This document shows, in pieces, positions 1 to 64,000 of a stretch of 64,000 bases of DNA. This DNA comes from an uncultured Bacteroidota bacterium. GTDB taxonomy: Bacteria > Bacteroidota > Bacteroidia > Flavobacteriales > Flavobacteriaceae. The number at the start of each line of letters is the position of its first letter. The stretch's first letter is position 1. The translations under genes were made by a program, and so were the position numbers. Location of the stretch: NCBI GenBank assembly GCA_902622575.1, contig CACNQJ010000002.1, positions 100,482-164,481 on the forward strand. The letters are read 5' to 3'. The notes under the pieces are model-generated. The model saw only the letters and a list, made by a program, of their open reading frames with translations. It ran no database searches and was not told the origin of the DNA.

Positions 1-1
1 T

Positions 2-634
2 AAGTTATGGTATTTTGACAAGGAAATGAAGAAGCTTCCATCTTCTCAACAAATAGCTCAATCAGTTTCTAAAGTTGGATTTCAAAATATAGTTTTGGAT
101 GAGAAAGAACGTACGGTTTTTTTAAAACAAAAAGGAATGAAAATTGGATTTGGAGCCATTGGAAAAGGTTATGCAGCAGATAAAGCCAAAGATATTTTAA
201 TAGAAAATAATGTTCGATCGGGGATTATTAATGCTTCTGGGGATTTAACTGCTTGGGGACAAAAACCTAGCGGTGAGGATTGGATGGTTGCTATTGTTAA
301 TCCACTAAATAAAACTAAAGTTTTTTCATGGCTTCCAATTAAAAATAGCTCAATTGTAACATCTGGAAACTATGAGAAATTCATTAATATAGATGGAAAA
401 TTTTATTCACACATAATTGATCCGAGAACAGGTTATCCTAGTGAAGGTATTCTGAGCGTGACTATCATCTCTGAAAAAGCTGAGCTTGCGGATGCATTAG
501 CTACCTCAGTTTTTGTTTTAGGTACGGATATTGGTATAGATATGATAAATCAATTGAAAAATGTTGACTGTATTATTATTAACAGCGATAATAAAATTAT
601 TAAATCGAATAATATTCAAATTAATGAAATCTAG
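2..634 (+). CDS. apbE: FAD:protein FMN transferase (ApbE), 5'-truncated by window edge
   Basis: The reading frame is open from base 2, so only the C-terminal ~210 residues of a protein normally near 330 are present; the first internal ATG is at 26. ApbE proteins attach FMN covalently to Thr/Ser of exported redox proteins. Visible family signatures are GFGAIGKGYAAD, NASGDLTAWG, the SGNYEKF segment followed by SHIIDPRTGYP, and a late AELADALATS segment that carries the Mg-binding Asp in the family. It is followed after 3 nt by a DUF4266 lipoprotein and then a DUF3570 barrel, an arrangement I recall from other Bacteroidota and proteobacteria; the operon suggests flavinylation of an extracytoplasmic partner. 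The N-terminus and any signal peptide are outside the window. Confidence 0.9.
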   Translation, partial: KLWYFDKEMKKLPSSQQIAQSVSKVGFQNIVLDEKERTVFLKQKGMKIGFGAIGKGYAADKAKDILIENNVRSGIINASGDLTAWGQKPSGEDWMVAIVNPLNKTKVFSWLPIKNSSIVTSGNYEKFINIDGKFYSHIIDPRTGYPSEGILSVTIISEKAELADALATSVFVLGTDIGIDMINQLKNVDCIIINSDNKIIKSNNIQINEI

Positions 635-637
635 ATC

Positions 638-844
638 ATGAAAAAGTTATTTCTTTTTTACATATTGATTAGCTTATACTCATGTGCTAGTATTAAGGAA
701 TATGAAAAAGTAAATATTAATGATCCAGATATGGAACTCTCACCTAGGCAAATATGTAGATTTGAAACAAATTTTCATCTCTACAGAGAGGGTTCAAGTG
801 GTGCAAACGGTGGAAAAGTTGGCGGTGGATGTGGTTGTAATTAG
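638..844 (+). CDS. DUF4266-type small lipoprotein
   Basis: A 68-residue protein with a lipoprotein signal (hydrophobic stretch ending SLYSC, predicted lipidated Cys16) and a Gly-rich, Cys-containing tail ending GGGCGCN. A short segment containing LSPRQICRFE and the tail match my recollection of the DUF4266 family, which occurs between ApbE and DUF3570 genes. It starts 3 nt after apbE and ends 6 nt before the barrel gene, so co-transcription is very likely. Function is unknown. The GCGC tail may bind metal or be modified, which is inference. The family name is from memory and was not searched. Confidence 0.8.
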   Translation: MKKLFLFYILISLYSCASIKEYEKVNINDPDMELSPRQICRFETNFHLYREGSSGANGGKVGGGCGCN

Positions 845-850
845 TTCTAA

Positions 851-2239
851 ATGAAAAATAAAATTTCAGTTTTTATGTTTTTTGTTTGTTGTTTTATCTT
901 CAGCCAAGATAATTCTGGTAGTAAATATAAGAAAAGGGTCCTTGAAAATATTGAAATTGATTTCTTGTCAAGCTATTATAGCCAGCAAGGAAACAATGCA
1001 TCTGTTACTGGTGGAATTGGAACAGAGGACTTGGAGGATTTTAATCCAACCGTTGTAATAAGTATTCCGTTGAATGATGACGATATAATTTCGTTTGATT
1101 ATGGGATTTCAACATATACATCCGCATCTTCTAGTAATGGAAATCCCTTTGATTCTGGTGAAAATAGAGATAAAACATCTAGTCCATGGTATTCATCATC
1201 TGGGGCATCAAAAGTTGATACATGGAGAAGTTTAAATATCGATTACTCTCATTCTTCTGATGACAGAAATACTATAATTACTGCAAATGTTTCAAATGCA
1301 AAAGAGTGGGACTATGAATCCTTTGGTTTTGGCGCAGGTGTTACAAAATTGTCAAACAATAAAAATACATCTTACATGTTAAGCACAAAAATTTACATTG
1401 ATAATTGGATACCAATATATCCGAAAGAACTTGATTCTTATATTGATGTTAACGGAGATACTGAAATTGGTTTCTTTTATGATAAAATTATATATGATGA
1501 AAAAGGTTTAGTTTCGAATAAATGGGCACCGCCAACAACTTTCACACTTATTGATGACAAATCCAGGAATACATATTCCTTATCCTTTTTGTTTTCACAA
1601 ATTATAACTCGAAATTCTCAATTATCGCTTTTTGTTGATTTCATTAAGCAGGAAGGATGGTTAGCAAACCCCCTACAGAGAATATATTTTTCAGACGTTA
1701 ATAATTTTTACATTGGTAACCCAGCCAGTATACCATTTTATAATTCAAGTCAAAATAAAGATGTTTTTCATTTAGCAGATGATATTGAAAGATTACCCAG
1801 AACAAGAACCAAAATACCCCTTGGTTTACGATTCAACTATTATTTAAATGAAAATCTGACATTTAGATCATTTTACAGATTTTATACAGATGATTGGGGA
1901 GTAAATTCACATACCTTTAGTATCGAACTTCCAGTCAAATTTTTAAATCATTTTACTTTATATCCATCTTACAGATTTTACACGCAAACAAAAGCAAAGT
2001 ATTTTCAGCCGTACAACAAACACCTTTCAACTTCGGAATTTTATACTTCTGATTATGATTTATCAAAATTTAAATCGAATCAATTTGGAATTGGAATTAA
2101 ATATGTTGATATTTTTACAAAATTTAAATTATGGAGTTTAGGCTTGAAGAGTATAGATTTAAACTATGGTCATTACGCAAGAGATAATGATTTTCAGTCT
2201 GAAATTATTTCTTTAGGAATAAAATTTGCAGTTAATTAA
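851..2239 (+). CDS. DUF3570-type outer-membrane beta-barrel protein
   Basis: A 462-residue exported protein: a signal peptide ending near FIFSQ (residues 1-18), then alternating amphipathic strands typical of an outer-membrane barrel and a C-terminal strand ending in IKFAVN. Position directly after a DUF4266 lipoprotein and ApbE, plus the overall pattern (early SSYYSQQGNNASVTGG segment, late FRFYTDDW-like strands), points to DUF3570. Its role is not established; context suggests an outer-membrane partner of a flavinylated or thioredoxin-linked periplasmic system. The next gene's longest frame overlaps its end, but I place that gene's start further downstream. Confidence 0.78.
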   Translation: MKNKISVFMFFVCCFIFSQDNSGSKYKKRVLENIEIDFLSSYYSQQGNNASVTGGIGTEDLEDFNPTVVISIPLNDDDIISFDYGISTYTSASSSNGNPFDSGENRDKTSSPWYSSSGASKVDTWRSLNIDYSHSSDDRNTIITANVSNAKEWDYESFGFGAGVTKLSNNKNTSYMLSTKIYIDNWIPIYPKELDSYIDVNGDTEIGFFYDKIIYDEKGLVSNKWAPPTTFTLIDDKSRNTYSLSFLFSQIITRNSQLSLFVDFIKQEGWLANPLQRIYFSDVNNFYIGNPASIPFYNSSQNKDVFHLADDIERLPRTRTKIPLGLRFNYYLNENLTFRSFYRFYTDDWGVNSHTFSIELPVKFLNHFTLYPSYRFYTQTKAKYFQPYNKHLSTSEFYTSDYDLSKFKSNQFGIGIKYVDIFTKFKLWSLGLKSIDLNYGHYARDNDFQSEIISLGIKFAVN

Positions 2240-2276
2240 AATGAGTAGTTTTTTAAATTATAAATTTTATAGTATT

Positions 2277-3002
2277 ATGATCAAAAATATTTCTTACAAA
2301 CTAGTTTTATTATTTTTTATTTCATGCTCATCTGGTGGTGATGATCCCACACCCGATGACCCACCTCCGGTTGTTAAGTACAGGTTGACAACATCCTCAA
2401 ACCCATCTGATGGAGGCACTGTTACACCCAGCTCCGGAGAATACAACAAGGGTGCAAGTGTAACAGTCGTTGCAACTGCATCTGACGGATATGAATTTCA
2501 GGATTGGACAGGTGCTACTGGAACAAACCCAAGCATAACAATTGTTATGAATTCCAATAAAACACTTACTGCTAATTTTAGTGAAAAGCAAGATATAGAT
2601 GGTACAGTTTGGACGGGTACAAATATTACTTTTACTAAGTCAAACAATGCTAATCCAAATGAAGCTGCAAATCAGGATCGGATTACAGATAATGTATGGA
2701 TAACTAGAGGAAATTCAAAACAAATTTATAATGCAGCAAAAGAGTCAGCTGCTAGTAAAACTAGTAGCCCAAGTGGAACTAAATGGGCGGTAGGAACATT
2801 AGATCAAATCCAGTCATTAACTTTTAATAACTTTAGAGCTGCTGTTGGTAGCCCTAAAAATGTTGTCGGCAAAAATTTAGTAATGTTTATGGAAGAGGAT
2901 AAAATATATGTAAGTGTTAAATTTTCCTCTTGGCAATCGGGAAGCGGCAACAATCAAGGTGGAGGCGGAGGCTTCTCATACTCAAGGAGTACTAAACCTT
3001 AA
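2277..3002 (+). CDS. Lipoprotein with InlB B-repeat-like domain
   Basis: The frame is open from 2226, but ATG at 2277 gives a clean lipoprotein signal (MIKNISYKLVLLFFISC), so I choose that start (241 residues). After a Gly/Asp/Pro-rich linker comes a ~70-residue module with the YxLTxxSNPSDGGTVTPSSG, GASVTVVATASDGYEFQDWTG and LTANF pattern of InlB B-repeat / Listeria-Bacteroides repeat domains, a beta-grasp-like surface module. The remaining ~150 residues are unrecognised and end in a Gly-rich stretch (GGGGGFSYS). It follows the DUF3570 gene by 37 nt and may be the last gene of that operon. A surface or periplasmic binding role is inference. Confidence 0.75.
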   Translation: MIKNISYKLVLLFFISCSSGGDDPTPDDPPPVVKYRLTTSSNPSDGGTVTPSSGEYNKGASVTVVATASDGYEFQDWTGATGTNPSITIVMNSNKTLTANFSEKQDIDGTVWTGTNITFTKSNNANPNEAANQDRITDNVWITRGNSKQIYNAAKESAASKTSSPSGTKWAVGTLDQIQSLTFNNFRAAVGSPKNVVGKNLVMFMEEDKIYVSVKFSSWQSGSGNNQGGGGGFSYSRSTKP

Positions 3003-3009
3003 TGTAATT

Positions 3010-4773
3010 TTATTCCAGTAACATGCCACTAAAATCTGTTATTGATTTAGTGTTTTTTACTATGGTTTTAAGTTCTGGATTTAATTTTTTTAATTTAGAA
3101 TCGAAAATCTCCAAATTATTTGAATTATTTAGTTTAATATTAAAATTCTTGGAGAACTTTGAATCTATACTTTTGTAGTCATATCTTTGGTGAGCACCAC
3201 GGCTTTCTTTACGATTTATAGCACCTAAAATTGTAGCTTCAGCAGACATTATTGATCCCTCTAAGTCAAATGCTAACATCAAATCTTCATAACCCTCTGA
3301 GTCTGGCCTTACATCAAGATTTTTGATGGATTCTTTTAAAAAATTAATTTTCTCTAAACCTTTATTTAGTCTTTTTTCATCCCTAACAACACCACAATTT
3401 TCCCACATAATATTTCTTAATTCTCTTTGTAAAGGTCTAGCAACATTAGTTCCATTTTTTATGAATGAATCTATTTTTTCATGAGCTTTTTTTATAACAT
3501 CTCTAGACCTATATTGTATATCCATATTTATGGATCTTTCTGCTGCAGCATGCCCCGATCTTTTACCAAAAATTAGTATTTCAGCTAGTGAATTTCCACC
3601 TAAACGGTTAGCACCATGTAAACCACCAGTTACTTCACCTGCAGCGTATAGGCCTTCAATTCCAGTTGAATGGTCATCCGGCGCAACAACAATTCCACCC
3701 ATAGAATAATGAGCTGTTGGTGAAACTTCCATTGCAGTTTTTGAAATATCAATCATTAAGGTATCCAAAAACTGTCTATACATTCTGGGTAATTTATCTA
3801 TTATAAATTCTTTGCTCTTGTGACTGATATCCAAATAAACCCCTCCATTTTCGGTTCCTCTTCCCTCAATAATTTCAGTGTAATTAGCCATAGCAACCCT
3901 ATCTCTAGTTGACAGCTCCATTCTATCAGGGTCATAGTCTTTCATAAAACGATTCCCTTTACTATTAATCAGATGTCCACCTTCACCTCTTACCGCTTCA
4001 GTAACAAGAGTTCCGGCGATTGCCTCAGGAATCACCATTCCAGTTGGATGGAATTGAACAAGTTCCATATCTGTTAAAGTACAACCAGATTTTAATCCTA
4101 AATAAAATCCATCACCAGTGTTCTCATTTCTTCTTGAAGAACTTTTTCTCCAAATTCTTGTATGTCCCCCTGCTGCTAAAATAACAGAGTCTGCAAGGTA
4201 AACTGTTCTTTCACCATTTTGAATATTAAAAGTCATTGCTCCAAAACAGATGTTTTCGTGTACCAGCAACTCAGTTACATATTGCGAATCATGAACAGGA
4301 ATTTTTAAATATTTAACCTTTTTCAAAAGAGTCATTAGTATAGATCTTCCTGTGTAATCTCCAGAGTAGCAGGTTCGTCTGTATGTGTGGGCACCAAAAA
4401 AGCGTTGATCTATTTTTCCGTTTTTTAGTTTTGCAAAATTTGCTCCCCAATCATCAATTTCAGTGACTAGCTCTGGTGCTTCTTGAGCCATTAGCTCTAC
4501 CATTCTTGGTTCAGAAAGGCCGTAACCTTCAATCATTGTATCGGCAAAGTGTTGTTTCCAGGAATCATCAGAATCTACATTAGCAAATGCGGCATTAATT
4601 CCGCCAGCAGCTAGCACTGTATGGACATCCTCTTTAATCCTTTTACCAATAACGGTAACTTCAACTCCAGACTTTTTTGCCTCAATTGCTGCACGTAATC
4701 CAGCTCCACCGCTACCTATCACTAATACATTGGAAATATGTGTTAAATGTTTTGATGTTTGGTTGATTTTCAC
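3010..4773 (-). CDS. Succinate dehydrogenase/fumarate reductase flavoprotein-like subunit
   Basis: A 587-residue FAD enzyme. An N-terminal GSGGAG dinucleotide motif is at residues 20-25. The segment VHTVLAAGGINAA puts a His (H51) where SdhA/FrdA bind FAD covalently. HPTG, RGEGG, LSTRD, HYSMGG, GLHGANRLGGNSL and ESRGAHQRYDY are the standard substrate- and FAD-site motifs. GANRLGGNSL favours SDH/FRD over L-aspartate oxidase. Unusually, no iron-sulfur or membrane-anchor subunit lies nearby, so partners are unlinked or absent. It is transcribed away from flavodoxin, and its 3' end is 7 nt from the convergent lipoprotein gene. There is no signal peptide, so it is cytoplasmic or on the inner face of the membrane. 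The physiological direction cannot be read from sequence. Confidence 0.85.
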   Translation of the reverse strand: MKINQTSKHLTHISNVLVIGSGGAGLRAAIEAKKSGVEVTVIGKRIKEDVHTVLAAGGINAAFANVDSDDSWKQHFADTMIEGYGLSEPRMVELMAQEAPELVTEIDDWGANFAKLKNGKIDQRFFGAHTYRRTCYSGDYTGRSILMTLLKKVKYLKIPVHDSQYVTELLVHENICFGAMTFNIQNGERTVYLADSVILAAGGHTRIWRKSSSRRNENTGDGFYLGLKSGCTLTDMELVQFHPTGMVIPEAIAGTLVTEAVRGEGGHLINSKGNRFMKDYDPDRMELSTRDRVAMANYTEIIEGRGTENGGVYLDISHKSKEFIIDKLPRMYRQFLDTLMIDISKTAMEVSPTAHYSMGGIVVAPDDHSTGIEGLYAAGEVTGGLHGANRLGGNSLAEILIFGKRSGHAAAERSINMDIQYRSRDVIKKAHEKIDSFIKNGTNVARPLQRELRNIMWENCGVVRDEKRLNKGLEKINFLKESIKNLDVRPDSEGYEDLMLAFDLEGSIMSAEATILGAINRKESRGAHQRYDYKSIDSKFSKNFNIKLNNSNNLEIFDSKLKKLNPELKTIVKNTKSITDFSGMLLE

Positions 4774-4844
4774 AAGTGATATTTTTTAAATTTTAGTAGT
4801 AATTAATAATTAAATAATTGTAGCAATAGATTCCTAAAAATGAA

Positions 4845-4852
4845 TATTTTTG
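4845..4852 (+). promoter_or_regulatory. Bacteroidota -7 element (TAnnTTTG) upstream of flavodoxin
   Basis: TATTTTTG matches the Bacteroidota sigma-ABfr -7 consensus TAnnTTTG exactly and lies 61 nt before the flavodoxin ATG in the 140-nt divergent region. No TTG sits at the ideal ~19-nt spacing (one occurs at 4818-4820), so this is a candidate only. Confidence 0.4.
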
Positions 4853-4913
4853 CACATATTATTTCAAATACTTTAACAAATTTAGTACATAAAACAATCA
4901 AAACTTTACATTA

Positions 4914-5435
4914 ATGAGTAAAAATAATAAGGTCGCACTTATTTATGGATCTGATACTGGTTCGACAGAATATATATCTGAAATTATAGCTGAAAAATTA
5001 GCGTTAGAAAATATCGATTTCAAAGACGTAGTTACAATGAAACCACCTGACTTTGCTGAATATGATATTATGATTATGGGTATACCTACATGGTATATAG
5101 GTGAACTACAAACTGACTGGGATGATTTTTTTGAGGAATTTAAAACAATAGATTTTACAGGTAAAAAAGTAGCGTTTTACGGTTTGGGAGATCAGTATGG
5201 GTATCCTGATAACTTCCAAGATGGGTTGGGAATTTTAGCTGAGGTAGTATTGGATAATGGAGGAGAATTATATGGATATTGGCCAAATGAAGGTTATGAT
5301 TTTAATGAATCTCTTGGTGTTGCTCCAAATGGAATGTTTTATGGTTTGGCCTTGGATGAAGATAATCAAAGAGATGAATCAAACGACAGAATTGAAAAAT
5401 GGGTTAATCAAATAAAAGAAGAATTGCAATTTTAA
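4914..5435 (+). CDS. fldA: Long-chain flavodoxin
   Basis: A 173-residue cytoplasmic FMN protein. The phosphate-binding loop YGSDTGSTE is at residues 11-19, the first FMN loop GIPTWYIGELQTDWDDF follows near 56-72, and the second loop GLGDQYGYPDNFQDG near 95-109. The ~20-residue insertion that defines the long-chain class is present. Flavodoxins shuttle electrons to reductases and replace ferredoxin under iron limitation. It is monocistronic, 140 nt from a divergent flavoprotein gene; a shared regulatory region is possible but no operator is recognisable. Confidence 0.95.
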   Translation: MSKNNKVALIYGSDTGSTEYISEIIAEKLALENIDFKDVVTMKPPDFAEYDIMIMGIPTWYIGELQTDWDDFFEEFKTIDFTGKKVAFYGLGDQYGYPDNFQDGLGILAEVVLDNGGELYGYWPNEGYDFNESLGVAPNGMFYGLALDEDNQRDESNDRIEKWVNQIKEELQF

Positions 5436-5503
5436 ATATTCCCTTTTCTTTTGGATTAAATTCGTTAAGTTATTATCTTGAATTTTAATTAAACAATAAT
5501 ATT

Positions 5504-6007
5504 ATGAACAAAAATTTAATTTTATTTATATCCCTAATGTTTATAGGATGCAATAATCCATCTGAAAAACATTTAGAGCTAGAAGCTGCTCAAACCTCTT
5601 TGGAGAGTAATCTGGAAATGTATACAATGGTTTGGAATGAAGTATTTAATAACAGAAATCTAGATATGATTAATGAGGAATATTTCGATAAAGATGTGGT
5701 TGCAGTGGCAACATCAGCTGGTGATGTTACAGGTCTTGAAAACTTCAAAGCTTACTACGGAAACTATCTTACTGGATTTTCAGATGCAGAATTAATTTTT
5801 GTAGATCTTTTCGGACAAGGTGATAAAATGGTAAAACATTGGAGGTTTAAAGGCACCCATGATGGAGAATTCTTTGGTGTTCCACCTACAAATAAGAAAG
5901 TAGATGTTACAGGAACAACTCTAATCAAAATGAAAGATGGTAAAATCGTTGCAGAACAAGACATTATGGACTTTCTAAGTTTTTACACTCAACTCGGATT
6001 AATGTAG
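5504..6007 (+). CDS. SnoaL-like / ester cyclase-type lipoprotein
   Basis: A 167-residue protein with a lipoprotein signal ([16 protein letters not shown], lipid Cys16) followed by one NTF2-like fold of the SnoaL ester-cyclase type: WNEVFNNRNLDMINEEYFDKDVV, GLENFKAYYGNYLTGFSDAEL, a KHWRFKGTHDGEFFGVPPTNK segment and GTTLIKMKDGKIVAEQDIMD. Such proteins bind or turn over small hydrophobic molecules, but many are of unknown function. A strong intrinsic terminator follows the stop by 25 nt, so the transcript ends here. Substrate cannot be inferred. Confidence 0.8.
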   Translation: MNKNLILFISLMFIGCNNPSEKHLELEAAQTSLESNLEMYTMVWNEVFNNRNLDMINEEYFDKDVVAVATSAGDVTGLENFKAYYGNYLTGFSDAELIFVDLFGQGDKMVKHWRFKGTHDGEFFGVPPTNKKVDVTGTTLIKMKDGKIVAEQDIMDFLSFYTQLGLM

Positions 6008-6022
6008 AAATCTATTTTTTTG

Positions 6023-6517
6023 TTACAAATCGAGCCCCTTATTTTTTTGGGGCTTTTTTGTTCTCCATCTATAAAAAAATATGAAAAAAATAACTATAAA
6101 ATTAATTCCCAGTACGTAAGGGTTAGACCAAGGCACACCATCAAATCTGTATTCAGATATTGGCCATAATATTGGAGTAGGAAAAAACTTTATACTATGT
6201 GTAAAAAAGTCTACTACTATATGAATTGGCCACGCAAGCATGGGCCAAGCAAAATCTTTATTAATAACATAAGCAATTCCAATGAAAATTAAAGCAGTTA
6301 TTAAACTGTGAGATATATCATAAAGGTCATAAACCCAGTATGGTAGCTCCTCGATATTAGGTCTACCAAAGCTTAAGTCATTAAACAGAAAAATGTAAAT
6401 AAAATATATACCAAATGAAAATAAATCAGGTATAGCCCCAAATAAAAAAGAAAACCACCTATACTTTCTGTATCCAAATAGTCCTTTTCCGTACAATGCA
6501 TGACTTAGAGTATCCAT
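6023..6517 (-). CDS. YdjM/DUF457-like integral membrane protein
   Basis: A 164-residue protein with about four hydrophobic segments. The N-terminal DTLSHALYG, a central DLYDISHSL and WPIHIVVDFFTHS carry spaced His/Asp residues of the PF04307 type (membrane-bound metal-dependent hydrolase-like). The activity of this family is not well established. Its last ten residues (ending NKGLDL) are encoded across the terminator hairpin of the convergent upstream gene. It is divergent from dgkA with 32 nt between starts. Confidence 0.72.
   Translation of the reverse strand: MDTLSHALYGKGLFGYRKYRWFSFLFGAIPDLFSFGIYFIYIFLFNDLSFGRPNIEELPYWVYDLYDISHSLITALIFIGIAYVINKDFAWPMLAWPIHIVVDFFTHSIKFFPTPILWPISEYRFDGVPWSNPYVLGINFIVIFFIFFYRWRTKKPQKNKGLDL
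6033..6059 (+). terminator. Intrinsic terminator after the SnoaL-like gene
   Basis: AGCCCC (6033-6038) pairs with GGGGCT (6049-6054) around a 10-nt loop and is followed by a T tract. The reverse strand has no T tract after the stem, so it acts on plus-strand transcripts. It lies inside the last codons of the convergent YdjM-like gene. Confidence 0.85.
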
Positions 6518-6549
6518 AATTATTATAAATTTAATGAAGTTTATTTGCT

Positions 6550-6915
6550 ATGAAATTCATAATTAGAAGGATCAAAGGTATTATAATTGCGATTAATGGT
6601 ATGTTTTATCTTTTAAAAAATGAAGACTCAATTAAAGTACAAACCCTGGTTTGTATTTTTTTTACTTTCCTTGGCTATTATTTTGAAATAAAAAAGTCAG
6701 AGTGGATTATTCAAATATTACTTATTGGATTTGTTTTGACTACTGAGGCATTAAATACAGTTGCTGAAAAAATATGTGATTTTATTAATCCTAAATATGA
6801 TGAGAAAATTAAAATAATCAAAGATATCTCTGCAGGAGCTGTTTCTTTTGCTGTAATAAGTTCACTAATCATTCTTTTGATTATTTATTTACCATACATA
6901 TCTTATTTTTTATAA
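6550..6915 (+). CDS. dgkA: Diacylglycerol kinase / undecaprenol kinase family (DgkA)
   Basis: A 121-residue protein with three predicted membrane helices and the family signature TTEALNTVAEKICD followed by IKDISAGAV. The Glu and Asn of the first block and the KD..AGAV block form the active site of prokaryotic DgkA. It phosphorylates diacylglycerol or undecaprenol at the inner membrane; which substrate is used cannot be told from sequence. Length is normal. It is separated from its neighbours by 32 nt (divergent) and 69 nt (downstream) and seems to be monocistronic. Confidence 0.92.
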   Translation: MKFIIRRIKGIIIAINGMFYLLKNEDSIKVQTLVCIFFTFLGYYFEIKKSEWIIQILLIGFVLTTEALNTVAEKICDFINPKYDEKIKIIKDISAGAVSFAVISSLIILLIIYLPYISYFL

Positions 6916-6984
6916 TATTTAGAATTACTTTAAAAGTTTTTAATATTGTATTTTTAAATTAATGATTTGAAATAAATGTGATCT

Positions 6985-9648
6985 ATGAAAAAAAATCTTT
7001 ATAGTTTTTTAACAATAATTTTTGCTGTCTCTATTGTGTACTCACAAGAAAAAGAGCAAGCAAATTATGATTTGGCATATAAATTTTCACCCAAGAGTAT
7101 TGCTAAGTTAGTGCACTCAACCTCTGTGAGGCCACATTGGCTAAAAAAAGGTAATAAATTTTGGTATCAGTATAAGACAACAAATGGTTCAAATTATTAT
7201 TTAGTAGATGCTGACAAGAAAACAAAAATTCCATTATTTGATAATGATAAAATGGCCGCATGGTTAAGTGAAATCACAAGAGACCCATATGATGGACAGC
7301 ATTTACCAAGATTTAACTTTAAGTTTGTAAAAGATGAAACTGCAATTCAGTTTTACATTACCTCAAATGAGCTTGTCACTACAAATGATGATGTAGATTT
7401 GGATAGTTTTAAAGGTGAAATTGATGATTTATCAATATCCAAACTAAAAGAGAATGGTTACAACACTGTGAACGATATTATTTATGAAGAGATAAATGTA
7501 CTTATTGAAAAAACTAACATAAGCAGAGAATCTTTATCTAAAATTATTGATTATGTTATTGATAATAAGGACAAAAAAAATAACAGTAAAAGAAAAAGTA
7601 AAAAAGTATATCACCTTGAATATAAATTAGGATCTAATGGACTTAAGATAATTGGTAATAAAAGAAAGCCCATTAAAAAATGGAATAGATGGGCAAACAT
7701 TTCACCCGATAGTACTATAGTATTGTATTCAAAAAAATTTAATTTGTACTGGATGGATAAAGAGAATTTCTTGAAAGTAATTAAAGATGAAAAAGATTCT
7801 ACTATAGTAGAAAACCAATGGACAAAAGATGGTGTTCAAGACAATAGCTATGGTGGTTATGGATATGGTATGGACAATGAAGATATTGAAAAGAAAAAAA
7901 ATGATCGATATCCAGTTAGGGGGTACTGGTCATCTGATTCAAAAAAGTTCGTCTTCGTGAAAACAGATAGATCAAAAATAAAGGATTTATGGGTTATTAA
8001 TTCTGTGGGGAAAAAAAGACCAACGCTTGAAACATACAAATATCATATGGCTGGTGAAGAAGCAGAATACACCCATGAAATATTAATTTTTGATATAAAA
8101 TCAAAAGATGTTAAAAAAGTTCAAATAGATTCTGCAAAGCAAAAAAGAGTTTCATACATCAGTGGGATTAATATTTATAGTAAGCCTAGAAAACCATCAA
8201 GTATTGATGATGAGTTTAAACCAACATTATTGCTCTCAGATAAGGGGAAAATATATTTTAGTATCACAAGTAGGGATAGAAAAAAAGTAGATATATGCAG
8301 AGCAGATATTGAAAGTGGTGAGATGGAAGTTTTAATTGAAGAAAGGATGAACACCTATATCGAAACTAGACCATTATATTTAATAAAAAATGAAATGGAA
8401 ATGATTCATTGGTCCGAAAGGGATGGATGGGCGCATTTTTACAGATATAATAATCAAGGTAAATTATTAAACAGAATTACAAGAGGCTCCTTTCATAGTG
8501 ATTACATTAGACATTATGATGAAAAATCAAACAATCTTTTCTTTACTGCCCATGGTGTGAATAATCAGATTGATCCTTATTATGAACATACTTATAAAGT
8601 TTCACTTAATGGAGGAGTTCCTAAATTATTAAATAAAGGTAATTTCAATACGATGACTTACCCATCAGATAATCATAGATATTTTATTAATAATTTTTCA
8701 AGAGTTAACACCACACCTGAATCACACTTAATTAATTCAGATGGGACCGTAATTATGAAATTAGAAAAAGCGGATTTAAGTGCGTTATTCGAATCTGGTT
8801 ATCAATTTCCAGAAACATTTAAAGCTAAAGCAGATGATGGTATTACCGATTTGTATGGTGTAATATACAAGCCTTTTGATTTTGATGAAAATAAAAAATA
8901 CCCACTATTAGAATATGTATATCCAGGTCCTCAAACAGAATCAGTTAATAAGTCATTTTCAGTTAGAATGGATAGGTTAGATAGAATGGCTCAGTTAGGT
9001 TTTATAGTAATTACACTTGGTAATAGAGGAGGTCATCCAGACAGATCTAAGTGGTATCATAATTATGGCTATGGAAATTTAAGAGATTATGGACTAGCTG
9101 ATAAAAAATATGTTGCTCAGCAACTTGCTAACAGACATAGTTTTATTGATATTGATAGAGTTGGAATTTATGGCCATAGTGGTGGAGGTTTTATGTCAAC
9201 TGCTGCCATTTTAGTTTATCCAGATTTCTTTAAAGTTGCGTACTCACAAGCTGGTAATCATGATAACTCAATGTATAATAGTTGGTGGAGTGAAACACAT
9301 CACGGTATAATGGAAGAAACAGATGATGATGGTAATATTAAGTATAAGTATGACATTGATAAAAACCAATCTCTAGCAAAAAATTTGAAAGGTCATTTAT
9401 ATTTAGTTACTGGTGATATGGATAACAATGTGCATCCTGGTGCCACTTTAAGAATGGCAAATGCTTTAATCAAAGCCAATAAGAAATTTGATTTTATGAT
9501 CTTACCGAGTCAAAGACATGGTTTTGGGAATATGTCAGAATATAATTTTTGGCTCAGAGCAAACCATTTCTCAAAATACTTTTTGGGTGATGAAAATAAT
9601 TCAGTTGATATGTTGGAGATTAATCGTGATATTCCACAATCAAAATAA
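6985..9648 (+). CDS. S9 family peptidase, dipeptidyl peptidase IV type (secreted)
   Basis: An 887-residue exported serine peptidase. A signal peptide ends near IVYSQ. The N-terminal ~620 residues form the DPP IV beta-propeller region and include an unusual charged, Lys-rich stretch (about 185-215) that looks like an insertion. The C-terminal alpha/beta hydrolase has the triad S732 in GHSGGG, D813 in GDMDNNV and H845 in RHGFG. DPP IV enzymes release X-Pro or X-Ala dipeptides from peptides. It is first of three closely spaced genes (14 and 15 nt gaps) with an esterase and a sulfatase. A second paralog is at 16412-18574. Confidence 0.92.
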   Translation: MKKNLYSFLTIIFAVSIVYSQEKEQANYDLAYKFSPKSIAKLVHSTSVRPHWLKKGNKFWYQYKTTNGSNYYLVDADKKTKIPLFDNDKMAAWLSEITRDPYDGQHLPRFNFKFVKDETAIQFYITSNELVTTNDDVDLDSFKGEIDDLSISKLKENGYNTVNDIIYEEINVLIEKTNISRESLSKIIDYVIDNKDKKNNSKRKSKKVYHLEYKLGSNGLKIIGNKRKPIKKWNRWANISPDSTIVLYSKKFNLYWMDKENFLKVIKDEKDSTIVENQWTKDGVQDNSYGGYGYGMDNEDIEKKKNDRYPVRGYWSSDSKKFVFVKTDRSKIKDLWVINSVGKKRPTLETYKYHMAGEEAEYTHEILIFDIKSKDVKKVQIDSAKQKRVSYISGINIYSKPRKPSSIDDEFKPTLLLSDKGKIYFSITSRDRKKVDICRADIESGEMEVLIEERMNTYIETRPLYLIKNEMEMIHWSERDGWAHFYRYNNQGKLLNRITRGSFHSDYIRHYDEKSNNLFFTAHGVNNQIDPYYEHTYKVSLNGGVPKLLNKGNFNTMTYPSDNHRYFINNFSRVNTTPESHLINSDGTVIMKLEKADLSALFESGYQFPETFKAKADDGITDLYGVIYKPFDFDENKKYPLLEYVYPGPQTESVNKSFSVRMDRLDRMAQLGFIVITLGNRGGHPDRSKWYHNYGYGNLRDYGLADKKYVAQQLANRHSFIDIDRVGIYGHSGGGFMSTAAILVYPDFFKVAYSQAGNHDNSMYNSWWSETHHGIMEETDDDGNIKYKYDIDKNQSLAKNLKGHLYLVTGDMDNNVHPGATLRMANALIKANKKFDFMILPSQRHGFGNMSEYNFWLRANHFSKYFLGDENNSVDMLEINRDIPQSK

Positions 9649-9662
9649 TTTAATTTTTTATA

Positions 9663-10571
9663 ATGATATATAGATACTTTTTATTGATACTTGTTATTCC
9701 AATCATCATGTTTTCTTGTAAGGGAGATAATGAAGCTCTCGTAGATGAAGATGGAATTATAACTGGATTACAAACAAAAACTTTTGTACACGATAATGTT
9801 GAGAGGAATTACCTTATTTATATTCCTGATTCTTATGATTCTGAAATTGATTATCCTTTAGTGTTTTTATTCCATGGTTTTGGAGGAATTGCATCTGAAT
9901 TTATAAACACGGCAGATATGAGAGATTTAGCTGAGAGTAAAAATTTCATAGTTGTCTATCCTCAAGGCTTAAATTTACCTGGGGAAAGTGGTTCACATTG
10001 GAATTCATCAAAGCCATCTTCAGATAATAAAAGTAATATCGATGATATTGGATTCATTGAAAATTTAATCGATCAGCTTTTAATTGATTATCCAGTTATT
10101 GACAACAAAAGAGTATATGCTGCTGGATACTCGAATGGGGGATTTATGTCATATTATTTGGCCTGTAATTCAAAGAAATTTGCTGCTATTGGTTCAGTTG
10201 CTGGCACCATGTTAGATGATAGTTACCAAAGTTGTGATGCTCAATTCCCCACTCCTATGATCAATATTCATGCAACAGATGATTTTGATGTTCCATATGA
10301 TGGAAATTCATATTATCCATCAATCCCAGATGTGGTTGATTGGTGGAAAAATTTTAATGATACACCAAATGAGGATGTGTTGACTAATCAAGATGGTTCA
10401 ATTGAACAGTATATTTATTATAACGATGCAGGTGATAGGTATGTTGAGCATATTAAAATAATAGGAGGTGGTCATTACTGGGATGATAAATTAAATTATA
10501 ATGGTACAAATACCAGCGGATTGATTTGGGGATTTGTATCTTATTATAATATTGATGGAATAATTGATTAA
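9663..10571 (+). CDS. LpqC/PHB-depolymerase-like esterase lipoprotein
   Basis: A 302-residue alpha/beta hydrolase anchored as a lipoprotein (signal ending IIMFSC). The oxyanion segment FLFHGFGG is near residue 68. The nucleophile is S157 in GYSNGGFMS, the probable acid D207 in TDDFDVPYDG, and the base H271 in GGGHYW. This is the family of poly(3-hydroxybutyrate) depolymerase-like, feruloyl and acetyl esterases. It lies between a DPP IV-type peptidase and a sulfatase in an apparent operon, so removal of ester decorations from polysaccharides is more likely than PHB degradation (inference). Confidence 0.85.
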   Translation: MIYRYFLLILVIPIIMFSCKGDNEALVDEDGIITGLQTKTFVHDNVERNYLIYIPDSYDSEIDYPLVFLFHGFGGIASEFINTADMRDLAESKNFIVVYPQGLNLPGESGSHWNSSKPSSDNKSNIDDIGFIENLIDQLLIDYPVIDNKRVYAAGYSNGGFMSYYLACNSKKFAAIGSVAGTMLDDSYQSCDAQFPTPMINIHATDDFDVPYDGNSYYPSIPDVVDWWKNFNDTPNEDVLTNQDGSIEQYIYYNDAGDRYVEHIKIIGGGHYWDDKLNYNGTNTSGLIWGFVSYYNIDGIID

Positions 10572-10586
10572 ATACCTAATTTTTCC

Positions 10587-12314
10587 ATGAAATATAATGT
10601 AATAATTCTCTTCATTTTATCATGCTTATTATTTTCATGTCAGAATAATTTAGAAACTAAAAATCCAAATGTAATTATTGTAATAACTGATGACCAAGGT
10701 TATGGCGATATTGGATACAATGGTAATCCTCACTTATTTACACCAAACCTAGATAAATTTGCTAATGAAAGTTTACGTTTTAATAATTTTAATGTTTCAC
10801 CAGTTTGTGCTCCCACCAGATCAAGTTTATTAACAGGAAGATATTCGCTAAGAACAGGAGTAACTGACACATATAATGGGGGAGCTATCATGTCCCCTAA
10901 TGAGATTACATTAGCTGAAATTTTTAAGGAAAATAATTATAAGACTGGAATTTTTGGAAAATGGCATTTGGGTGATAATTATCCTTCAAGACCATCTGAT
11001 CAAGGATTTCAAGAGTCTTTGATTCATTTGTCAGGGGGTATTGGTCAGGTTGGAGATTTCACCAACTATTATAAAGGATCTACAAGCTATTATGATCCTA
11101 TACTTTGGTTAAATAATAAACAAAAAAAATACAATGGCTATTGTTCAGATATATTTACTGATGAAGCAATTATGTTTATTGAGGATAATAAAGACAACCA
11201 ATTTTTTTGTTATTTATCTTTTAATGCACCACATACTCCGTTGCAAGTTCCTGATAAGTATTATCAAATGTATAAGGATATAGACCTAGCAAATATTAAA
11301 GGAGAGAGTTTGAAAATGACTGAAAAAGATATTCTTGATGCAAGGAAGATTTATGGAATGGTATCTAACATTGATGAAAACTTTGGCAAACTAATAAATA
11401 AGTTGGATGAGCTAAAACTGAAGGAAAATACGATCATCATTTTCATGACTGATAATGGACCACAACAACCGCGATATGTATCAAATCTTAGAGGTTTGAA
11501 AAGTCAAGTTTATAATGGAGGTATCAAAGTTCCATTTTATCTTAATTATCCCAAGATTCATAATAAAGGACAAGATTTAGATTTTTTTTCCGCTCACATT
11601 GATGTTTTACCTACGATAGCAAAACTATGCGATATTCCAGTTCCTGATGACAGAATAATTGATGGAATAGATCTTTTAGATAATACAATAAATAAATCAG
11701 AGAGAGATTTTTTCTCATATTGGACAAGAAAATCACCAGAGCTATATAGAAATATTTCACTGAACACAGGAAATTATAAGTTGGTAGCTAATACTGATTA
11801 TAATTCTCCAATTGAGAAATTTGAATTATATAATTTAGAATTAGACCCTTACGAAACCCAAAATATCATACTTAGTCAAAGAAATACAGGATTGGAAATG
11901 AAATCAAGAATGGATGAAATTTATAATGAATTAATTAATTCAAAAAACTTATTAAATAAGCCAAGAATAAGTATTGGAACAACAAATGAAAATCCAACTT
12001 TTTTGAACAGAAATGATGCTAGTGGACAAAGGGGTATATGGAACCAAAATGAAGTTTTTGGCTTTTGGAAAGTTAAATTTGAGACTGGATTATACAATTT
12101 CAAATTTAAATTTAATAACCTGGATATCACTGATGGTGAAATAACATTAGAGCTTGGTAATAATGTATATAGAAAAGAGGTTAATATCGATAAAGACGGT
12201 TTTGCATTGATGAAACAGATTAAAGTGTCTGAGGGTAAGTACGATTTAACGCCGTTTTTTAGCTTAGGTAGAAAAAATATTTTGCCCTTTTGGATTGAAA
12301 TCGAAAGACTATAA
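10587..12314 (+). CDS. Type I sulfatase (formylglycine-dependent), lipoprotein
   Basis: A 575-residue sulfatase. The lipoprotein signal ends LLFSC. Metal-binding ITDDQGYGD is near residues 32-40. The formylglycine motif C74-x-P-x-R reads CAPTRSSLLTGR. Next come GKWHLG, FNAPHTP and FMTDNGPQ. After the catalytic domain a ~130-residue C-terminal extension (from about 440) has beta-sandwich character and is not part of the minimal sulfatase. It hydrolyses sulfate esters of glycans, but the substrate cannot be assigned. It is last in the three-gene operon and overlaps the convergent small membrane protein gene by 6 nt. No formylglycine-generating enzyme is in the window. Confidence 0.93.
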   Translation: MKYNVIILFILSCLLFSCQNNLETKNPNVIIVITDDQGYGDIGYNGNPHLFTPNLDKFANESLRFNNFNVSPVCAPTRSSLLTGRYSLRTGVTDTYNGGAIMSPNEITLAEIFKENNYKTGIFGKWHLGDNYPSRPSDQGFQESLIHLSGGIGQVGDFTNYYKGSTSYYDPILWLNNKQKKYNGYCSDIFTDEAIMFIEDNKDNQFFCYLSFNAPHTPLQVPDKYYQMYKDIDLANIKGESLKMTEKDILDARKIYGMVSNIDENFGKLINKLDELKLKENTIIIFMTDNGPQQPRYVSNLRGLKSQVYNGGIKVPFYLNYPKIHNKGQDLDFFSAHIDVLPTIAKLCDIPVPDDRIIDGIDLLDNTINKSERDFFSYWTRKSPELYRNISLNTGNYKLVANTDYNSPIEKFELYNLELDPYETQNIILSQRNTGLEMKSRMDEIYNELINSKNLLNKPRISIGTTNENPTFLNRNDASGQRGIWNQNEVFGFWKVKFETGLYNFKFKFNNLDITDGEITLELGNNVYRKEVNIDKDGFALMKQIKVSEGKYDLTPFFSLGRKNILPFWIEIERL

Positions 12315-12533
12315 TTTTTTATTTTTTATTAATTGATTAATTTTAAATATCTGAATACTCATAACAACTATATTCAAAAACATTATTGAATATGAACTTG
12401 CTATAATACCATAAATTAACCATAATGTTGCTCCAACAAGATTTATAGATCTAAGCTTGATCATATCATTAACCAAAAATGAGCCTATTACAACAAATGT
12501 CGCAACCCAACCAACAAGTTCTAGTGTACTCAT
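12309..12533 (-). CDS. Small SWEET/YgjV-like membrane protein
   Basis: A 74-residue protein with three predicted helices. The GWVATFVVIGSFLVND, NLVGATLWLIYGI and SIMFLNIVVM segments resemble the triple-helix unit of YgjV/SemiSWEET-type proteins, without a clear PQ motif. Its ATG overlaps the stop of the upstream lyase gene in an ATGA junction, implying translational coupling. Transport of a small metabolite is possible, but no substrate evidence exists. The 3' end overlaps the convergent sulfatase by 6 nt. Confidence 0.65.
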   Translation of the reverse strand: MSTLELVGWVATFVVIGSFLVNDMIKLRSINLVGATLWLIYGIIASSYSIMFLNIVVMSIQIFKINQLIKNKKL

Positions 12534-13768
12534 ATTTTACTTAAAGCTTGTGATAGGTCATTAATTATATCATCTGAATTTTCGATACCAACACTGAGTC
12601 TGATCAAACCATCACTAATACCTATTTTTTTCTTAACATCATCAGGGACATCACAATGAGTCATAGAGTGAGGGTGTTGTGCTAAACTTTCATTACTGCC
12701 CAAACTAACTGCAAGTTTAATTAGTTTTAAAGAGTTTAAAACTTTGAAAGCTGAGTTTTCATTGCCTTTAACTTCAAAACCTATCATGGCACCGCCAGCA
12801 ACACATTGATTATTGTATATTTTTAGTTGCCTTTTACCCATAGATTTTAAACCTGGATAGAAAACTTTTTTTATTTTTCCATTCTTTGATAAGAAATCAA
12901 CGATTCTTACAGTATTCTCTAGTTGATACTGCATTCTTACATGTAGTGTTTCAAGACTTCGAGTCAAAAGCCAGGCAGTATATGGAGCTATCATGCTACC
13001 AAGAAACGTCCTCAAGTTTTTCACTTTCGAAACCTTCTCCTTAGATCCCATAATAGCACCAGCTATAACATCACTATGACCATTTAAAAATTTTGTTGCT
13101 GAGTAACAAACAACATCAGCTCCAAACTTCAAAGGATTTTGCCAAATCGGTCCTAAGTATGTATTATCAACAACAGTAACAATTTCATTTCCATATTTTT
13201 TAAAAAACCTTTCTTTTATTTTTTTTACTAAATCAAGGTCAATTAATGCATTTGTTGGATTAGCTGGCGTTTCAACATAAATCATTTTTAGAGATTTATC
13301 GAGGTTGCCATTTTCTAATTTTTTTATTATTTCATCAAAAGTAGAATCTGAGTGAAAGGAAATGATATTGACTCCTATATTACTAAGAAAGTTATGAGCA
13401 AAACTATGTGTTCCCCCATATGTAGGATTACTAAATAAAATTGTGTCACCAGGTTTTACATAAGCTAACATTGTTGTAGAAATTGCACTCATGCCACTTT
13501 CAAATGCAGCAGCATCTTCGGAATCTTCTAAAATTGAAAGTCTTTCTTCCAGAATTTCCATATTTGGATTATTTATTCTGGAATAAATTAAACCTAGTTG
13601 CTCATCTTTATTTAGTGTTGATTTACCATATGCTACCTCAAAAAACCTTTTACCTTCAGCAGCATTTTTAAAAACAAATGTAGAGGTTTGGAATATTGGA
13701 GGTTTTACAGAGCCCTCACTCCATTCGGGGTTATACCCGTGTGACATCATGTAAGACTCTTTCTTCAA
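12530..13768 (-). CDS. Cys/Met-metabolism PLP-dependent lyase (methionine gamma-lyase-like)
   Basis: A 412-residue fold-type I PLP enzyme. The early YSRINNPN and ESGMSAIS segments bind the cofactor phosphate. D201 in VVDNTY binds the pyridine nitrogen, and K226 in SATKFLNGH forms the Schiff base. The family includes methionine gamma-lyase, cystathionine gamma-lyase and cystathionine gamma-synthase. The site that is Cys in typical methionine gamma-lyases (YGCTH) is Gly here (YGGTHSF), so the substrate is uncertain. It contains an extra segment around residues 48-60 relative to the shortest members. It is coupled by ATGA to the small membrane protein and divergent from a TonB receptor by 51 nt. 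Confidence 0.85.
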   Translation of the reverse strand: MKKESYMMSHGYNPEWSEGSVKPPIFQTSTFVFKNAAEGKRFFEVAYGKSTLNKDEQLGLIYSRINNPNMEILEERLSILEDSEDAAAFESGMSAISTTMLAYVKPGDTILFSNPTYGGTHSFAHNFLSNIGVNIISFHSDSTFDEIIKKLENGNLDKSLKMIYVETPANPTNALIDLDLVKKIKERFFKKYGNEIVTVVDNTYLGPIWQNPLKFGADVVCYSATKFLNGHSDVIAGAIMGSKEKVSKVKNLRTFLGSMIAPYTAWLLTRSLETLHVRMQYQLENTVRIVDFLSKNGKIKKVFYPGLKSMGKRQLKIYNNQCVAGGAMIGFEVKGNENSAFKVLNSLKLIKLAVSLGSNESLAQHPHSMTHCDVPDDVKKKIGISDGLIRLSVGIENSDDIINDLSQALSKI

Positions 13769-13804
13769 AATAAATTTAATTCAATTTAATGAATTTTTAA
13801 ACAT

Positions 13805-13812
13805 TATATTTG
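13805..13812 (+). promoter_or_regulatory. -7 element (TAnnTTTG) abutting the TonB receptor start
   Basis: TATATTTG matches the Bacteroidota -7 consensus exactly and ends 7 nt before the GTG start at 13820. Transcription would begin at or within a few bases of the start codon, giving a leaderless or nearly leaderless mRNA. No good -33 TTG is seen. Confidence 0.45.
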
Positions 13813-13819
13813 CCACGCA

Positions 13820-16066
13820 GTGAGATTTATATATAAAATATTATTACTGATTAGCTTATCGACAATTAATAATATTAATGCTCAAAATTTTTTAGAGGGT
13901 AAGATTATCTACAGTGATAATAGTGTTGATATTCCAATTGAAGGAGCTAATGTTTATTGGGAGAACTCCAACATTGGTGTTATAACTAATAATCTTGGCG
14001 ATTTTAAGATTAAATTAATTGATAAAAAAGAAAGGTTAGTTATTAGTTATGTTGGATTTGCTACTGATACAATTACAATAAATAACAAATTATATATTGA
14101 ACATTATTTAACTCAGTCCGATGAACAATCACTTGATGAAATAACAGTAACCAAAAAACGACGTAGTGCACAAAGGACATATTTAATGCCACAAAATATT
14201 GTAAAAATTAGTGAAGAAGAGCTATTAAAAGCTGCATGTTGTAATTTATCTGAAAGTTTTGAAACCAATCCAGCGGTTGATGTTAATCACAATGATGCCT
14301 TAACGGGTAATAAACAAATAAAAATGTTAGGCTTAAAAAGCCCTTATATTTTAATTACTGAGGAAAATATACCTATGGTTAGAGGTGCATCCCAGACTTA
14401 TGGATTAAGTTTTATCCCAGGACCATGGATTGAAAGTATTCAAATAACCAAGGGAATGGGCAGTATTATAAATGGATATGAAAGTATTGTTGGTCAAATT
14501 AATGCAGAGTTAAAAAAGCCACTAAATGATATACCACTTTTTATAAATTCTTATTATGGAAATGATGGAAGATTTGAAATTAATACTCATTTAAATTCAA
14601 AAATCAATGAAAAAATTCAAACAACCATATTTGCACATCATAATAGACGGGATAATAAGAATGATAAAAATGATGATGGTTTTTTAGATAAGCCATTGCA
14701 AAATCAAATCAACTTCCTTAATAAGTGGCAGTACACCAACCCAACAAAGGGTTTAGTTAGTTTTTTAAATTTGAAATACTTAGATGATGAGAAAACATTG
14801 GGCACAGTATTATTTAGTAACAATCCAAAAATTGATATGCCCTTATGGGGAGGAGAAATTTTAACTAAAAGGTTTGATTCATCATTTAAACTTGGATATG
14901 TAAATCCCAGTATTCCTTATCAAAGTATTGGCTTTCAGCTTTCATATGGTTCACATGATCAGGATTCTTTTTATGGATCAAGGAATTATGATATTAATCA
15001 AAAAAGTATTTTCTCAAATATTATTTACAATACAATCATTACCAATTCTAGAAACAAAATTAAGTTTGGTTTGAATTATAGTTATGATAATTACGATGAA
15101 ATTCTATCTCAAAAACTATCTACGGACATTATAAAAAGAAAAGACAACGCTTTTGGAGCCTTTTTTGAATATAACTATGATAATTTTACAAATTTTAATA
15201 TTGTTGCAGGATTGCGCTATGACCAACACAATAATATGGGCTCATTCTTTACACCAAGAGTTCATTTTAGATATTCGATTGCACCAAGATTTTCATTAAA
15301 AGGTTCGATTGGAACTGGACGAAGAATATCAAACATCCTTACTGAAAATTTACAAATTTTCGTAACAAACAGAGTGATTCAAAATAAGAATTTAAATAAT
15401 TTATTATATGGATTAAAGCCTGAAAAAGCTACTAATTATGGTATTAGTATCGATAAAGGATTTAGCTTTATTGGCGGTCAAGGAAATTTCATAATAGATT
15501 ATTATAAAACAGATTTTGACAATAAAATAATTGTAGATTTTGAAAAGCCAAGAGAGGTGACTTTTTACAATTCTGAAAATAATCAATCCAAATCATCAAG
15601 TTTTCAGGCTGAACTACTTTTTTCAAAAAATAGATGGAATATAACAGCTGCGTATAAGAATTACGATATTAAATTAATGTACAATGATGGCTTAAAGCAA
15701 AAGCCTTTACAGCCAAGAGAGATTCTATTTTTCAATTTTGGAACTGAATCAAGAAAAGTTGATGAAAAGCTTTGGAAGTATGATTTGACTTTTAATTTTG
15801 TAGGTAAACAAAGATTAATGAAAAATGCTCGAGATAAAAATAAATACTCGAGTTCACATTTTACTATTAACTCACAAGTTACTAGGGTCTTTTCAGAAAA
15901 ATTTGAAATTTATATTGGTGGTGAAAATTTGAACAATTACATGCAGCCAGAACCAATAATTTTTGCAAGTGACCCATTCAATAAAGATTTTGATGCTTCA
16001 ATCATACATGGTCCAATTTTTGGTGCAAGTTATTATGCTGGCTTAAGATATAAAATACTAAATTAG
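13820..16066 (+). CDS. TonB-dependent outer-membrane receptor with carboxypeptidase-like N-terminal domain
   Basis: A 748-residue receptor starting at GTG with a signal peptide ending NNINAQ. A beta-sandwich regulatory domain (about 25-95) contains GANVYW and ISYVGFATD. The plug follows (about 115-240) with the distinctive AACCNLSESFETNP segment, then a 22-strand-type barrel. The AACCNLSESF motif, and the HMA-domain gene 4 nt downstream, suggest a metal, probably copper, as substrate (inference). Receptors of this type are often annotated as BtuB-like, but nothing here supports cobalamin. It is divergent from a PLP lyase. It is not paired with SusD. Confidence 0.9.
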   Translation: MRFIYKILLLISLSTINNINAQNFLEGKIIYSDNSVDIPIEGANVYWENSNIGVITNNLGDFKIKLIDKKERLVISYVGFATDTITINNKLYIEHYLTQSDEQSLDEITVTKKRRSAQRTYLMPQNIVKISEEELLKAACCNLSESFETNPAVDVNHNDALTGNKQIKMLGLKSPYILITEENIPMVRGASQTYGLSFIPGPWIESIQITKGMGSIINGYESIVGQINAELKKPLNDIPLFINSYYGNDGRFEINTHLNSKINEKIQTTIFAHHNRRDNKNDKNDDGFLDKPLQNQINFLNKWQYTNPTKGLVSFLNLKYLDDEKTLGTVLFSNNPKIDMPLWGGEILTKRFDSSFKLGYVNPSIPYQSIGFQLSYGSHDQDSFYGSRNYDINQKSIFSNIIYNTIITNSRNKIKFGLNYSYDNYDEILSQKLSTDIIKRKDNAFGAFFEYNYDNFTNFNIVAGLRYDQHNNMGSFFTPRVHFRYSIAPRFSLKGSIGTGRRISNILTENLQIFVTNRVIQNKNLNNLLYGLKPEKATNYGISIDKGFSFIGGQGNFIIDYYKTDFDNKIIVDFEKPREVTFYNSENNQSKSSSFQAELLFSKNRWNITAAYKNYDIKLMYNDGLKQKPLQPREILFFNFGTESRKVDEKLWKYDLTFNFVGKQRLMKNARDKNKYSSSHFTINSQVTRVFSEKFEIYIGGENLNNYMQPEPIIFASDPFNKDFDASIIHGPIFGASYYAGLRYKILN

Positions 16067-16070
16067 CATA

Positions 16071-16415
16071 ATGAAAAGAATACTATTTGTAATATTATTA
16101 CTACCTCTACTATCATTTTCTCAAGAAGAAAAGAGTAAAACAAGCAAAGCTCAATTTACTGTTCTAGGAGAGTGTGAAATGTGCAAGGATAGAATTGAAA
16201 AAGCAACCTTTAAAATAAAAGGAGTAAAGTATTCTAGTTGGTCAGTACCAAAAAATAAATTGTCAATTATATACAATAGCAACAAGGTTTCCCTTGTAGA
16301 TATAAAAAAACAAATTGCTAAAGTTGGTCATGATACTGATGAATTTAAAGCAACAAGAGAAGCCTATGAAAGTCTTCATCACTGCTGTAAATATGACAGA
16401 AATAAAGAAATTTAG
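16071..16415 (+). CDS. Periplasmic heavy-metal-associated (HMA) domain protein
   Basis: A 114-residue protein with a signal peptide (MKRILFVILLLPLLSFSQ) and one HMA-like ferredoxin fold. The metal loop is GECEMCKDRIEKA (CxxC) and there is a second Cys/His site, HHCCKYD, near the C-terminus. It lies 4 nt after the TonB receptor and is almost certainly co-transcribed. Inference: a periplasmic metallochaperone that takes a thiophilic metal such as copper from, or passes it to, the receptor system. The 3' end overlaps the convergent peptidase gene by 4 nt. Confidence 0.85.
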   Translation: MKRILFVILLLPLLSFSQEEKSKTSKAQFTVLGECEMCKDRIEKATFKIKGVKYSSWSVPKNKLSIIYNSNKVSLVDIKKQIAKVGHDTDEFKATREAYESLHHCCKYDRNKEI

Positions 16416-18574
16416 TTCCTAAATAAAAAGTTTTCTGGCGGCTCAAGTCCTTTTAAGTTTTTAACAAAATAGTCCCATTTTCTTCTCATAAAGTAATTAC
16501 TCTGATCACCAAATCCATGTTTTTTGTTTGGAAAAATTATCAAGTCAAAGTCTTTGTTAGCTTTAATTAGCTCCTCAACGACAAGAAGGGTATTGTACGG
16601 AGGAACATTATTATCAAGATTACCATGAGCTAATAAGAGTTTGCCTTTTAGATTTTTTGCTAATAATTGATTTGCTTGATTATCATAATTAGTTTTTGTG
16701 AAGTCATAATCATTCGATCTTTCATTATCCTCTATTTCAATATTTTCTAAAAGTCCCTGCCATTTTTCACCCCAGTCCGCCTCATAATTTCTATTATCAT
16801 GATTTCCTGCACTTGAAACAGCTACATCGTAAAAATCTGGATATTCTAAAATTGCTCTAGTAGATGCAAATCCACCACCTGAATGTCCCCAAATACCAAC
16901 TCTATCAATGTCCATTCCCATGTATTTTTTGGAAAGGTCTTTAATTGTTTTAATATTATCTGGCAATCCATTATCACCCATATTTCCATAATATGCGTCG
17001 TGGAATGATTTGGAACGACCCGGTGTTCCCATTGCATCAACTGCAACAACAACAAAACCAAGTTCGGCGAGAGATTGGAAATCCCTTCTTGTTGTTGAAA
17101 AAGAATAATTTCTAACACTACCTGCTTGTGGACCTGGGTAAATATAGTTTAGTACTGGATATTTCTCTTTCTCATTGTAAAAACTTGGTAAGTGTAGGAT
17201 TCCGTAAAGGTCTGTTTCATTGTCTCTTGCTTTTACTGAAAATTCAATAGGTTTTTGCCAATTATTATTATTCAGCTGTGATATATCCACTCTATTAATT
17301 TCTTTTAGTGTTTCACCATTTCTGTTCTTTAAGAGTGTGATTGGTGGATTTTCTGTTGATGAATATGTAGTAGTAAAATAATTCCAATCATCTGATGGAT
17401 TAATGCTATGAGTTCCCTTTTCAGGTGTCAGGCAAGTTAGACCAGAGCCATCAAAATTTATTTTATACAAGTAAATATGATAAGGATTACCCTCTTCTTT
17501 CCCTCCGCCAGTGAAAAAGATTTCTCTTGATGATTCATCAACGTGTAACACATCTCTAACAAGCCAATCACCTTTTGTAATTCTATTTTTTAATTTACCA
17601 GTTTTTAAATCATGGAGATATAAATGTCCCCAATTATCTTTCTCTGAGTACCATAAAAACTCATTTGAATCAAAAAATACTTTCCAATTTTCACCGCTAA
17701 CTCCAGATTCATAATATGTTTTAGCGACTTCAGTGTATACAGATTTTACATCCCCTGTTTCAACATCAGCTATTTGTAAATGAGCTTCTTTATGATCTCT
17801 CGTTGATGAAATGAATGCAAGTTTTTCACTATCATCACTAAAATTCGCATCCAATAATGTTCCATCCCAATCAGCAATATGATCAGTAGTTGTAGACCTT
17901 TGATAATCTCTTCCCATTTTAAACTTTATAATTCGTCCAGAATTTACTTGGATAAAAATTCTTTCAATTTCAAATATCTTCTCATCACCTGGTAAAGTAT
18001 ATTTCCATTTTTGAAGTTTAGGATGACCAACATTCGTTGTAGCTAAATACATTTCTCCAACTCCTCTTGCATCTTGTCTAAATGTTGTTATAGTTTTTGA
18101 ATCAGGAGACCATTTTAAAACTGGTCTATCATTTTTTATCCATCCAGCATTATTTATTCCATATCCATAATCTTCATAACCATCAAATGTGAGTTGTTTC
18201 GTTTTATTATTAGTCAAATTTCTAACCCAAAGGTTATAGTCTTTTATATAAATACTTTTTTTACCATCAGGCGAAATAAATTCAAGATAATTTCTTCTTG
18301 GGCTTTTAGGACTCTCTAACTCTCCTTCTTTGATTTCTAAATCATTTACATTGATTAAAAATGATTTGAATACAGTATCATTTTTAGTTGTATAGTACAA
18401 TACATTATTATCCCAATTCTGAGAAATTATTGTATTGGCTACATATTTGTTAAGGTTTTGAGGTAAGTGTTTTGCAGCTTTTTCATAAACACTTACATCA
18501 ATTTTTGGGTTTAAATTATTACATGAAATAAATAAAAAAAGAAGAAATACCCAGGAAATGTATTTTATATTCAT
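16412..18574 (-). CDS. S9 family peptidase, dipeptidyl peptidase IV type (lipoprotein)
   Basis: The frame extends to a TTG at 18592, but ATG at 18574 gives a proper lipoprotein signal (ends FLFISC), so 720 residues. Beta-propeller region about 30-480, then alpha/beta hydrolase with S565 in GHSGGG, Asp in GNLDNNVPP and His in KKHGFG. It is about 165 residues shorter than the paralog at 6985-9648 because it lacks the charged insertion and has shorter propeller loops. Function is release of N-terminal dipeptides in the periplasm or at the cell surface. It starts 31 nt after the stop of an uncharacterised barrel protein gene on the same strand. Confidence 0.92.
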   Translation of the reverse strand: MNIKYISWVFLLFLFISCNNLNPKIDVSVYEKAAKHLPQNLNKYVANTIISQNWDNNVLYYTTKNDTVFKSFLINVNDLEIKEGELESPKSPRRNYLEFISPDGKKSIYIKDYNLWVRNLTNNKTKQLTFDGYEDYGYGINNAGWIKNDRPVLKWSPDSKTITTFRQDARGVGEMYLATTNVGHPKLQKWKYTLPGDEKIFEIERIFIQVNSGRIIKFKMGRDYQRSTTTDHIADWDGTLLDANFSDDSEKLAFISSTRDHKEAHLQIADVETGDVKSVYTEVAKTYYESGVSGENWKVFFDSNEFLWYSEKDNWGHLYLHDLKTGKLKNRITKGDWLVRDVLHVDESSREIFFTGGGKEEGNPYHIYLYKINFDGSGLTCLTPEKGTHSINPSDDWNYFTTTYSSTENPPITLLKNRNGETLKEINRVDISQLNNNNWQKPIEFSVKARDNETDLYGILHLPSFYNEKEKYPVLNYIYPGPQAGSVRNYSFSTTRRDFQSLAELGFVVVAVDAMGTPGRSKSFHDAYYGNMGDNGLPDNIKTIKDLSKKYMGMDIDRVGIWGHSGGGFASTRAILEYPDFYDVAVSSAGNHDNRNYEADWGEKWQGLLENIEIEDNERSNDYDFTKTNYDNQANQLLAKNLKGKLLLAHGNLDNNVPPYNTLLVVEELIKANKDFDLIIFPNKKHGFGDQSNYFMRRKWDYFVKNLKGLEPPENFLFRN

Positions 18575-18604
18575 AAATAAATTATGACTCAAGTTAAAAC
18601 TTTT

Positions 18605-19804
18605 TTATAATCTGGTATTTATTATACTATTATATATTGAGCCAAAGGTATAACTAAGCCCAATGGAGAAGTTTGTTCTGTAATCAGTTGCAATTTCTCT
18701 TTGTTGAAGAAGTAAATCTTCAATTGAAGTATTTCCTGCCGCTAAACTATACTGCTCTCTAATTAAATTTACATTTCCTGAAAGTCTAACAGCCAAACCT
18801 TCGAAAACTCTGATATCTAAATCACCACGTAGCGAAAATCTCTTCTTGGTACCATCATTTAAAAATTGTGTAGCATTTAAATATGAGCTTACATTACCCC
18901 ATTTTTGTCTAAATCGAATATTCAAGCTCAATGTTTGAGATGATAATTCTTGTTTTTCGTAACCATAAATGGTTTTTTCTATATAATTTCTTTTACCTAC
19001 ACCTATTCTGTATGCAAGAGTAATTTCTTTACTCAACACATCTCTGTAAGGGTAAAAGCTATACTCAATGGCCGGTGCTATGTACCTATTAAGATCAATA
19101 TTTTCATATGTGTTTTGAAATATACCAAAAAACGCTCCTGCTGAAAAATGATCAGAAATACTTCTAATTACTCTACCATTAAAACTTGTAGTTTTTCTAT
19201 TACTTAGGTATTCATCATCATTACTAACAAATTTTCTATTTGTTTCTCGTCTTGTAATTTCTGCGCCAATTCTCCAATCCTCAGTAAGTTTATCAATTTC
19301 AAACTCAACTTCATATCTGTTAGTTTGTCTACTCTCCTCTTTATCATTATTGTATGAGCCAGATAATTCAAAAACCCAATTCTTCCATTTGTCATCATAT
19401 ACAGTCAAATCCTTAAAATTTGAATCAACATCTATAGTAAGATTATAATTTGCTTTTTCAAGAAAAGGAACCAATGCTAGTTTTAATTTATTGAGTAATT
19501 TATCTCTTAAACTACTTGATGTATCATTAGAATATCCAACAGCAGTTGCAGTGGAGCTTAAGCTTTTGTAATCATTGTTTCCATCAATCTTTATCTCAAA
19601 TGAGCGGGACCCAGTTGGGTTTCTTTCATCACGAATAAAAATTTCAACATCAGCTAAATCTTGATCTCTAACATATTCCAAAAAGGTGGTTTCTTGTTTT
19701 ATATAGTTTTCATCACAACGACAATCAATATATGCTTTGATTTTTTTTCCTTGACTAAAAGAAGCGGCGGAGAATAATAAAAATATTATAAAAAATCTAT
19801 TCAT
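18605..19804 (-). CDS. Uncharacterised outer-membrane beta-barrel protein
   Basis: The long frame runs to 20005, but ATG at 19804 yields a clear signal peptide (MNRFFIIFLLFSAASFSQG), so the gene is taken as 399 residues. The mature N-terminus has IDCRCDENYIKQE, FLEYVRDQDLADVEIFI and TGSRSFEI, a pattern I associate with a widespread Bacteroidota family without known function. The rest is amphipathic beta strands with an aromatic-rich end, consistent with a barrel. Its start is 70 nt from the divergent mutarotase start at 19875. It is upstream of, and probably co-transcribed with, the DPP IV-type gene. Confidence 0.7.
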   Translation of the reverse strand: MNRFFIIFLLFSAASFSQGKKIKAYIDCRCDENYIKQETTFLEYVRDQDLADVEIFIRDERNPTGSRSFEIKIDGNNDYKSLSSTATAVGYSNDTSSSLRDKLLNKLKLALVPFLEKANYNLTIDVDSNFKDLTVYDDKWKNWVFELSGSYNNDKEESRQTNRYEVEFEIDKLTEDWRIGAEITRRETNRKFVSNDDEYLSNRKTTSFNGRVIRSISDHFSAGAFFGIFQNTYENIDLNRYIAPAIEYSFYPYRDVLSKEITLAYRIGVGKRNYIEKTIYGYEKQELSSQTLSLNIRFRQKWGNVSSYLNATQFLNDGTKKRFSLRGDLDIRVFEGLAVRLSGNVNLIREQYSLAAGNTSIEDLLLQQREIATDYRTNFSIGLSYTFGSIYNSIINTRL

Positions 19805-19874
19805 GTTAATTTTTATAATTTTAAAGCAAAAGTTGGACCCAAATATGCTAAAAAGATTAATAATTCTTTTAAAA

Positions 19875-20999
19875 ATGAATAAATATATTTTTTCATATGC
19901 CATAATACTTATATTGACAATAATTTCATGTTCAAATATTAAAGATGATAAAGTGTTATTTGGTAAATTAAAAAATGGTAAGGATGTGTATAAATATATT
20001 CTCACAAATGATGTTTGCGAGGTAGAAGTAATTAGCTATGGCGCTATAATAACAAGTATTAAATTTCCTGATATAAATAATAATTTAGTTGATGTTGTTC
20101 TAGGTTTCAATGATTTAGAGCCTTACTTAGAAAAACATCCATATTTTGGAGCAATTATAGGTCGATATGCAAATAGAATTGCTGATGGTAAATTTAAATT
20201 AAACAATATTGATTACAATCTTGCATTAAATAATAACGGAACATCATTGCATGGTGGTATTCAAGGATTTGACAAGGTAAATTGGAATGTTGTCTCATAT
20301 GATTCTGAAAATAAACGATACATTAAACTTAATTATTTATCAAAAGATATGGAGGAGGGTTACCCTGGAAATTTAAATATTTACGTAACCTATACGCTTA
20401 CGGTTAATAATGAGCTTAAAGTTGAGTATGAGGCTGAAACTGATAAGACTACCATTATAAATCCAACTCAACATTCATATTTTAATCTTTCAGGTGAAAG
20501 TTCGGGTGATGTCCTTGATCATCTATTGGTTTTAAATGCTGATAGTTACTTACCTGTAAATAAAAATATTATTCCAACAGGTGACATAAGGAGTGTAGAG
20601 GGTACTCCATTCGATTTTAGAGAAAGAAAAAAAATCGGAAGAGATTTGAATGAAAATGATGATCAATTAGCTTTGGGAAATGGTTATGATCATTGTTGGG
20701 TTTTAAATGACTACGGTAAAGGTTTGAGAAAAATCAGTGAGGTATTCAGCGAAGATACAATGATTAAAATGGAAGTATTTTCTGATTTGCCTGGTGTTCA
20801 ATTATACATTGGAAATTTTTTAGATGGGACTATAAAATCAAAAAAAGGTAAACAATACATCAAAAGGTCAGGCTTTTGCTTAGAAACCCAGTATTTTCCA
20901 AATTCGCCCAACACAAGTGATTTTCCGTCTACTGTTTTGGAACCAGGAGAAAAGTTTTTTTCAAAAACAACTTTTAAATTTTCTATTCAGAAAAAATAA
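19875..20999 (+). CDS. galM: Aldose 1-epimerase (galactose mutarotase), lipoprotein form
   Basis: The frame is open from 19803, but ATG at 19875 gives a lipoprotein signal (ends TIISC); 374 residues. Family motifs: GRYANRIADGKF, SLHGGIQGFDKVNW, the catalytic His in NPTQHSYFNLSG, and the catalytic Glu in FCLETQYFPNSPN. It interconverts alpha and beta anomers of hexoses. Being periplasmic and 14 nt upstream of an alpha-L-fucosidase, it probably handles sugars released by that enzyme. Confidence 0.9.
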   Translation: MNKYIFSYAIILILTIISCSNIKDDKVLFGKLKNGKDVYKYILTNDVCEVEVISYGAIITSIKFPDINNNLVDVVLGFNDLEPYLEKHPYFGAIIGRYANRIADGKFKLNNIDYNLALNNNGTSLHGGIQGFDKVNWNVVSYDSENKRYIKLNYLSKDMEEGYPGNLNIYVTYTLTVNNELKVEYEAETDKTTIINPTQHSYFNLSGESSGDVLDHLLVLNADSYLPVNKNIIPTGDIRSVEGTPFDFRERKKIGRDLNENDDQLALGNGYDHCWVLNDYGKGLRKISEVFSEDTMIKMEVFSDLPGVQLYIGNFLDGTIKSKKGKQYIKRSGFCLETQYFPNSPNTSDFPSTVLEPGEKFFSKTTFKFSIQKK

Positions 21000-21013
21000 A
21001 CTTAATAAAAATT

Positions 21014-22339
21014 ATGAAAAGATTTGTATTGATTTTTTTAGCAATTTTACCTGCATTTTGTCTTTCACAAAATAGTTTACAAAAAAATAAAATGGATTGG
21101 TTTGAAGATGCTAAGCTTGGTATTTTCATCCATTGGGGAATTTATTCAGTTAATGGAATTAGTGAGTCATGGTCATTTTTCAATGAATATATTTCACATG
21201 ATGATTATATGAAACAATTAGATGGATTCACCGCCAATAATTATAATCCAAATGATTGGGTGAAGTTAATAAAAGAAAGTGGAGCAAAATATACTGTTAT
21301 AACATCAAAACATCATGATGGTTTTGCATTATGGAAATCAAAACATGGTGATTTAAATTCTTTTTATAATTCAATTTCTAAAAAGGATGTTCTGACACCC
21401 TTTGTCAGGGCAGTAAAGAAAAATGATTTAAAGCTAGGACTGTATTTTTCTTTGCCAGATTGGTCATTTAATGACTACACTCATCATACAACTAGTATTA
21501 AAAGATATAATATTAAAGATAATCCCGAAAGGTGGAGTAAATTTCAAAAATATATGTTTTCTCAATTGGATGAGTTATCCAAAAATTTTAACCCTGATTT
21601 ATGGTGGTTTGATGGGGATTGGGAGCATAAATCTGAAGATTGGAACGTTAATAAAATCAAGTCCAAATTATTAACTAAAAACCAAAATGTCATATTTAAC
21701 TCGAGATTAAATGGAAATGGAGATTACGAAACACCTGAAATTGGAATACCTGTTTTAAGACCTGAAAGTAGATATTGGGAATTGTGTGTTACTATGAATG
21801 ACTCTTGGGGTTATCAAAAAAATGATAAGAACTATAAGACACCTATGCAGATAATTGACTTGTTTGTTGATACACTGAGTAAGGGTGGAAATTTACTATT
21901 AGGTATAGGTCCTGAATCTGATGGTACTATACCAATTGAACAAAAAGAGATATTGAAGGAACTAGGAAAATGGACAAAAAAGCATAATAAAGCTATATAT
22001 AATACTAGAAGAGGAATTTCATATGATCATTTTTATGGACCAACAACTTTGTCAAAAGATAAAAAAACATTGTATTTATATGTAAGGGATTTTCCTAAAG
22101 ATGGAAAGATAGTTTTAAAAGGTTTAAGAAATAAAATCAATAGAGCTTATGTGGTAGGAAACGGAACTATTTTAGAAAATCAAACCATCTGTAAAGTATA
22201 CTGGAATAAGTATCCAGGAATAACTTATATCGAGATTCCTAATGATTCAATAGATAAATATTATACCACAGTTGCCGTTGTGTTAGACGGAGAAATTGAT
22301 TTATACAGAGAAAAAATTGGTGCAATTGAGCAAAATTAG
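21014..22339 (+). CDS. GH29 alpha-L-fucosidase (first copy)
   Basis: A 441-residue secreted glycosidase with a signal peptide ending FCLSQ. GH29 signatures: KLGIFIHWGIYSV, TSKHHDGFALWKS, and the nucleophile D200 in LWWFDGDWE. A C-terminal beta domain follows GNLLLGIGP. It removes fucose from glycans, but whether it prefers alpha-1,2, 1,3 or 1,4 linkages cannot be read from sequence. It is in an operon with the mutarotase. Another GH29 of the same length lies at 43314-44639 but is clearly divergent, so this is not a recent duplication. Confidence 0.92.
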   Translation: MKRFVLIFLAILPAFCLSQNSLQKNKMDWFEDAKLGIFIHWGIYSVNGISESWSFFNEYISHDDYMKQLDGFTANNYNPNDWVKLIKESGAKYTVITSKHHDGFALWKSKHGDLNSFYNSISKKDVLTPFVRAVKKNDLKLGLYFSLPDWSFNDYTHHTTSIKRYNIKDNPERWSKFQKYMFSQLDELSKNFNPDLWWFDGDWEHKSEDWNVNKIKSKLLTKNQNVIFNSRLNGNGDYETPEIGIPVLRPESRYWELCVTMNDSWGYQKNDKNYKTPMQIIDLFVDTLSKGGNLLLGIGPESDGTIPIEQKEILKELGKWTKKHNKAIYNTRRGISYDHFYGPTTLSKDKKTLYLYVRDFPKDGKIVLKGLRNKINRAYVVGNGTILENQTICKVYWNKYPGITYIEIPNDSIDKYYTTVAVVLDGEIDLYREKIGAIEQN

Positions 22340-22364
22340 CAGCACATTATAAATTTTTAGTTAA

Positions 22365-22700
22365 TTAGTTATATTTTGTGCACCAATCGTTAGTGGATTT
22401 AGTTGTAAAATTATCCGATATTGTCAATTTAAATCTAAAATTCATTGATTGATCATCGAACTGTAGTTCAGCAACCTCAATTACTTCTTTTGAACATTCA
22501 CTATCACAATAGCAAGAGTCAGCGTTTGATATGGAGAATCCTGATTTAAGATAAAAAAATTGACTTCCACCACCAGTTGATTCATTTGTAATGGTTACAT
22601 AGTTGACATTTTTATATGTGGGAGCAGTTTGTTGAAAATCATCAACACTTTCAGATGAGCAAGAAAGCAATATAAAAAAAATGAAAATTTGATATCTCAT
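22365..22700 (-). CDS. Small Cys-rich lipoprotein, unknown function
   Basis: A 111-residue protein with a lipoprotein signal (MRYQIFIFFILLSC). The mature part contains a CYCDSEC cluster in the middle and a Cys near the C-terminus (NDWCTKYN), suggesting disulfides or metal binding. No family recognised. It starts 72 nt after the stop of the last gene of the ABC transporter operon and has the same orientation, so it may be part of it. Confidence 0.6.
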   Translation of the reverse strand: MRYQIFIFFILLSCSSESVDDFQQTAPTYKNVNYVTITNESTGGGSQFFYLKSGFSISNADSCYCDSECSKEVIEVAELQFDDQSMNFRFKLTISDNFTTKSTNDWCTKYN

Positions 22701-22772
22701 ATGATAAACTGTACAATGATTATGCCAATAAACTTAAGCTTTTTTACAACTTACAATTTATTTAGTTGAGAA

Positions 22773-23207
22773 TTATTCTTTTACGGCATCAGCATCGTAC
22801 ATTAAATAAACACCACTACTAACATCTTCTCTTTTTAATTTTAATTTACCTATCACCGTAACAAGTTCATCCATAAAAAATGAATCATGACCAGGCCTTA
22901 GTGTTAATTCAATTGCAGATTCTGGACCCCCATAGCCGCAGAAGAAACAATCAGCATATGGATTTTGTGAAAGCACAAATACGCCTTCATCTGGGGCTAA
23001 TGTTAACATGTATCCTGTTATTTTTACTATTTTACCATCAAGCTTTTCAACTTCCTCCCCAAAATAAGGAGTTTGAAAATAACCATCAACATCTTCACGG
23101 TATTCTGACTTGTAATACACATCTCTTAGCTTAAACCAGTCAATCTCAATTTGTGAGAACATACTATTAGTCATAAAGAAAACAAGTATGTATAAAATTT
23201 TATTCAT
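22773..23207 (-). CDS. Exported DUF3299-like protein in ABC transporter operon
   Basis: A 144-residue protein with a signal peptide ending NSMFSQ. The core KLDGKIVKITGYMLTL, followed by FVLSQNPYADCFFCG and GPESAIEL, resembles DUF3299-like OB-fold proteins, and the CFFCG pair may bind metal or be redox active. The start overlaps the upstream permease gene by 8 nt, which implies joint expression with it. This gene order (ATPase, permease, small exported protein) suggests that it acts with the exporter. The family assignment is by pattern only. Confidence 0.65.
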   Translation of the reverse strand: MNKILYILVFFMTNSMFSQIEIDWFKLRDVYYKSEYREDVDGYFQTPYFGEEVEKLDGKIVKITGYMLTLAPDEGVFVLSQNPYADCFFCGYGGPESAIELTLRPGHDSFFMDELVTVIGKLKLKREDVSSGVYLMYDADAVKE

Positions 23208-24420
23208 CTGCCAATGTTTCGGAAATATTCAAATTATATACTTGAAGAGCAGGAATTATTGATGAAATTAATCCAATAAAAATTGATAAAACTAACAGCC
23301 ATAACTCTTCATTTAAAATGCCAAAAGCATTTAAATTATAATTCAAACTTTCTTCCATTAACGAAGATACAAACATAACTCCTAATCTGCTCACCAATAG
23401 CCCAATAAAGAATCCAACAGTTGTTAAAATTAAACTTTCGAAAATTATCATCATTGATAGTTGTCTTCTAGAGGAACCTAATGTTCTGATTAATGCCATT
23501 TCATATTTTCTTTCTCTCATTGAATTAAATAAATTAATGAATAAGCTAAAACCAGAAACAATTATAATTAGATAAGCTAGGTATGTTAAGGTTTCAATTC
23601 CAAATCCAAAAAGTTTAAAGAGTCTAGAAATTTCATATGATGGAACTGCTGCTTGCAGATTGGTGTTTTCATTTATTTGCCTAGGAAATTGAATAATATT
23701 CATTGGACTTTTAAACTTTATTAACATAGCAGTAATTTCTTTGTCATCGTGGTCATGTTCATGTTCTTCATCGTGGTCATGTTCATGTTCTTCATCGTGG
23801 TCGTGATCATCATGGAGATCCCAGATGCTTTCGGGCGATGTAACTATTAGTTGGTCAATGACTGAGTTAGATGGTTCTAATAATCCAACCACTTTAAATA
23901 ATTGATCTGAGTGTTGTTCTCCTGTCTCTCTTAATCCGTGAGAACTTATGAGCTCATCATCAATAGATATATTTAGTTTTGTATGTATTTTTGATCCAAC
24001 TACTACCTCTAATGGATTATTCCATTTTCTTCCTTTTTTAATTTTTGCATTGTACAACTCTAGAAATTTTTCTTCTGTACCTACTATTCTGTAACCTTTA
24101 TAATTATCTCCATAAAGCAGGTCAATGCTTGATCCAACCATCCTATTATTTTTAATTTTCTTAGCATCTTCAAAAGATATATTTCCTGTTGGAGAATCAA
24201 TATGATAAACAGCAGAGAGTATTAGTTGCAGTGGACTGCCCTTAGCTCCAACTACCATATCAATACCCTTTAAGTTGTTATCCATTTGGGTTTTAATTAA
24301 ACTGTTTAATTGTAATAAAAGAGAAATTATTCCAATACCAAATATTAATAACGCTAAACTCAAAATGGAGCTCAATGGTTTACTTATTATATTCTTTATG
24401 CTTAATTTAAATATATTCAA
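23200..24420 (-). CDS. ABC transporter permease (FtsX/MacB type) with His-rich loop
   Basis: A 406-residue permease beginning at TTG, whose last two bases are shared with the ATPase stop (TTGA). There is an N-terminal helix, a large periplasmic MacB-like domain (about 45-265), then three C-terminal helices with the MRERKYEMALIRTLGSSRRQL cytoplasmic segment. The domain carries a His/Asp/Glu-rich stretch at about 202-227, built from 24-bp tandem repeats. MacB-type systems move lipoproteins, peptides or other substrates across the envelope without transmembrane pumping. The His-rich loop suggests a link to Zn, Ni or Cu (inference). Confidence 0.88.
   Translation of the reverse strand: MNIFKLSIKNIISKPLSSILSLALLIFGIGIISLLLQLNSLIKTQMDNNLKGIDMVVGAKGSPLQLILSAVYHIDSPTGNISFEDAKKIKNNRMVGSSIDLLYGDNYKGYRIVGTEEKFLELYNAKIKKGRKWNNPLEVVVGSKIHTKLNISIDDELISSHGLRETGEQHSDQLFKVVGLLEPSNSVIDQLIVTSPESIWDLHDDHDHDEEHEHDHDEEHEHDHDDKEITAMLIKFKSPMNIIQFPRQINENTNLQAAVPSYEISRLFKLFGFGIETLTYLAYLIIIVSGFSLFINLFNSMRERKYEMALIRTLGSSRRQLSMMIIFESLILTTVGFFIGLLVSRLGVMFVSSLMEESLNYNLNAFGILNEELWLLVLSIFIGLISSIIPALQVYNLNISETLADE
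23744..23810. repeat. 24-bp in-frame tandem repeat encoding a His/Asp/Glu loop
   Basis: Two perfect 24-bp units (23744-23767 and 23768-23791) and a partial third with a few substitutions. On the minus strand each encodes eight residues alternating His with Asp or Glu. A unit length that is a multiple of three keeps the frame, so copy number can vary without a frameshift. Confidence 0.9.
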
Positions 24421-25040
24421 AGCTTTATGGATTTTTTAAAATGTTTCTTTAATCTATTATCATGAGTTATTACAACTAGCTGTGCATTAAATTCTGAAGC
24501 TTGTTTTTTTAGCAGTTTAATAACTCTATCACAATTTTCGTCATCTAAGCTAGATGTTGGCTCATCAGCTAAAATTAATTTTGGCGAATTAACAATTGCC
24601 ATAGCTATACAAGCTCGTTGTTTCTCTCCTTGGCTTAATTTTTTTGGATTTTTATTTTTTTTATCTAAAATATTTAAACTGCTTAAAATGTCATGAATCC
24701 TGCCTTGACTCACTTTATTGCCTAAGTATTGAGCAAGCTGAAGATTTTCCTTCACAGTTAGTGAATTGACAAAGTGAGGCTTCTGAAAAACAATTCCAAT
24801 GTTTTGACCTCTAAATCTATCAAGTTCATATTGCGTTAGTTTGCTAATGTCTTGTCCGTACAAATTAATCGAACCAGAATCTGATTGTAAAAGTCCTGCT
24901 AGCAGATGTAATAAGGTAGTTTTACCAATCCCAGAACTACCTATGATTAACAGATTTTCATTTTTTCCCAGGTTAATATCTGGAAAACTAAATGCTGCTT
25001 GGTCATTATACTTAAAGTTTAGTTTTTTAGTTTGAATCAT
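24417..25040 (-). CDS. ABC transporter ATP-binding protein (LolD/MacB type)
   Basis: A 207-residue ATPase: Walker A GSSGIGKT (34-41), Q-loop FQKPHF (85-90), signature LSQGE (135-139), Walker B LILADE (155-160) and switch His193. It is typical of the LolD/MacB group that pairs with FtsX-like permeases, and the permease follows with overlapping stop and start. First gene of a three- or four-gene operon. A candidate -7 promoter element lies 20 nt upstream. Confidence 0.93.
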   Translation of the reverse strand: MIQTKKLNFKYNDQAAFSFPDINLGKNENLLIIGSSGIGKTTLLHLLAGLLQSDSGSINLYGQDISKLTQYELDRFRGQNIGIVFQKPHFVNSLTVKENLQLAQYLGNKVSQGRIHDILSSLNILDKKNKNPKKLSQGEKQRACIAMAIVNSPKLILADEPTSSLDDENCDRVIKLLKKQASEFNAQLVVITHDNRLKKHFKKSIKL

Positions 25041-25059
25041 TATTTAAATATATCACTTT

Positions 25060-25067
25060 CAAAAATA
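25060..25067 (-). promoter_or_regulatory. -7 element upstream of the ABC transporter operon
   Basis: On the minus strand this reads TATTTTTG, an exact TAnnTTTG match, about 20 nt before the ATPase ATG. No TTG is found at the expected -33 position, so confidence is limited. Confidence 0.4.
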
Positions 25068-25134
25068 ATTTTAAAACTATTGTTAAATCATAAACATTTT
25101 ATAATTTAGAATCTTTCAAAATAAGTCAATAATT

Positions 25135-26040
25135 ATGAATAAATATATAATACTTTGTTTTTCGTGCATTATGTTGTGCATTACTAATAATGCTCAATCT
25201 AAAAAGAATAAAGATATTGAATCCATAAAATCAATGTGTGGTTGTTTTAAAATTGATTTTAACTTTTCTGAAACTTTTGTTTTCTCGGACGACAAAAATT
25301 ATGAAAAATCAAAAACATATCGATCTGGTGCTACAGAATGGGGGCAATTGGTTGTTGATGAAAAAAATAAAATATCAATCCAACATTTGCTAATTGTTGG
25401 AAGTAAGCAGTTCCCTACGATTGTCAAACATTGGAGACAAGACTGGTTGTACCAAAATACAGACCTATATGTTTACGATAAGAATGATAAATGGTCCTAT
25501 GTAAATTTAGATAAAAAAGATGTAAAGGGTCAATGGACTCAAAAGGTTTTTCAAGTTGATGATAGTCCACGTTATGAAGGTTCATCATCATGGGTACATG
25601 TTGATGGAAAAAGCTTTTGGGAAAATACTACGCCTGCACCATTACCAAGAAGAGAATTTTCTAAGAGAACAGACTATAATGTTACACTTAGAGGTAACAG
25701 ACATGAGGTTACTGATGATGGTTGGCTCCATGATCAAAATAATAAAAAAATCCAAAAAGAAGATGACCAATCACAGTTTGTACTTGCTCACGAAAAAGGT
25801 TACAGCACATACACAAGAGTCCCCGACAGTGAATGTAAAGCAGCAGTTGATTGGTGGGAAAAAAATTCTAATAAATGGAAAATGGTAAGAGACAAGTGGG
25901 ATACTATTTATAGTTCAAAAAAGGATTTAGCTTTAAAGCCGTCTGTTGATGATAAAAAATTATATAGCTACTTATTTTCGCCTACCTTAGACGAAAAAAA
26001 TGAAATAGAATCTACAATAGATATGTTTCTGATGGATTAA
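25135..26040 (+). CDS. Exported DUF6607-like protein
   Basis: A 301-residue protein with a signal peptide ending CITNNAQ. The mature protein starts with a charged stretch, then MCGCFKIDFNFSETF, and continues with WGQLVVDEKNKISIQHLLIVG, IVKHWRQDW, WVHVDGKSFWENT and APLPRREFSKR. From memory these match the DUF6607 family of Bacteroidota, exported proteins of unknown function. The CGC pair is conserved in what I recall of the family. It is alone on its strand and its 3' end overlaps a convergent SDR gene by 4 nt. No function assigned. Confidence 0.7.
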   Translation: MNKYIILCFSCIMLCITNNAQSKKNKDIESIKSMCGCFKIDFNFSETFVFSDDKNYEKSKTYRSGATEWGQLVVDEKNKISIQHLLIVGSKQFPTIVKHWRQDWLYQNTDLYVYDKNDKWSYVNLDKKDVKGQWTQKVFQVDDSPRYEGSSSWVHVDGKSFWENTTPAPLPRREFSKRTDYNVTLRGNRHEVTDDGWLHDQNNKKIQKEDDQSQFVLAHEKGYSTYTRVPDSECKAAVDWWEKNSNKWKMVRDKWDTIYSSKKDLALKPSVDDKKLYSYLFSPTLDEKNEIESTIDMFLMD

Positions 26041-26822
26041 ATAGACCTTAACAATCCACCATCTATCGGTATGTTTGCTCCATTAATATAGCTGGCTTTG
26101 TCTGACGCTAAGAATGCTACAAGGAAACCGTATTCCTCAGGATCACCAATTCTTTTTATTGGTACTTGGTCTTTCATCGTCGTATAAACTTCTTTTACCT
26201 TGACATTAAACTTTTTTGCTTTTTCAGTATTTAGTTCTTTAAGCCTTTCTGTATCAAAATACCCAGTTAATATATTATTTACTGTTATATTATTATAACC
26301 AAGGTCATTTGATAAAGTCTTTGCCCATGAAATTAAAGAGGATCTTATTGTATTTGAAAGTGCCAAATAACTCAAAGGTTCTTTAACACTTACCGATGCC
26401 ATATTAATAATTCTCCCCCAATTATTTTTTTTCATTTGTTTTAAAGCAAGCATGCTCGTGTAGACTATATTTTTAAATAAAAGATCAAATGAGTTTTGAT
26501 AATCCTCCATTGATACACTAGCAACGTCTCCAGCTTTAGGCCCCTGTGTATTATTTACTAAAATATCTATTTGGTTTTTCTTAATGTAGTCACTAATAAC
26601 ATTCTTATATTTTTCGTGATCATTATAATCACATAGAATGTATTTATGTTTAATACCAGTCTTTTTATGCAGCTCATTAACTGTTTTAATTAATAACTTT
26701 TCAGTTCTAGCAACTAACGTTACTTTAGCTCCCGAATGTGCTAATTGCTTTGCGACGGCATAGCCCAAACCCTTACTACTCCCTCCTACTAAAGCATGTT
26801 TATTTTTTAGTGATATATTCAT
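26037..26822 (-). CDS. Short-chain dehydrogenase/reductase (SDR)
   Basis: A 261-residue Rossmann enzyme: GGSSKGLGYAVA cofactor loop near residue 13, NNTQGP where classical SDRs have NNAG, an active-site region with MASVSV and a downstream LALSNTIRSSL in place of the usual YxxxK, and a C-terminal INGANIPIDGGLL. In this last region the usual catalytic Tyr (YxxSK) appears to be replaced: the sequence reads YLALSNT, so the Tyr is present but the +4 Lys is Asn. That would make it an atypical or inactive member. Last gene of a four-gene operon, ATGA-coupled to the cupin gene. Confidence 0.8.
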   Translation of the reverse strand: MNISLKNKHALVGGSSKGLGYAVAKQLAHSGAKVTLVARTEKLLIKTVNELHKKTGIKHKYILCDYNDHEKYKNVISDYIKKNQIDILVNNTQGPKAGDVASVSMEDYQNSFDLLFKNIVYTSMLALKQMKKNNWGRIINMASVSVKEPLSYLALSNTIRSSLISWAKTLSNDLGYNNITVNNILTGYFDTERLKELNTEKAKKFNVKVKEVYTTMKDQVPIKRIGDPEEYGFLVAFLASDKASYINGANIPIDGGLLRSI

Positions 26823-27130
26823 TTATATTCTTCTCTAACAGGTGAAAAAACATCCATCAACAAACATTTAGTTATGGCCTTTCCTGAGTGTGGTTGATTT
26901 GAAGGAATTACAACAACATCTCCATCATAATAAATTTTCTTTAACCCATTTAAAGTAAACTCAAATTCTCCATTGACAACATGCATTATTTGTTCATGAT
27001 GGTGTGCATGTTCTGGAACTTCAGCACCAGCTTCTACATCCCAAAATGCCCAAGTTATTTTTTCACCATGAACAAGTTTACCTTTATAACCTGGAAAGAA
27101 TTCTTTTTGTTTTATGTTTTTTAAGTTCAT
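26819..27130 (-). CDS. Single-domain cupin
   Basis: A 103-residue cupin. First motif: PEHAHHHEQIMHVVNGEFEF, with the HxH, Glu and Gly of the metal-binding consensus. Second motif: DGDVVVIPSNQPHSG. Small cupins of this kind bind a divalent metal and act as dioxygenases, isomerases or ligand sensors. It lies 1 nt after the OsmC-like gene and overlaps the SDR gene by 4 nt, so all four genes of this operon are probably translated together. Confidence 0.85.
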   Translation of the reverse strand: MNLKNIKQKEFFPGYKGKLVHGEKITWAFWDVEAGAEVPEHAHHHEQIMHVVNGEFEFTLNGLKKIYYDGDVVVIPSNQPHSGKAITKCLLMDVFSPVREEYK

Positions 27131-27131
27131 T

Positions 27132-27554
27132 TTATTTAGTGTATATTTTATCGTTTACATAAACTGAAAAACTAATTTCAGCAGTTGATTCAAGGGTTTT
27201 AGAAACTGAACAGTATTTAGTAAATGAAAGTTCACATGCTCTGTACGCTTTGGAAGGATCAAGTTTTCCAGTAAATCTTACATCAGCATGAATTTTTTTA
27301 AATAATGCGGGAAGTTCTCCTTTCTCTCTAAATCCTTCAACATCTATAATTAAATCTTCAAAAATTTGTTTTTGTTTTTTTAAAATTGAAACAATATCAA
27401 TACTGCTGCATCCTGCAACTCCCATTAAAAGAAGTTCCATTGGTGACACACCCTTAGGGTTTTCTACGGATTTATTATCTATAGAAATAGAATTTCCAGT
27501 ATCATTTACAATTGTTGAATGAGATTCAGAAATATTTTTAAGTTTTATTTTCAT
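27132..27554 (-). CDS. OsmC family protein
   Basis: A 140-residue OsmC/Ohr fold protein. The first redox Cys is in VAGCSSIDIVSILKKQ and the second in FTKYCSVSKTL, the usual pair for hydroperoxide reduction, and SPMELLLMG precedes the first. It is closer to the YhfA-type OsmC proteins than to Ohr (inference from the layout). Located in an operon with a cytochrome-free set: M81 peptidase-like, cupin and SDR. Overlaps the upstream gene by 4 nt (ATGA). Confidence 0.87.
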   Translation of the reverse strand: MKIKLKNISESHSTIVNDTGNSISIDNKSVENPKGVSPMELLLMGVAGCSSIDIVSILKKQKQIFEDLIIDVEGFREKGELPALFKKIHADVRFTGKLDPSKAYRACELSFTKYCSVSKTLESTAEISFSVYVNDKIYTK

Positions 27555-29104
27555 TTTATAACAGGAATCAATCTTGCAGTTAGGTCGGGATCATCCATAT
27601 CCCTATCAAGAGGGAACATTGGTCTTTTGATGTTTTTATATCCAAGCCTTTCCAGATCCTGATCAACTCCTCCCGGTGTTAAAGCCATAACCCAATCTCC
27701 TCTGATTTCATATAATTCAGGCACTAAGTAACCAATTTTAACCATAAGAATATCAGTTTGCTTTGGACTAAGATTAAGATTAGTAAAATCTGAAATATAA
27801 TGATAAGGTTTTCTTTTGTTTGTTACTATGATCTTAATACTACCTACTTGAATAACAACTTCAACTTCAGCATTTTTATCTCCTCTAATGACCGATAATA
27901 ATTTTCCTTTTAAGAGTATTGGAGGAGAAAATCTATCATCAACTATAGCTCCAACATAACCACTAATTTCATCTCCAACTTTTGAATATAATGCATTACG
28001 AACTAAATCAGGCCCTGGAATAGAAGCATAAATTAGTTCTGGACCACTTACATTCTTGAGCTCATTAATTTTTAATAATTCATTTAGTGTCCAAGTTACA
28101 TCTCCTGCTCCTCCTGCAGTTGGATTATCACCCATATCACTAATTATAAATGGTTTATTATCATTTTTATTTTTTTGATATTTAAATGCTTGAGATAATG
28201 CATCATCTAATGTTGTAGTAGGAGCAACAAAATCAAAATCAAATCTTGCATCCCAAAAACTCTTAGCCAACTCTTCAGCCCCTTTCACAACAGCTTTTTT
28301 ATTATCACCAACAGTCATAACCACTGCATGATTTCTCGGTGCATCTCCCCAAGCGTAACCAACCCAAACTGCTGCATCAACCACACCTTTCGTATCAGCT
28401 ATGGGTTTAACTTTTTCATAAAGAGATTTTCCTGGGTCAACTCTAGTACTGGTTTGTTCACCAGGCAGGAGAATTGGAACTGGTATCCAAGCTTTGTATT
28501 TTGGCTTACCCTTACCACTCTTTAATCTATCAACTAAATTATCGAGCGCTCTTTGTTTTGATTCAAGAGCATCCGTATGAGGCGCTTTTCTATAACATGT
28601 AATAATATCAGAATATGTTGCTAATTTTTCAGAAACATTTCCATGTGAATCCATCGATGTTGAGATCACGGTTTCATTTCCAATTACTGCTCTAATTCTC
28701 TCAATAAAATCACCTTCAGGATCATGCATTCCTTCAACATTCATTGCTCCATGTATATCAAGGAAAAGTCCATCTAATGGCAATGTTTGCTTTGTAATTT
28801 CAAGAATTTGTAAGACTAAAGATTCATATGCTTCTTTTGAAACTACGCCACCTGGAAGAGCTCTGGCTGTCATTGTTGGGAACCAATCCGCATTATCAAT
28901 ATAGCTTTGATTAAAAAAAGGATACCTGCCAAAAATTTCATTACTATACTTAATATCAAATTCTTTTTCTGTGGTTATTGCAGGTGAAAATGTACTAGAT
29001 TCTATTGCTATCCCAGTGATACCAATTCTTGGTTTCTTTTTACTTGTATTACAAGAAAATTGTAGAATTATTATTAAAAAACATATTACATAAGATCGCG
29101 ACAT
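27551..29104 (-). CDS. M81 family (MlrC-like) metallopeptidase, lipoprotein
   Basis: The frame reaches 29155, but ATG at 29104 gives a lipoprotein signal (ends LQFSC), so 517 residues. Motifs of the M81/MlrC family: GIAIESSTFSP, LFLDIHGAM, MDSHGNVS, CYRKAPHTD (metal ligands Asp/His) and ISDMGDNPTAGGAGD. MlrC is known for degrading linearised microcystin peptides, but the family is broad and includes amidohydrolase-like members. The export signal is uncommon for what I recall of the family. First gene of a four-gene operon with OsmC, cupin and SDR. Confidence 0.88.
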   Translation of the reverse strand: MSRSYVICFLIIILQFSCNTSKKKPRIGITGIAIESSTFSPAITTEKEFDIKYSNEIFGRYPFFNQSYIDNADWFPTMTARALPGGVVSKEAYESLVLQILEITKQTLPLDGLFLDIHGAMNVEGMHDPEGDFIERIRAVIGNETVISTSMDSHGNVSEKLATYSDIITCYRKAPHTDALESKQRALDNLVDRLKSGKGKPKYKAWIPVPILLPGEQTSTRVDPGKSLYEKVKPIADTKGVVDAAVWVGYAWGDAPRNHAVVMTVGDNKKAVVKGAEELAKSFWDARFDFDFVAPTTTLDDALSQAFKYQKNKNDNKPFIISDMGDNPTAGGAGDVTWTLNELLKINELKNVSGPELIYASIPGPDLVRNALYSKVGDEISGYVGAIVDDRFSPPILLKGKLLSVIRGDKNAEVEVVIQVGSIKIIVTNKRKPYHYISDFTNLNLSPKQTDILMVKIGYLVPELYEIRGDWVMALTPGGVDQDLERLGYKNIKRPMFPLDRDMDDPDLTARLIPVIK

Positions 29105-29191
29105 ATCAATCTTTAATTTATGAAAAATCGCAAATAGTATTTGTATAACTATCACTTTTTTTTAATCTAAAAATTTTGTATTTTATATAGT

Positions 29192-30052
29192 ATGGAACCA
29201 AATTTACTAATGTCCAGAACATTCTTAATTCTGGGGGGTATGTTGGTTGTTACAACAATCACATCGCGTTTAAACAAAGCTTACGAAACAACTCTTGAGG
29301 CTGTTTTTACTGTAGGAGGAACTTTTTTGTTTTTATTTATGGTAATGATTTATGGGGATTCATATCCACTTAATCTCGTAATGGTGGCAATTTTTTCTGG
29401 GTTTATTGGCTGGTCATTAGGACCAACTATAGCCTACATCGGGGAGAGATTTAAATTCAGAAAGTATTTAAAATCCAAAGGTATTTTATCTAAATCTGTA
29501 AAAAAAATACAAAACCCAACAATTGCTGACAGATTTTTCGGAAAAGCTGATGAAAAGAAATTCATTTATTATTACAAAGCAGACCCTGCCAAATCTTTTG
29601 ATATGATGTCCGATGAATTTAAAAAGTTAAAAGACGACTTTGAAAAAACAGTACTACCTCATGACCGATACAATCAAGAATGGCAAAATGTGGTCTTTCA
29701 AGCTATGCTTGGTACTACACTAGCTGTAATTATAGCTGGTTCTATAGTAGCATTAATTCCAACTGATTTTAGTTTTCTTGGAATTTTTTTGTGGATTTCA
29801 TTATTAGCATTAATATTTATGGAAATTTTAAATGCTTTTGTATTTAAGTCTGAGAGAAGAAGACTTTTATATTCATATGCTGGTGTTGTCATATTTTCTT
29901 TGTATTTAATTTATGATTTTAATGCTCTAGAAAAAGCGATAGCAAGAGGAGATAATTCTTGGGGGACTGCAGTAGATATTGCAGTTAATTTGTATTTAGA
30001 TATTATAAATTTATTTCTTGATTTATTAGAAATATTGGCGGCTTCTGATTAG
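29192..30052 (+). CDS. BAX inhibitor-1 (TMBIM/YccA-like) family membrane protein with long loop
   Basis: A 286-residue protein. Three hydrophobic helices (about 8-85), a hydrophilic segment of about 75 residues (about 92-165), then four more helices. The C-terminal half has SYAGVVIFSLYLIYDFNALEKA and LYLDIINLFLDLLEIL, matching the BI-1 signature including the Asp pair that gates calcium leak in BsYetJ (one Asp in IYDFN, one in LYLDIIN). BI-1 proteins are ~215-235 residues; the extra length is the central loop. A Ca2+/H+ leak role is by family only. Overlaps the convergent oligopeptidase by 4 nt. Confidence 0.75.
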   Translation: MEPNLLMSRTFLILGGMLVVTTITSRLNKAYETTLEAVFTVGGTFLFLFMVMIYGDSYPLNLVMVAIFSGFIGWSLGPTIAYIGERFKFRKYLKSKGILSKSVKKIQNPTIADRFFGKADEKKFIYYYKADPAKSFDMMSDEFKKLKDDFEKTVLPHDRYNQEWQNVVFQAMLGTTLAVIIAGSIVALIPTDFSFLGIFLWISLLALIFMEILNAFVFKSERRRLLYSYAGVVIFSLYLIYDFNALEKAIARGDNSWGTAVDIAVNLYLDIINLFLDLLEILAASD

Positions 30053-32169
30053 AAAATATTTTTTTCCAATCCAATTAAAAATGCATATTCCATAGCAACT
30101 TCCTTTAAGGCTTCAAACCTTCCGGAAGCTCCGCTGTGACCAGTTTCCATATTTGTATGAAGAAGTATAATATTATCTGACTCATTATAATCCCTTAGTT
30201 TAGCAACCCATTTAGCAGGTTCCCAATACTGAACTTGAGAATCATGAAGCCCAGTAGTTACTAGAAGATTAGTATAATTTTTATTTTGAATATTATCGTA
30301 GGGCGAATATGAAAGCATGTAGTCATAATATTCCTTGTTATTAGGATTCCCCCATTCATCATATTCAAGTGTTGTGAGTGGAATTGATTCATCCAACATT
30401 GTAGTCATTACATCCACGAAAGGAACGGCAGCAATTATTCCATTAAATAATTCAGGTTCTAAATTCAAAACAGCTCCCATGAGCAATCCTCCTGCAGAGC
30501 CACCCATTGCATAAATATGTTCACTAGATGTATAATTATTTTTAATAAGATGTTTTGCAGCAAAAATGAAGTCTAAGAATGTATTTTTTTTATTTAATAG
30601 TTTTCCATCCTCATACCAATCTCTACCCATATATTCACTTCCTCTAATATGCGCAATCGCATATACAAAACCTCTATCAAGTAAGCTTAGTCTTACTGAT
30701 GAAAAATAAGGATCGAGTGTAATGCCATAAGAGCCATAACCGTACAATAGTAGCGGAGTGCTTTGACTTAATTCTGTGTTCTTATGTCTTATGATTGATA
30801 TTGCTACTCTTGTATTATCATGAGATTTGGCCCATAGCCTTTCCGTAATGTAATTAGATTCGTCAAATTTATCATCTATAACTTCTTGTTTCTTTTTGAT
30901 CTCAAAAGATTTTGTTGACATATCAAAATCAATAACCGACGTTGGAGTATTTAAAGATGAAAAATTATACCTTAATTTTTTTGATTTAAAATCTATATTG
31001 GTTCCAATCGACAGACTGTATGTTTCCCCATCAATCGGCAAATAATAATTCTCTTTATTATCCCACGTTTTTATATTCATTTTTACTAAACCTGAATCTC
31101 TTTCAATTACCACTAAATAATCATTGAAAATTTCTATTCCTTCAAGCAGAATATTTTTTCGTTGCTCTAATACATTTTTCCAATTTTCTTTTTTTGTTTT
31201 ATTAATTGAAGATTTCATTAATTTGAAATTTTTAGCATTATCATTATTTGTGATTATGTAAAAATTATCCTTGAAATGGCTTACAGAGTATTCATGTCCT
31301 TTTGTCCTGTTCTCGAATACTTTGAACTCGTCGTCAGGGATATTTGCATTTAAAAATCTAACCTCACTTGTTAGGGTACTTCTTGAATTTATAAATAAAA
31401 ACTCTTCCGATTTTGATTTTGAAATACCTACGCTAAAAGATTCGTCCTTTTCTTCATAAACAATTTCATCATCAGCAGGTTGTGAGCCTAAATAGTGTTT
31501 AAATATTTTATTTACCCTTAATGTAGTGAGATCTTTTTTAGAGTAAAAAACTGTTTTATTATCGTTAGCCCAAGTCAAACTACCTGTGGTATTATCAATC
31601 ATTTCATCATAGATTTTTCCTGAATCAAGATCAATGAAATAAATAGTGTACAACCTTCTTGAAATTGTATCTGCAGAATACGCCAATTTTTTGTTATCTG
31701 GACTTATACTTATTCCTCCGATGTTGTAAAATGAATGACCCTTAGCTAATTTATTAACATCCAATAAAATCTCCTCACTATTCTTTAGACTCTTATATTT
31801 TCTAGTGTAAATGGGATAGTCCTTTCCTTTTTCAAACTTTTTTATATACCAATATTCATTGTAAAAATAAGGCACAGAGCTATCATCCTCCTTGATCCTA
31901 CTTTTCATTTCATTGAATAATTCTTTTTGAAGTTTTTTTGTAGGCTTAAGCACTTGACTAGTGTAAGTATTCTCAGTATTTAAATAATCAATTACGTTTT
32001 GATTTTCTCTATCATTTAGCCAATAATAGTTATCAATTCTTGTATTGGAATGTTTAGTTAACAATTTGGGTATTTTTTTAGCTACAGGTGATGAGTCCAT
32101 TTTACAAGAAACATTAGTAATTAAACAGAGGCAAATTAACAACAAACTTTGGATATTATTTCTGCTCAT
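30049..32169 (-). CDS. Oligopeptidase B-type S9A peptidase (lipoprotein)
   Basis: A 706-residue prolyl-oligopeptidase family enzyme with a lipoprotein signal ending ITNVSC. The N-terminal HSNTRIDNYYWLNDREN and the segment around PYFYNEYWYIKKFEKGKDYP are the standard entry to the PtrB/S9A family. Nucleophile S558 in GGSAGGLLM, Asp in GLHDSQVQYWEP, His in ETGHSGASGR. Oligopeptidase B cleaves after basic residues, while relatives cleave after Pro; specificity is unproven here. Its ATG overlaps the stop of the upstream SDR gene (ATGA). Confidence 0.9.
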   Translation of the reverse strand: MSRNNIQSLLLICLCLITNVSCKMDSSPVAKKIPKLLTKHSNTRIDNYYWLNDRENQNVIDYLNTENTYTSQVLKPTKKLQKELFNEMKSRIKEDDSSVPYFYNEYWYIKKFEKGKDYPIYTRKYKSLKNSEEILLDVNKLAKGHSFYNIGGISISPDNKKLAYSADTISRRLYTIYFIDLDSGKIYDEMIDNTTGSLTWANDNKTVFYSKKDLTTLRVNKIFKHYLGSQPADDEIVYEEKDESFSVGISKSKSEEFLFINSRSTLTSEVRFLNANIPDDEFKVFENRTKGHEYSVSHFKDNFYIITNNDNAKNFKLMKSSINKTKKENWKNVLEQRKNILLEGIEIFNDYLVVIERDSGLVKMNIKTWDNKENYYLPIDGETYSLSIGTNIDFKSKKLRYNFSSLNTPTSVIDFDMSTKSFEIKKKQEVIDDKFDESNYITERLWAKSHDNTRVAISIIRHKNTELSQSTPLLLYGYGSYGITLDPYFSSVRLSLLDRGFVYAIAHIRGSEYMGRDWYEDGKLLNKKNTFLDFIFAAKHLIKNNYTSSEHIYAMGGSAGGLLMGAVLNLEPELFNGIIAAVPFVDVMTTMLDESIPLTTLEYDEWGNPNNKEYYDYMLSYSPYDNIQNKNYTNLLVTTGLHDSQVQYWEPAKWVAKLRDYNESDNIILLHTNMETGHSGASGRFEALKEVAMEYAFLIGLEKNIF

Positions 32170-33023
32170 AATTTTTTTTTTGATAAGATTCTAGAAAACC
32201 ATAATTTCTTAATGATTTTAAAAAGCAACTCTCTTCCAAAAATTTTAATAAAAAAGTTTATAATTTTTGTGTCTGTTCCGATAAAATTAGAAACCTTACT
32301 TTTTTTGATTGATTGTTTAAAAACAAAATTTGCTACATCATCATTATTGCCAAATCCAAATGGGAATGGGGGTTCATTTTTAATTCCTTCCTCAAGTGCT
32401 ATTTTTAGTTTTTCTCTAATGTCGCCTAAATCATCTTTTTTTTCACTCTCAGTGTAATTTATTGAATCATGAAATCCTGTTCTGAAAGAACCGGGAGCAA
32501 CAGTTTTAATATCAATTCCAAATAAGCTTAGCTCATAATGAAGACATTCAGTTAAGCCTTCGACAGCAAACTTTGATGAATTATACAAAGATGTAAATGG
32601 TAATCCAAACCTTCCTGCAATCGATGAGATATTAATTATTACTCCATCTCTTTGTTTTCTCATTTGAGGAAGAACTGCCCTAATGCAATCAATTAATCCA
32701 AAGAAATTAACATCAAACTGATTTCTTATTTCTTTTTCTGAGGCTTCCTCCAAAAACCCAAATGCACCATAACCAGCATTATTTATTAAAATATCAATCC
32801 TTCCATATTTTTGAACTGTAAAGTCTATGACATTTTTTATATCTGATTTTAGAGTCACATCTAGTCTTTTTATATCAACATTATTAAGTTTTTTTAAACT
32901 TGGAGAGCTATCAATATTTCTCATCGTTGCAATTACCTGAAAATTTTCCTTGTGAAATTTTTTAGCAATTAATTCTCCAAATCCTCTTGAAGCACCAGTG
33001 ATTATAACTACTTTTTTCATCAT
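32166..33023 (-). CDS. Classical short-chain dehydrogenase
   Basis: A 285-residue SDR: TGASRGFGELIA cofactor loop (9-20), NNAGYGAFG, ISSIAGRFGLPFTSLYNSSKFA with the Ser, Tyr and Lys of the catalytic triad, and a longer C-terminal region of the type seen in SDRs acting on lipids or retinoid-like substrates. The substrate is unknown. It is translationally coupled to the oligopeptidase gene downstream; a metabolic link between the two is not obvious. Divergent from merC by 96 nt. Confidence 0.88.
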   Translation of the reverse strand: MMKKVVIITGASRGFGELIAKKFHKENFQVIATMRNIDSSPSLKKLNNVDIKRLDVTLKSDIKNVIDFTVQKYGRIDILINNAGYGAFGFLEEASEKEIRNQFDVNFFGLIDCIRAVLPQMRKQRDGVIINISSIAGRFGLPFTSLYNSSKFAVEGLTECLHYELSLFGIDIKTVAPGSFRTGFHDSINYTESEKKDDLGDIREKLKIALEEGIKNEPPFPFGFGNNDDVANFVFKQSIKKSKVSNFIGTDTKIINFFIKIFGRELLFKIIKKLWFSRILSKKKL

Positions 33024-33119
33024 GACATGTAATGTATTATATATAAACCTAAGCTAAATAAATCATTTTATTTCTTTGGGAAATAAAAAATAATTTTTTC
33101 TTTTGCATAAATAATAAAT

Positions 33120-33497
33120 ATGAAAGTTTTAGAATTAAAAAACTCAGATATATATGGAGCAACGTCTAGTTCTCTTTGCTTAGCTCATTGTTTGTTTACT
33201 CCTTTACTTTTTTTGTCACCAATATGGTGGTGGTCAAGTCTAAACATTATATTTATTATGGTCTCCTTTGTAGCAGTATACAATTCCGTAAAAAAGACCT
33301 CTAGAAATGTAATGAAACCACTTTTTTGGTTAGGTTTTTCAATTCTTACGCTTTCAATAGTAAATGAAGAGTTTCATTTTTTGCATGTTCCTGAGATTTT
33401 CAATTATTCTGCAGCAGGTTTTCTAGCAGGACTTCACATATTTAACATGAGGTATTGCCAATGTGATGATGAAGAATGTTGCGCTACTAAACAATAA
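33120..33497 (+). CDS. MerC domain membrane protein
   Basis: A 125-residue protein with about four helices. The SSLCLAHCLFTPLL segment in helix 1 carries the paired Cys typical of MerC, and the C-terminal tail has YCQCDDEECC, a strong thiol cluster. MerC family members transport or bind mercuric or other thiophilic metal ions. In Bacteroidota, stand-alone MerC proteins occur without mer operons, so mercury specificity is not implied. Ends 3 nt from the convergent deacetylase gene. Confidence 0.85.
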   Translation: MKVLELKNSDIYGATSSSLCLAHCLFTPLLFLSPIWWWSSLNIIFIMVSFVAVYNSVKKTSRNVMKPLFWLGFSILTLSIVNEEFHFLHVPEIFNYSAAGFLAGLHIFNMRYCQCDDEECCATKQ

Positions 33498-33500
33498 TTT

Positions 33501-34403
33501 TTAAAAATAAATTTCTTGGGCAAGTCTGTAAGTGTTTGAATGTGCTTCTAGTATATTCTTTATACTAACTGAGTATCCCCCTCCCATACTAATTTGTACT
33601 GGTAGTTTATTTTTTTTACATAATTCTAATACAAATTTATCCCTTGTTTTGCATCCATTTATTGTTAAAGCAAGCCTACCTAATTTATCACTTTCCAATA
33701 CATCAACCCCTGATAAATAGAAAAGAAAATCAGGTTCGAATTCATTTATAACCTTTGGAAGTACATCTTGCAATTTATTTAAGTAAAACTTATCATTTGT
33801 ATTATCTGGAAAACCAATGTCTAAGTCACTTTGTTCTTTTTTAAATGGATAATTTTTTTCTCCGTGAAATGAAAGTGTAAAAACATTTTTATTTCCTTTA
33901 AAGATTGAAGCAGTTCCATTTCCTTGATGAACATCAAGATCAACAATCATTATTCTGTTTGCCAAGTTATTATTCAGCAAGTAGTTAGTTGCTATTGCTT
34001 GATCATTAAGCATGCAGAATGCTTCACCTCTGTCTTTAAATGCGTGGTGAGTTCCACCGGCAATATTCATTGATATGCCATTTTTTATTGAAAATTTTAC
34101 ACACTCAATTGTACCCTGTGCAATTTTTTTTTCTCTGACTACAAGCTCTTTACTCATCGGGAATCCAATAGGTCTAAGTTCTTTTTTTGTTAACTCTAGT
34201 GATGAAAATCGTTCATAATAATCCTTGTCATGAGTCAACAATGCATTATAATCATCAAGTTTTGATGGTATAAAAAAATTATCTTGATTACAAGTATTTT
34301 CTCTTAGTAGTTGTTCTGGAATTAAATCATATTTAATCATAGGGAACCTATGATTTTCATCAAGTGGATGTTTATATATTTTATCAAAAGCAATTTTAAG
34401 CAT
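33501..34403 (-). CDS. Histone deacetylase family (class IV-like) zinc amidohydrolase
   Basis: A 300-residue protein of the arginase/HDAC fold: GGTHHAF (catalytic His pair H119/H120), DLDVHQGNGT (zinc ligands D157, H159), SGVDVLESDKLG (D234) and MGGGYS near the end. The early segment ending MIKYDLIPEQL and the AFCMLNDQAIA motif resemble HDAC11/AcuC-type bacterial enzymes. Bacterial members deacetylate acetyl-lysine, acetylpolyamines or acetyl-CoA synthetase; which applies is open. It is on the opposite strand from the dioxygenase/cryptochrome cluster, sharing the upstream region. Confidence 0.92.
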   Translation of the reverse strand: MLKIAFDKIYKHPLDENHRFPMIKYDLIPEQLLRENTCNQDNFFIPSKLDDYNALLTHDKDYYERFSSLELTKKELRPIGFPMSKELVVREKKIAQGTIECVKFSIKNGISMNIAGGTHHAFKDRGEAFCMLNDQAIATNYLLNNNLANRIMIVDLDVHQGNGTASIFKGNKNVFTLSFHGEKNYPFKKEQSDLDIGFPDNTNDKFYLNKLQDVLPKVINEFEPDFLFYLSGVDVLESDKLGRLALTINGCKTRDKFVLELCKKNKLPVQISMGGGYSVSIKNILEAHSNTYRLAQEIYF

Positions 34404-34490
34404 GAAAATTTAAATTGTAAAAATATTTATAAATTTAAATATGAACGTTTTCCATGTTTTTTATTTAATTAAGATTAGAAATTTAGAATT

Positions 34491-34667
34491 ATGATTATTA
34501 ATGATATTTATGGAAATCCCTTTAAAATAAAGGATATTAAAAATTTTAAATACCACATAAAAACACATCATACAATCGATGGAATTCCCGATAATAGTCT
34601 TCACGAAGAAGAGGGATTTTATTTCAGGGTTGATGAAAAATTTTATAATCAACTGTTTGGAGAATAA
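34491..34667 (+). CDS. Small hypothetical protein upstream of dioxygenase
   Basis: A 58-residue open frame from ATG to TAA. It encodes a soluble, charged protein with MIINDIYGNPFKIKDI at the start and EEEGFYFRVDEKFYNQLFG at the end, with a codon pattern and composition like the neighbouring real genes. It begins 87 nt after the divergent deacetylase start and ends 22 nt before the dioxygenase ATG. Open frames on the minus strand over this region look less coding-like. No family recognised; a real short gene is likely but not certain. Confidence 0.5.
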   Translation: MIINDIYGNPFKIKDIKNFKYHIKTHHTIDGIPDNSLHEEEGFYFRVDEKFYNQLFGE

Positions 34668-34689
34668 AAAGGTATATTTATTAGCATAG

Positions 34690-36123
34690 ATGAAAAAAAG
34701 TTATACTGATAGTTTTTTTGATGTTGGTTCAAAGTATGGATTTCTTCCAAATAATCATCCATTAACATCCTTACCAAACAGATATAATTCTTTGCAACGG
34801 TTGTTAGATAACATGCCAGTAAAATTAAGTGATGGATCGAATGGTTATTTAGCAATACCAAATAAAATTGAAAATGAGGTTGAAAGACTGCCTAATTACA
34901 TTGATTTGGTAAAAAAAGAAAGTGAAATATTAATCATTCAGGCACTTTACAGAGCATACTGTTTTTTAACCTCTGCGTATACTCTTGAGCTTTCATATCA
35001 AGAATTTGTAAAGACAAAAAAGTATGGTAAGGCTAGACAAATATTACCAAAACAAGTTGCACAACCTTTTGTATGTGTTGCAGAAAAACTTGATGTATAT
35101 CCTTGGTTAGACTATCACTATGCATATTCATTGGGTAATTATCGTTTTTTGGATAAATCAAAAGGATTCCATTGGTCCAACCTTGATCAATGTGTTAAAT
35201 TTTCTGGAACAAGTGACGAGTCTGGATTCATTATGAATCATGTGGATATTAATCAACACTCGCCAAAATTAGTTGAATCGGTACTAGAGTCATTAAAAGC
35301 TGTCAAAAATGATGATCAGGAAAAGTTGAATGAAAATTTGAAGCAAAATTTTCATTCAATGGTATTTGTAAATGAGAGACGAAAGGATATGTGGATAGCT
35401 TCCAGGTGGAAGCACTATAATGATTTCAGAATTTTTATTATGGGTATCAAAGGAAATAATGAAATCTTTGATGATGGTTTAGTATACCAGGGTGTTTGGG
35501 ATGAGCCAAAACAATATAGAGGTCAAACAGGTGCACAGGACAATATCATACCAATGGAAGATATATTTTCGGGTGTTATTAATTTTTATCCAGACAATCA
35601 ACTAACAAAATATTTGTTAGATCTCAGAAAATATAGACCTAAATGCATTCAAAACTTTTTTGTTGATCTTAAACAAGACATCGACAGTATTCATGGTGGT
35701 TCGATTTTCAATTTTTTAAAATCAAGCCAAAATTCGGTTGGAATGTGTTACTTGCTTGCTATCGTTGAGGAAATATACAAGTTTAGAAACGGTCATTGGC
35801 AATTTGTTCAAAAATATATAATGTCTAATACAAAATATGCGAAGGCAACAGGTGGGACACCAATTATAAGTTGGATTCCCAATCAAATAAAATCTGTTCT
35901 TAATTTTATTGAGGTTATTCTACACGAATTGCAATCAATGGATAAAGATTTTGACAATAAACAAAATGAGATTTTTATTAACTCTCTTAACACCTATAAA
36001 TCCAAAAAGAAATTACTAGACAAACAGCTCATTGTCGTTAATGATGCTAACTATAATCCTGGCAAAGTTTTTGAATTAAATAGAAAATTCAAATTAGAAG
36101 ATTCAAATTTTGAAAAAAAGTAA
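34690..36123 (+). CDS. Indoleamine 2,3-dioxygenase-like heme enzyme
   Basis: A 477-residue protein. The start carries [15 protein letters not shown]. Family motifs follow: [35 protein letters not shown], and [13 protein letters not shown] then [20 protein letters not shown]369 in FRNGHWQF aligns with the proximal heme ligand of IDO. These enzymes open the indole ring of tryptophan to N-formylkynurenine. There is no kynurenine formamidase or kynureninase in the window. The last 14 nt overlap a DUF2256 gene that in turn overlaps the cryptochrome gene. Tryptophan is the likely substrate; other indoles are possible. Confidence 0.85.
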
Positions 36124-36235
36124 CCTACCCTCCAAGATTTGTCCTGTCTGTAATAGACCATTCAATTGGAGAAAAAAGTGGGAAAAAAACTGGGAGAATG
36201 TCAAATATTGTAGCAAAAGATGTCGATCAAACTAA
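36110..36235 (+). CDS. DUF2256 zinc-ribbon microprotein (overlaps both neighbours)
   Basis: A 41-residue frame starting at TTG inside the end of the dioxygenase gene and ending at TAA inside the start of the cryptochrome gene (38-nt overlap, different frame). The product contains [15 protein letters not shown] and [10 protein letters not shown], giving four Cys (C11, C14, C34, C38) as a treble-clef-like zinc site, with Trp/Lys-rich residues between. This is the DUF2256 pattern, a family I recall as commonly encoded beside photolyase/cryptochrome genes. Function unknown. The start codon is inferred; no ATG is available in frame. Confidence 0.85.
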
Positions 36236-37520
36236 CTCTTTAGTTTGGTTTAGGAATGATCTACGAGTCAATGATCATCATGGTTTAAAACAAGCCATCG
36301 AAAATTCAGATTCAGTTGTTGGATTCTATTGTTTTAATCCTGATTTGTTTGTTGAAAATAAATTAGGGTTTAAAAAAACAGATAAGTTCAGAGCTAAATT
36401 TTTGATTGAGACACTTGAAAACCTTAAAAAAAACTTAAAAAAAATTAATATTACTTTAATCATTAAAATAGGTGATTCAGCTAAGATATTATCTGAGTTA
36501 ACATCTAAAAAAAATATTAAAAATATTTATTTGCAAGAGGAATGGACTAAGGAGGAAACAGATGAATTATTAAACTTAAAAAATATTTTAAATGATGTTG
36601 TTATTCACTCAAATTATGATCAGTTTTTATTTCACCCTGAAGATATCAATAGCCAATATATCTCTGACGTTTTTACAAATTTCAGGAAATACTGTGAAAA
36701 AAAAGTTGATGTTAGGAGCATATCCTTAATGTCCAAAAAGTTTGGTTCAGAAAATTTAATTAACGAAGACTTCAAGGTCCCAAGCTTGAAGATGCTTGGA
36801 TTTGATGATTTTGAATTGGACAATAGAAGTGCTTTTATATTTGCGGGTGGTTCTGATTCTGCTAAAGAAAGACTCGACCATTATGTGTGGAAAACAAGAA
36901 AAGTCAATTTTTACAAGCAAACTAGAAATGGGTTGATAGGATTAGATTACAGCTCAAAATTTTCAGCTTGGTTATCTAATGGATCAATTTCGCCAAGAGA
37001 AATTTATTGGGAAATTAAACAATATGAAAAAGATATTTTGAAAAACCAATCAACTTATTGGTTGGTTTTTGAATTAATTTGGAGAGATTTCTTCAAATAT
37101 ATCTCCCTCAAATATGGAAATAAAATTTTTATGCTTGGTGGAATTTTAGAAAAAGACTACGAGTGGAGTACAGATTTTCAAATATTTAATGAATGGATTG
37201 AGGGCAGAACGGTTGAACCATTTGTGAATGCTAATATGATTGAATTAAATTCTACTGGTTGGATGAGTAACAGAGGAAGGCAAAATGTTGCAAGTTTTTT
37301 GGCTAAAGAATTGAAAATAGATTGGAGATGGGGTGCCGCTTATTTTGAGTCAAAATTAATTGACTACGATGTTCATAGTAATTATGGTAATTGGATGTAT
37401 GTTTCCGGCGTGGGTAATGATCCAAGAGACAGAAAATTCAATATTAAATTTCAAGCTGAGAGATACGATTCAATGAATAAATACCAAAATATGTGGTTGC
37501 AAAAAAGGTTATTTATTTAA
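36198..37520 (+). CDS. DASH-family cryptochrome
   Basis: A 440-residue FAD photoreceptor/photolyase. The N-terminal photolyase domain begins [17 protein letters not shown]. The FAD domain has the [26 protein letters not shown] region, [17 protein letters not shown], and [16 protein letters not shown] with [24 protein letters not shown]. These are DASH-type features. Cry-DASH proteins repair cyclobutane dimers in single-stranded or loop DNA and may signal blue light. Its start lies within the DUF2256 gene, which implies coupled translation. Its 3' end overlaps a convergent IMPase-family gene by 12 nt. Confidence 0.92.
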
Positions 37521-38189
37521 TATTTTAAGTTTATAACGCTTATTAGGGGGTAAAAATTCTCCAGTGTATTTTTTGCCCTCAACAAAAACGTCACAATTGT
37601 TTTCAATTGCCAAATTTAACCCAGGTAATATATCCCAAATAAAACCTCCATTCGTATCAACATAGGACTTAAATGATCCAGTAATTACGTAATACATATT
37701 AATCATAGAGCATCCAAGAGCTCTGTACTCATAATTATTATCACAAGGATCTATCCCTTTTTTGAAATATCTACTAGACATCCCTATTATTCGAGATCTA
37801 TTTTTAAATACTTTTTCACCTGATTTTAAAGTTATATTCATATCTGGTAAAAAAATCATTGACTCAGTATGCTTTCTTTTTTTGAATACTGATATACCAA
37901 CACCCCATTCTTTCATACCTGATATAAAATTATCTGTACCATCTATTGGATCAAGAACTATAAAATCATCAAAGTCTTTCCATTTTTCTTGATGATCATT
38001 TTCCTCTGATATTAAAAAATAATTATTATGATTTTTTTTTATCTCCTCAGCAATAATTTTTTGAACAAGTAAATCCCCTTCAGAAACAAAACTATTATCA
38101 CTTTTTTGAATCGTTTTGTTTTTTAAATTTTTAATATCTTCCAGATTATTAACTATAATTTGTTTAAAATTTTCACAGATATTGCTCAT
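37509..38189 (-). CDS. Inositol monophosphatase family phosphatase
   Basis: A 226-residue protein with the three-metal phosphatase motifs: ISEEND (Glu62/63), DPIDGTDNF (D80, D83) and GGFIWDILPGLNLA near the C-terminus. At 226 residues it is a little shorter than typical IMPases (~260). Could be a CysQ-like 3'(2'),5'-bisphosphate nucleotidase or an inositol/sugar phosphatase; sequence alone does not decide. It lies 45 nt from a divergent GT90 gene and overlaps the convergent cryptochrome gene by 12 nt. Confidence 0.87.
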   Translation of the reverse strand: MSNICENFKQIIVNNLEDIKNLKNKTIQKSDNSFVSEGDLLVQKIIAEEIKKNHNNYFLISEENDHQEKWKDFDDFIVLDPIDGTDNFISGMKEWGVGISVFKKRKHTESMIFLPDMNITLKSGEKVFKNRSRIIGMSSRYFKKGIDPCDNNYEYRALGCSMINMYYVITGSFKSYVDTNGGFIWDILPGLNLAIENNCDVFVEGKKYTGEFLPPNKRYKLKILNK

Positions 38190-38234
38190 CTACTTTAATC
38201 TCTTTAAAGCAAATCTATTTGTATTTTGTATATA

Positions 38235-39212
38235 ATGAAAGTAATCACAAAAAATTTTAAGAATAACAAGTTTTTATACTATCTAAACGGGTTTCTTTCA
38301 CTACTTATACCCAAATATATATTTCAAAAAAAATTATCTAATATTTTAAAATCTATATCATTTGATGAAATAGATTTTATTTTGAAAAGAGTAAATTATT
38401 ACAATAAAATTGGTGATAATGTGCAATTAAATAAAAAATGGCCCAGCCTTTCTCAACTAAAACTTAAAAAAAAGGGAAAAACATATTTTTTTGATACTTA
38501 TTCTGTTTCAAAATATTTTTCACAGTCACTTAAAGCTAATTTTTTATTTGGAGATATAAATTATGTTCCAAAAGAAATTTCATTTGTCAAGTCCAGACCA
38601 ATAAATTCTGCGAATCAAAACTCAATTATTTTAAAATTGAATAAAGTGAGACACTTTTTATTTGTTAGGGATAAATATCCTGTTGAAAAAAAGAAAAATA
38701 TATTATTTGGCAGGGCTGCGGTTCATCAAAAACAAAGAATAGAATTTTATAAAAAATATTTTGATAATGATCTTTGTGATCTTGGTCAGATTAACAAAGG
38801 AACAAATCATGATCATTGGTTTAAAAAAAAGGTATCGATTGATTACCATTTAAAATATAAATTTATTCTTTGTATTGAGGGAAATGACGTTGCATCAAAT
38901 TTAAAATGGGTTATGTCTTCAAATTCAGTTGCTGTAATGCCAACTCCAAAATTTGAGTCTTGGTTTATGGAGGCAACGTTGATTCCAGACTATCACTATG
39001 TTCATATAAGAGATGATTATTCTGATCTTGAAAAGAAAATTAAGTTTTATATAAAAAACCCTGAAAAACTCGCACAAATATCAAGTAATGCAAATAATTA
39101 TATAAATCAATTTAGAAATCATAAAAATGAAAAGTTAATTTCGATCTTGGTAATGGAAAAGTTTTTCAATTCAACAAATCAAAAAAAACCCTTAATTGAT
39201 TTCGGAGGCTAA
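38235..39212 (+). CDS. GT90 family glycosyltransferase (CAP10/LpsA-like)
   Basis: A frame exists from TTG at 38226; ATG at 38235 is preferred (325 residues). The C-terminal half has FILCIEGNDVASNLKWVMSS, then a PTPKFESWFME motif and YVHIRDDYSDLEKKI, typical of the GT90 family (xylosyl- or glucosyltransferases for capsule and lipopolysaccharide). The protein is very Lys-rich, with no signal peptide, and likely acts at the cytoplasmic face of the membrane. No other surface-polysaccharide genes are nearby. Overlaps the convergent nuclease-fold gene by 21 nt. Confidence 0.85.
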   Translation: MKVITKNFKNNKFLYYLNGFLSLLIPKYIFQKKLSNILKSISFDEIDFILKRVNYYNKIGDNVQLNKKWPSLSQLKLKKKGKTYFFDTYSVSKYFSQSLKANFLFGDINYVPKEISFVKSRPINSANQNSIILKLNKVRHFLFVRDKYPVEKKKNILFGRAAVHQKQRIEFYKKYFDNDLCDLGQINKGTNHDHWFKKKVSIDYHLKYKFILCIEGNDVASNLKWVMSSNSVAVMPTPKFESWFMEATLIPDYHYVHIRDDYSDLEKKIKFYIKNPEKLAQISSNANNYINQFRNHKNEKLISILVMEKFFNSTNQKKPLIDFGG

Positions 39213-40238
39213 ATAAAGGAAAACAGGTAAATGATCGCTGTAGCCTTTGGGATCAAATCTATTATAAACCATGCTTCTTGTCGGGTAACCTTTCCATCTG
39301 CCTTTTTCTTTACCATTAATAAGCCATCTTTTGTTAAACACTCCAGCTTTGAGATATTTAAGTTTACTTTTTTCATCAAGCAAAGAACCTGATACAATTA
39401 ATTGATCAAGCATATATCCAGCCCCTTGGTAATAATTTGTCCAGTAATATTTTTCAGTGTACAGGATTTCCATCGGGTTGAAGAGAACAGATGATGTAAC
39501 TTTCTCTATTTCAGATTCGGTTTTCAGCGCAATTTTAATGCTTGGGTCATCTGGATTATCATTAAAATCACCCATTGTAATAACTTTAGACATGGGGTTT
39601 ATATCCATGATAGAGTCTATTATCTTTCTATTTAATTCTCCTGCTTTAAACCTTTGTGATATGCTTGCTTGTCCACCTCCTCTGCTAGGCCAATGATTAA
39701 CAATAAAATTGATGGGCTCTTTATTTAAAAAACCAAATACTACAAGCACATCTCGAGAAAAACTAGGATTTCCTCTGTAATCGACTTTTAAGGGATAAGT
39801 TTTAGCACTCCTAGGAATAAATTTAGTTGTATCAAAAAGTAAGGCAACATCAATACCTCTCCAATCTTTTGAATCGAAATGAATTATTCCGTAATTCAAT
39901 TCTTTCATAGCTTCAGTAGACAGCAAATCTATTAAAACTTGTCTGTTTTCTACTTCACAAAGCCCTAAGATAGCAGGGTGTTGATTAGTAAACTCAGAAC
40001 CTATTTTTGGTAAAACTTTAGCCAGGTTATTTAGCTTAATTTGATATTTTTTTTCTGTCCATCTATCCTCTCCATCAGGTGTTCTTGCTTCATCCCATGT
40101 ATTATTTGGATCGTCAATTGTATCAAAAAGATTTTCAACATTATAAAACGCAACTGTATTTATAGCATATTTTTTTTCTTGCGCATTAATACACAAGTAA
40201 GAGCAAAAGAGTATGTAAAATACTAAGATTTTATGCAT
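39192..40238 (-). CDS. Secreted endonuclease/exonuclease/phosphatase family protein
   Basis: A 348-residue EEP-fold protein with a signal peptide ending LCINAQ. Motifs: AFYNVENLFDTIDDP (metal), LGLCEVENRQVL (catalytic Glu), NHWPSRGGG, VITMGDFNDNPDD and the final GYSDHLPVFLYL. Members cleave nucleic acids, phospholipids or inositol phosphates; the Bacteroidota secreted group is usually labelled endonuclease. Phosphorus scavenging from DNA is a reasonable guess but unproven. Monocistronic; 3' overlap of 21 nt with GT90. Confidence 0.88.
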   Translation of the reverse strand: MHKILVFYILFCSYLCINAQEKKYAINTVAFYNVENLFDTIDDPNNTWDEARTPDGEDRWTEKKYQIKLNNLAKVLPKIGSEFTNQHPAILGLCEVENRQVLIDLLSTEAMKELNYGIIHFDSKDWRGIDVALLFDTTKFIPRSAKTYPLKVDYRGNPSFSRDVLVVFGFLNKEPINFIVNHWPSRGGGQASISQRFKAGELNRKIIDSIMDINPMSKVITMGDFNDNPDDPSIKIALKTESEIEKVTSSVLFNPMEILYTEKYYWTNYYQGAGYMLDQLIVSGSLLDEKSKLKYLKAGVFNKRWLINGKEKGRWKGYPTRSMVYNRFDPKGYSDHLPVFLYLASEIN

Positions 40239-40340
40239 TTAATTTTTTGTAAATTATAATTACAAATCTACACTTTCAACGACATTTTTATAGCTTCATA
40301 AGTTATATTTTTTTTTAGATATTAGTATAAAATTATAATC

Positions 40341-41117
40341 ATGAAAAAATATTTATTATCTACAATTTTTATATTATCATACTTTATATCATTTTCACAA
40401 TTAGTTTCATATGAAATTATATGGGTCAAAGATTCTATGGATGAATCATATGTTGAAGTAGAAGAATTTTGGTCTAAAATTAAAGAGCAAGCAATTACTG
40501 ATGACTCTCAAGATTTTTGGATTGTTTTTAAACTCGAAAAGGACCCTGAAAATGCTGATCATAAAATGAAACCAGATTATATTGTAATGAATGGTTACAA
40601 GGATTCTATTCAAAGATCAAAATCTGTCAATTGGCAGGAATTAGGAAAAAGGGTTTATAAAAAGGAGCTATCAAAGAAAAAATTTGAAGCTAAATGGACA
40701 TTAGGCTCCCAAGTTAGAAAAGAAACTAGAAGGTTTTTAGTTGAGAGATTAGATAATTCAGTTTGGAGTCCTTTAGTCGAAGGAAAAGAGCCTTTATTCC
40801 TTTTTAACGGTTTTAAAGCTTTAAATGATGATTATGAAAATTTTGAAATAAAGTTTTTCAAAGAAAATCATAACAAGCAAATTGAATCTGGATCTAGAGC
40901 TTGGTGGGAGTTTAACAAAGTCCTTAATAGAAGTGAAAATGCCAACCAAGAAGTAACACATTTTACAATGGATGTAATTGATAAAGATTATCAATGGTCA
41001 AACGATGGTGAACCTTCATTTACCGAACAAATGATGGTAAAATATGGTGTTGCCTCAAGAGAAAGAGTTATTGGTGATAGAATGAGTGTATTATTTGCTA
41101 AATTCCAACAGAATTAA
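40341..41117 (+). CDS. Exported protein of unknown function
   Basis: A 258-residue protein with a signal peptide ending YFISFSQ. The mature protein is highly charged, with segments VEEFWSKIKEQAI, KMKPDYIVMNGYKDSIQR and a GSRAWWEFNKVLNRSENANQEVTHF region. No catalytic motif and no family recognised. It is monocistronic and closed by a clear intrinsic terminator, suggesting an independently regulated, perhaps well-expressed gene. The amphipathic pattern is not barrel-like; a soluble periplasmic protein is more probable. Confidence 0.7.
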   Translation: MKKYLLSTIFILSYFISFSQLVSYEIIWVKDSMDESYVEVEEFWSKIKEQAITDDSQDFWIVFKLEKDPENADHKMKPDYIVMNGYKDSIQRSKSVNWQELGKRVYKKELSKKKFEAKWTLGSQVRKETRRFLVERLDNSVWSPLVEGKEPLFLFNGFKALNDDYENFEIKFFKENHNKQIESGSRAWWEFNKVLNRSENANQEVTHFTMDVIDKDYQWSNDGEPSFTEQMMVKYGVASRERVIGDRMSVLFAKFQQN

Positions 41118-41147
41118 AGTAAGTTATCAAAATATAATTCTTCAAGA

Positions 41148-41177
41148 TCCTTCAAATGAAGGGTTTTTTTTATTTTT
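41148..41177 (+). terminator. Intrinsic terminator after the exported-protein gene
   Basis: CCTTC (41149-41153) pairs with GAAGG (41158-41162) around AAAT, extended by a T-G wobble, and is followed by eight T residues and a further T-rich run. It lies just upstream of the sialidase start. Confidence 0.8.
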
Positions 41178-41182
41178 AAAGT

Positions 41183-42283
41183 ATGCGTTTTATATCATTT
41201 CTTCTGTTTTTTATAGTTTATAACAACTCTCTTTCACAAGATTTAGATTATGTTTTTAAAAGTGGAAGTGAAGGTTATAATTGCTTTAGAATTCCAACAA
41301 TAATTAAAGCAAAAAATGGAACTCTGCTTGCCTTTGCTGAGGGGAGAAAGAATAGTTGCAGCGATACAGGAGATGTAGATTTAGTGTACAAAAAATCATT
41401 TGATAATGGTAAAAGTTGGTCTGACTTAAAGGTTATTTGGGATGATGGAATGAATACCTGTGGAAATCCATCCCCAGTGCTTGATCATGAATCAGGTAGA
41501 TTAAGCCTATTAAGTACTTGGAACAGAGGAGAGGATAAGGAATGGCAAATAATAGACCAAAAAAGTATTGACACACGTCATGTTTTTTTAATTCACTCCA
41601 ATGACAATGGAAAGACTTGGTCTAAACCAAAAGAAATAACTAATGATGTAAAATTAGATAATTGGACATGGTATGCAACAGGTCCAGTGAATGGAATTCA
41701 ACTAAAAAACGGGAAGAACAAAGGGAGATTGATTATTCCTTGTGATCATATAGAGGCAGAAACAAAACACTACTACTCACATATAATCTACTCTGATGAT
41801 GGTGGTTTGAATTGGAATCTTGGCGGCTCTACGCCACAACACCAGGTTAATGAATGCACAGTTATAGAGTTTAAAAATGGTGATTTGTTACTTAACATGA
41901 GAAATTATACGGATGATAGACTAAGAAAATTATCATTAAGTAAGGATCAAGGTATTTCTTGGGGCGATATCTACTCTCATGAAAGTTTGATTGAACCAAT
42001 ATGTCAAGCTAGTATGATAAATATTAGAAAACCTTTTGCAAATGATCTTCTTGCATTTTCTAATCCAAATAGTAAAAATAGTAGAGAAAGAATGACAATT
42101 CAACTTAGTTTTGACAAGGCTAAAAGTTGGTCAAATAACATTTTGTTACATGATGGCCCCTCTGCATACTCCAACTTAGTCCAATTGAATAGTAAAGAAA
42201 TTGGATGTCTTTTTGAAGGCGGTAAGAAATCTGCATACGAGGGTATAGCATTTGAAAGAATCAAAATAAAGGATATAAAATAA
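41183..42283 (+). CDS. GH33 exo-alpha-sialidase
   Basis: A 366-residue secreted neuraminidase with a signal peptide ending NNSLSQ. The FRIP motif (CFRIPTI) is near residue 34. Asp boxes (SxDxGxxW) recur as SFDNGKSWSD, SNDNGKTWSK, SDDGGLNWN and SKDQGISWGD, marking a six-bladed propeller. Other catalytic-region residues include AEGRKNSCSDTGD and VNECTVIE. It releases terminal sialic acid from glycoconjugates. The gene begins right after a terminator and ends in a bidirectional terminator, so it is monocistronic. No sialic acid catabolism genes (nanA, nanE) are in the window. Confidence 0.93.
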   Translation: MRFISFLLFFIVYNNSLSQDLDYVFKSGSEGYNCFRIPTIIKAKNGTLLAFAEGRKNSCSDTGDVDLVYKKSFDNGKSWSDLKVIWDDGMNTCGNPSPVLDHESGRLSLLSTWNRGEDKEWQIIDQKSIDTRHVFLIHSNDNGKTWSKPKEITNDVKLDNWTWYATGPVNGIQLKNGKNKGRLIIPCDHIEAETKHYYSHIIYSDDGGLNWNLGGSTPQHQVNECTVIEFKNGDLLLNMRNYTDDRLRKLSLSKDQGISWGDIYSHESLIEPICQASMINIRKPFANDLLAFSNPNSKNSRERMTIQLSFDKAKSWSNNILLHDGPSAYSNLVQLNSKEIGCLFEGGKKSAYEGIAFERIKIKDIK

Positions 42284-42284
42284 A

Positions 42285-42316
42285 AAACCCGTTCGATTGA
42301 ACGGGTTTATATTTTT
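42285..42316. terminator. Bidirectional terminator between sialidase and 64-aa gene
   Basis: A perfect 10-bp stem, AAACCCGTTC (42285-42294) with GAACGGGTTT (42299-42308), and a GATT loop. A T-rich run follows on the plus strand and an A tract precedes it (a T tract on the minus strand), so it can stop both convergent transcripts. Confidence 0.9.
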
Positions 42317-42330
42317 CAGTTCGAAAAGAA

Positions 42331-42525
42331 TTATTTTCCTTTAACGAATGGAAGACCAGTTTTTGGACTTTCTACTACTTGTTTTCCAGCTGGTAGATCA
42401 CATGCATTTGATCTAGCATCTTTAGCGAAATAATAAATAGTTTGGTTTCTACCACCTTTAAGAGTAACATCTTTTGAGTGTAAGTGGTAAGTTTTTCCTT
42501 TACTGTTTGTGTGAGTATATCCCAT
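42331..42525 (-). CDS. Conserved 64-residue basic protein, unknown function
   Basis: A 64-residue protein: MGYTHTNSKGKTYHLHSKD, then VTLKGGRNQTIYYFAKD, LPAGKQVVESPKTGLPFVKGK. I recall a recurring family of very small proteins across bacteria and archaea with the same arrangement (LKGG, QTIYYF, LPAG, VVExPxTGLPFxK), but no established function. It has its own terminator and an AT-rich 110-nt upstream region, so it is probably monocistronic and well expressed. A nucleic-acid-binding role is only a guess based on its basic character. Confidence 0.75.
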   Translation of the reverse strand: MGYTHTNSKGKTYHLHSKDVTLKGGRNQTIYYFAKDARSNACDLPAGKQVVESPKTGLPFVKGK

Positions 42526-42636
42526 TTTATTTTTTTTTAATTAATGTTAGTTAAATTTAATTAGTACTAATATATGAAAAAAAATGCAAATCTCCCTCTG
42601 TTGGAATTTTCTTTACCTCTGATGAGTTTAAATACA

Positions 42637-43314
42637 CTAATTTAGAGCAAGAATTCTATTTAAATTATTTTTAATAATACCTCCCCAAACGGAGTATCCA
42701 TTTCTGTTTAAATGAAGCTTATCTTTTATAAATAAATCTTCTTTTGGAAGGCCATTTTTGTCTATAAAATAATCTCTCGTTGATATATAAAATAATCCTT
42801 TCTTTTCATTACAATATCTCATAATAAGATCATTTGCATTAGAAATTTCCGGCCATGCTTTCCATCTTTTTGGAGTAGGGGTTGTTTCGATAAAAAATAT
42901 GGGAGTATCTAAATGACTACTACGTATCTGTTTTACCACGAATTTGGCTAGATTTAATACCTCAGGTGGTGTTAAATCATTCATACCACCAGTAATATCA
43001 TTTGCTACAAAAACACCAACTGCTTTTATATCATGAGAAGAAACAAGTCTTTTAGTAAAATGAATTAAATCTGTATATCGCGCACCACCATAAGCTCTTC
43101 TAATGGTTTCATATGGATTCAAATCATCTTTTATTGAGCTCCAAAGTCTTATGCTTGAGCTGCCGATAAATAATATAGAATCCTCTGAATAATCTTGAGA
43201 TTTATCTAAGCGTTCAAGTTTTGCAATATCATTTTCCCATTTTGAAGCAGTTTCCTCAAACCTTTTTAAAGGTGAGCATGAAATTATTAGTAGTAAAACT
43301 AATATGATTCTCAT
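42637..43314 (-). CDS. SGNH/GDSL hydrolase lipoprotein
   Basis: A 225-residue esterase-fold protein with a short lipoprotein signal (MRIILVLLLIISC). SGNH blocks: FIGSSSIRLW (Ser), GGARYTDL (Gly), VANDIT (Asn) and DKLHLNRNGY (Asp and His). The fold includes acetyl esterases of polysaccharides and sialate O-acetylesterases. It is last of three genes read from 45642 to 42637, sharing one base with the GH29 stop (TAATG), so deacetylation of the same glycan as the fucosidase is the likely role. Confidence 0.88.
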   Translation of the reverse strand: MRIILVLLLIISCSPLKRFEETASKWENDIAKLERLDKSQDYSEDSILFIGSSSIRLWSSIKDDLNPYETIRRAYGGARYTDLIHFTKRLVSSHDIKAVGVFVANDITGGMNDLTPPEVLNLAKFVVKQIRSSHLDTPIFFIETTPTPKRWKAWPEISNANDLIMRYCNEKKGLFYISTRDYFIDKNGLPKEDLFIKDKLHLNRNGYSVWGGIIKNNLNRILALN

Positions 43315-44639
43315 TATACCTCGAGTTTAATGATTGTGTCAATTTCATTTAATTCCTTTTCATCAACATTAATTATTATTCCAGATTTAGTCTCTTGAAA
43401 CTTAACTTTTTTCCCTGAATGTAAATAGGTCATTTTTTTTATTTTTGGATTATACCCCTCAACAAAATATGTAGATTTATTACCTAAGAGGTGAATGTAT
43501 GTGATATTATCTTTCATGGTTGATGCAATCTCATCTGATGGATCAATAGGACCTCGTACTGTCCCATATATGGTTTCACCATTATTTTTAATCCATTTTC
43601 CAATCTCACTCAATGATTTAATATGTTCTTTTTGAATTCTACCATTGGGCATAGGTCCTACATTCAAAAGTAAATTACTGTCATATCCAGCAGCTTTAAT
43701 TAGATATTGAATAAGCTCTTTTTTTGATTTATGTTTTCGGTCTTTTAGATTAAATCCCCAAGATCCATTTATGGTTTCACAAACCTCAAGTGGTAGATTG
43801 CCAATATCATCAGCAGATGTTGCAAATGATTTTGTGCTTCTTCCAGGTAAATCTTTCTCAAACATTTGAAAATCTTCCCCTGGGTTTGGTGCTAAATGGT
43901 GATTACTACCTATCAATGCTTGGGGTTGAAGCTTGTGAATTAAAGAATAAATCTCATCTAATTTAAAATCTGCCATTGGTTCACCAAATCTTTTCCCGTC
44001 CCATTTGAACTGATCCCACTCTCCATCAAACCAAATTCCTCCAATTTTGCCGTAATTAGTCAGTAGTTCAGTAAGCTGTAATTTCATAAAGTCAATATAA
44101 TCCTCCCACTTTCCTTCACCTCGACCTGCTATTCCATTTCCTGTTCTTCCTCTAGGAAAGTAGTCGTCACGATACCAGTCAAGCTGAGAATAGTAGAAAA
44201 AGAGCTTCAAATCATGTTTTCTGCATGCTTCGGCAAGCATTTTTAAAACATCTTTGCCGTATGGTGTTTTTTTAACAATATTATAATCTGATGCTTTGCT
44301 ATCAAACATTGAGAATCCGTCGTGATGTCTACTAGTAATCGTAATATACTTCATGCCCGCATCTTTGGCCATTAGCACCCATTCCTCTGCGTTAAAATAG
44401 ACAGGATTAAAGAATGAGGGCAATTTTTCATATTCCTCAATTGAAATATTTTGGTTATTCATTACCCATTCACCATCTCCTAAGACACTATAAACCCCCC
44501 AATGTATAAATAGTCCAAATCTTGCATCTTTAAACCATTCCCTCGCTTTAATATTTTCCTCACTAGGCTTATAATCTATTTGACTGTAAGTGTTTTGATT
44601 AAGAATAGTTAATATAAATGCTAGCAATAGTTTTTTCAT
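43314..44639 (-). CDS. GH29 alpha-L-fucosidase (second copy)
   Basis: A 441-residue secreted glycosidase with a signal peptide ending QNTYSQ. Signatures: ARFGLFIHWGVYSVLG, TSRHHDGFSMFDS and nucleophile D205 in GGIWFDGEWD, then GSWGFN and NLLLNVGPMPNG. The layout is that of the GH29-A subfamily. It is translated between a ChbG-like deacetylase and a GDSL esterase with 1-nt junctions on each side. The equal length with the GH29 at 21014 is coincidental: the sequences differ throughout, so the two probably act on different linkages. Confidence 0.92.
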   Translation of the reverse strand: MKKLLLAFILTILNQNTYSQIDYKPSEENIKAREWFKDARFGLFIHWGVYSVLGDGEWVMNNQNISIEEYEKLPSFFNPVYFNAEEWVLMAKDAGMKYITITSRHHDGFSMFDSKASDYNIVKKTPYGKDVLKMLAEACRKHDLKLFFYYSQLDWYRDDYFPRGRTGNGIAGRGEGKWEDYIDFMKLQLTELLTNYGKIGGIWFDGEWDQFKWDGKRFGEPMADFKLDEIYSLIHKLQPQALIGSNHHLAPNPGEDFQMFEKDLPGRSTKSFATSADDIGNLPLEVCETINGSWGFNLKDRKHKSKKELIQYLIKAAGYDSNLLLNVGPMPNGRIQKEHIKSLSEIGKWIKNNGETIYGTVRGPIDPSDEIASTMKDNITYIHLLGNKSTYFVEGYNPKIKKMTYLHSGKKVKFQETKSGIIINVDEKELNEIDTIIKLEV

Positions 44640-44640
44640 A

Positions 44641-45642
44641 TCAAATAAGTTTTTTTAAGTCTTCCCAATTTATAATTTTTATGTTATGTTTTCTAATGTG
44701 ACTTTTAAATTCATCACTATTAAAAATGTCATAATCAAGTTGTCTCCATCTATAATCGAAATTAGGATGATCAACTGTAATATCTCTAAGTTCTGGTTCA
44801 TCTTTTCCTAAATGTATAATAATTTGGCTAAGACCAGGCCTAAGATTTTCAATTACGTTAAAGTAGTAATCTTTAATTTTTTTTATTTCCATACCCTCAG
44901 GAAGCATATGAAATTGGTCAATTATTATTGCGTGTTTTGGTTTTTTGAAACTCTCATCAAAGTGAACACTAGCTTGAATTGGTACAAATGCCAATAAATT
45001 ATTTTCCTTAGCTATATCTAGATATATTTTAAAAATATCAGGATCAAAAAATAATGCGCCTTCATGGCTATCAATATGAGATGGTTTCAAGCCCATAGAT
45101 TTACCCAAATCAACTTGAGCTTGAAGTTCTTTTTTAATTTCGTTTAACTTTCCATTTTTTGTAAACTTTCTTTTATTCCAATACAAGTTATTCTTGTTAT
45201 TTAGTATGGAGGGGATATCATTGCTGTTTAAAACACCTCCCCATTTTAGGTTCTTCCACTCGCTTGTAACAGTCAGATGAATTCCAAAGTCATAATTAAT
45301 ATTTTTAGATTTAAATAATTCAACATCAGAAATTTCATTAGTTGTCATCATTACGCTAGCAGATGAAATGGAACCATTTTCAAATGACTCGAAAGTTGCA
45401 GAATTTACAGATTCGCAAAGACCTAAATCGTCAGCATGAATAATCAGAAGCTTGTCTGTTGATTTATAACCAAGTTTTTTCGATATGTATTCAAAATCAT
45501 TATTCTTTTGTTCATTGATTATAAACTTTATTGCGAGATTAAGATTATAAATAGGTAATTGATTGTAATGGAAGTAAGTAATCACTGTAACACCAATTAC
45601 TGTAATTAACATCATCAATATCGATAGAATTTTTTTTTTCAA
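44641..45642 (-). CDS. ChbG/YdjC-like carbohydrate deacetylase
   Basis: A 333-residue protein starting at TTG (TTG AAA AAA); the first ATG is nine codons later. An N-terminal hydrophobic segment (about 5-25) anchors or exports it. YdjC/ChbG motifs: IIHADDLGLCESVN (metal Asp), FGIHLTVTSEW and SHIDSHEGALFFDP with the metal His. ChbG removes acetyl groups from chitooligosaccharides; related proteins act on other N-acetylated sugars. First gene of the ChbG, GH29, GDSL operon, divergent from a sulfatase by 80 nt. Confidence 0.87.
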   Translation of the reverse strand: MKKKILSILMMLITVIGVTVITYFHYNQLPIYNLNLAIKFIINEQKNNDFEYISKKLGYKSTDKLLIIHADDLGLCESVNSATFESFENGSISSASVMMTTNEISDVELFKSKNINYDFGIHLTVTSEWKNLKWGGVLNSNDIPSILNNKNNLYWNKRKFTKNGKLNEIKKELQAQVDLGKSMGLKPSHIDSHEGALFFDPDIFKIYLDIAKENNLLAFVPIQASVHFDESFKKPKHAIIIDQFHMLPEGMEIKKIKDYYFNVIENLRPGLSQIIIHLGKDEPELRDITVDHPNFDYRWRQLDYDIFNSDEFKSHIRKHNIKIINWEDLKKLI

Positions 45643-45710
45643 AACCTTTTATTTCTTGTTTCTAATGTAAAAAAAGAATTCAACTTTTAATGTAATGATA
45701 ATGAATTATA

Positions 45711-45718
45711 TAATTTTG
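45711..45718 (+). promoter_or_regulatory. -7 element next to the second sulfatase start
   Basis: TAATTTTG is an exact TAnnTTTG match and ends 4 nt before the ATG at 45723. If used, the mRNA would be leaderless or the gene would start from a downstream codon. No -33 TTG at the usual spacing. Confidence 0.35.
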
Positions 45719-45722
45719 AAAA

Positions 45723-47123
45723 ATGAAATATACTCAACTATTAATTTTAATATTTCTTTTTGTAGCCTGCACAAATAATGACAAGCCAAATATTATTTGG
45801 ATTACAATTGAGGACCAGTCTCAATATTTACTCCCATTTAATGGTAATAGCGATGTGTCACTACCTGTTCTAGAGGGAATTGCAAAAGAAAGTTTAGTTT
45901 TTGAAAATATGTATGCTACTTACCCCGTGTGTGCACCAGCTAGAAGCTCAATAATTACTGGAATGTATCCTAATTCAATTGGCACACATAATATGAGAGC
46001 ATTGAGTTATGGAACTTTTAAAAAGACAGGTAAATTAGGTGAACGAAATGAAAATGAAAAAGTATTAGATATACCAAGATACTCATCTAAACTTGCAGAA
46101 TCAATCAAAACATTTCCAACAATTTTGAGAGAAAATGGATACTTTACATTCAACAAAGCCAAAGGAGATTATAACTTTATAATTAGCGATTCAACTTGGT
46201 CTGAGTACGGAACTAAAAAAAAGTTTAAAAAATCAGATAGCCCCTTTTTCGCAGTTTACAACTATAATATTACTCATGAAAGTAGTATGTGGCAGAGAGA
46301 CAAAGAACCATTAATGGTCAATCCTAATAATTTAAAGATTCCACCAATATTTCCTGATGATTCAATTGTGAGACATTCATTGGCTGTAAATTATTCAAAC
46401 TTAATTGAGATGGATAGACAGGTTGGAAATTTAATAAGTGACCTTAAAAAAGAGAATTTATACGATGACTCTTATATATTTTTCTACAGCGATCATGGTG
46501 GTCCATTTCCCAGACATAAAAGAGCGATTTATGAAACTGGAACAAAAGTTCCGTTTTTTGTCAAATTGCCCAAGGGATTAAAAGAAAAGGTTGATACAAA
46601 ACAATTATTAAGTTTTGTAGATTTTGCACCAACAACACTTTCTATTGCGGGAATTGATCCTCCAAGTTTTTTACAGGGAAAAGCTTTTATAGGAAAATAC
46701 AAAGATGAATCAAGCAGAAAATATTTGTTTACGTCAAGTGATCGATTTGATGAAAATCCTGATCGAATTAGAGCTGTCAGAGGTAAAAAATTTAAATATA
46801 TCAGAAATTACTTTCCTGAAAACTCACATGCCCTAAATGTTGCTTACAGAAGACAAATGGTACTAATGAGGCATTTAACATCTTTGAATTTGAAAGGTGA
46901 GCTCTCCGAAAAACAAAATTTATGGTTTAGAGTACCAAAGTTAAGGGATGAGTTGTATGATTTGGAGAATGATCCATTCGAATTAAATAATTTATCAAAT
47001 GATGCTAACTATTCAAATGAATTAAAAAATTTAAGTGATGTTTTGGATAATTGGATTATAGAAATTGATGATTTGGGAAGAATACCTGAAAAACAGCTAT
47101 ATAAAATGATATCTGGTGATTAG
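45723..47123 (+). CDS. Type I sulfatase, heparan N-sulfatase-like subgroup
   Basis: A 466-residue sulfatase. Lipoprotein signal ends LFVAC. The first metal site reads ITIEDQSQ (Glu-Asp) where most sulfatases have Asp-Asp; this ED form occurs in N-sulfoglucosamine sulfohydrolase-like sulfatases as I recall. Formylglycine motif C70-x-P-x-R in CAPARSSIITGMYP. Later FFYSDHGGPFPRHKRAIYETGTKVP and FVDFAPTTLSIAG. It may act on glucosamine N-sulfate or other sulfated amino sugars (inference). Divergent from the ChbG, GH29, GDSL operon, and so probably part of the same glycan locus. Confidence 0.9.
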   Translation: MKYTQLLILIFLFVACTNNDKPNIIWITIEDQSQYLLPFNGNSDVSLPVLEGIAKESLVFENMYATYPVCAPARSSIITGMYPNSIGTHNMRALSYGTFKKTGKLGERNENEKVLDIPRYSSKLAESIKTFPTILRENGYFTFNKAKGDYNFIISDSTWSEYGTKKKFKKSDSPFFAVYNYNITHESSMWQRDKEPLMVNPNNLKIPPIFPDDSIVRHSLAVNYSNLIEMDRQVGNLISDLKKENLYDDSYIFFYSDHGGPFPRHKRAIYETGTKVPFFVKLPKGLKEKVDTKQLLSFVDFAPTTLSIAGIDPPSFLQGKAFIGKYKDESSRKYLFTSSDRFDENPDRIRAVRGKKFKYIRNYFPENSHALNVAYRRQMVLMRHLTSLNLKGELSEKQNLWFRVPKLRDELYDLENDPFELNNLSNDANYSNELKNLSDVLDNWIIEIDDLGRIPEKQLYKMISGD

Positions 47124-47250
47124 TAAAAAAAATCAATTCTGGTTGATAATTCTGATGATTTTGGTACCAATCGTTGGACTAGTATTTAATATTTACGCCT
47201 TGTTTCTTTTTATACCACTGGGTTATTTTTTAAAAAACAAAAAAAATTGA
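47116..47250 (+). CDS. Small two-helix membrane protein overlapping sulfatase end
   Basis: A 44-residue frame from GTG at 47116 to TGA at 47250, sharing 8 nt with the sulfatase end. The product starts ISKKNQFW, then two hydrophobic stretches (LIILMILVPIVGLVFNIY and LFLFIPLGYFL) and ends KNKKN, with charges on the ends as in small integral membrane proteins. It reads in a frame without interruptions between two real genes. Function unknown. It is too short for automatic calling; a non-coding coincidence cannot be excluded. Confidence 0.5.
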   Translation: MISKKNQFWLIILMILVPIVGLVFNIYALFLFIPLGYFLKNKKN

Positions 47251-47310
47251 TTTATCTTTAGCGCGGTTTAGACTTTAAAATTTAGGTCTAATTATTGTAA
47301 TAAATTCATT

Positions 47311-48360
47311 GTGAGACTAATCTTAATCATCTTAGTATTTTTTGCCTACAACCACTCAAGATCTCAAGAAGGAGTTCCCATATATTTTGATTATCTAACT
47401 GAAAATTATTATTTAGTGCATCCATCTATGGCAGGAGTAAATTTAGTTGGAGGAAAAATTAGATCTACAATTAGAAAACAGTGGTTTGATCAAGTAGAAG
47501 CACCAAATTTACAAACTCTTACAGCAGATTTAAGGCTTTCCGAAAGGTCCGGATTAGGCTTAACATTATTTAATGATGAGAATGGATATCATTCACAGAA
47601 AGGTGTTTACTTAACTTATGCTCATCACATCAACTTTAATGATGATATAGTATTGAGTAAAAGACCTTACCCATCAAAATATGATGAAATTGATCAACTA
47701 TCATTTGGAATTAGTGTAGGAGGGATACAAAACTCCCTCGATCAAACTACTTTCGATAATTATGATTTTGATCCTTTAATTTCAAATTTAATGGAAAATA
47801 CCAGCTATTTTAATATCGATGTTGGCATGTCGTATGTAAATTCTAAATACTATGCACATTTGACAGTGAAAAATTTGCTTTTTGCACCTGATGAGTGGTA
47901 TGGTGACATTAATGAAAACGTCAATAATGAGACCAGAAATTTTAAAAGGTTTGTTGCTTCATTAGGCTATGTATTCTATACTGATACGCCATGGTCATTC
48001 GAACCATCCAGCTTATTTCAATATTCTGATCTAACATTTGAAAAATCAATTGATTTTAATTTTAAGGCATATTATAAATTGAATTATGGAAGGATTTGGG
48101 CTGGTTTATCATTTAGAAACAGTTTAGAGGGAGCAGAATACTATCAAAAATTTGATGATATAACAGCTGGCGAAAAAATACCAGTTGAACAAAACTTACA
48201 ACTTATAACACCACTCTTTGGAATAGATTACAAAGATTTTGTTTTTTCATACAACTATTCATATCAATTTGGAGATGTAAATTTTAGCTCTGGTGGTTTT
48301 CATCAAATAACAATTGGATTCAATTTCCTTCGTGGTTCTATTGAATGTGATTGTTTCTAA
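47311..48360 (+). CDS. PorP/SprF family type IX secretion membrane protein
   Basis: A 349-residue protein beginning at GTG, with a signal peptide ending NHSRSQ. The mature N-terminus reads GVPIYFDYLTENYYLVHPSMAGV, with IRKQWFDQVEAPNLQTL nearby, a typical PorP/SprF start, followed by a barrel ending in ITIGFNFL. SprF-like proteins are needed for secretion or surface retention of cargo with type B C-terminal domains, and the adjacent convergent genes encode two such cargo proteins. This supports a dedicated partner. The gene overlaps the 2344-residue cargo gene by 4 nt at the stop codons. Confidence 0.92.
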   Translation: MRLILIILVFFAYNHSRSQEGVPIYFDYLTENYYLVHPSMAGVNLVGGKIRSTIRKQWFDQVEAPNLQTLTADLRLSERSGLGLTLFNDENGYHSQKGVYLTYAHHINFNDDIVLSKRPYPSKYDEIDQLSFGISVGGIQNSLDQTTFDNYDFDPLISNLMENTSYFNIDVGMSYVNSKYYAHLTVKNLLFAPDEWYGDINENVNNETRNFKRFVASLGYVFYTDTPWSFEPSSLFQYSDLTFEKSIDFNFKAYYKLNYGRIWAGLSFRNSLEGAEYYQKFDDITAGEKIPVEQNLQLITPLFGIDYKDFVFSYNYSYQFGDVNFSSGGFHQITIGFNFLRGSIECDCF

Positions 48361-51300
48361 TTGCTACCTCCGCCACTTCTTTTACCCCTTATAAGGCTAA
48401 AGTGTCCTTTAAATTCTCTTCCATCTTCTAGGAATACTCTGAACCAGTAGTCTGTTTGTGGCATTGCTCTTCCAAGATAAGTTCCATCCCATCCTTCATC
48501 TAATGGGTCCAGTTCTTTTATTAGTTTTCCATATCTATCAAAGATATATACTCGGCTATTTGGTTGGAAGTCTTCTCTTATTCCAAGTATTTTCCATTCA
48601 TCATTTATTCCATCTTCATTTGGTGTGAAGAACTTTTTATATCCAATAACTGATACTTCTATTTGAGCAATACCGCAAAGGTTTTTATCTCTTATGTATA
48701 TTGTGTGGATACCGGGTCTTACATTTTCAAACAGGGGATCATTTTGATAGGGTCCACTAAGATCGTCAATAGCAAACTCATAGTCTCCAATTCCAAGGTT
48801 AGCAGTATCAATCGTTATTGTATTGTTATTATCACTTGTTAGATCTTCAACTGTAATGTCGTCAAGTGTTACTGTTGCTATTTCTGATTCTTCAACTTCT
48901 ATGCTTAATGTTCTAGAACAATTTGTTCCATCTTTTGTTGTTGCAGTTACATGATAAGTTCCACCTTCACCGATTAGTATATGGTCGTTATTAGTGGATG
49001 TAGGATCATTAGGTGCAAATGCTGAAGTAGTTCCATTTAAATTGGTGTGTTCCCAAGTGTAGGTGTAATCATCTTTTGCAGATTCAACACCAATTCTTCT
49101 TGGAGGCAAGTTCAAACAAACAATTGCATCATCATCGACAGTAAATTCTGGAAGGGGATTAACAACAAAATCAATAGTAGTGGTAACATTACATGTTGGA
49201 AACAGTGGATTTGTTATTGTTGCAATAATTTGATCTCCATCTTTAGCTTGGAATGTATTTGCAAATATCCACGGCGCTGAATTGTATTCAAAAGTGAATT
49301 CAAAATCATTGAAATCTTGAGCAGGAATTGTTCCAGTTGAATCGGTTAATAGCAATGTTTTTATATTATCCATTATAAAAATTGACTCCCCATCAGTATC
49401 ACTTCCGGTATCAATATCATCACAAAGATTTTTTTCTACGCTATATGCCAATGGTGTCTGATAGATTTTATATTCAAATGTTCCCTCACTGTAAGGTTTT
49501 GGAGTTGCATTTCCATTAATATTTGTAAGTCTTAATGTTATAATTTGATTGCTTGTTTCAAATGGGTTTGGTATTGTTGCACTAGAGATTGTAGCACCTG
49601 TATTGTCTACATAAGTATACTCAAAGTCATATAATGTTCTATCTTGTTCAATCCCAGTTATAGGATCTGTTAAAAGTTGAGTTACAGCTATTTCAGGATC
49701 AAATGTTGCAGTGTATTCAAATGGGGGTTTTTCATCACATTTTTCCTGAATGTCAACATCATATGCGATAGCTCTTTTTTCAATATATAGAGTTGCAACA
49801 TGATCCAATCCAACACATGATGTTTGTATTAGGGTTAAACTTGTGTTTTTAATGTAAACCCATATTTCTTGTTCCCATCTGTTTAGCGCTGGGTTAAAAG
49901 AAAACCCATCGTTAACGTATGTAGTAAAATCCTTTGTTTTATCAATTTCTTCAGCTGTTTGATAAGCTGCATCATCTTCACTTGGATAAAAAACAAATTC
50001 AGTACCAGGATCTAAAAATGATGGTTGAGCAATTTTTAATGCAGCTTCAATGTCTGTAAAAATAGATTTGTCGAAAGTTTCAAATCCATCTTGACTTTGA
50101 CCTTGTAAATCTGGATCGCTTTCTCCTAGATATGATTCTAATTTTACAAAATTTGCAGGTATTTGACTAATCCCAACCGTCAATTCAATTTCAGCTGTTC
50201 TGAAACATGGATTTCCAACACTTGGTTTTGTATATATTATTACATCAATTGTTTCAACATTTGATCCACCAGTTACAGGGCTTGTATAGCTAGTTGGGTC
50301 AGAGATTAAAGTGCCAGTATTATCATAGTATTCAAAAGTAAAATCTATAGGGGCTCCCGTTATTAAATTTTGCTCCTCTTTCGTTAAATTAAAATCAGGG
50401 TTGTCACACTGTTCAACTTTCCAAAGAGCATTTTTAATAACGGGTAGAGGATTTATTGTAATATCGAATGCTTTTCCATATTTATTTCCACCTGGATATG
50501 ATCCAGAAACCTTTTCTATATTATAAAATATTTCCTGAGTTGTAGTACCCGCCAGATAAAGACTAGGGTCTGATTGATAATTCACAGGATCATTAATAGC
50601 AGCAGTAGCAGTTTTGTTTTGTGCGCCAGACAGAGAGGTGTAATATGTAATTTGAAAATCAGTATCACTTTGATTGTCATAATTATTAGGATCAGTTATT
50701 GTATTTCCTGATCTTAAATCTACATCTCTTAATGTTAAATCAAAGATTGAAATGGTATCATCATCGGCACCAGATGTTGTGTCATCACACAAAACTATGT
50801 CTTCAGCTGGATAGGTAACAGGAATTGGTATCACAACTAATTTAAAACTTGTTGTAGCATCAACACAGCCGGTTGTTTTGTTTTCTACTCGAACAAATAT
50901 TTCAGTTTCATTTATCGTCCAGTGATTTTTTAATTTATCATCTGCTGTTGTATAATCAGGTTTATCTGGATTGGTGTAAGGAAATGTTATTGCTTTTGTA
51001 ACATCACCTGATTGTGCATCGGTTTTATCCTCATAAAATGTAACATCAAAATTTGTTGGATCGGTCTCGTTTGCTAAAATTGCATCATCAATATCTAATG
51101 CTATAAAATCTAAATCTGTTAATACTCCATTATTTGCATCTCCATCATCATCATTGTCGAATAATTCAAGATCTGGAATTGTCACTGGAACGGGAGGAGG
51201 GTTTACTGTATGAGTGAATGTGGTTTCACATGCAACTCCATCTGTTGTTACAATAACTTTATAGGTTGTTGTTTGAGTTGGGTTTACTGTAATTGTTGTT

Positions 51301-54300
51301 GTAGTAGGATTGCCTGCAACATTAACAAATGTTCCGGGGTTTGCAGGATCTTCTTCAAACCACTCCAGAGTTGTAGTGCCACTAAATTCATAAAGTGGTC
51401 TTGATTGATAATTTGCAGGAAAATCATTTAATAATTTTCCTGAGCCATTTAAGTTAAAATGGCCGTAGTCTTCACTGCCATCATCTGTATCATCTATATC
51501 TGCTCTACCTAATACCCCTGTTGATGGATTAACCCAATTGATATCATAATCATTTGGTTCGCCATTTTGCCACAAATTCCATGTAGGATCAAGATCACTT
51601 CCATCTAACCATTTCCATCCTTGACAAAAGTCATCTGGTGTACCATCATTGTTGCTATCACAAGTTTTACCTACTATTAAGCTTCGATTTTGTTTAAGTC
51701 CTAACCAGAAGGGTGTATTATCATAGCCATTTGCAACAATCAAATTCCAAACTGCGTCATGTTCAGCTAAAGAATTGATTACATACAGAGATGCTCCAAT
51801 TCCATAATTTGGCAATCGAGCTTCAGTATCTGTAAATGTTCTTTGGTTAGGGTCAACAAAATAATAAGAGGTCCTTGAAAGACCAGTATTTGGATCAGTA
51901 TACGTATAGTCTCCAATTAAATCAAGAGTTGGATTCGTAAGCTCAAAATCAAGTGCTGTTTGAGGCACATTATTTACAGTAAGATCTACATCTTCAGCTG
52001 GGCATGTTTCAGGAAGGGATGCTGTTATATCTGGATCTGATAATCTGACACTTGTCGTAGCTCTTCCATTACTGTAACATCCTGTAGCAGGATCATAAAA
52101 TTGCAGATAATAAAATTGCCCATCAACTAATAGATCTGTATTATCCACACGAGTTCCAACAGAGCTATCATTAATATCATAGTCATCGTAGATCAAAAGA
52201 TCATATTTATTTGGATTACTTTTTGCTTCCAAATCTCCTACAGTTGGTGAGTCTGTAAAACAAAAGGTTTGTACAGGATTTGACAGGGGGTCTGCAGGGA
52301 GTGGAGTAGCGGTGAATGTAATCTCATTTGATGGGCTACCACAAAGGTATTGATCATCAAAAACTAAGACTCTGTATAGACCATCCATATCACTTTTAAC
52401 TATATCTGTTAAGGTTAATTCATTTGTTGTTGCACCAGAAAATGCAGCTCCTAAGGTTGTGGATCCATCAATAATATCTATCCATGTTGTTCCGCTATCT
52501 TGACTTAATTGCCATTGATAATAAACAGGAGCAGTTTGAGGAATAATTTGCGCATCAAAACTAATTACAGTACCTGAACATGCACTTTGAGGTGAAGTTA
52601 GTGGATTTTGAAATTGAATCTGGTCACCAGGTTTTTGAAAGTAATATTCTCCAGCAGAATTTTTGTTTGGATCAATGGAATATCCACCTGCATCTTTATG
52701 AGAAATCACTCTTCCTCTATCATCAATGTCACCACTAGCAGTAGTAATTGGAGATGTACCAAGCATACCATCATTATCGGGGTCACCAACAAAACCAGCA
52801 TAATCAAAACCAGCCTCTGTAAGATCAAAGCAATCATCACCATCACTATCATCGTCATAATAATCATATAAATTATCAGGATTGGTAGTTGAATTTTTAT
52901 CAGAATTTACTCCATAATCAACAATCTCAATTTTACCTCTAAAATCAGATTGTGTCGTGGTTTTATTTGAGTAAGAAGTTATTTTAATACCATCTACGTC
53001 ATATGCTAAAAATTCGTAAGTAGGATTAGCGGTATCATTCTTGTATCTAAATCTAATTTGATTACTTGTATATTGCGTAATTCCCTCCTCCCAACTATCT
53101 ATATTAGCATTAATATCAATTATAAGTTCATCATTTGGATCCAACAATGTTATATTTTTTTTAGAATCTAATACCTCTATAGTAAAGTAATCGCCAGCTG
53201 TTTTTGTTTCGGATTCGCCAGTAAATCTATAATTCAAATTTTCAGCTGTAGTATTTATCTCAAATGATATGCTACCTGAGGTTGACGCTTCTAGAGACAT
53301 ACTTATTTCTCCATTTGCAGATCCAGTTACAGTACTGCTGGTGAGAGAAGTAGGATCTTTTTTTATATCTGTACTAGAATTTATTGTGATTGGATTTCCA
53401 GAAGCATCTTTAAAAGCAGGTGTGTTAATCGTTGACAAATCAAGAGTCAAATTACCCAATGATTCAACTGAATTTAAAATACCATCATTATCAAAATCCA
53501 AATCCAAATTGTCTATTATTCCATCCTCGTCATAATCTTCAGGACAGATACTTACTTTAATTTCACCAGAATAAGTATCAAATGCAAGGCAATTAATTAA
53601 ACCTCTTAATCTGTATGTCCCATCAACTTCAGGTACATAAGGACTTTGTGTAGCATCTCCAGATGAAGTTGTTGGAGCATCAATCCAAGAGGATGTAGAA
53701 TCATCATATATTTCCCAAACCCAAGCATCAAAAAGATCAGAGTTTTGAATACCAAGCTCAATATTTGAACTAACAAAGTTTCCTGAATCATCCTCAATTA
53801 TACAATATCCTAATGAAGCTAGAGTAGGTTGAATTATAGGATCTGGAGGAATAGAAAACCCAGAATAAAAACCTCCAATTGCAGCTGATCCACTGGTCCC
53901 ATAATAATTTGCATATAAATCCTCATCGGACGTTATTTTAACATTCCCCTGTAAACTTGGTAAATTATAAGCATGATAATTTGCCTTTCCAATAACTTGT
54001 TCAGGTGCTGGTAAAGCAATATTTCCTGAACCATCAACTACTGTAACTGTAGCAGATGTTTTAGTAACAATCGATACACCACCTGCATAATTAGTGTTTC
54101 CAACCTGCTCAATGTTTGGAATATTATCCACATCATCTTGTGCATCTTCATTTAGTGGCGGAACAAAAAACATACCTTGATTGGCTGGGTTAGTACCTGC
54201 TCCACTATTTCCAGCTCCAGCAACACCTTGATAAGAAAATAGTTTAAAATCTTGATTTTGTGTTCTTACATACATAGTCCCGCCTGAGCTTGCTGTGCTA

Positions 54301-55391
54301 TAATTAGTATTGGCAATTTGCAGGAACTCCCCTGCATCTAGTACCGTTGTTGGTGTTGTTGACGAACCAATAAATATTTCAGTATCATCTTGTGCTGCAA
54401 CAACTAAAGGAGTTTCCATGTTGCTTGAGTTTGCACCGGCACCTCTAACAAAAATATATTCGTGTCCGACTCTTTCAATAGCAACAATTTGGTCAATACC
54501 ATGATCATGTCCACCACTTGATACAAATGTTCCACTAGCTGACCCAGAATTAACAACAAGTGGTTTTGAAGAATCTTTGTTGCCCAGAACATCTACAGAT
54601 TTAATGAGGGCTCCTATTAATCCAAATCTCTTATTTGTAGAGTTATTATTACTAATTCCAAAATCTTGGGCAATTATTAAACTCTGATGCTTTTGAAGGG
54701 TTTTATTAATTTTTGTTCCACCATTGTAATTAAATGAACTAGAGGTACCACCAAGTGTTAAACTACTAGCACTAGCATTTGGTAATTCTATTTCTATTCT
54801 GGTGTTATCTTCTGTTGCCATTACAGAGAAAAAATTTAATGTAGCTGAACTTGCTGAATTATTACCGTTATGTGCATTTCCTTGAGTTCCATTTAACATC
54901 ATACCTGTTCTAAATTCAGTTCCTAGTGCAGCCAGTCCTTTACTTGTGAAAGCACCTGCTTGTGCCCCTGCATTATATCTTATTGAAACATATATTGGAC
55001 AATCAGCCTCAACTAAAAATCCTGCGTTAAGAGTAAGAATTCCGGATGAATTAGCTGTATTATTTGGATTTACAAATAATTGGTTATTTAATCGATCATT
55101 TACCGATCCTGATCCATTATTAATTGTATATCTAATAGGATTATCATTTTGAAGTGGATTAGTACTAATATCACTAAAATTAATAACCCTTCCTGTGCTT
55201 AATTCGGTTATTGTACCATTTACAGGATTTGTGCTTGGTGTAGATAAATATAAATATTGATCTCGTGGTAATGAATTTCCTTCTAAATCAACAGTTAGTG
55301 GAGGGACATAATGTATTTTACTGATCTGAGAAAAACCCAGAAAGCTAAAAAAGAAAAAAAGAAAAAATAATTTGAAACTTTTCAAACTCAC
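48357..55391 (-). CDS. Giant T9SS type B cargo surface protein (2344 aa) with C-type-lectin-like module
   Basis: GTG start; signal peptide ends LGFSQ. About residues 40-520 resemble an IgGFc-binding-like N-terminal region. At about 615-650 is a DEDGIIDNLDLDFDNDG thrombospondin-type-3-like calcium stretch. Repeated Ig-like segments start near 940. About 1170-1335 is a C-type-lectin-like module with FWLGLKQN, WKWLDGSD, WQNGEPNDYD and GHFN. More tandem domains follow. The last ~90 residues (from ~2254, FFTPNEDGINDEWK) are the gliding-motility-associated sorting domain, with GKRSGGGSN at the end. Residues about 2074-2336 are encoded by DNA identical to the neighbouring gene. Probable adhesin exported by T9SS. 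Confidence 0.9.
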   Translation of the reverse strand: MSLKSFKLFFLFFFFSFLGFSQISKIHYVPPLTVDLEGNSLPRDQYLYLSTPSTNPVNGTITELSTGRVINFSDISTNPLQNDNPIRYTINNGSGSVNDRLNNQLFVNPNNTANSSGILTLNAGFLVEADCPIYVSIRYNAGAQAGAFTSKGLAALGTEFRTGMMLNGTQGNAHNGNNSASSATLNFFSVMATEDNTRIEIELPNASASSLTLGGTSSSFNYNGGTKINKTLQKHQSLIIAQDFGISNNNSTNKRFGLIGALIKSVDVLGNKDSSKPLVVNSGSASGTFVSSGGHDHGIDQIVAIERVGHEYIFVRGAGANSSNMETPLVVAAQDDTEIFIGSSTTPTTVLDAGEFLQIANTNYSTASSGGTMYVRTQNQDFKLFSYQGVAGAGNSGAGTNPANQGMFFVPPLNEDAQDDVDNIPNIEQVGNTNYAGGVSIVTKTSATVTVVDGSGNIALPAPEQVIGKANYHAYNLPSLQGNVKITSDEDLYANYYGTSGSAAIGGFYSGFSIPPDPIIQPTLASLGYCIIEDDSGNFVSSNIELGIQNSDLFDAWVWEIYDDSTSSWIDAPTTSSGDATQSPYVPEVDGTYRLRGLINCLAFDTYSGEIKVSICPEDYDEDGIIDNLDLDFDNDGILNSVESLGNLTLDLSTINTPAFKDASGNPITINSSTDIKKDPTSLTSSTVTGSANGEISMSLEASTSGSISFEINTTAENLNYRFTGESETKTAGDYFTIEVLDSKKNITLLDPNDELIIDINANIDSWEEGITQYTSNQIRFRYKNDTANPTYEFLAYDVDGIKITSYSNKTTTQSDFRGKIEIVDYGVNSDKNSTTNPDNLYDYYDDDSDGDDCFDLTEAGFDYAGFVGDPDNDGMLGTSPITTASGDIDDRGRVISHKDAGGYSIDPNKNSAGEYYFQKPGDQIQFQNPLTSPQSACSGTVISFDAQIIPQTAPVYYQWQLSQDSGTTWIDIIDGSTTLGAAFSGATTNELTLTDIVKSDMDGLYRVLVFDDQYLCGSPSNEITFTATPLPADPLSNPVQTFCFTDSPTVGDLEAKSNPNKYDLLIYDDYDINDSSVGTRVDNTDLLVDGQFYYLQFYDPATGCYSNGRATTSVRLSDPDITASLPETCPAEDVDLTVNNVPQTALDFELTNPTLDLIGDYTYTDPNTGLSRTSYYFVDPNQRTFTDTEARLPNYGIGASLYVINSLAEHDAVWNLIVANGYDNTPFWLGLKQNRSLIVGKTCDSNNDGTPDDFCQGWKWLDGSDLDPTWNLWQNGEPNDYDINWVNPSTGVLGRADIDDTDDGSEDYGHFNLNGSGKLLNDFPANYQSRPLYEFSGTTTLEWFEEDPANPGTFVNVAGNPTTTTITVNPTQTTTYKVIVTTDGVACETTFTHTVNPPPVPVTIPDLELFDNDDDGDANNGVLTDLDFIALDIDDAILANETDPTNFDVTFYEDKTDAQSGDVTKAITFPYTNPDKPDYTTADDKLKNHWTINETEIFVRVENKTTGCVDATTSFKLVVIPIPVTYPAEDIVLCDDTTSGADDDTISIFDLTLRDVDLRSGNTITDPNNYDNQSDTDFQITYYTSLSGAQNKTATAAINDPVNYQSDPSLYLAGTTTQEIFYNIEKVSGSYPGGNKYGKAFDITINPLPVIKNALWKVEQCDNPDFNLTKEEQNLITGAPIDFTFEYYDNTGTLISDPTSYTSPVTGGSNVETIDVIIYTKPSVGNPCFRTAEIELTVGISQIPANFVKLESYLGESDPDLQGQSQDGFETFDKSIFTDIEAALKIAQPSFLDPGTEFVFYPSEDDAAYQTAEEIDKTKDFTTYVNDGFSFNPALNRWEQEIWVYIKNTSLTLIQTSCVGLDHVATLYIEKRAIAYDVDIQEKCDEKPPFEYTATFDPEIAVTQLLTDPITGIEQDRTLYDFEYTYVDNTGATISSATIPNPFETSNQIITLRLTNINGNATPKPYSEGTFEYKIYQTPLAYSVEKNLCDDIDTGSDTDGESIFIMDNIKTLLLTDSTGTIPAQDFNDFEFTFEYNSAPWIFANTFQAKDGDQIIATITNPLFPTCNVTTTIDFVVNPLPEFTVDDDAIVCLNLPPRRIGVESAKDDYTYTWEHTNLNGTTSAFAPNDPTSTNNDHILIGEGGTYHVTATTKDGTNCSRTLSIEVEESEIATVTLDDITVEDLTSDNNNTITIDTANLGIGDYEFAIDDLSGPYQNDPLFENVRPGIHTIYIRDKNLCGIAQIEVSVIGYKKFFTPNEDGINDEWKILGIREDFQPNSRVYIFDRYGKLIKELDPLDEGWDGTYLGRAMPQTDYWFRVFLEDGREFKGHFSLIRGKRSGGGSN
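48385..49171 (-). repeat. 787-bp perfect direct repeat, copy A (3' end of the 2344-aa gene)
   Basis: Read base by base against 55461-56247, the two stretches are the same with no mismatch. Flanks differ at both ends (A versus C at the low end, C versus A at the high end). It encodes the last three domains before the final few residues: an Ig-like domain, a domain ending CGIAQIEVSVIG, and the sorting domain. Confidence 0.97.
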
Positions 55392-55447
55392 TTTTTACAG
55401 ATACACACTAATTTAGTGATATCTTTTTACTTCAAACATTTGATAGT

Positions 55448-58400
55448 TTAATTATTTCGCCCCCTTATAAGGCTAAAGTGTCCTTTAAATTCTCTTCCAT
55501 CTTCTAGGAATACTCTGAACCAGTAGTCTGTTTGTGGCATTGCTCTTCCAAGATAAGTTCCATCCCATCCTTCATCTAATGGGTCCAGTTCTTTTATTAG
55601 TTTTCCATATCTATCAAAGATATATACTCGGCTATTTGGTTGGAAGTCTTCTCTTATTCCAAGTATTTTCCATTCATCATTTATTCCATCTTCATTTGGT
55701 GTGAAGAACTTTTTATATCCAATAACTGATACTTCTATTTGAGCAATACCGCAAAGGTTTTTATCTCTTATGTATATTGTGTGGATACCGGGTCTTACAT
55801 TTTCAAACAGGGGATCATTTTGATAGGGTCCACTAAGATCGTCAATAGCAAACTCATAGTCTCCAATTCCAAGGTTAGCAGTATCAATCGTTATTGTATT
55901 GTTATTATCACTTGTTAGATCTTCAACTGTAATGTCGTCAAGTGTTACTGTTGCTATTTCTGATTCTTCAACTTCTATGCTTAATGTTCTAGAACAATTT
56001 GTTCCATCTTTTGTTGTTGCAGTTACATGATAAGTTCCACCTTCACCGATTAGTATATGGTCGTTATTAGTGGATGTAGGATCATTAGGTGCAAATGCTG
56101 AAGTAGTTCCATTTAAATTGGTGTGTTCCCAAGTGTAGGTGTAATCATCTTTTGCAGATTCAACACCAATTCTTCTTGGAGGCAAGTTCAAACAAACAAT
56201 TGCATCATCATCGACAGTAAATTCTGGAAGGGGATTAACAACAAAATATAACTCAGCTGTTGCAGGACAACTTCTATTTAATTTATTTTCAATTACTACA
56301 TCCACTTTACCTAATGTTGTATTAATGTTGAATGGATTTCTAAGTTTGTTATCTGTAGATGTTAGTATATTTCCAGCTTCGTCGAAATAGGTAAAAATAA
56401 CATCATAATCTGCCAATGTTTGGTTTGGACCTAATAAATCGTCTGTGAGGGTGCTTGTATCAAATTCATCAAAGCCATCGTCGTCATCAAGACCATCATC
56501 GCCATCACAATGAGGGTCTATAAAGATTTGTGTGATATTAGTGATTGGATCTAATGTAAAATTTTTAAAGTTAGTTGTACTAATTTCTGGGGTATCGTCA
56601 ACAATAAAATCGACAAAAGTAGTATCAGATGCACGAGCAGGAGCATCTTGATTCGTTGCATTTGTATATATTGGAATATTCTCAACAACAATCCTGACTT
56701 GTTTGGTTTCTGTATTAAACAGTGGTATAATATTAGCTTTAGGAATATCAATGTACGTACCCGGATTGACTGGATCTTCGTAAGAGTAAGAAATACTAAG
56801 GCCACCAATACTCTGTGTTAAACCTGTAGACGGGTCGGTTAAAAGTTGATTAATAAGGGTGCTTGTATCAAATTCAAAAATCCCATCTTGGGAGTCATCT
56901 CCTTTACTACCATCACATTCACTAGGAATGGTTACACCATAAGCAACAGGTTTCGGTTCAACATACAATTCTCCAACCAACTCTAGGCCTTCACATACTT
57001 CTTTTGTTAGATCGTCTCTGGTAACTAATGCCCAAATCTCTTGTTTGTTCGGACTAGCCATCGTGTAAGAAAAACCAGGAGCTGTAATATCAATTTCATT
57101 CTGTAACTTTTGAGCTTCATTAGATGAAGGGAAATATCTAATACTTAGACTTCCTGATCCAGTGGATGAAAAACTAGGCAAAATACTTTTTAATTGAGTA
57201 TCAATAGCATTAAAAGGAGTTACATCCCATGTTTCAATTAAGTTAGTAGTTCCTGGTGGTTGGGTTGAGTTTTTTGAAAACCTAAAATTATTATCATCAA
57301 CAAAAGTCTTGGGAATTTGACTAACACCTACCTTTAAAACTATCTTAGATTCACTAATACAGCCTTTATCAGAAATTACTTTAACAAATACCTCATCATT
57401 TAAATTAACTGGATAATTTTCTTTATCATTAACTGGATTGGTAAATGTAGCATCTGTGTAGTATTCAAAATCTTCGTTGGCATAATTAGTTGATATTAGA
57501 TCTTGATATTTAGTTAAATCAAAATTTGTTTGTCCAACAGTTGCTCCATCGTCGCATTGCTCTAACTCAATTGAAGAAACAACAACGGGTTTTGGGCATA
57601 TACTCAAAGTAAATGACTTTGAAGTATCAAAACAAAGAGTTAATTTATTTTGAACTCTAATAAATATATCTTCAAGAGGATTTGTATTTGTATAGTCATC
57701 TGGATCTGTAATTCCAGGATCATTTATATCTTCAGCTGAGGCAGAACTTAAGTGATACGTAACAATAAAATCAGCAGGAGGTTGCGTTGCTCCAAGGATA
57801 TTAGATTCCTGAATGGTTAAGTCAATTCCAGAATTTCTACCATCAATATCAGTTCCATAAGAAGTGTCATCACAAATCTCTATAATTGGAGCTGTATTTA
57901 CAATTGGAAGATTAGGTTCAACATTAAGTTTAGTTGTACCATCAGAAAAATCATAACAAGCATATTCATCAGTATAAAATTTAACTCTAAAAAGATTGTC
58001 TTTCATTGCAAGGGTAGTAGAAGAAATTATTAGTTTCCTAGATTTTACTCCACTATAGGTTGTATCGTCAACAAGATCCACCCAAGTTGTTCCACCATCA
58101 TCGCTCAGTTGCCACTGAAATACAGGGTTTGGAATTGTATTTAGAGTTACTTCAAATTCTGCAGGAGCACCTTCATAACATGCAATTGTTGATACAGGAG
58201 GAATGTCTATTGTGGGAGCAGGGCTATATGATTGAAAAAAATAAACACCACTAGAATTTTTTATGGGCTCTAAAGTATAATTATAATCAGGGTCAACAAT
58301 CCTTCCTTTATCATCAACAGTTCCATCAACAATGTTTGGGTTTGGATCTAATCCATAAATACCATCATCATCTTGCTCTAAATATCCAGCTTCAACTACA

Positions 58401-60907
58401 TCAAAACAACCATCTCCATCACTGTCAAGTTGCATCAAATCATTGACCGTATCACCATCACTATCCAATTCATAATCATACAATTCAAACAAAGGAACAA
58501 ATACAGAATTACTTGTTGTATTTGTATTTTGGTGGGTTATTGTTATTCCTTCAACTTCAAATGCAGTAAACTGATACGTATTTGTTGTTGATGCTGGATT
58601 AAATTTGAATTTAATTTCACCTGCAGTATACTCAGAAATTCCATACTCAAAAACATCGTCAGTCTCTGAGTAAACCAATAAATTATCATCTGGGTCTAAA
58701 AGTGTTATGCTCTCATCACTATTTTTTGTCTCAATTATAAAAGTTTCTCCAGTTATTACGGCAGTAAAAACTGAAGGGTCATCAGATATTCTTACATTTG
58801 CCACTGTTGAAAAATCCATTTTATATTGAATAACTTCATTAGTACCAGCTTTAACCTGCGTTTCGAACCTTGAGTTATTGTATCCAGTAAATGTGTGAGG
58901 TGCTGTTGGATCTGGAGTTATATTCCCATTCGATGGATCATATATCCCCTTAATTACATTTCCTGTAATTAAATTATTTATTGTTGTCGAATTAGGAAAA
59001 CCAGGTGAAGGGTCAATGGTGACCGATGGAGTATTTTGGTTGGTAAAATCAATATTTCCCTTGCCTCTTGATTCAAATGAGTTTAGTATTCCATCATTAT
59101 CTATATCCAAATCAATATTATCTAAAACTCCGTCATCATCAAAATCACCAGCACAAATATTGACCCTTACACTATTGGAGAAATACTCTTGACTTTTACA
59201 CAACAATACACCCTTTAGCCTGTAACGACCTTCTTGTGATGGCACGTACTTATCATTAGTATTAGTGCCTGGAGCACCTATCCACGTACTGGAGGTTTCA
59301 TCAAATATTTGCCATTCAAGGCCACCATCAAATGCACTTCCATTTTTTGCTGTAAATTCTACATTTGATTTTATATTACCACTACTATCAAATTTGATAC
59401 AAGGTCCTAAACTACTAAAAGTAGCAGATGCTCCAACTTGTGGATTAGTTTGAAAACCAGAATAAAACCCCCCAGTTGTTGATGCATTATCAAAATTATA
59501 GTATGAAATATATAGTTCATCATTTCCTTCTACTAAAACGTCACCCTCAAGATCATCAACAACGTAGGCAACATAGTCGGTTCCTGGAACATTTAATGCA
59601 CCTGGTAGAGAAACTGCACCATTAACATCAGTAATTGTTAAGGTTGCTGCATTTTTTGTGACTATAGAAACAACACCACCTGACATATCTTTACCAACTT
59701 TGTTAATTTCTGCAATTTTGTTTACACCTCCTTTTGCGCCACAGTCAAGAGGAGGAACAAAAATCATACTTTGCCTAGCGGCACGTGCATTGCCACCTGT
59801 CCAGACATCTCCAATAAATTGATATGCAAAGACTTTGTCATCAGACTTTCCTGTTTTAACATGCATTGTCCCATTGCTATTGTATTTGTCTCCCTCAATG
59901 ATTATGAATTCCCCCTCGTTTATTACGATTGGATTTCCGCTTCCATCTGTATATGATGTACCATTGATGTTTAATGTAGTACTGTTTTGATCAGCAATTA
60001 GCAAAACATTTTCCCAATCATCATCGCCGCCACCTCTTATAAAAATATACTCGTTTCCTGTTTTCTCTGATGCAACAATTTGATCAATTCCATAATCATA
60101 GCCTTGGGTTGGCCCACTTGGATCACCACTTTGGGAAACTGAACCAATTCCTCCAGTATTAACTACAACAGGCTTATCTGATTCAATTAATGTTCCTATG
60201 GTACCATTTCTACCACTCTGTGATGATACAACGTAAGACTCACCCTTATTTAAAGTTTCGATAATGGGATATGTAACTGGAGTATCAAAATCAACATAAT
60301 CTCCATTTTGATCGATAGGTGGAGTTATAGTTATTTGAGTATTGTTTTCAGTAGCCATAACAGATCCAAAATTTAAATAAGAAGTACCATTTGTTTGAGG
60401 ACCTGCAGTTCTAAATTTAGTACCCAGAGCTGCATCTCCCTTGGAAACCAATGCACCAGCATGTACATTTCTGTAACCGCCGCCACTGGGATAATTAGTA
60501 TAGTTAGCATTGAACCTTACGGAGACATAAATTTCCCTATCAGCTTCAATGATAAAACCTGCATCGCTTTGTACTTTCTGAGTATTAGATCTTTCAATAA
60601 AAAGATGTCCGAAGGTACCATCCGGGCCTGTTTTTACTTCAACTGATTGACTATTGTCAACTGTACCCTGATCAAAAATCAGTTGACTACTTCCCTTTTT
60701 AATTGTGTAATTAACGGGTGTTAAAGATGGTGTTGAAATGTAAAAATACATATCCTCAGGTGGATTGAAGTTAATAGCTGCGTTACTGTTATAAATTTCT
60801 GTGGTCAGTGGAGGTATATAATGAGTTTTACTGAGCTGACTGTAACTGTCATGAAATGAAATAAAACACAATAAAAAAACGACTAATATTTTGTAGAGAG
60901 ACCTCAA
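55448..60907 (-). CDS. Giant T9SS type B cargo surface protein (1819 aa)
   Basis: Begins at TTG (a stop lies a few codons upstream and no ATG is in between); signal peptide ends SYSQ. It is paralogous to the 2344-residue neighbour: an N-terminal IgGFc-binding-like region with FRTAGPQT and PPLDCGAKGG, a calcium-type DFDDDGVLDNIDLDIDNDG stretch at about 586-620, then tandem Ig-like domains without the C-type-lectin-like module. Residues about 1554-1816 are encoded by DNA identical to the neighbour, including the sorting domain starting at ~1734. It ends in GRNN. Located 56 nt upstream of the other giant gene, on the same strand. Confidence 0.9.
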   Translation of the reverse strand: MRSLYKILVVFLLCFISFHDSYSQLSKTHYIPPLTTEIYNSNAAINFNPPEDMYFYISTPSLTPVNYTIKKGSSQLIFDQGTVDNSQSVEVKTGPDGTFGHLFIERSNTQKVQSDAGFIIEADREIYVSVRFNANYTNYPSGGGYRNVHAGALVSKGDAALGTKFRTAGPQTNGTSYLNFGSVMATENNTQITITPPIDQNGDYVDFDTPVTYPIIETLNKGESYVVSSQSGRNGTIGTLIESDKPVVVNTGGIGSVSQSGDPSGPTQGYDYGIDQIVASEKTGNEYIFIRGGGDDDWENVLLIADQNSTTLNINGTSYTDGSGNPIVINEGEFIIIEGDKYNSNGTMHVKTGKSDDKVFAYQFIGDVWTGGNARAARQSMIFVPPLDCGAKGGVNKIAEINKVGKDMSGGVVSIVTKNAATLTITDVNGAVSLPGALNVPGTDYVAYVVDDLEGDVLVEGNDELYISYYNFDNASTTGGFYSGFQTNPQVGASATFSSLGPCIKFDSSGNIKSNVEFTAKNGSAFDGGLEWQIFDETSSTWIGAPGTNTNDKYVPSQEGRYRLKGVLLCKSQEYFSNSVRVNICAGDFDDDGVLDNIDLDIDNDGILNSFESRGKGNIDFTNQNTPSVTIDPSPGFPNSTTINNLITGNVIKGIYDPSNGNITPDPTAPHTFTGYNNSRFETQVKAGTNEVIQYKMDFSTVANVRISDDPSVFTAVITGETFIIETKNSDESITLLDPDDNLLVYSETDDVFEYGISEYTAGEIKFKFNPASTTNTYQFTAFEVEGITITHQNTNTTSNSVFVPLFELYDYELDSDGDTVNDLMQLDSDGDGCFDVVEAGYLEQDDDGIYGLDPNPNIVDGTVDDKGRIVDPDYNYTLEPIKNSSGVYFFQSYSPAPTIDIPPVSTIACYEGAPAEFEVTLNTIPNPVFQWQLSDDGGTTWVDLVDDTTYSGVKSRKLIISSTTLAMKDNLFRVKFYTDEYACYDFSDGTTKLNVEPNLPIVNTAPIIEICDDTSYGTDIDGRNSGIDLTIQESNILGATQPPADFIVTYHLSSASAEDINDPGITDPDDYTNTNPLEDIFIRVQNKLTLCFDTSKSFTLSICPKPVVVSSIELEQCDDGATVGQTNFDLTKYQDLISTNYANEDFEYYTDATFTNPVNDKENYPVNLNDEVFVKVISDKGCISESKIVLKVGVSQIPKTFVDDNNFRFSKNSTQPPGTTNLIETWDVTPFNAIDTQLKSILPSFSSTGSGSLSIRYFPSSNEAQKLQNEIDITAPGFSYTMASPNKQEIWALVTRDDLTKEVCEGLELVGELYVEPKPVAYGVTIPSECDGSKGDDSQDGIFEFDTSTLINQLLTDPSTGLTQSIGGLSISYSYEDPVNPGTYIDIPKANIIPLFNTETKQVRIVVENIPIYTNATNQDAPARASDTTFVDFIVDDTPEISTTNFKNFTLDPITNITQIFIDPHCDGDDGLDDDDGFDEFDTSTLTDDLLGPNQTLADYDVIFTYFDEAGNILTSTDNKLRNPFNINTTLGKVDVVIENKLNRSCPATAELYFVVNPLPEFTVDDDAIVCLNLPPRRIGVESAKDDYTYTWEHTNLNGTTSAFAPNDPTSTNNDHILIGEGGTYHVTATTKDGTNCSRTLSIEVEESEIATVTLDDITVEDLTSDNNNTITIDTANLGIGDYEFAIDDLSGPYQNDPLFENVRPGIHTIYIRDKNLCGIAQIEVSVIGYKKFFTPNEDGINDEWKILGIREDFQPNSRVYIFDRYGKLIKELDPLDEGWDGTYLGRAMPQTDYWFRVFLEDGREFKGHFSLIRGRNN
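55461..56247 (-). repeat. 787-bp perfect direct repeat, copy B (3' end of the 1819-aa gene)
   Basis: Second copy of the sequence at 48385-49171, in the same orientation and 7076 bp away. The identity begins at the CCCC run just inside the stop and ends at the T at 56247. Perfect identity including silent positions points to recent gene conversion or duplication. Confidence 0.97.
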
Positions 60908-61023
60908 TAGAAATGTAAATATAATTTAAAAACAATGAAATTATGAAACGACGGCTAAATCTAAAATTTCATATTATTGAAAATATTTCAAAAAACAAGC
61001 CAAAAGATTTAACTATAAATGAA

Positions 61024-61031
61024 TACATTTG
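61024..61031 (+). promoter_or_regulatory. -7 element upstream of malic enzyme
   Basis: TACATTTG matches TAnnTTTG exactly and lies 32 nt before the malic enzyme ATG, a conventional distance. There is no TTG at the expected -33 spacing. Confidence 0.45.
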
Positions 61032-61063
61032 ATTGTTCATACTCAAACAGCTAAATCAGAAAT

Positions 61064-63337
61064 ATGAGCAATGAAAGAAAAAGAAGGGAGGCCTTAGTAT
61101 ACCATTCAAAACCTCAACCAGGAAAGATTAAGGTCATTCCCACCAAAAAATATCGTTCACAAACTGATTTAGCACTAGCATATTCACCTGGTGTGGCTCA
61201 CCCTTGTTTAGAAATTGATAAAAATCCTGATGATGTTTACAAGTACACTTCTAAATCAAATCTGGTAGCGGTTATTTCAAATGGCACTGCTGTGCTTGGA
61301 TTGGGTGACATAGGCCCATTGGCATCTAAGCCTGTAATGGAGGGAAAGGGTTTACTCTTTAAAATTTTTGCTGATATTGACGTTTTTGATATTGAAATCG
61401 ACACAAAAAACATAAATGAATTTGTAGAAACAGTTAAAAATATAGCTCCAACATTTGGAGGAATTAATCTTGAGGATATTAAAGCTCCAGAGGCTTTTGA
61501 AATCGAAAGAAGGCTTGTGAATGAATTAGATATTCCTGTGATGCACGATGACCAGCACGGTACCGCAATCATTTCAGGTGCAGCATTAATTAATGCTTTG
61601 GAGCTTGCGAATAAAAAAATTGAAGACGTGAAAATGGTAATTTGTGGAGCAGGTGCAGCAGCCATTTCATGTGCTAAAATGTATACTGCATTAGGTATTA
61701 AAAAGAAAAATATTTTGATGTTTGATAGTCGTGGTTTAATCAATATTAAAAGGTCAAACCTGTCACCTGAAAAAAAATTATTTTCATCAAAAAATACTGA
61801 AATAGAAACCTTGGAAGATGCGGTACGTGACTCAGATATTTTTATTGGATTATCCAAAGCAAATATGATGACAAAGGAAATGCTTACTTCCATGAACAAA
61901 AACCCAATAGTTTTTGCTATGGCAAATCCTGACCCTGAGATTAGTTATAAAGTAGCTGTGAAAACAAGGGATGACATCATAATGGCAACTGGTAGAAGTG
62001 ATCATCCCAATCAAGTAAATAATGTTTTAGGATTCCCTTTTATTTTCAGGGGAGCCTTGGATGTTAGAGCCTCCAAAATTAATGAGGAGATGAAAATGGC
62101 AGCAGTCTATGCACTTGCTAAGTTAGCAAAAGAACCTGTTCCAGAATATGTGAATATAGTATATAAAGAAAAGAAGCTTTCTTTTGGTAAGGACTATATA
62201 ATACCTAAACCATTTGATCCAAGATTAATATCAACTATTCCCGTTGAAGTTGCAAAAGCAGCAATTGATTCAGGTGTGGCAAAAATTTCAATTGAAAATT
62301 GGGAAAAATATGTAAGGGATCTTGATGCTAGAAAAGGATCAGACAATAAAATCATTAGACTGATTAGAGCTAAAGCAAAACTTGAACCTAAAAAAATTAT
62401 TTACACCGAAGCTGATCGTTTGGATGTTATTAAAGCGGCACAGATAGTTTATGAGGAGGGTATTGGTATTCCGATTTTAATGGGTAGGATTGATAGAATT
62501 AAAAAACTCATGAAGGAGATTGATTTTAAACATAAACTTAAAATCATAGATCTTAGTCATGAAAAAACTAACAAAAAAATCGAGAGATTTGGAAAAATTT
62601 TTTTCAAAGAAAGAAAAAATAAAGGTTTGACATTGAGTCAGGCTACCAAGCTTATGAGAGCAAGAGACTATTTTGCTTCCATGATGGTTAAAACAGGCAA
62701 AGCAGATGCTTTAATTTCGGGTTATTCAAGAAGCTACCCTGAAGTGGTAAAACCAATCTTGAAGGTCATAGGAAAAGCAAAAGGTGTAAGAAAAATAGCT
62801 GCAACAAACTTAATGCTTACTAGTAAAGGACCAATATTTTTAAGTGATACATCAATTAATATCGATCCAGACTATAATGATTTAGCTTACATAACCATAA
62901 TGACATCTAACACTGCAAAAATGTTTGGATATAATCCAGTAATTGCATTGCTTTCATATTCAAATTTTGGCTCCTCTAGTCACCCCATGGCAAATAAAGT
63001 TGAAAGAGCTTTAACTTTTCTGAGAAGAAGTAGTCCAGAAATGATTGTTGATGGTCCAATCCAGTCAGATTTTGCATTGAATAAAATGATGCTGAAAAAT
63101 AAATTTGATGAATCAAAGCTTGGAACACAAAAAGTTAATGTTTTGATTTTTCCAAATTTAGACTCAGCTAATATAACTTATAAGATTATTAAAGAGATTG
63201 ATGGTGCTAAATCTATAGGGCCTATTATGATGGGTATGGATAAAGCGGTTCACGTTTTACAGTTGAAAGCCAGTGTTGAGGAAATTGTAAATATGTCAGC
63301 TATTGCGGTAATTGACGCACAATCAAGAATTCAATAA
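61064..63337 (+). CDS. maeB: NADP-dependent malic enzyme fused to phosphotransacetylase-like domain
   Basis: A 757-residue cytoplasmic enzyme. Residues 1 to about 430 form the malic enzyme: YHSKPQPGKI, LAYSPGVAHPC, GLGDIGPLASKPVMEGK, HDDQHGTAIISGAALINA, and Rossmann motif ICGAGAAAISC. From about 435 on is a phosphotransacetylase-like domain (GIPILMGRIDRIK, GKADALISGYSRSYPE, GPIQSDFALN), which in MaeB senses acetyl-CoA rather than catalysing. The reaction is malate to pyruvate with NADPH. It is 10 nt upstream of ruvA, a gene order I recall in other Flavobacteria before sprA. Confidence 0.95.
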   Translation: MSNERKRREALVYHSKPQPGKIKVIPTKKYRSQTDLALAYSPGVAHPCLEIDKNPDDVYKYTSKSNLVAVISNGTAVLGLGDIGPLASKPVMEGKGLLFKIFADIDVFDIEIDTKNINEFVETVKNIAPTFGGINLEDIKAPEAFEIERRLVNELDIPVMHDDQHGTAIISGAALINALELANKKIEDVKMVICGAGAAAISCAKMYTALGIKKKNILMFDSRGLINIKRSNLSPEKKLFSSKNTEIETLEDAVRDSDIFIGLSKANMMTKEMLTSMNKNPIVFAMANPDPEISYKVAVKTRDDIIMATGRSDHPNQVNNVLGFPFIFRGALDVRASKINEEMKMAAVYALAKLAKEPVPEYVNIVYKEKKLSFGKDYIIPKPFDPRLISTIPVEVAKAAIDSGVAKISIENWEKYVRDLDARKGSDNKIIRLIRAKAKLEPKKIIYTEADRLDVIKAAQIVYEEGIGIPILMGRIDRIKKLMKEIDFKHKLKIIDLSHEKTNKKIERFGKIFFKERKNKGLTLSQATKLMRARDYFASMMVKTGKADALISGYSRSYPEVVKPILKVIGKAKGVRKIAATNLMLTSKGPIFLSDTSINIDPDYNDLAYITIMTSNTAKMFGYNPVIALLSYSNFGSSSHPMANKVERALTFLRRSSPEMIVDGPIQSDFALNKMMLKNKFDESKLGTQKVNVLIFPNLDSANITYKIIKEIDGAKSIGPIMMGMDKAVHVLQLKASVEEIVNMSAIAVIDAQSRIQ

Positions 63338-63347
63338 ATTTGTTATT

Positions 63348-63926
63348 ATGATCACACAAATTGAAGGAAAATTAGTTGAAAAGTCACCAACAGAACTTGT
63401 AATAAATTGCAATGGCATCGGATACTCAATAAATATTTCTTTAAATACCTTTTCTAAGTTAGGTGATGACGAAAATATTAAACTCCATACTTATCTAATT
63501 GTGAAGGAAGATTCTCATACGTTATATGGTTTTTTCGATAAATCTGAAAGAAGTCTTTTTAAGTTGTTATTATCAGTTTCTGGTGTTGGAGCTAGCACTG
63601 CAAGAATGATGCTGTCTTCATTAAGTCCAAATGAGATTGTTTCTGCTGTAACTACTGAGAATGTTCAAAAAATTCAATCTATAAAGGGAATTGGTTTAAA
63701 AACTTCACAACGAATAATCCTTGAATTAAAAGACAAAGTTTTAATATTACAAGGATCGGAAAATAATGATTTTGCCTTAAATAAAGAATCTAGTGAGGCA
63801 TCTTCAGCCTTAGAAGTTTTGGGCTATTCTCAAAAACAAACAAGTAAAATATTAAGTAAAATTATATCCGAAAATCCTGGTATAAATGTTGAAACTTTAA
63901 TAAAGAAGGCTTTAAACAAATTATAA
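63348..63926 (+). CDS. ruvA: Holliday junction DNA helicase subunit RuvA
   Basis: ATG at 63348 gives 192 residues, the normal RuvA length; the longer frame from 63312 overlaps malic enzyme and adds an unrelated leader. Domain I OB fold: MITQIEGKLVEKSPTELVI, with YTxxxVKEDSHTLYGF-like segment LIVKEDSHTLYGFF. Domain II helix-hairpin-helix: LLLSVSGVGASTARMML and IQSIKGIGLKTSQRIILELKDK. C-terminal UBA-like domain III: ALEVLGYSQKQTSKIL. RuvA tetramers bind Holliday junctions and recruit the RuvB motor. Followed 3 nt later by the start of a probable sprA. Confidence 0.96.
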   Translation: MITQIEGKLVEKSPTELVINCNGIGYSINISLNTFSKLGDDENIKLHTYLIVKEDSHTLYGFFDKSERSLFKLLLSVSGVGASTARMMLSSLSPNEIVSAVTTENVQKIQSIKGIGLKTSQRIILELKDKVLILQGSENNDFALNKESSEASSALEVLGYSQKQTSKILSKIISENPGINVETLIKKALNKL

Positions 63927-63929
63927 TAT

Positions 63930-64000
63930 TTGGATTTTTTATTTAGAAATAACGTAGTTCGAACAAGAGCAATACTCTTTATCGCTGCCTTCGCATTTTA
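63930..64000 (+). CDS. sprA: Probable SprA (T9SS translocon) N-terminus, truncated by window edge
   Basis: An open frame from TTG at 63930 to the window end gives LDFLFRNNVVRTRAILFIAAFAF, which begins with a basic stretch followed by a hydrophobic segment like a signal peptide. Position directly after ruvA is where sprA lies in Flavobacteria, from memory. With only 23 codons visible, the identity rests mostly on synteny. Confidence 0.5.
   Translation, partial: MDFLFRNNVVRTRAILFIAAFAF

Follow-up and report, generated by a model that had tools for sequence, protein, structure and literature searches.

Identical 787-bp 3' ends in two neighbouring type B cargo genes of an uncultured flavobacterium: probable recurrent gene conversion beside a PorP/SprF-family gene

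Gene organization of the locus

The window, that is, the whole 64,000-nt stretch of DNA analysed here, belongs to a genome assembly (G000) of 1.27 Mb in 32 contigs with a completeness of 82%. It contains two large genes, A and B, both of which are open and intact frames; B lies upstream of A, and 56 nt separate the two frames (Table 1). On the basis of their domain matches, A and B are paralogous type B cargos of the type IX secretion system (T9SS) that have different IgGFc-binding-like heads and are predicted to be surface proteins. Our search of the open-licence literature returned no paper pairing IgGFc binding with type IX secretion. The locus is flanked by a malic-enzyme gene and then ruvA on one side and by a gene of the PorP/SprF family on the other.

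Table 1. Features of the A/B locus (positions in the window)
Feature	Position	Strand	Evidence
PorP/SprF-family gene, convergent with A, 4-base frame overlap	47311..48360	+	TIGR03519, 170.7 bits, over cut-off; sole match in G000
Gene A, 2344-residue T9SS type B cargo	48357..55391	-	ORF; PF17517 and TIGR04131 over cut-off
Repeat copy 1, 3' end of gene A (A 2075-2336)	48385..49171	-	787/787 identical to copy 2
Type B sorting domain of A, residues 2249-2335	48387..48647	-	TIGR04131, 113.3 bits, cut-off 35
C-type-lectin-like stretch in A	51342..51944	-	phmmer E 3.5e-5 to mannose receptor CRD; no Pfam match; mostly gap in B alignment
IgGFc_binding-like head of A, residues 154-498	53898..54932	-	Pfam PF17517, E 6.4e-30
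Gene B, 1819-residue T9SS type B cargo	55448..60907	-	ORF; PF17517 and TIGR04131 over cut-off; TTG start per ORF tool
Repeat copy 2, 3' end of gene B (B 1555-1816)	55461..56247	-	787/787 identical to copy 1
Type B sorting domain of B, residues 1729-1815	55463..55723	-	TIGR04131, 113.7 bits, cut-off 35
IgGFc_binding-like head of B, residues 154-446	59570..60448	-	Pfam PF17517, E 1.5e-28

An identical block at the 3' ends of A and B

Alignment of the two repeat copies showed 0 differences, and the 787-base block is present exactly twice in G000. The identity breaks off abruptly at both repeat ends; in ungapped 100-base steps, the flanks are 16-37% identical over 3 kb on the low-coordinate side and 20-37% identical over 1 kb on the high-coordinate side. 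A repeat search of the window revealed one family at a spacing of 7076 bases, with the first 300 nt reported there. The block encodes 262 residues, and the first differing residues are found immediately before FVVNPLP and immediately after SLIRG. Upstream of the border, A and B can be aligned at 26-48% amino acid and 41-61% nucleotide identity per 40-column step. Inside the block the same codon is used at 100% of the shared residues, versus 17-78% in the upstream steps.

These data agree with an earlier sequence-only reading, which had described a perfect repeat with sharp borders, silent sites included, joining two genes whose upstream parts are diverged paralogs. That reading had also assigned the last three domains, including the sorting signal, to the block. 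The sorting signal indeed lies inside it and is the sole domain that Pfam finds in the tail; the structural model of the end is of low confidence, with a mean pLDDT of 65. The border in this model falls at the end of a strand (model residue 93), and with such a pLDDT the idea that the repeat start coincides with a domain border was set aside. The G+C content of the block (0.356) is near that of the remainder of the two genes (0.344 and 0.348), giving no sign of a foreign origin.

Tails of A and B in related genomes

When the A tail was searched against 60 genomes (our own included), 43 matched at E <=0.001; within the genus, 22 genomes besides G000 were covered, and 9 of them had a match. In five of these 9, parts of both genes were located at the locus: G006, G009, G004, G007 (on two contigs), and G021 (on an odd contig with the appearance of an inverted chimera). 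The A and B tails of G006, G009, and G007 are 81-83% identical in amino acids over the compared ends (for G007, 80.6% over the last ~160 residues). Two 40-codon steps of the G006 pair (A 2295-2334 and 2455-2494) reach 98% nucleotide and 100% amino acid identity, with 74-88% nucleotide identity between them and 64-76% after the second; judged by their sequence, these patches are conversion-like. The G009 pair has at most 87% nucleotide identity per 40 codons in the compared part, with no patchy identity tracts. G009 and G007 have both genes at the locus and one PorP gene alongside, and their tails are not homogenised.

Tandem type B genes of relatives with larger genomes were also compared over their last 790 bases, using only the genes caught by one motif. 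The pairs were 48-63% identical in nucleotides (10 pairs in G031 and one each in G028 and G027), and the stretches of G025 and G030 yielded no compared pair. Tail homogenisation is not general among the tandem relatives.

Two further pairs with 99.6% identical ends were found in a related MAG, FRAM18_bin219. The cargos of pair 1 are located on two contigs, one at the malic-enzyme/PorP locus (contig 3) and the other on contig 1; their ends have 5 mismatches in 1400 nt, and their heads are different. Near-identical ends in genes that are not neighbours are what conversion would allow. Pair 2 is arranged in tandem with 6 mismatches in 1600 nt at the ends, and the CTDs of pair 1 and pair 2 are 73-74% identical to each other. 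Both PorP matches of FRAM18_bin219 are on contig 3. The possibility that each pair has its own shuttle was dropped because the second PorP gene, although near pair 2, is the immediate neighbour of a different large gene and shares only 22% identity with the first PorP gene.

An assembly duplication exposed by long reads and related strains with tails as diverged as the bodies had been proposed at the outset as observations that would refute recombination. With regard to the first, identity of this kind recurs in separately assembled relatives, namely FRAM18_bin219 and the sister lineage described below. With regard to the second, diverging tails were found in G006, G009, and G007. We read the homogenisation as episodic and do not take the diverged relatives as a sign of its absence in the window.

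Phylogeny of heads and tails

A protein search with the tail gave 2175 matches, the best 120 of which were listed, and 29 of these were compared with the window. The closest other tails among the matches listed are 91-93% identical. Two of these proteins, P0003 (A type) and P0004 (B type), show 0/262 differences from each other, and their common block starts and ends at the same residues as that of the window. We infer that P0003 and P0004 are encoded by neighbouring genes of a sister lineage, as both list a 16167-base contig, the pair being known at the protein level only. Their blocks each differ from both window copies at 21/262 residues, and the block of a third protein, P0002 (B type), differs at 18/262 residues from the window and at 9 from P0003 and P0004. 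In the window and the sister lineage, the copies are thus closer within a lineage (0/262) than between lineages (21/262). Since P0003 and P0004 have an identical block of their own with the same borders at this distance, at least one further homogenisation is indicated after the split. Another two proteins, P0021 and P0023, whose listed contigs are of the same size, are identical over approximately the last 900 residues except at the very end, and their heads are unlike.

Head and tail trees were constructed from 23 rows; the groups for the AU test were chosen when the pairs were already known. In the tail tree, the window copies W_A and W_B grouped together with a support of 99, as did P0003 and P0004 with 94. 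The tails of the window, the sister lineage, and FRAM18_bin219 grouped by lineage, and those of G006, G009, G004, and G021 grouped by gene. The heads grouped by gene in the head tree (W_A with P0003, 98; W_B with G001_X and P0004, 99). The AU test rejected a grouping of the tails by gene (W_A+P0003, p 6.9e-5; W_B+P0004+P0002, p 1.2e-5) and a grouping of the heads by genome (W_A+W_B, p 1.3e-49); for the P0003+P0004 heads the result was weak (p 0.046) and in the same direction as the other tests. The sister lineage, the discordance between head and tail trees, and the conversion-like patches in G006 lend good support to recent gene conversion or ongoing recombination, which had been proposed from the window alone.

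Heads, bodies, and a fusion-like gene

Between the sister lineages, the heads are 59-68% identical and the remainder of the proteins is 91% identical (W_A/P0003, W_B/P0004, and W_B/P0002). When the B head was used as a protein query, 443 matches were obtained; the top one among the best 120 listed was P0004, with an identity of 64%. The trees of B heads and B bodies conflict with each other: W_B is placed with G001_X by its head and with P0002 and P0004 by its body, and each alternative is rejected.

In G001, the interval between the malic-enzyme and PorP genes is occupied by one gene only, the head of which is of the B type and the body A-like. From approximately residue 1100 onwards, the per-step identity of this body to the PorP-side genes of G005 and G010 is mostly 65-100%, falling to 46-56% around residues 1300-1500. 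The join is located within the body (approximately residues 850-1100) and not at the tail. This gene looks like a natural fusion; like the conflict between B heads and bodies, it would fit crossovers between genes of this kind over evolutionary time rather than a switch within one population.

Export tail and shuttle

In G000, at its 82% completeness, two cargos were detected with TIGR04131 and a single shuttle gene with TIGR03519. In G006 and G009, a gldN-like gene is followed by a second PorP gene and a large presumed type B cargo, the end of which shares only 32-34% identity with the CTDs of A and B in these two genomes. At the corresponding, contiguous locus of G000, the next conserved gene comes directly after the gldN-like gene, and the second PorP gene and its presumed cargo are therefore missing there.

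Work on Flavobacterium johnsoniae has shown that the tested type B cargos require a PorP/SprF shuttle and that three orphan cargos share one shuttle, Fjoh_1677, with CTDs that are only >44% identical (PMC12618676). According to the same source, a foreign shuttle accepted one of the CTDs tested when CTD identity was 68%, but not when it was 43% or 26%, and the type B export and targeting signal comprises 150-235 residues (PMC12618676). SprF was reported to be bound to the C-terminal region of SprB (PMC9143113). The 262-residue length of our block would be in keeping with such a signal, and the need to match a shared shuttle would be a plausible reason for the tail identity. A strict rule by which one shuttle forces one tail is ruled out by G009, G007, and the tandem arrays of big genomes; because diverged tails occur beside one PorP gene in G009 and G007, identity is not required by a shared shuttle. 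PorP identity across genomes was considered as a test of coevolution and set aside, since shared ancestry explains it.

Origin of the identical ends

Taken together, these results suggest that the 787-bp 3' ends are probably kept identical by concerted evolution in the form of recurrent gene conversion. Two proteins with different heads would thereby be able to share one PorP/SprF partner. Copying would take place by homologous recombination between the 3' ends of A and B, selection for fit to one shuttle would favour homogenisation of the tails, and the extent of the block would mirror that of the signal for type B export and targeting. In-frame fusions of the B head to the A end through a 7076-bp deletion would be a predicted by-product. 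Purifying selection alone could keep export tails alike, and the sorting domain is conserved across relatives; however, the tails differ between lineages and the silent sites are identical too. Protein-level selection does not account for the matching silent sites, and the probability of this explanation is negligible. Perfect identity, very sharp borders, and little similarity outside the block would also be expected if the 3' end had been copied once, and recently, onto the other gene with no continuing exchange. Such a single duplication is nevertheless unlikely in view of the separate identical block of P0003 and P0004, with the same borders and 21/262 residues away, and of the conversion-like patches in G006.

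The sequence-only reading had further suggested a cassette switch, in which the repeat would serve a 7076-bp deletion that fuses the B head to the A end and changes the exposed part within the population. Its premise of an in-frame crossover was confirmed: the reading phase at the start of the repeat is the same in both genes, and joining them there gives a frame of 1824 residues whose only stop codon is the terminal one. The single gene of G001, which has the same neighbours, and the conflicting trees of B heads and bodies would also be compatible with a switch. However, no 7-kb deletion form of the locus was seen, and a DNA and protein search of the own genome (G000, 82% complete) for silent cassette copies recovered the two known copies alone. 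Sequence is common to A and B at their 3' ends only, leaving the variable part with no shared flank on the other side. A shared 3' end alone cannot bring in new heads, a deletion is one-way, and the join in G001 is in the body rather than the tail; we consider a switch of this kind quite improbable. An assembly artefact, whether a collapsed repeat, a merging of two slightly different tails, or a false join, is conceivable in that the repeat is longer than common short reads, contig ends truncate 4 of the 15 tail matches found in the genus (with G000 counted), and the G021 contig appears chimeric. On the other hand, other assemblies show the pattern, FRAM18_bin219 keeps its few differences apart, the borders agree between the window and P0003/P0004, and both window genes are intact. 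An artefact is very unlikely in our judgement, and a few hidden differences between the two window copies may exist.

Beyond recurrent gene conversion itself, the type B tail might function as a shared, gene-converted address label. One shuttle would then serve several adhesins, the heads of which would be traded between lineages by recombination, and cargo and shuttle would coevolve as a unit in small-genome marine flavobacteria. We offer this broader proposal tentatively, as a possibility that the present comparisons do not make probable.

Comparison with known systems

How PorP/SprF shuttles and their cargos stay matched is not yet worked out in the field, and mapping of the matching residues has been called for (PMC12618676, 2025). 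The combination of one detected shuttle with two identical-tailed cargos provides a natural test, since tail-swap and shuttle-swap predictions follow directly from it. Caution is also advisable with short-read assemblies, in which genes of this kind may end up broken or merged.

The locus resembles the F. johnsoniae system in its type B CTD cargos, in the shuttle gene adjoining a cargo, and in the use of one shuttle for several cargos (PMC12618676, PMC9143113). However, the shuttle gene in the window is convergent with A, whereas those of F. johnsoniae are directly downstream of the cargo genes on the same strand; the CTDs of the orphan cargos there show the low identity given above, and homogenised tails are not mentioned in the available portions of these two papers (PMC12618676, PMC9143113). 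The word 'recombination' is absent from the main text of PMC12618676. In the rgpA/kgp/hagA family of Porphyromonas gingivalis, the shared parts are, as described in PMC5266723, the adhesin domains of the gingipain and HagA proteins. In contrast, the shared block of A and B ends with the type B sorting domain, and the two cargos lie beside one PorP/SprF gene.

Concerted evolution of surface-protein ends, known from Helicobacter pylori, is suggested by our data to occur in uncultured marine Bacteroidota, too. On concerted evolution, PMC4552749 refers to Pride and Blaser (2002). Like A and B, babA, babB, and babC encode surface proteins that are paralogous, nearly the same at their ends, and divergent in the functional part; these genes exchange sequence by intragenomic recombination, and chimeric genes occur (PMC4552749). 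The bab genes differ in that both their N- and C-terminal ends are near identical and in that they show CT-repeat phase variation (PMC4552749), whereas at our locus the 3' end alone is shared, the heads differ, and the common tail is a predicted T9SS type B export signal.

Variation within the two cargo genes

Between sister lineages, the IgGFc_binding-like heads of genes A and B, the two paralogous predicted T9SS type B cargo genes, showed 59-68% identity, compared with 91% for the rest, and the trees of the head and the body of gene B were in conflict. Gene A contains a C-type-lectin-like stretch at which the gene B side of the alignment is mostly gap. Gene B contains a 62-base repeat (73% identity, spacing 408 bases), which probably represents duplicated domain units.

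Features of genes A and B and of related loci
Feature	Position	Remark
Head of gene A	window 53898-54932	
Head of gene B	window 59570-60448	
C-type-lectin-like stretch, gene A	window 51342-51944	weak similarity to mannose receptor CRD
62-base repeat, gene B	window 56448-56509 and 56856-56917	
gldN-like locus, window genome (G000)	G000:C4:58001-75000	L095
Second tandem cargo, FRAM18	L059 7232-11884	several overlapping frames
B gene, G021:C12	L042 2311-7617	
A-type fragment, G021:C12	L042 3-2171	inverted

Related loci

A second PorP and a large presumed cargo come after the gldN-like gene in the related genomes G006 and G009; both are missing from the window genome, in which the genes flanking this site are contiguous. 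In the related MAG FRAM18_bin219, the second cargo of the tandem pair is broken up, owing to errors in the sequencing or else to decay of the gene. On contig C12 of the related genome G021, the B gene is faced by an A-type fragment; this arrangement resembles the chimeras that inverted amplification leaves in single-cell data more than it does a true inversion.
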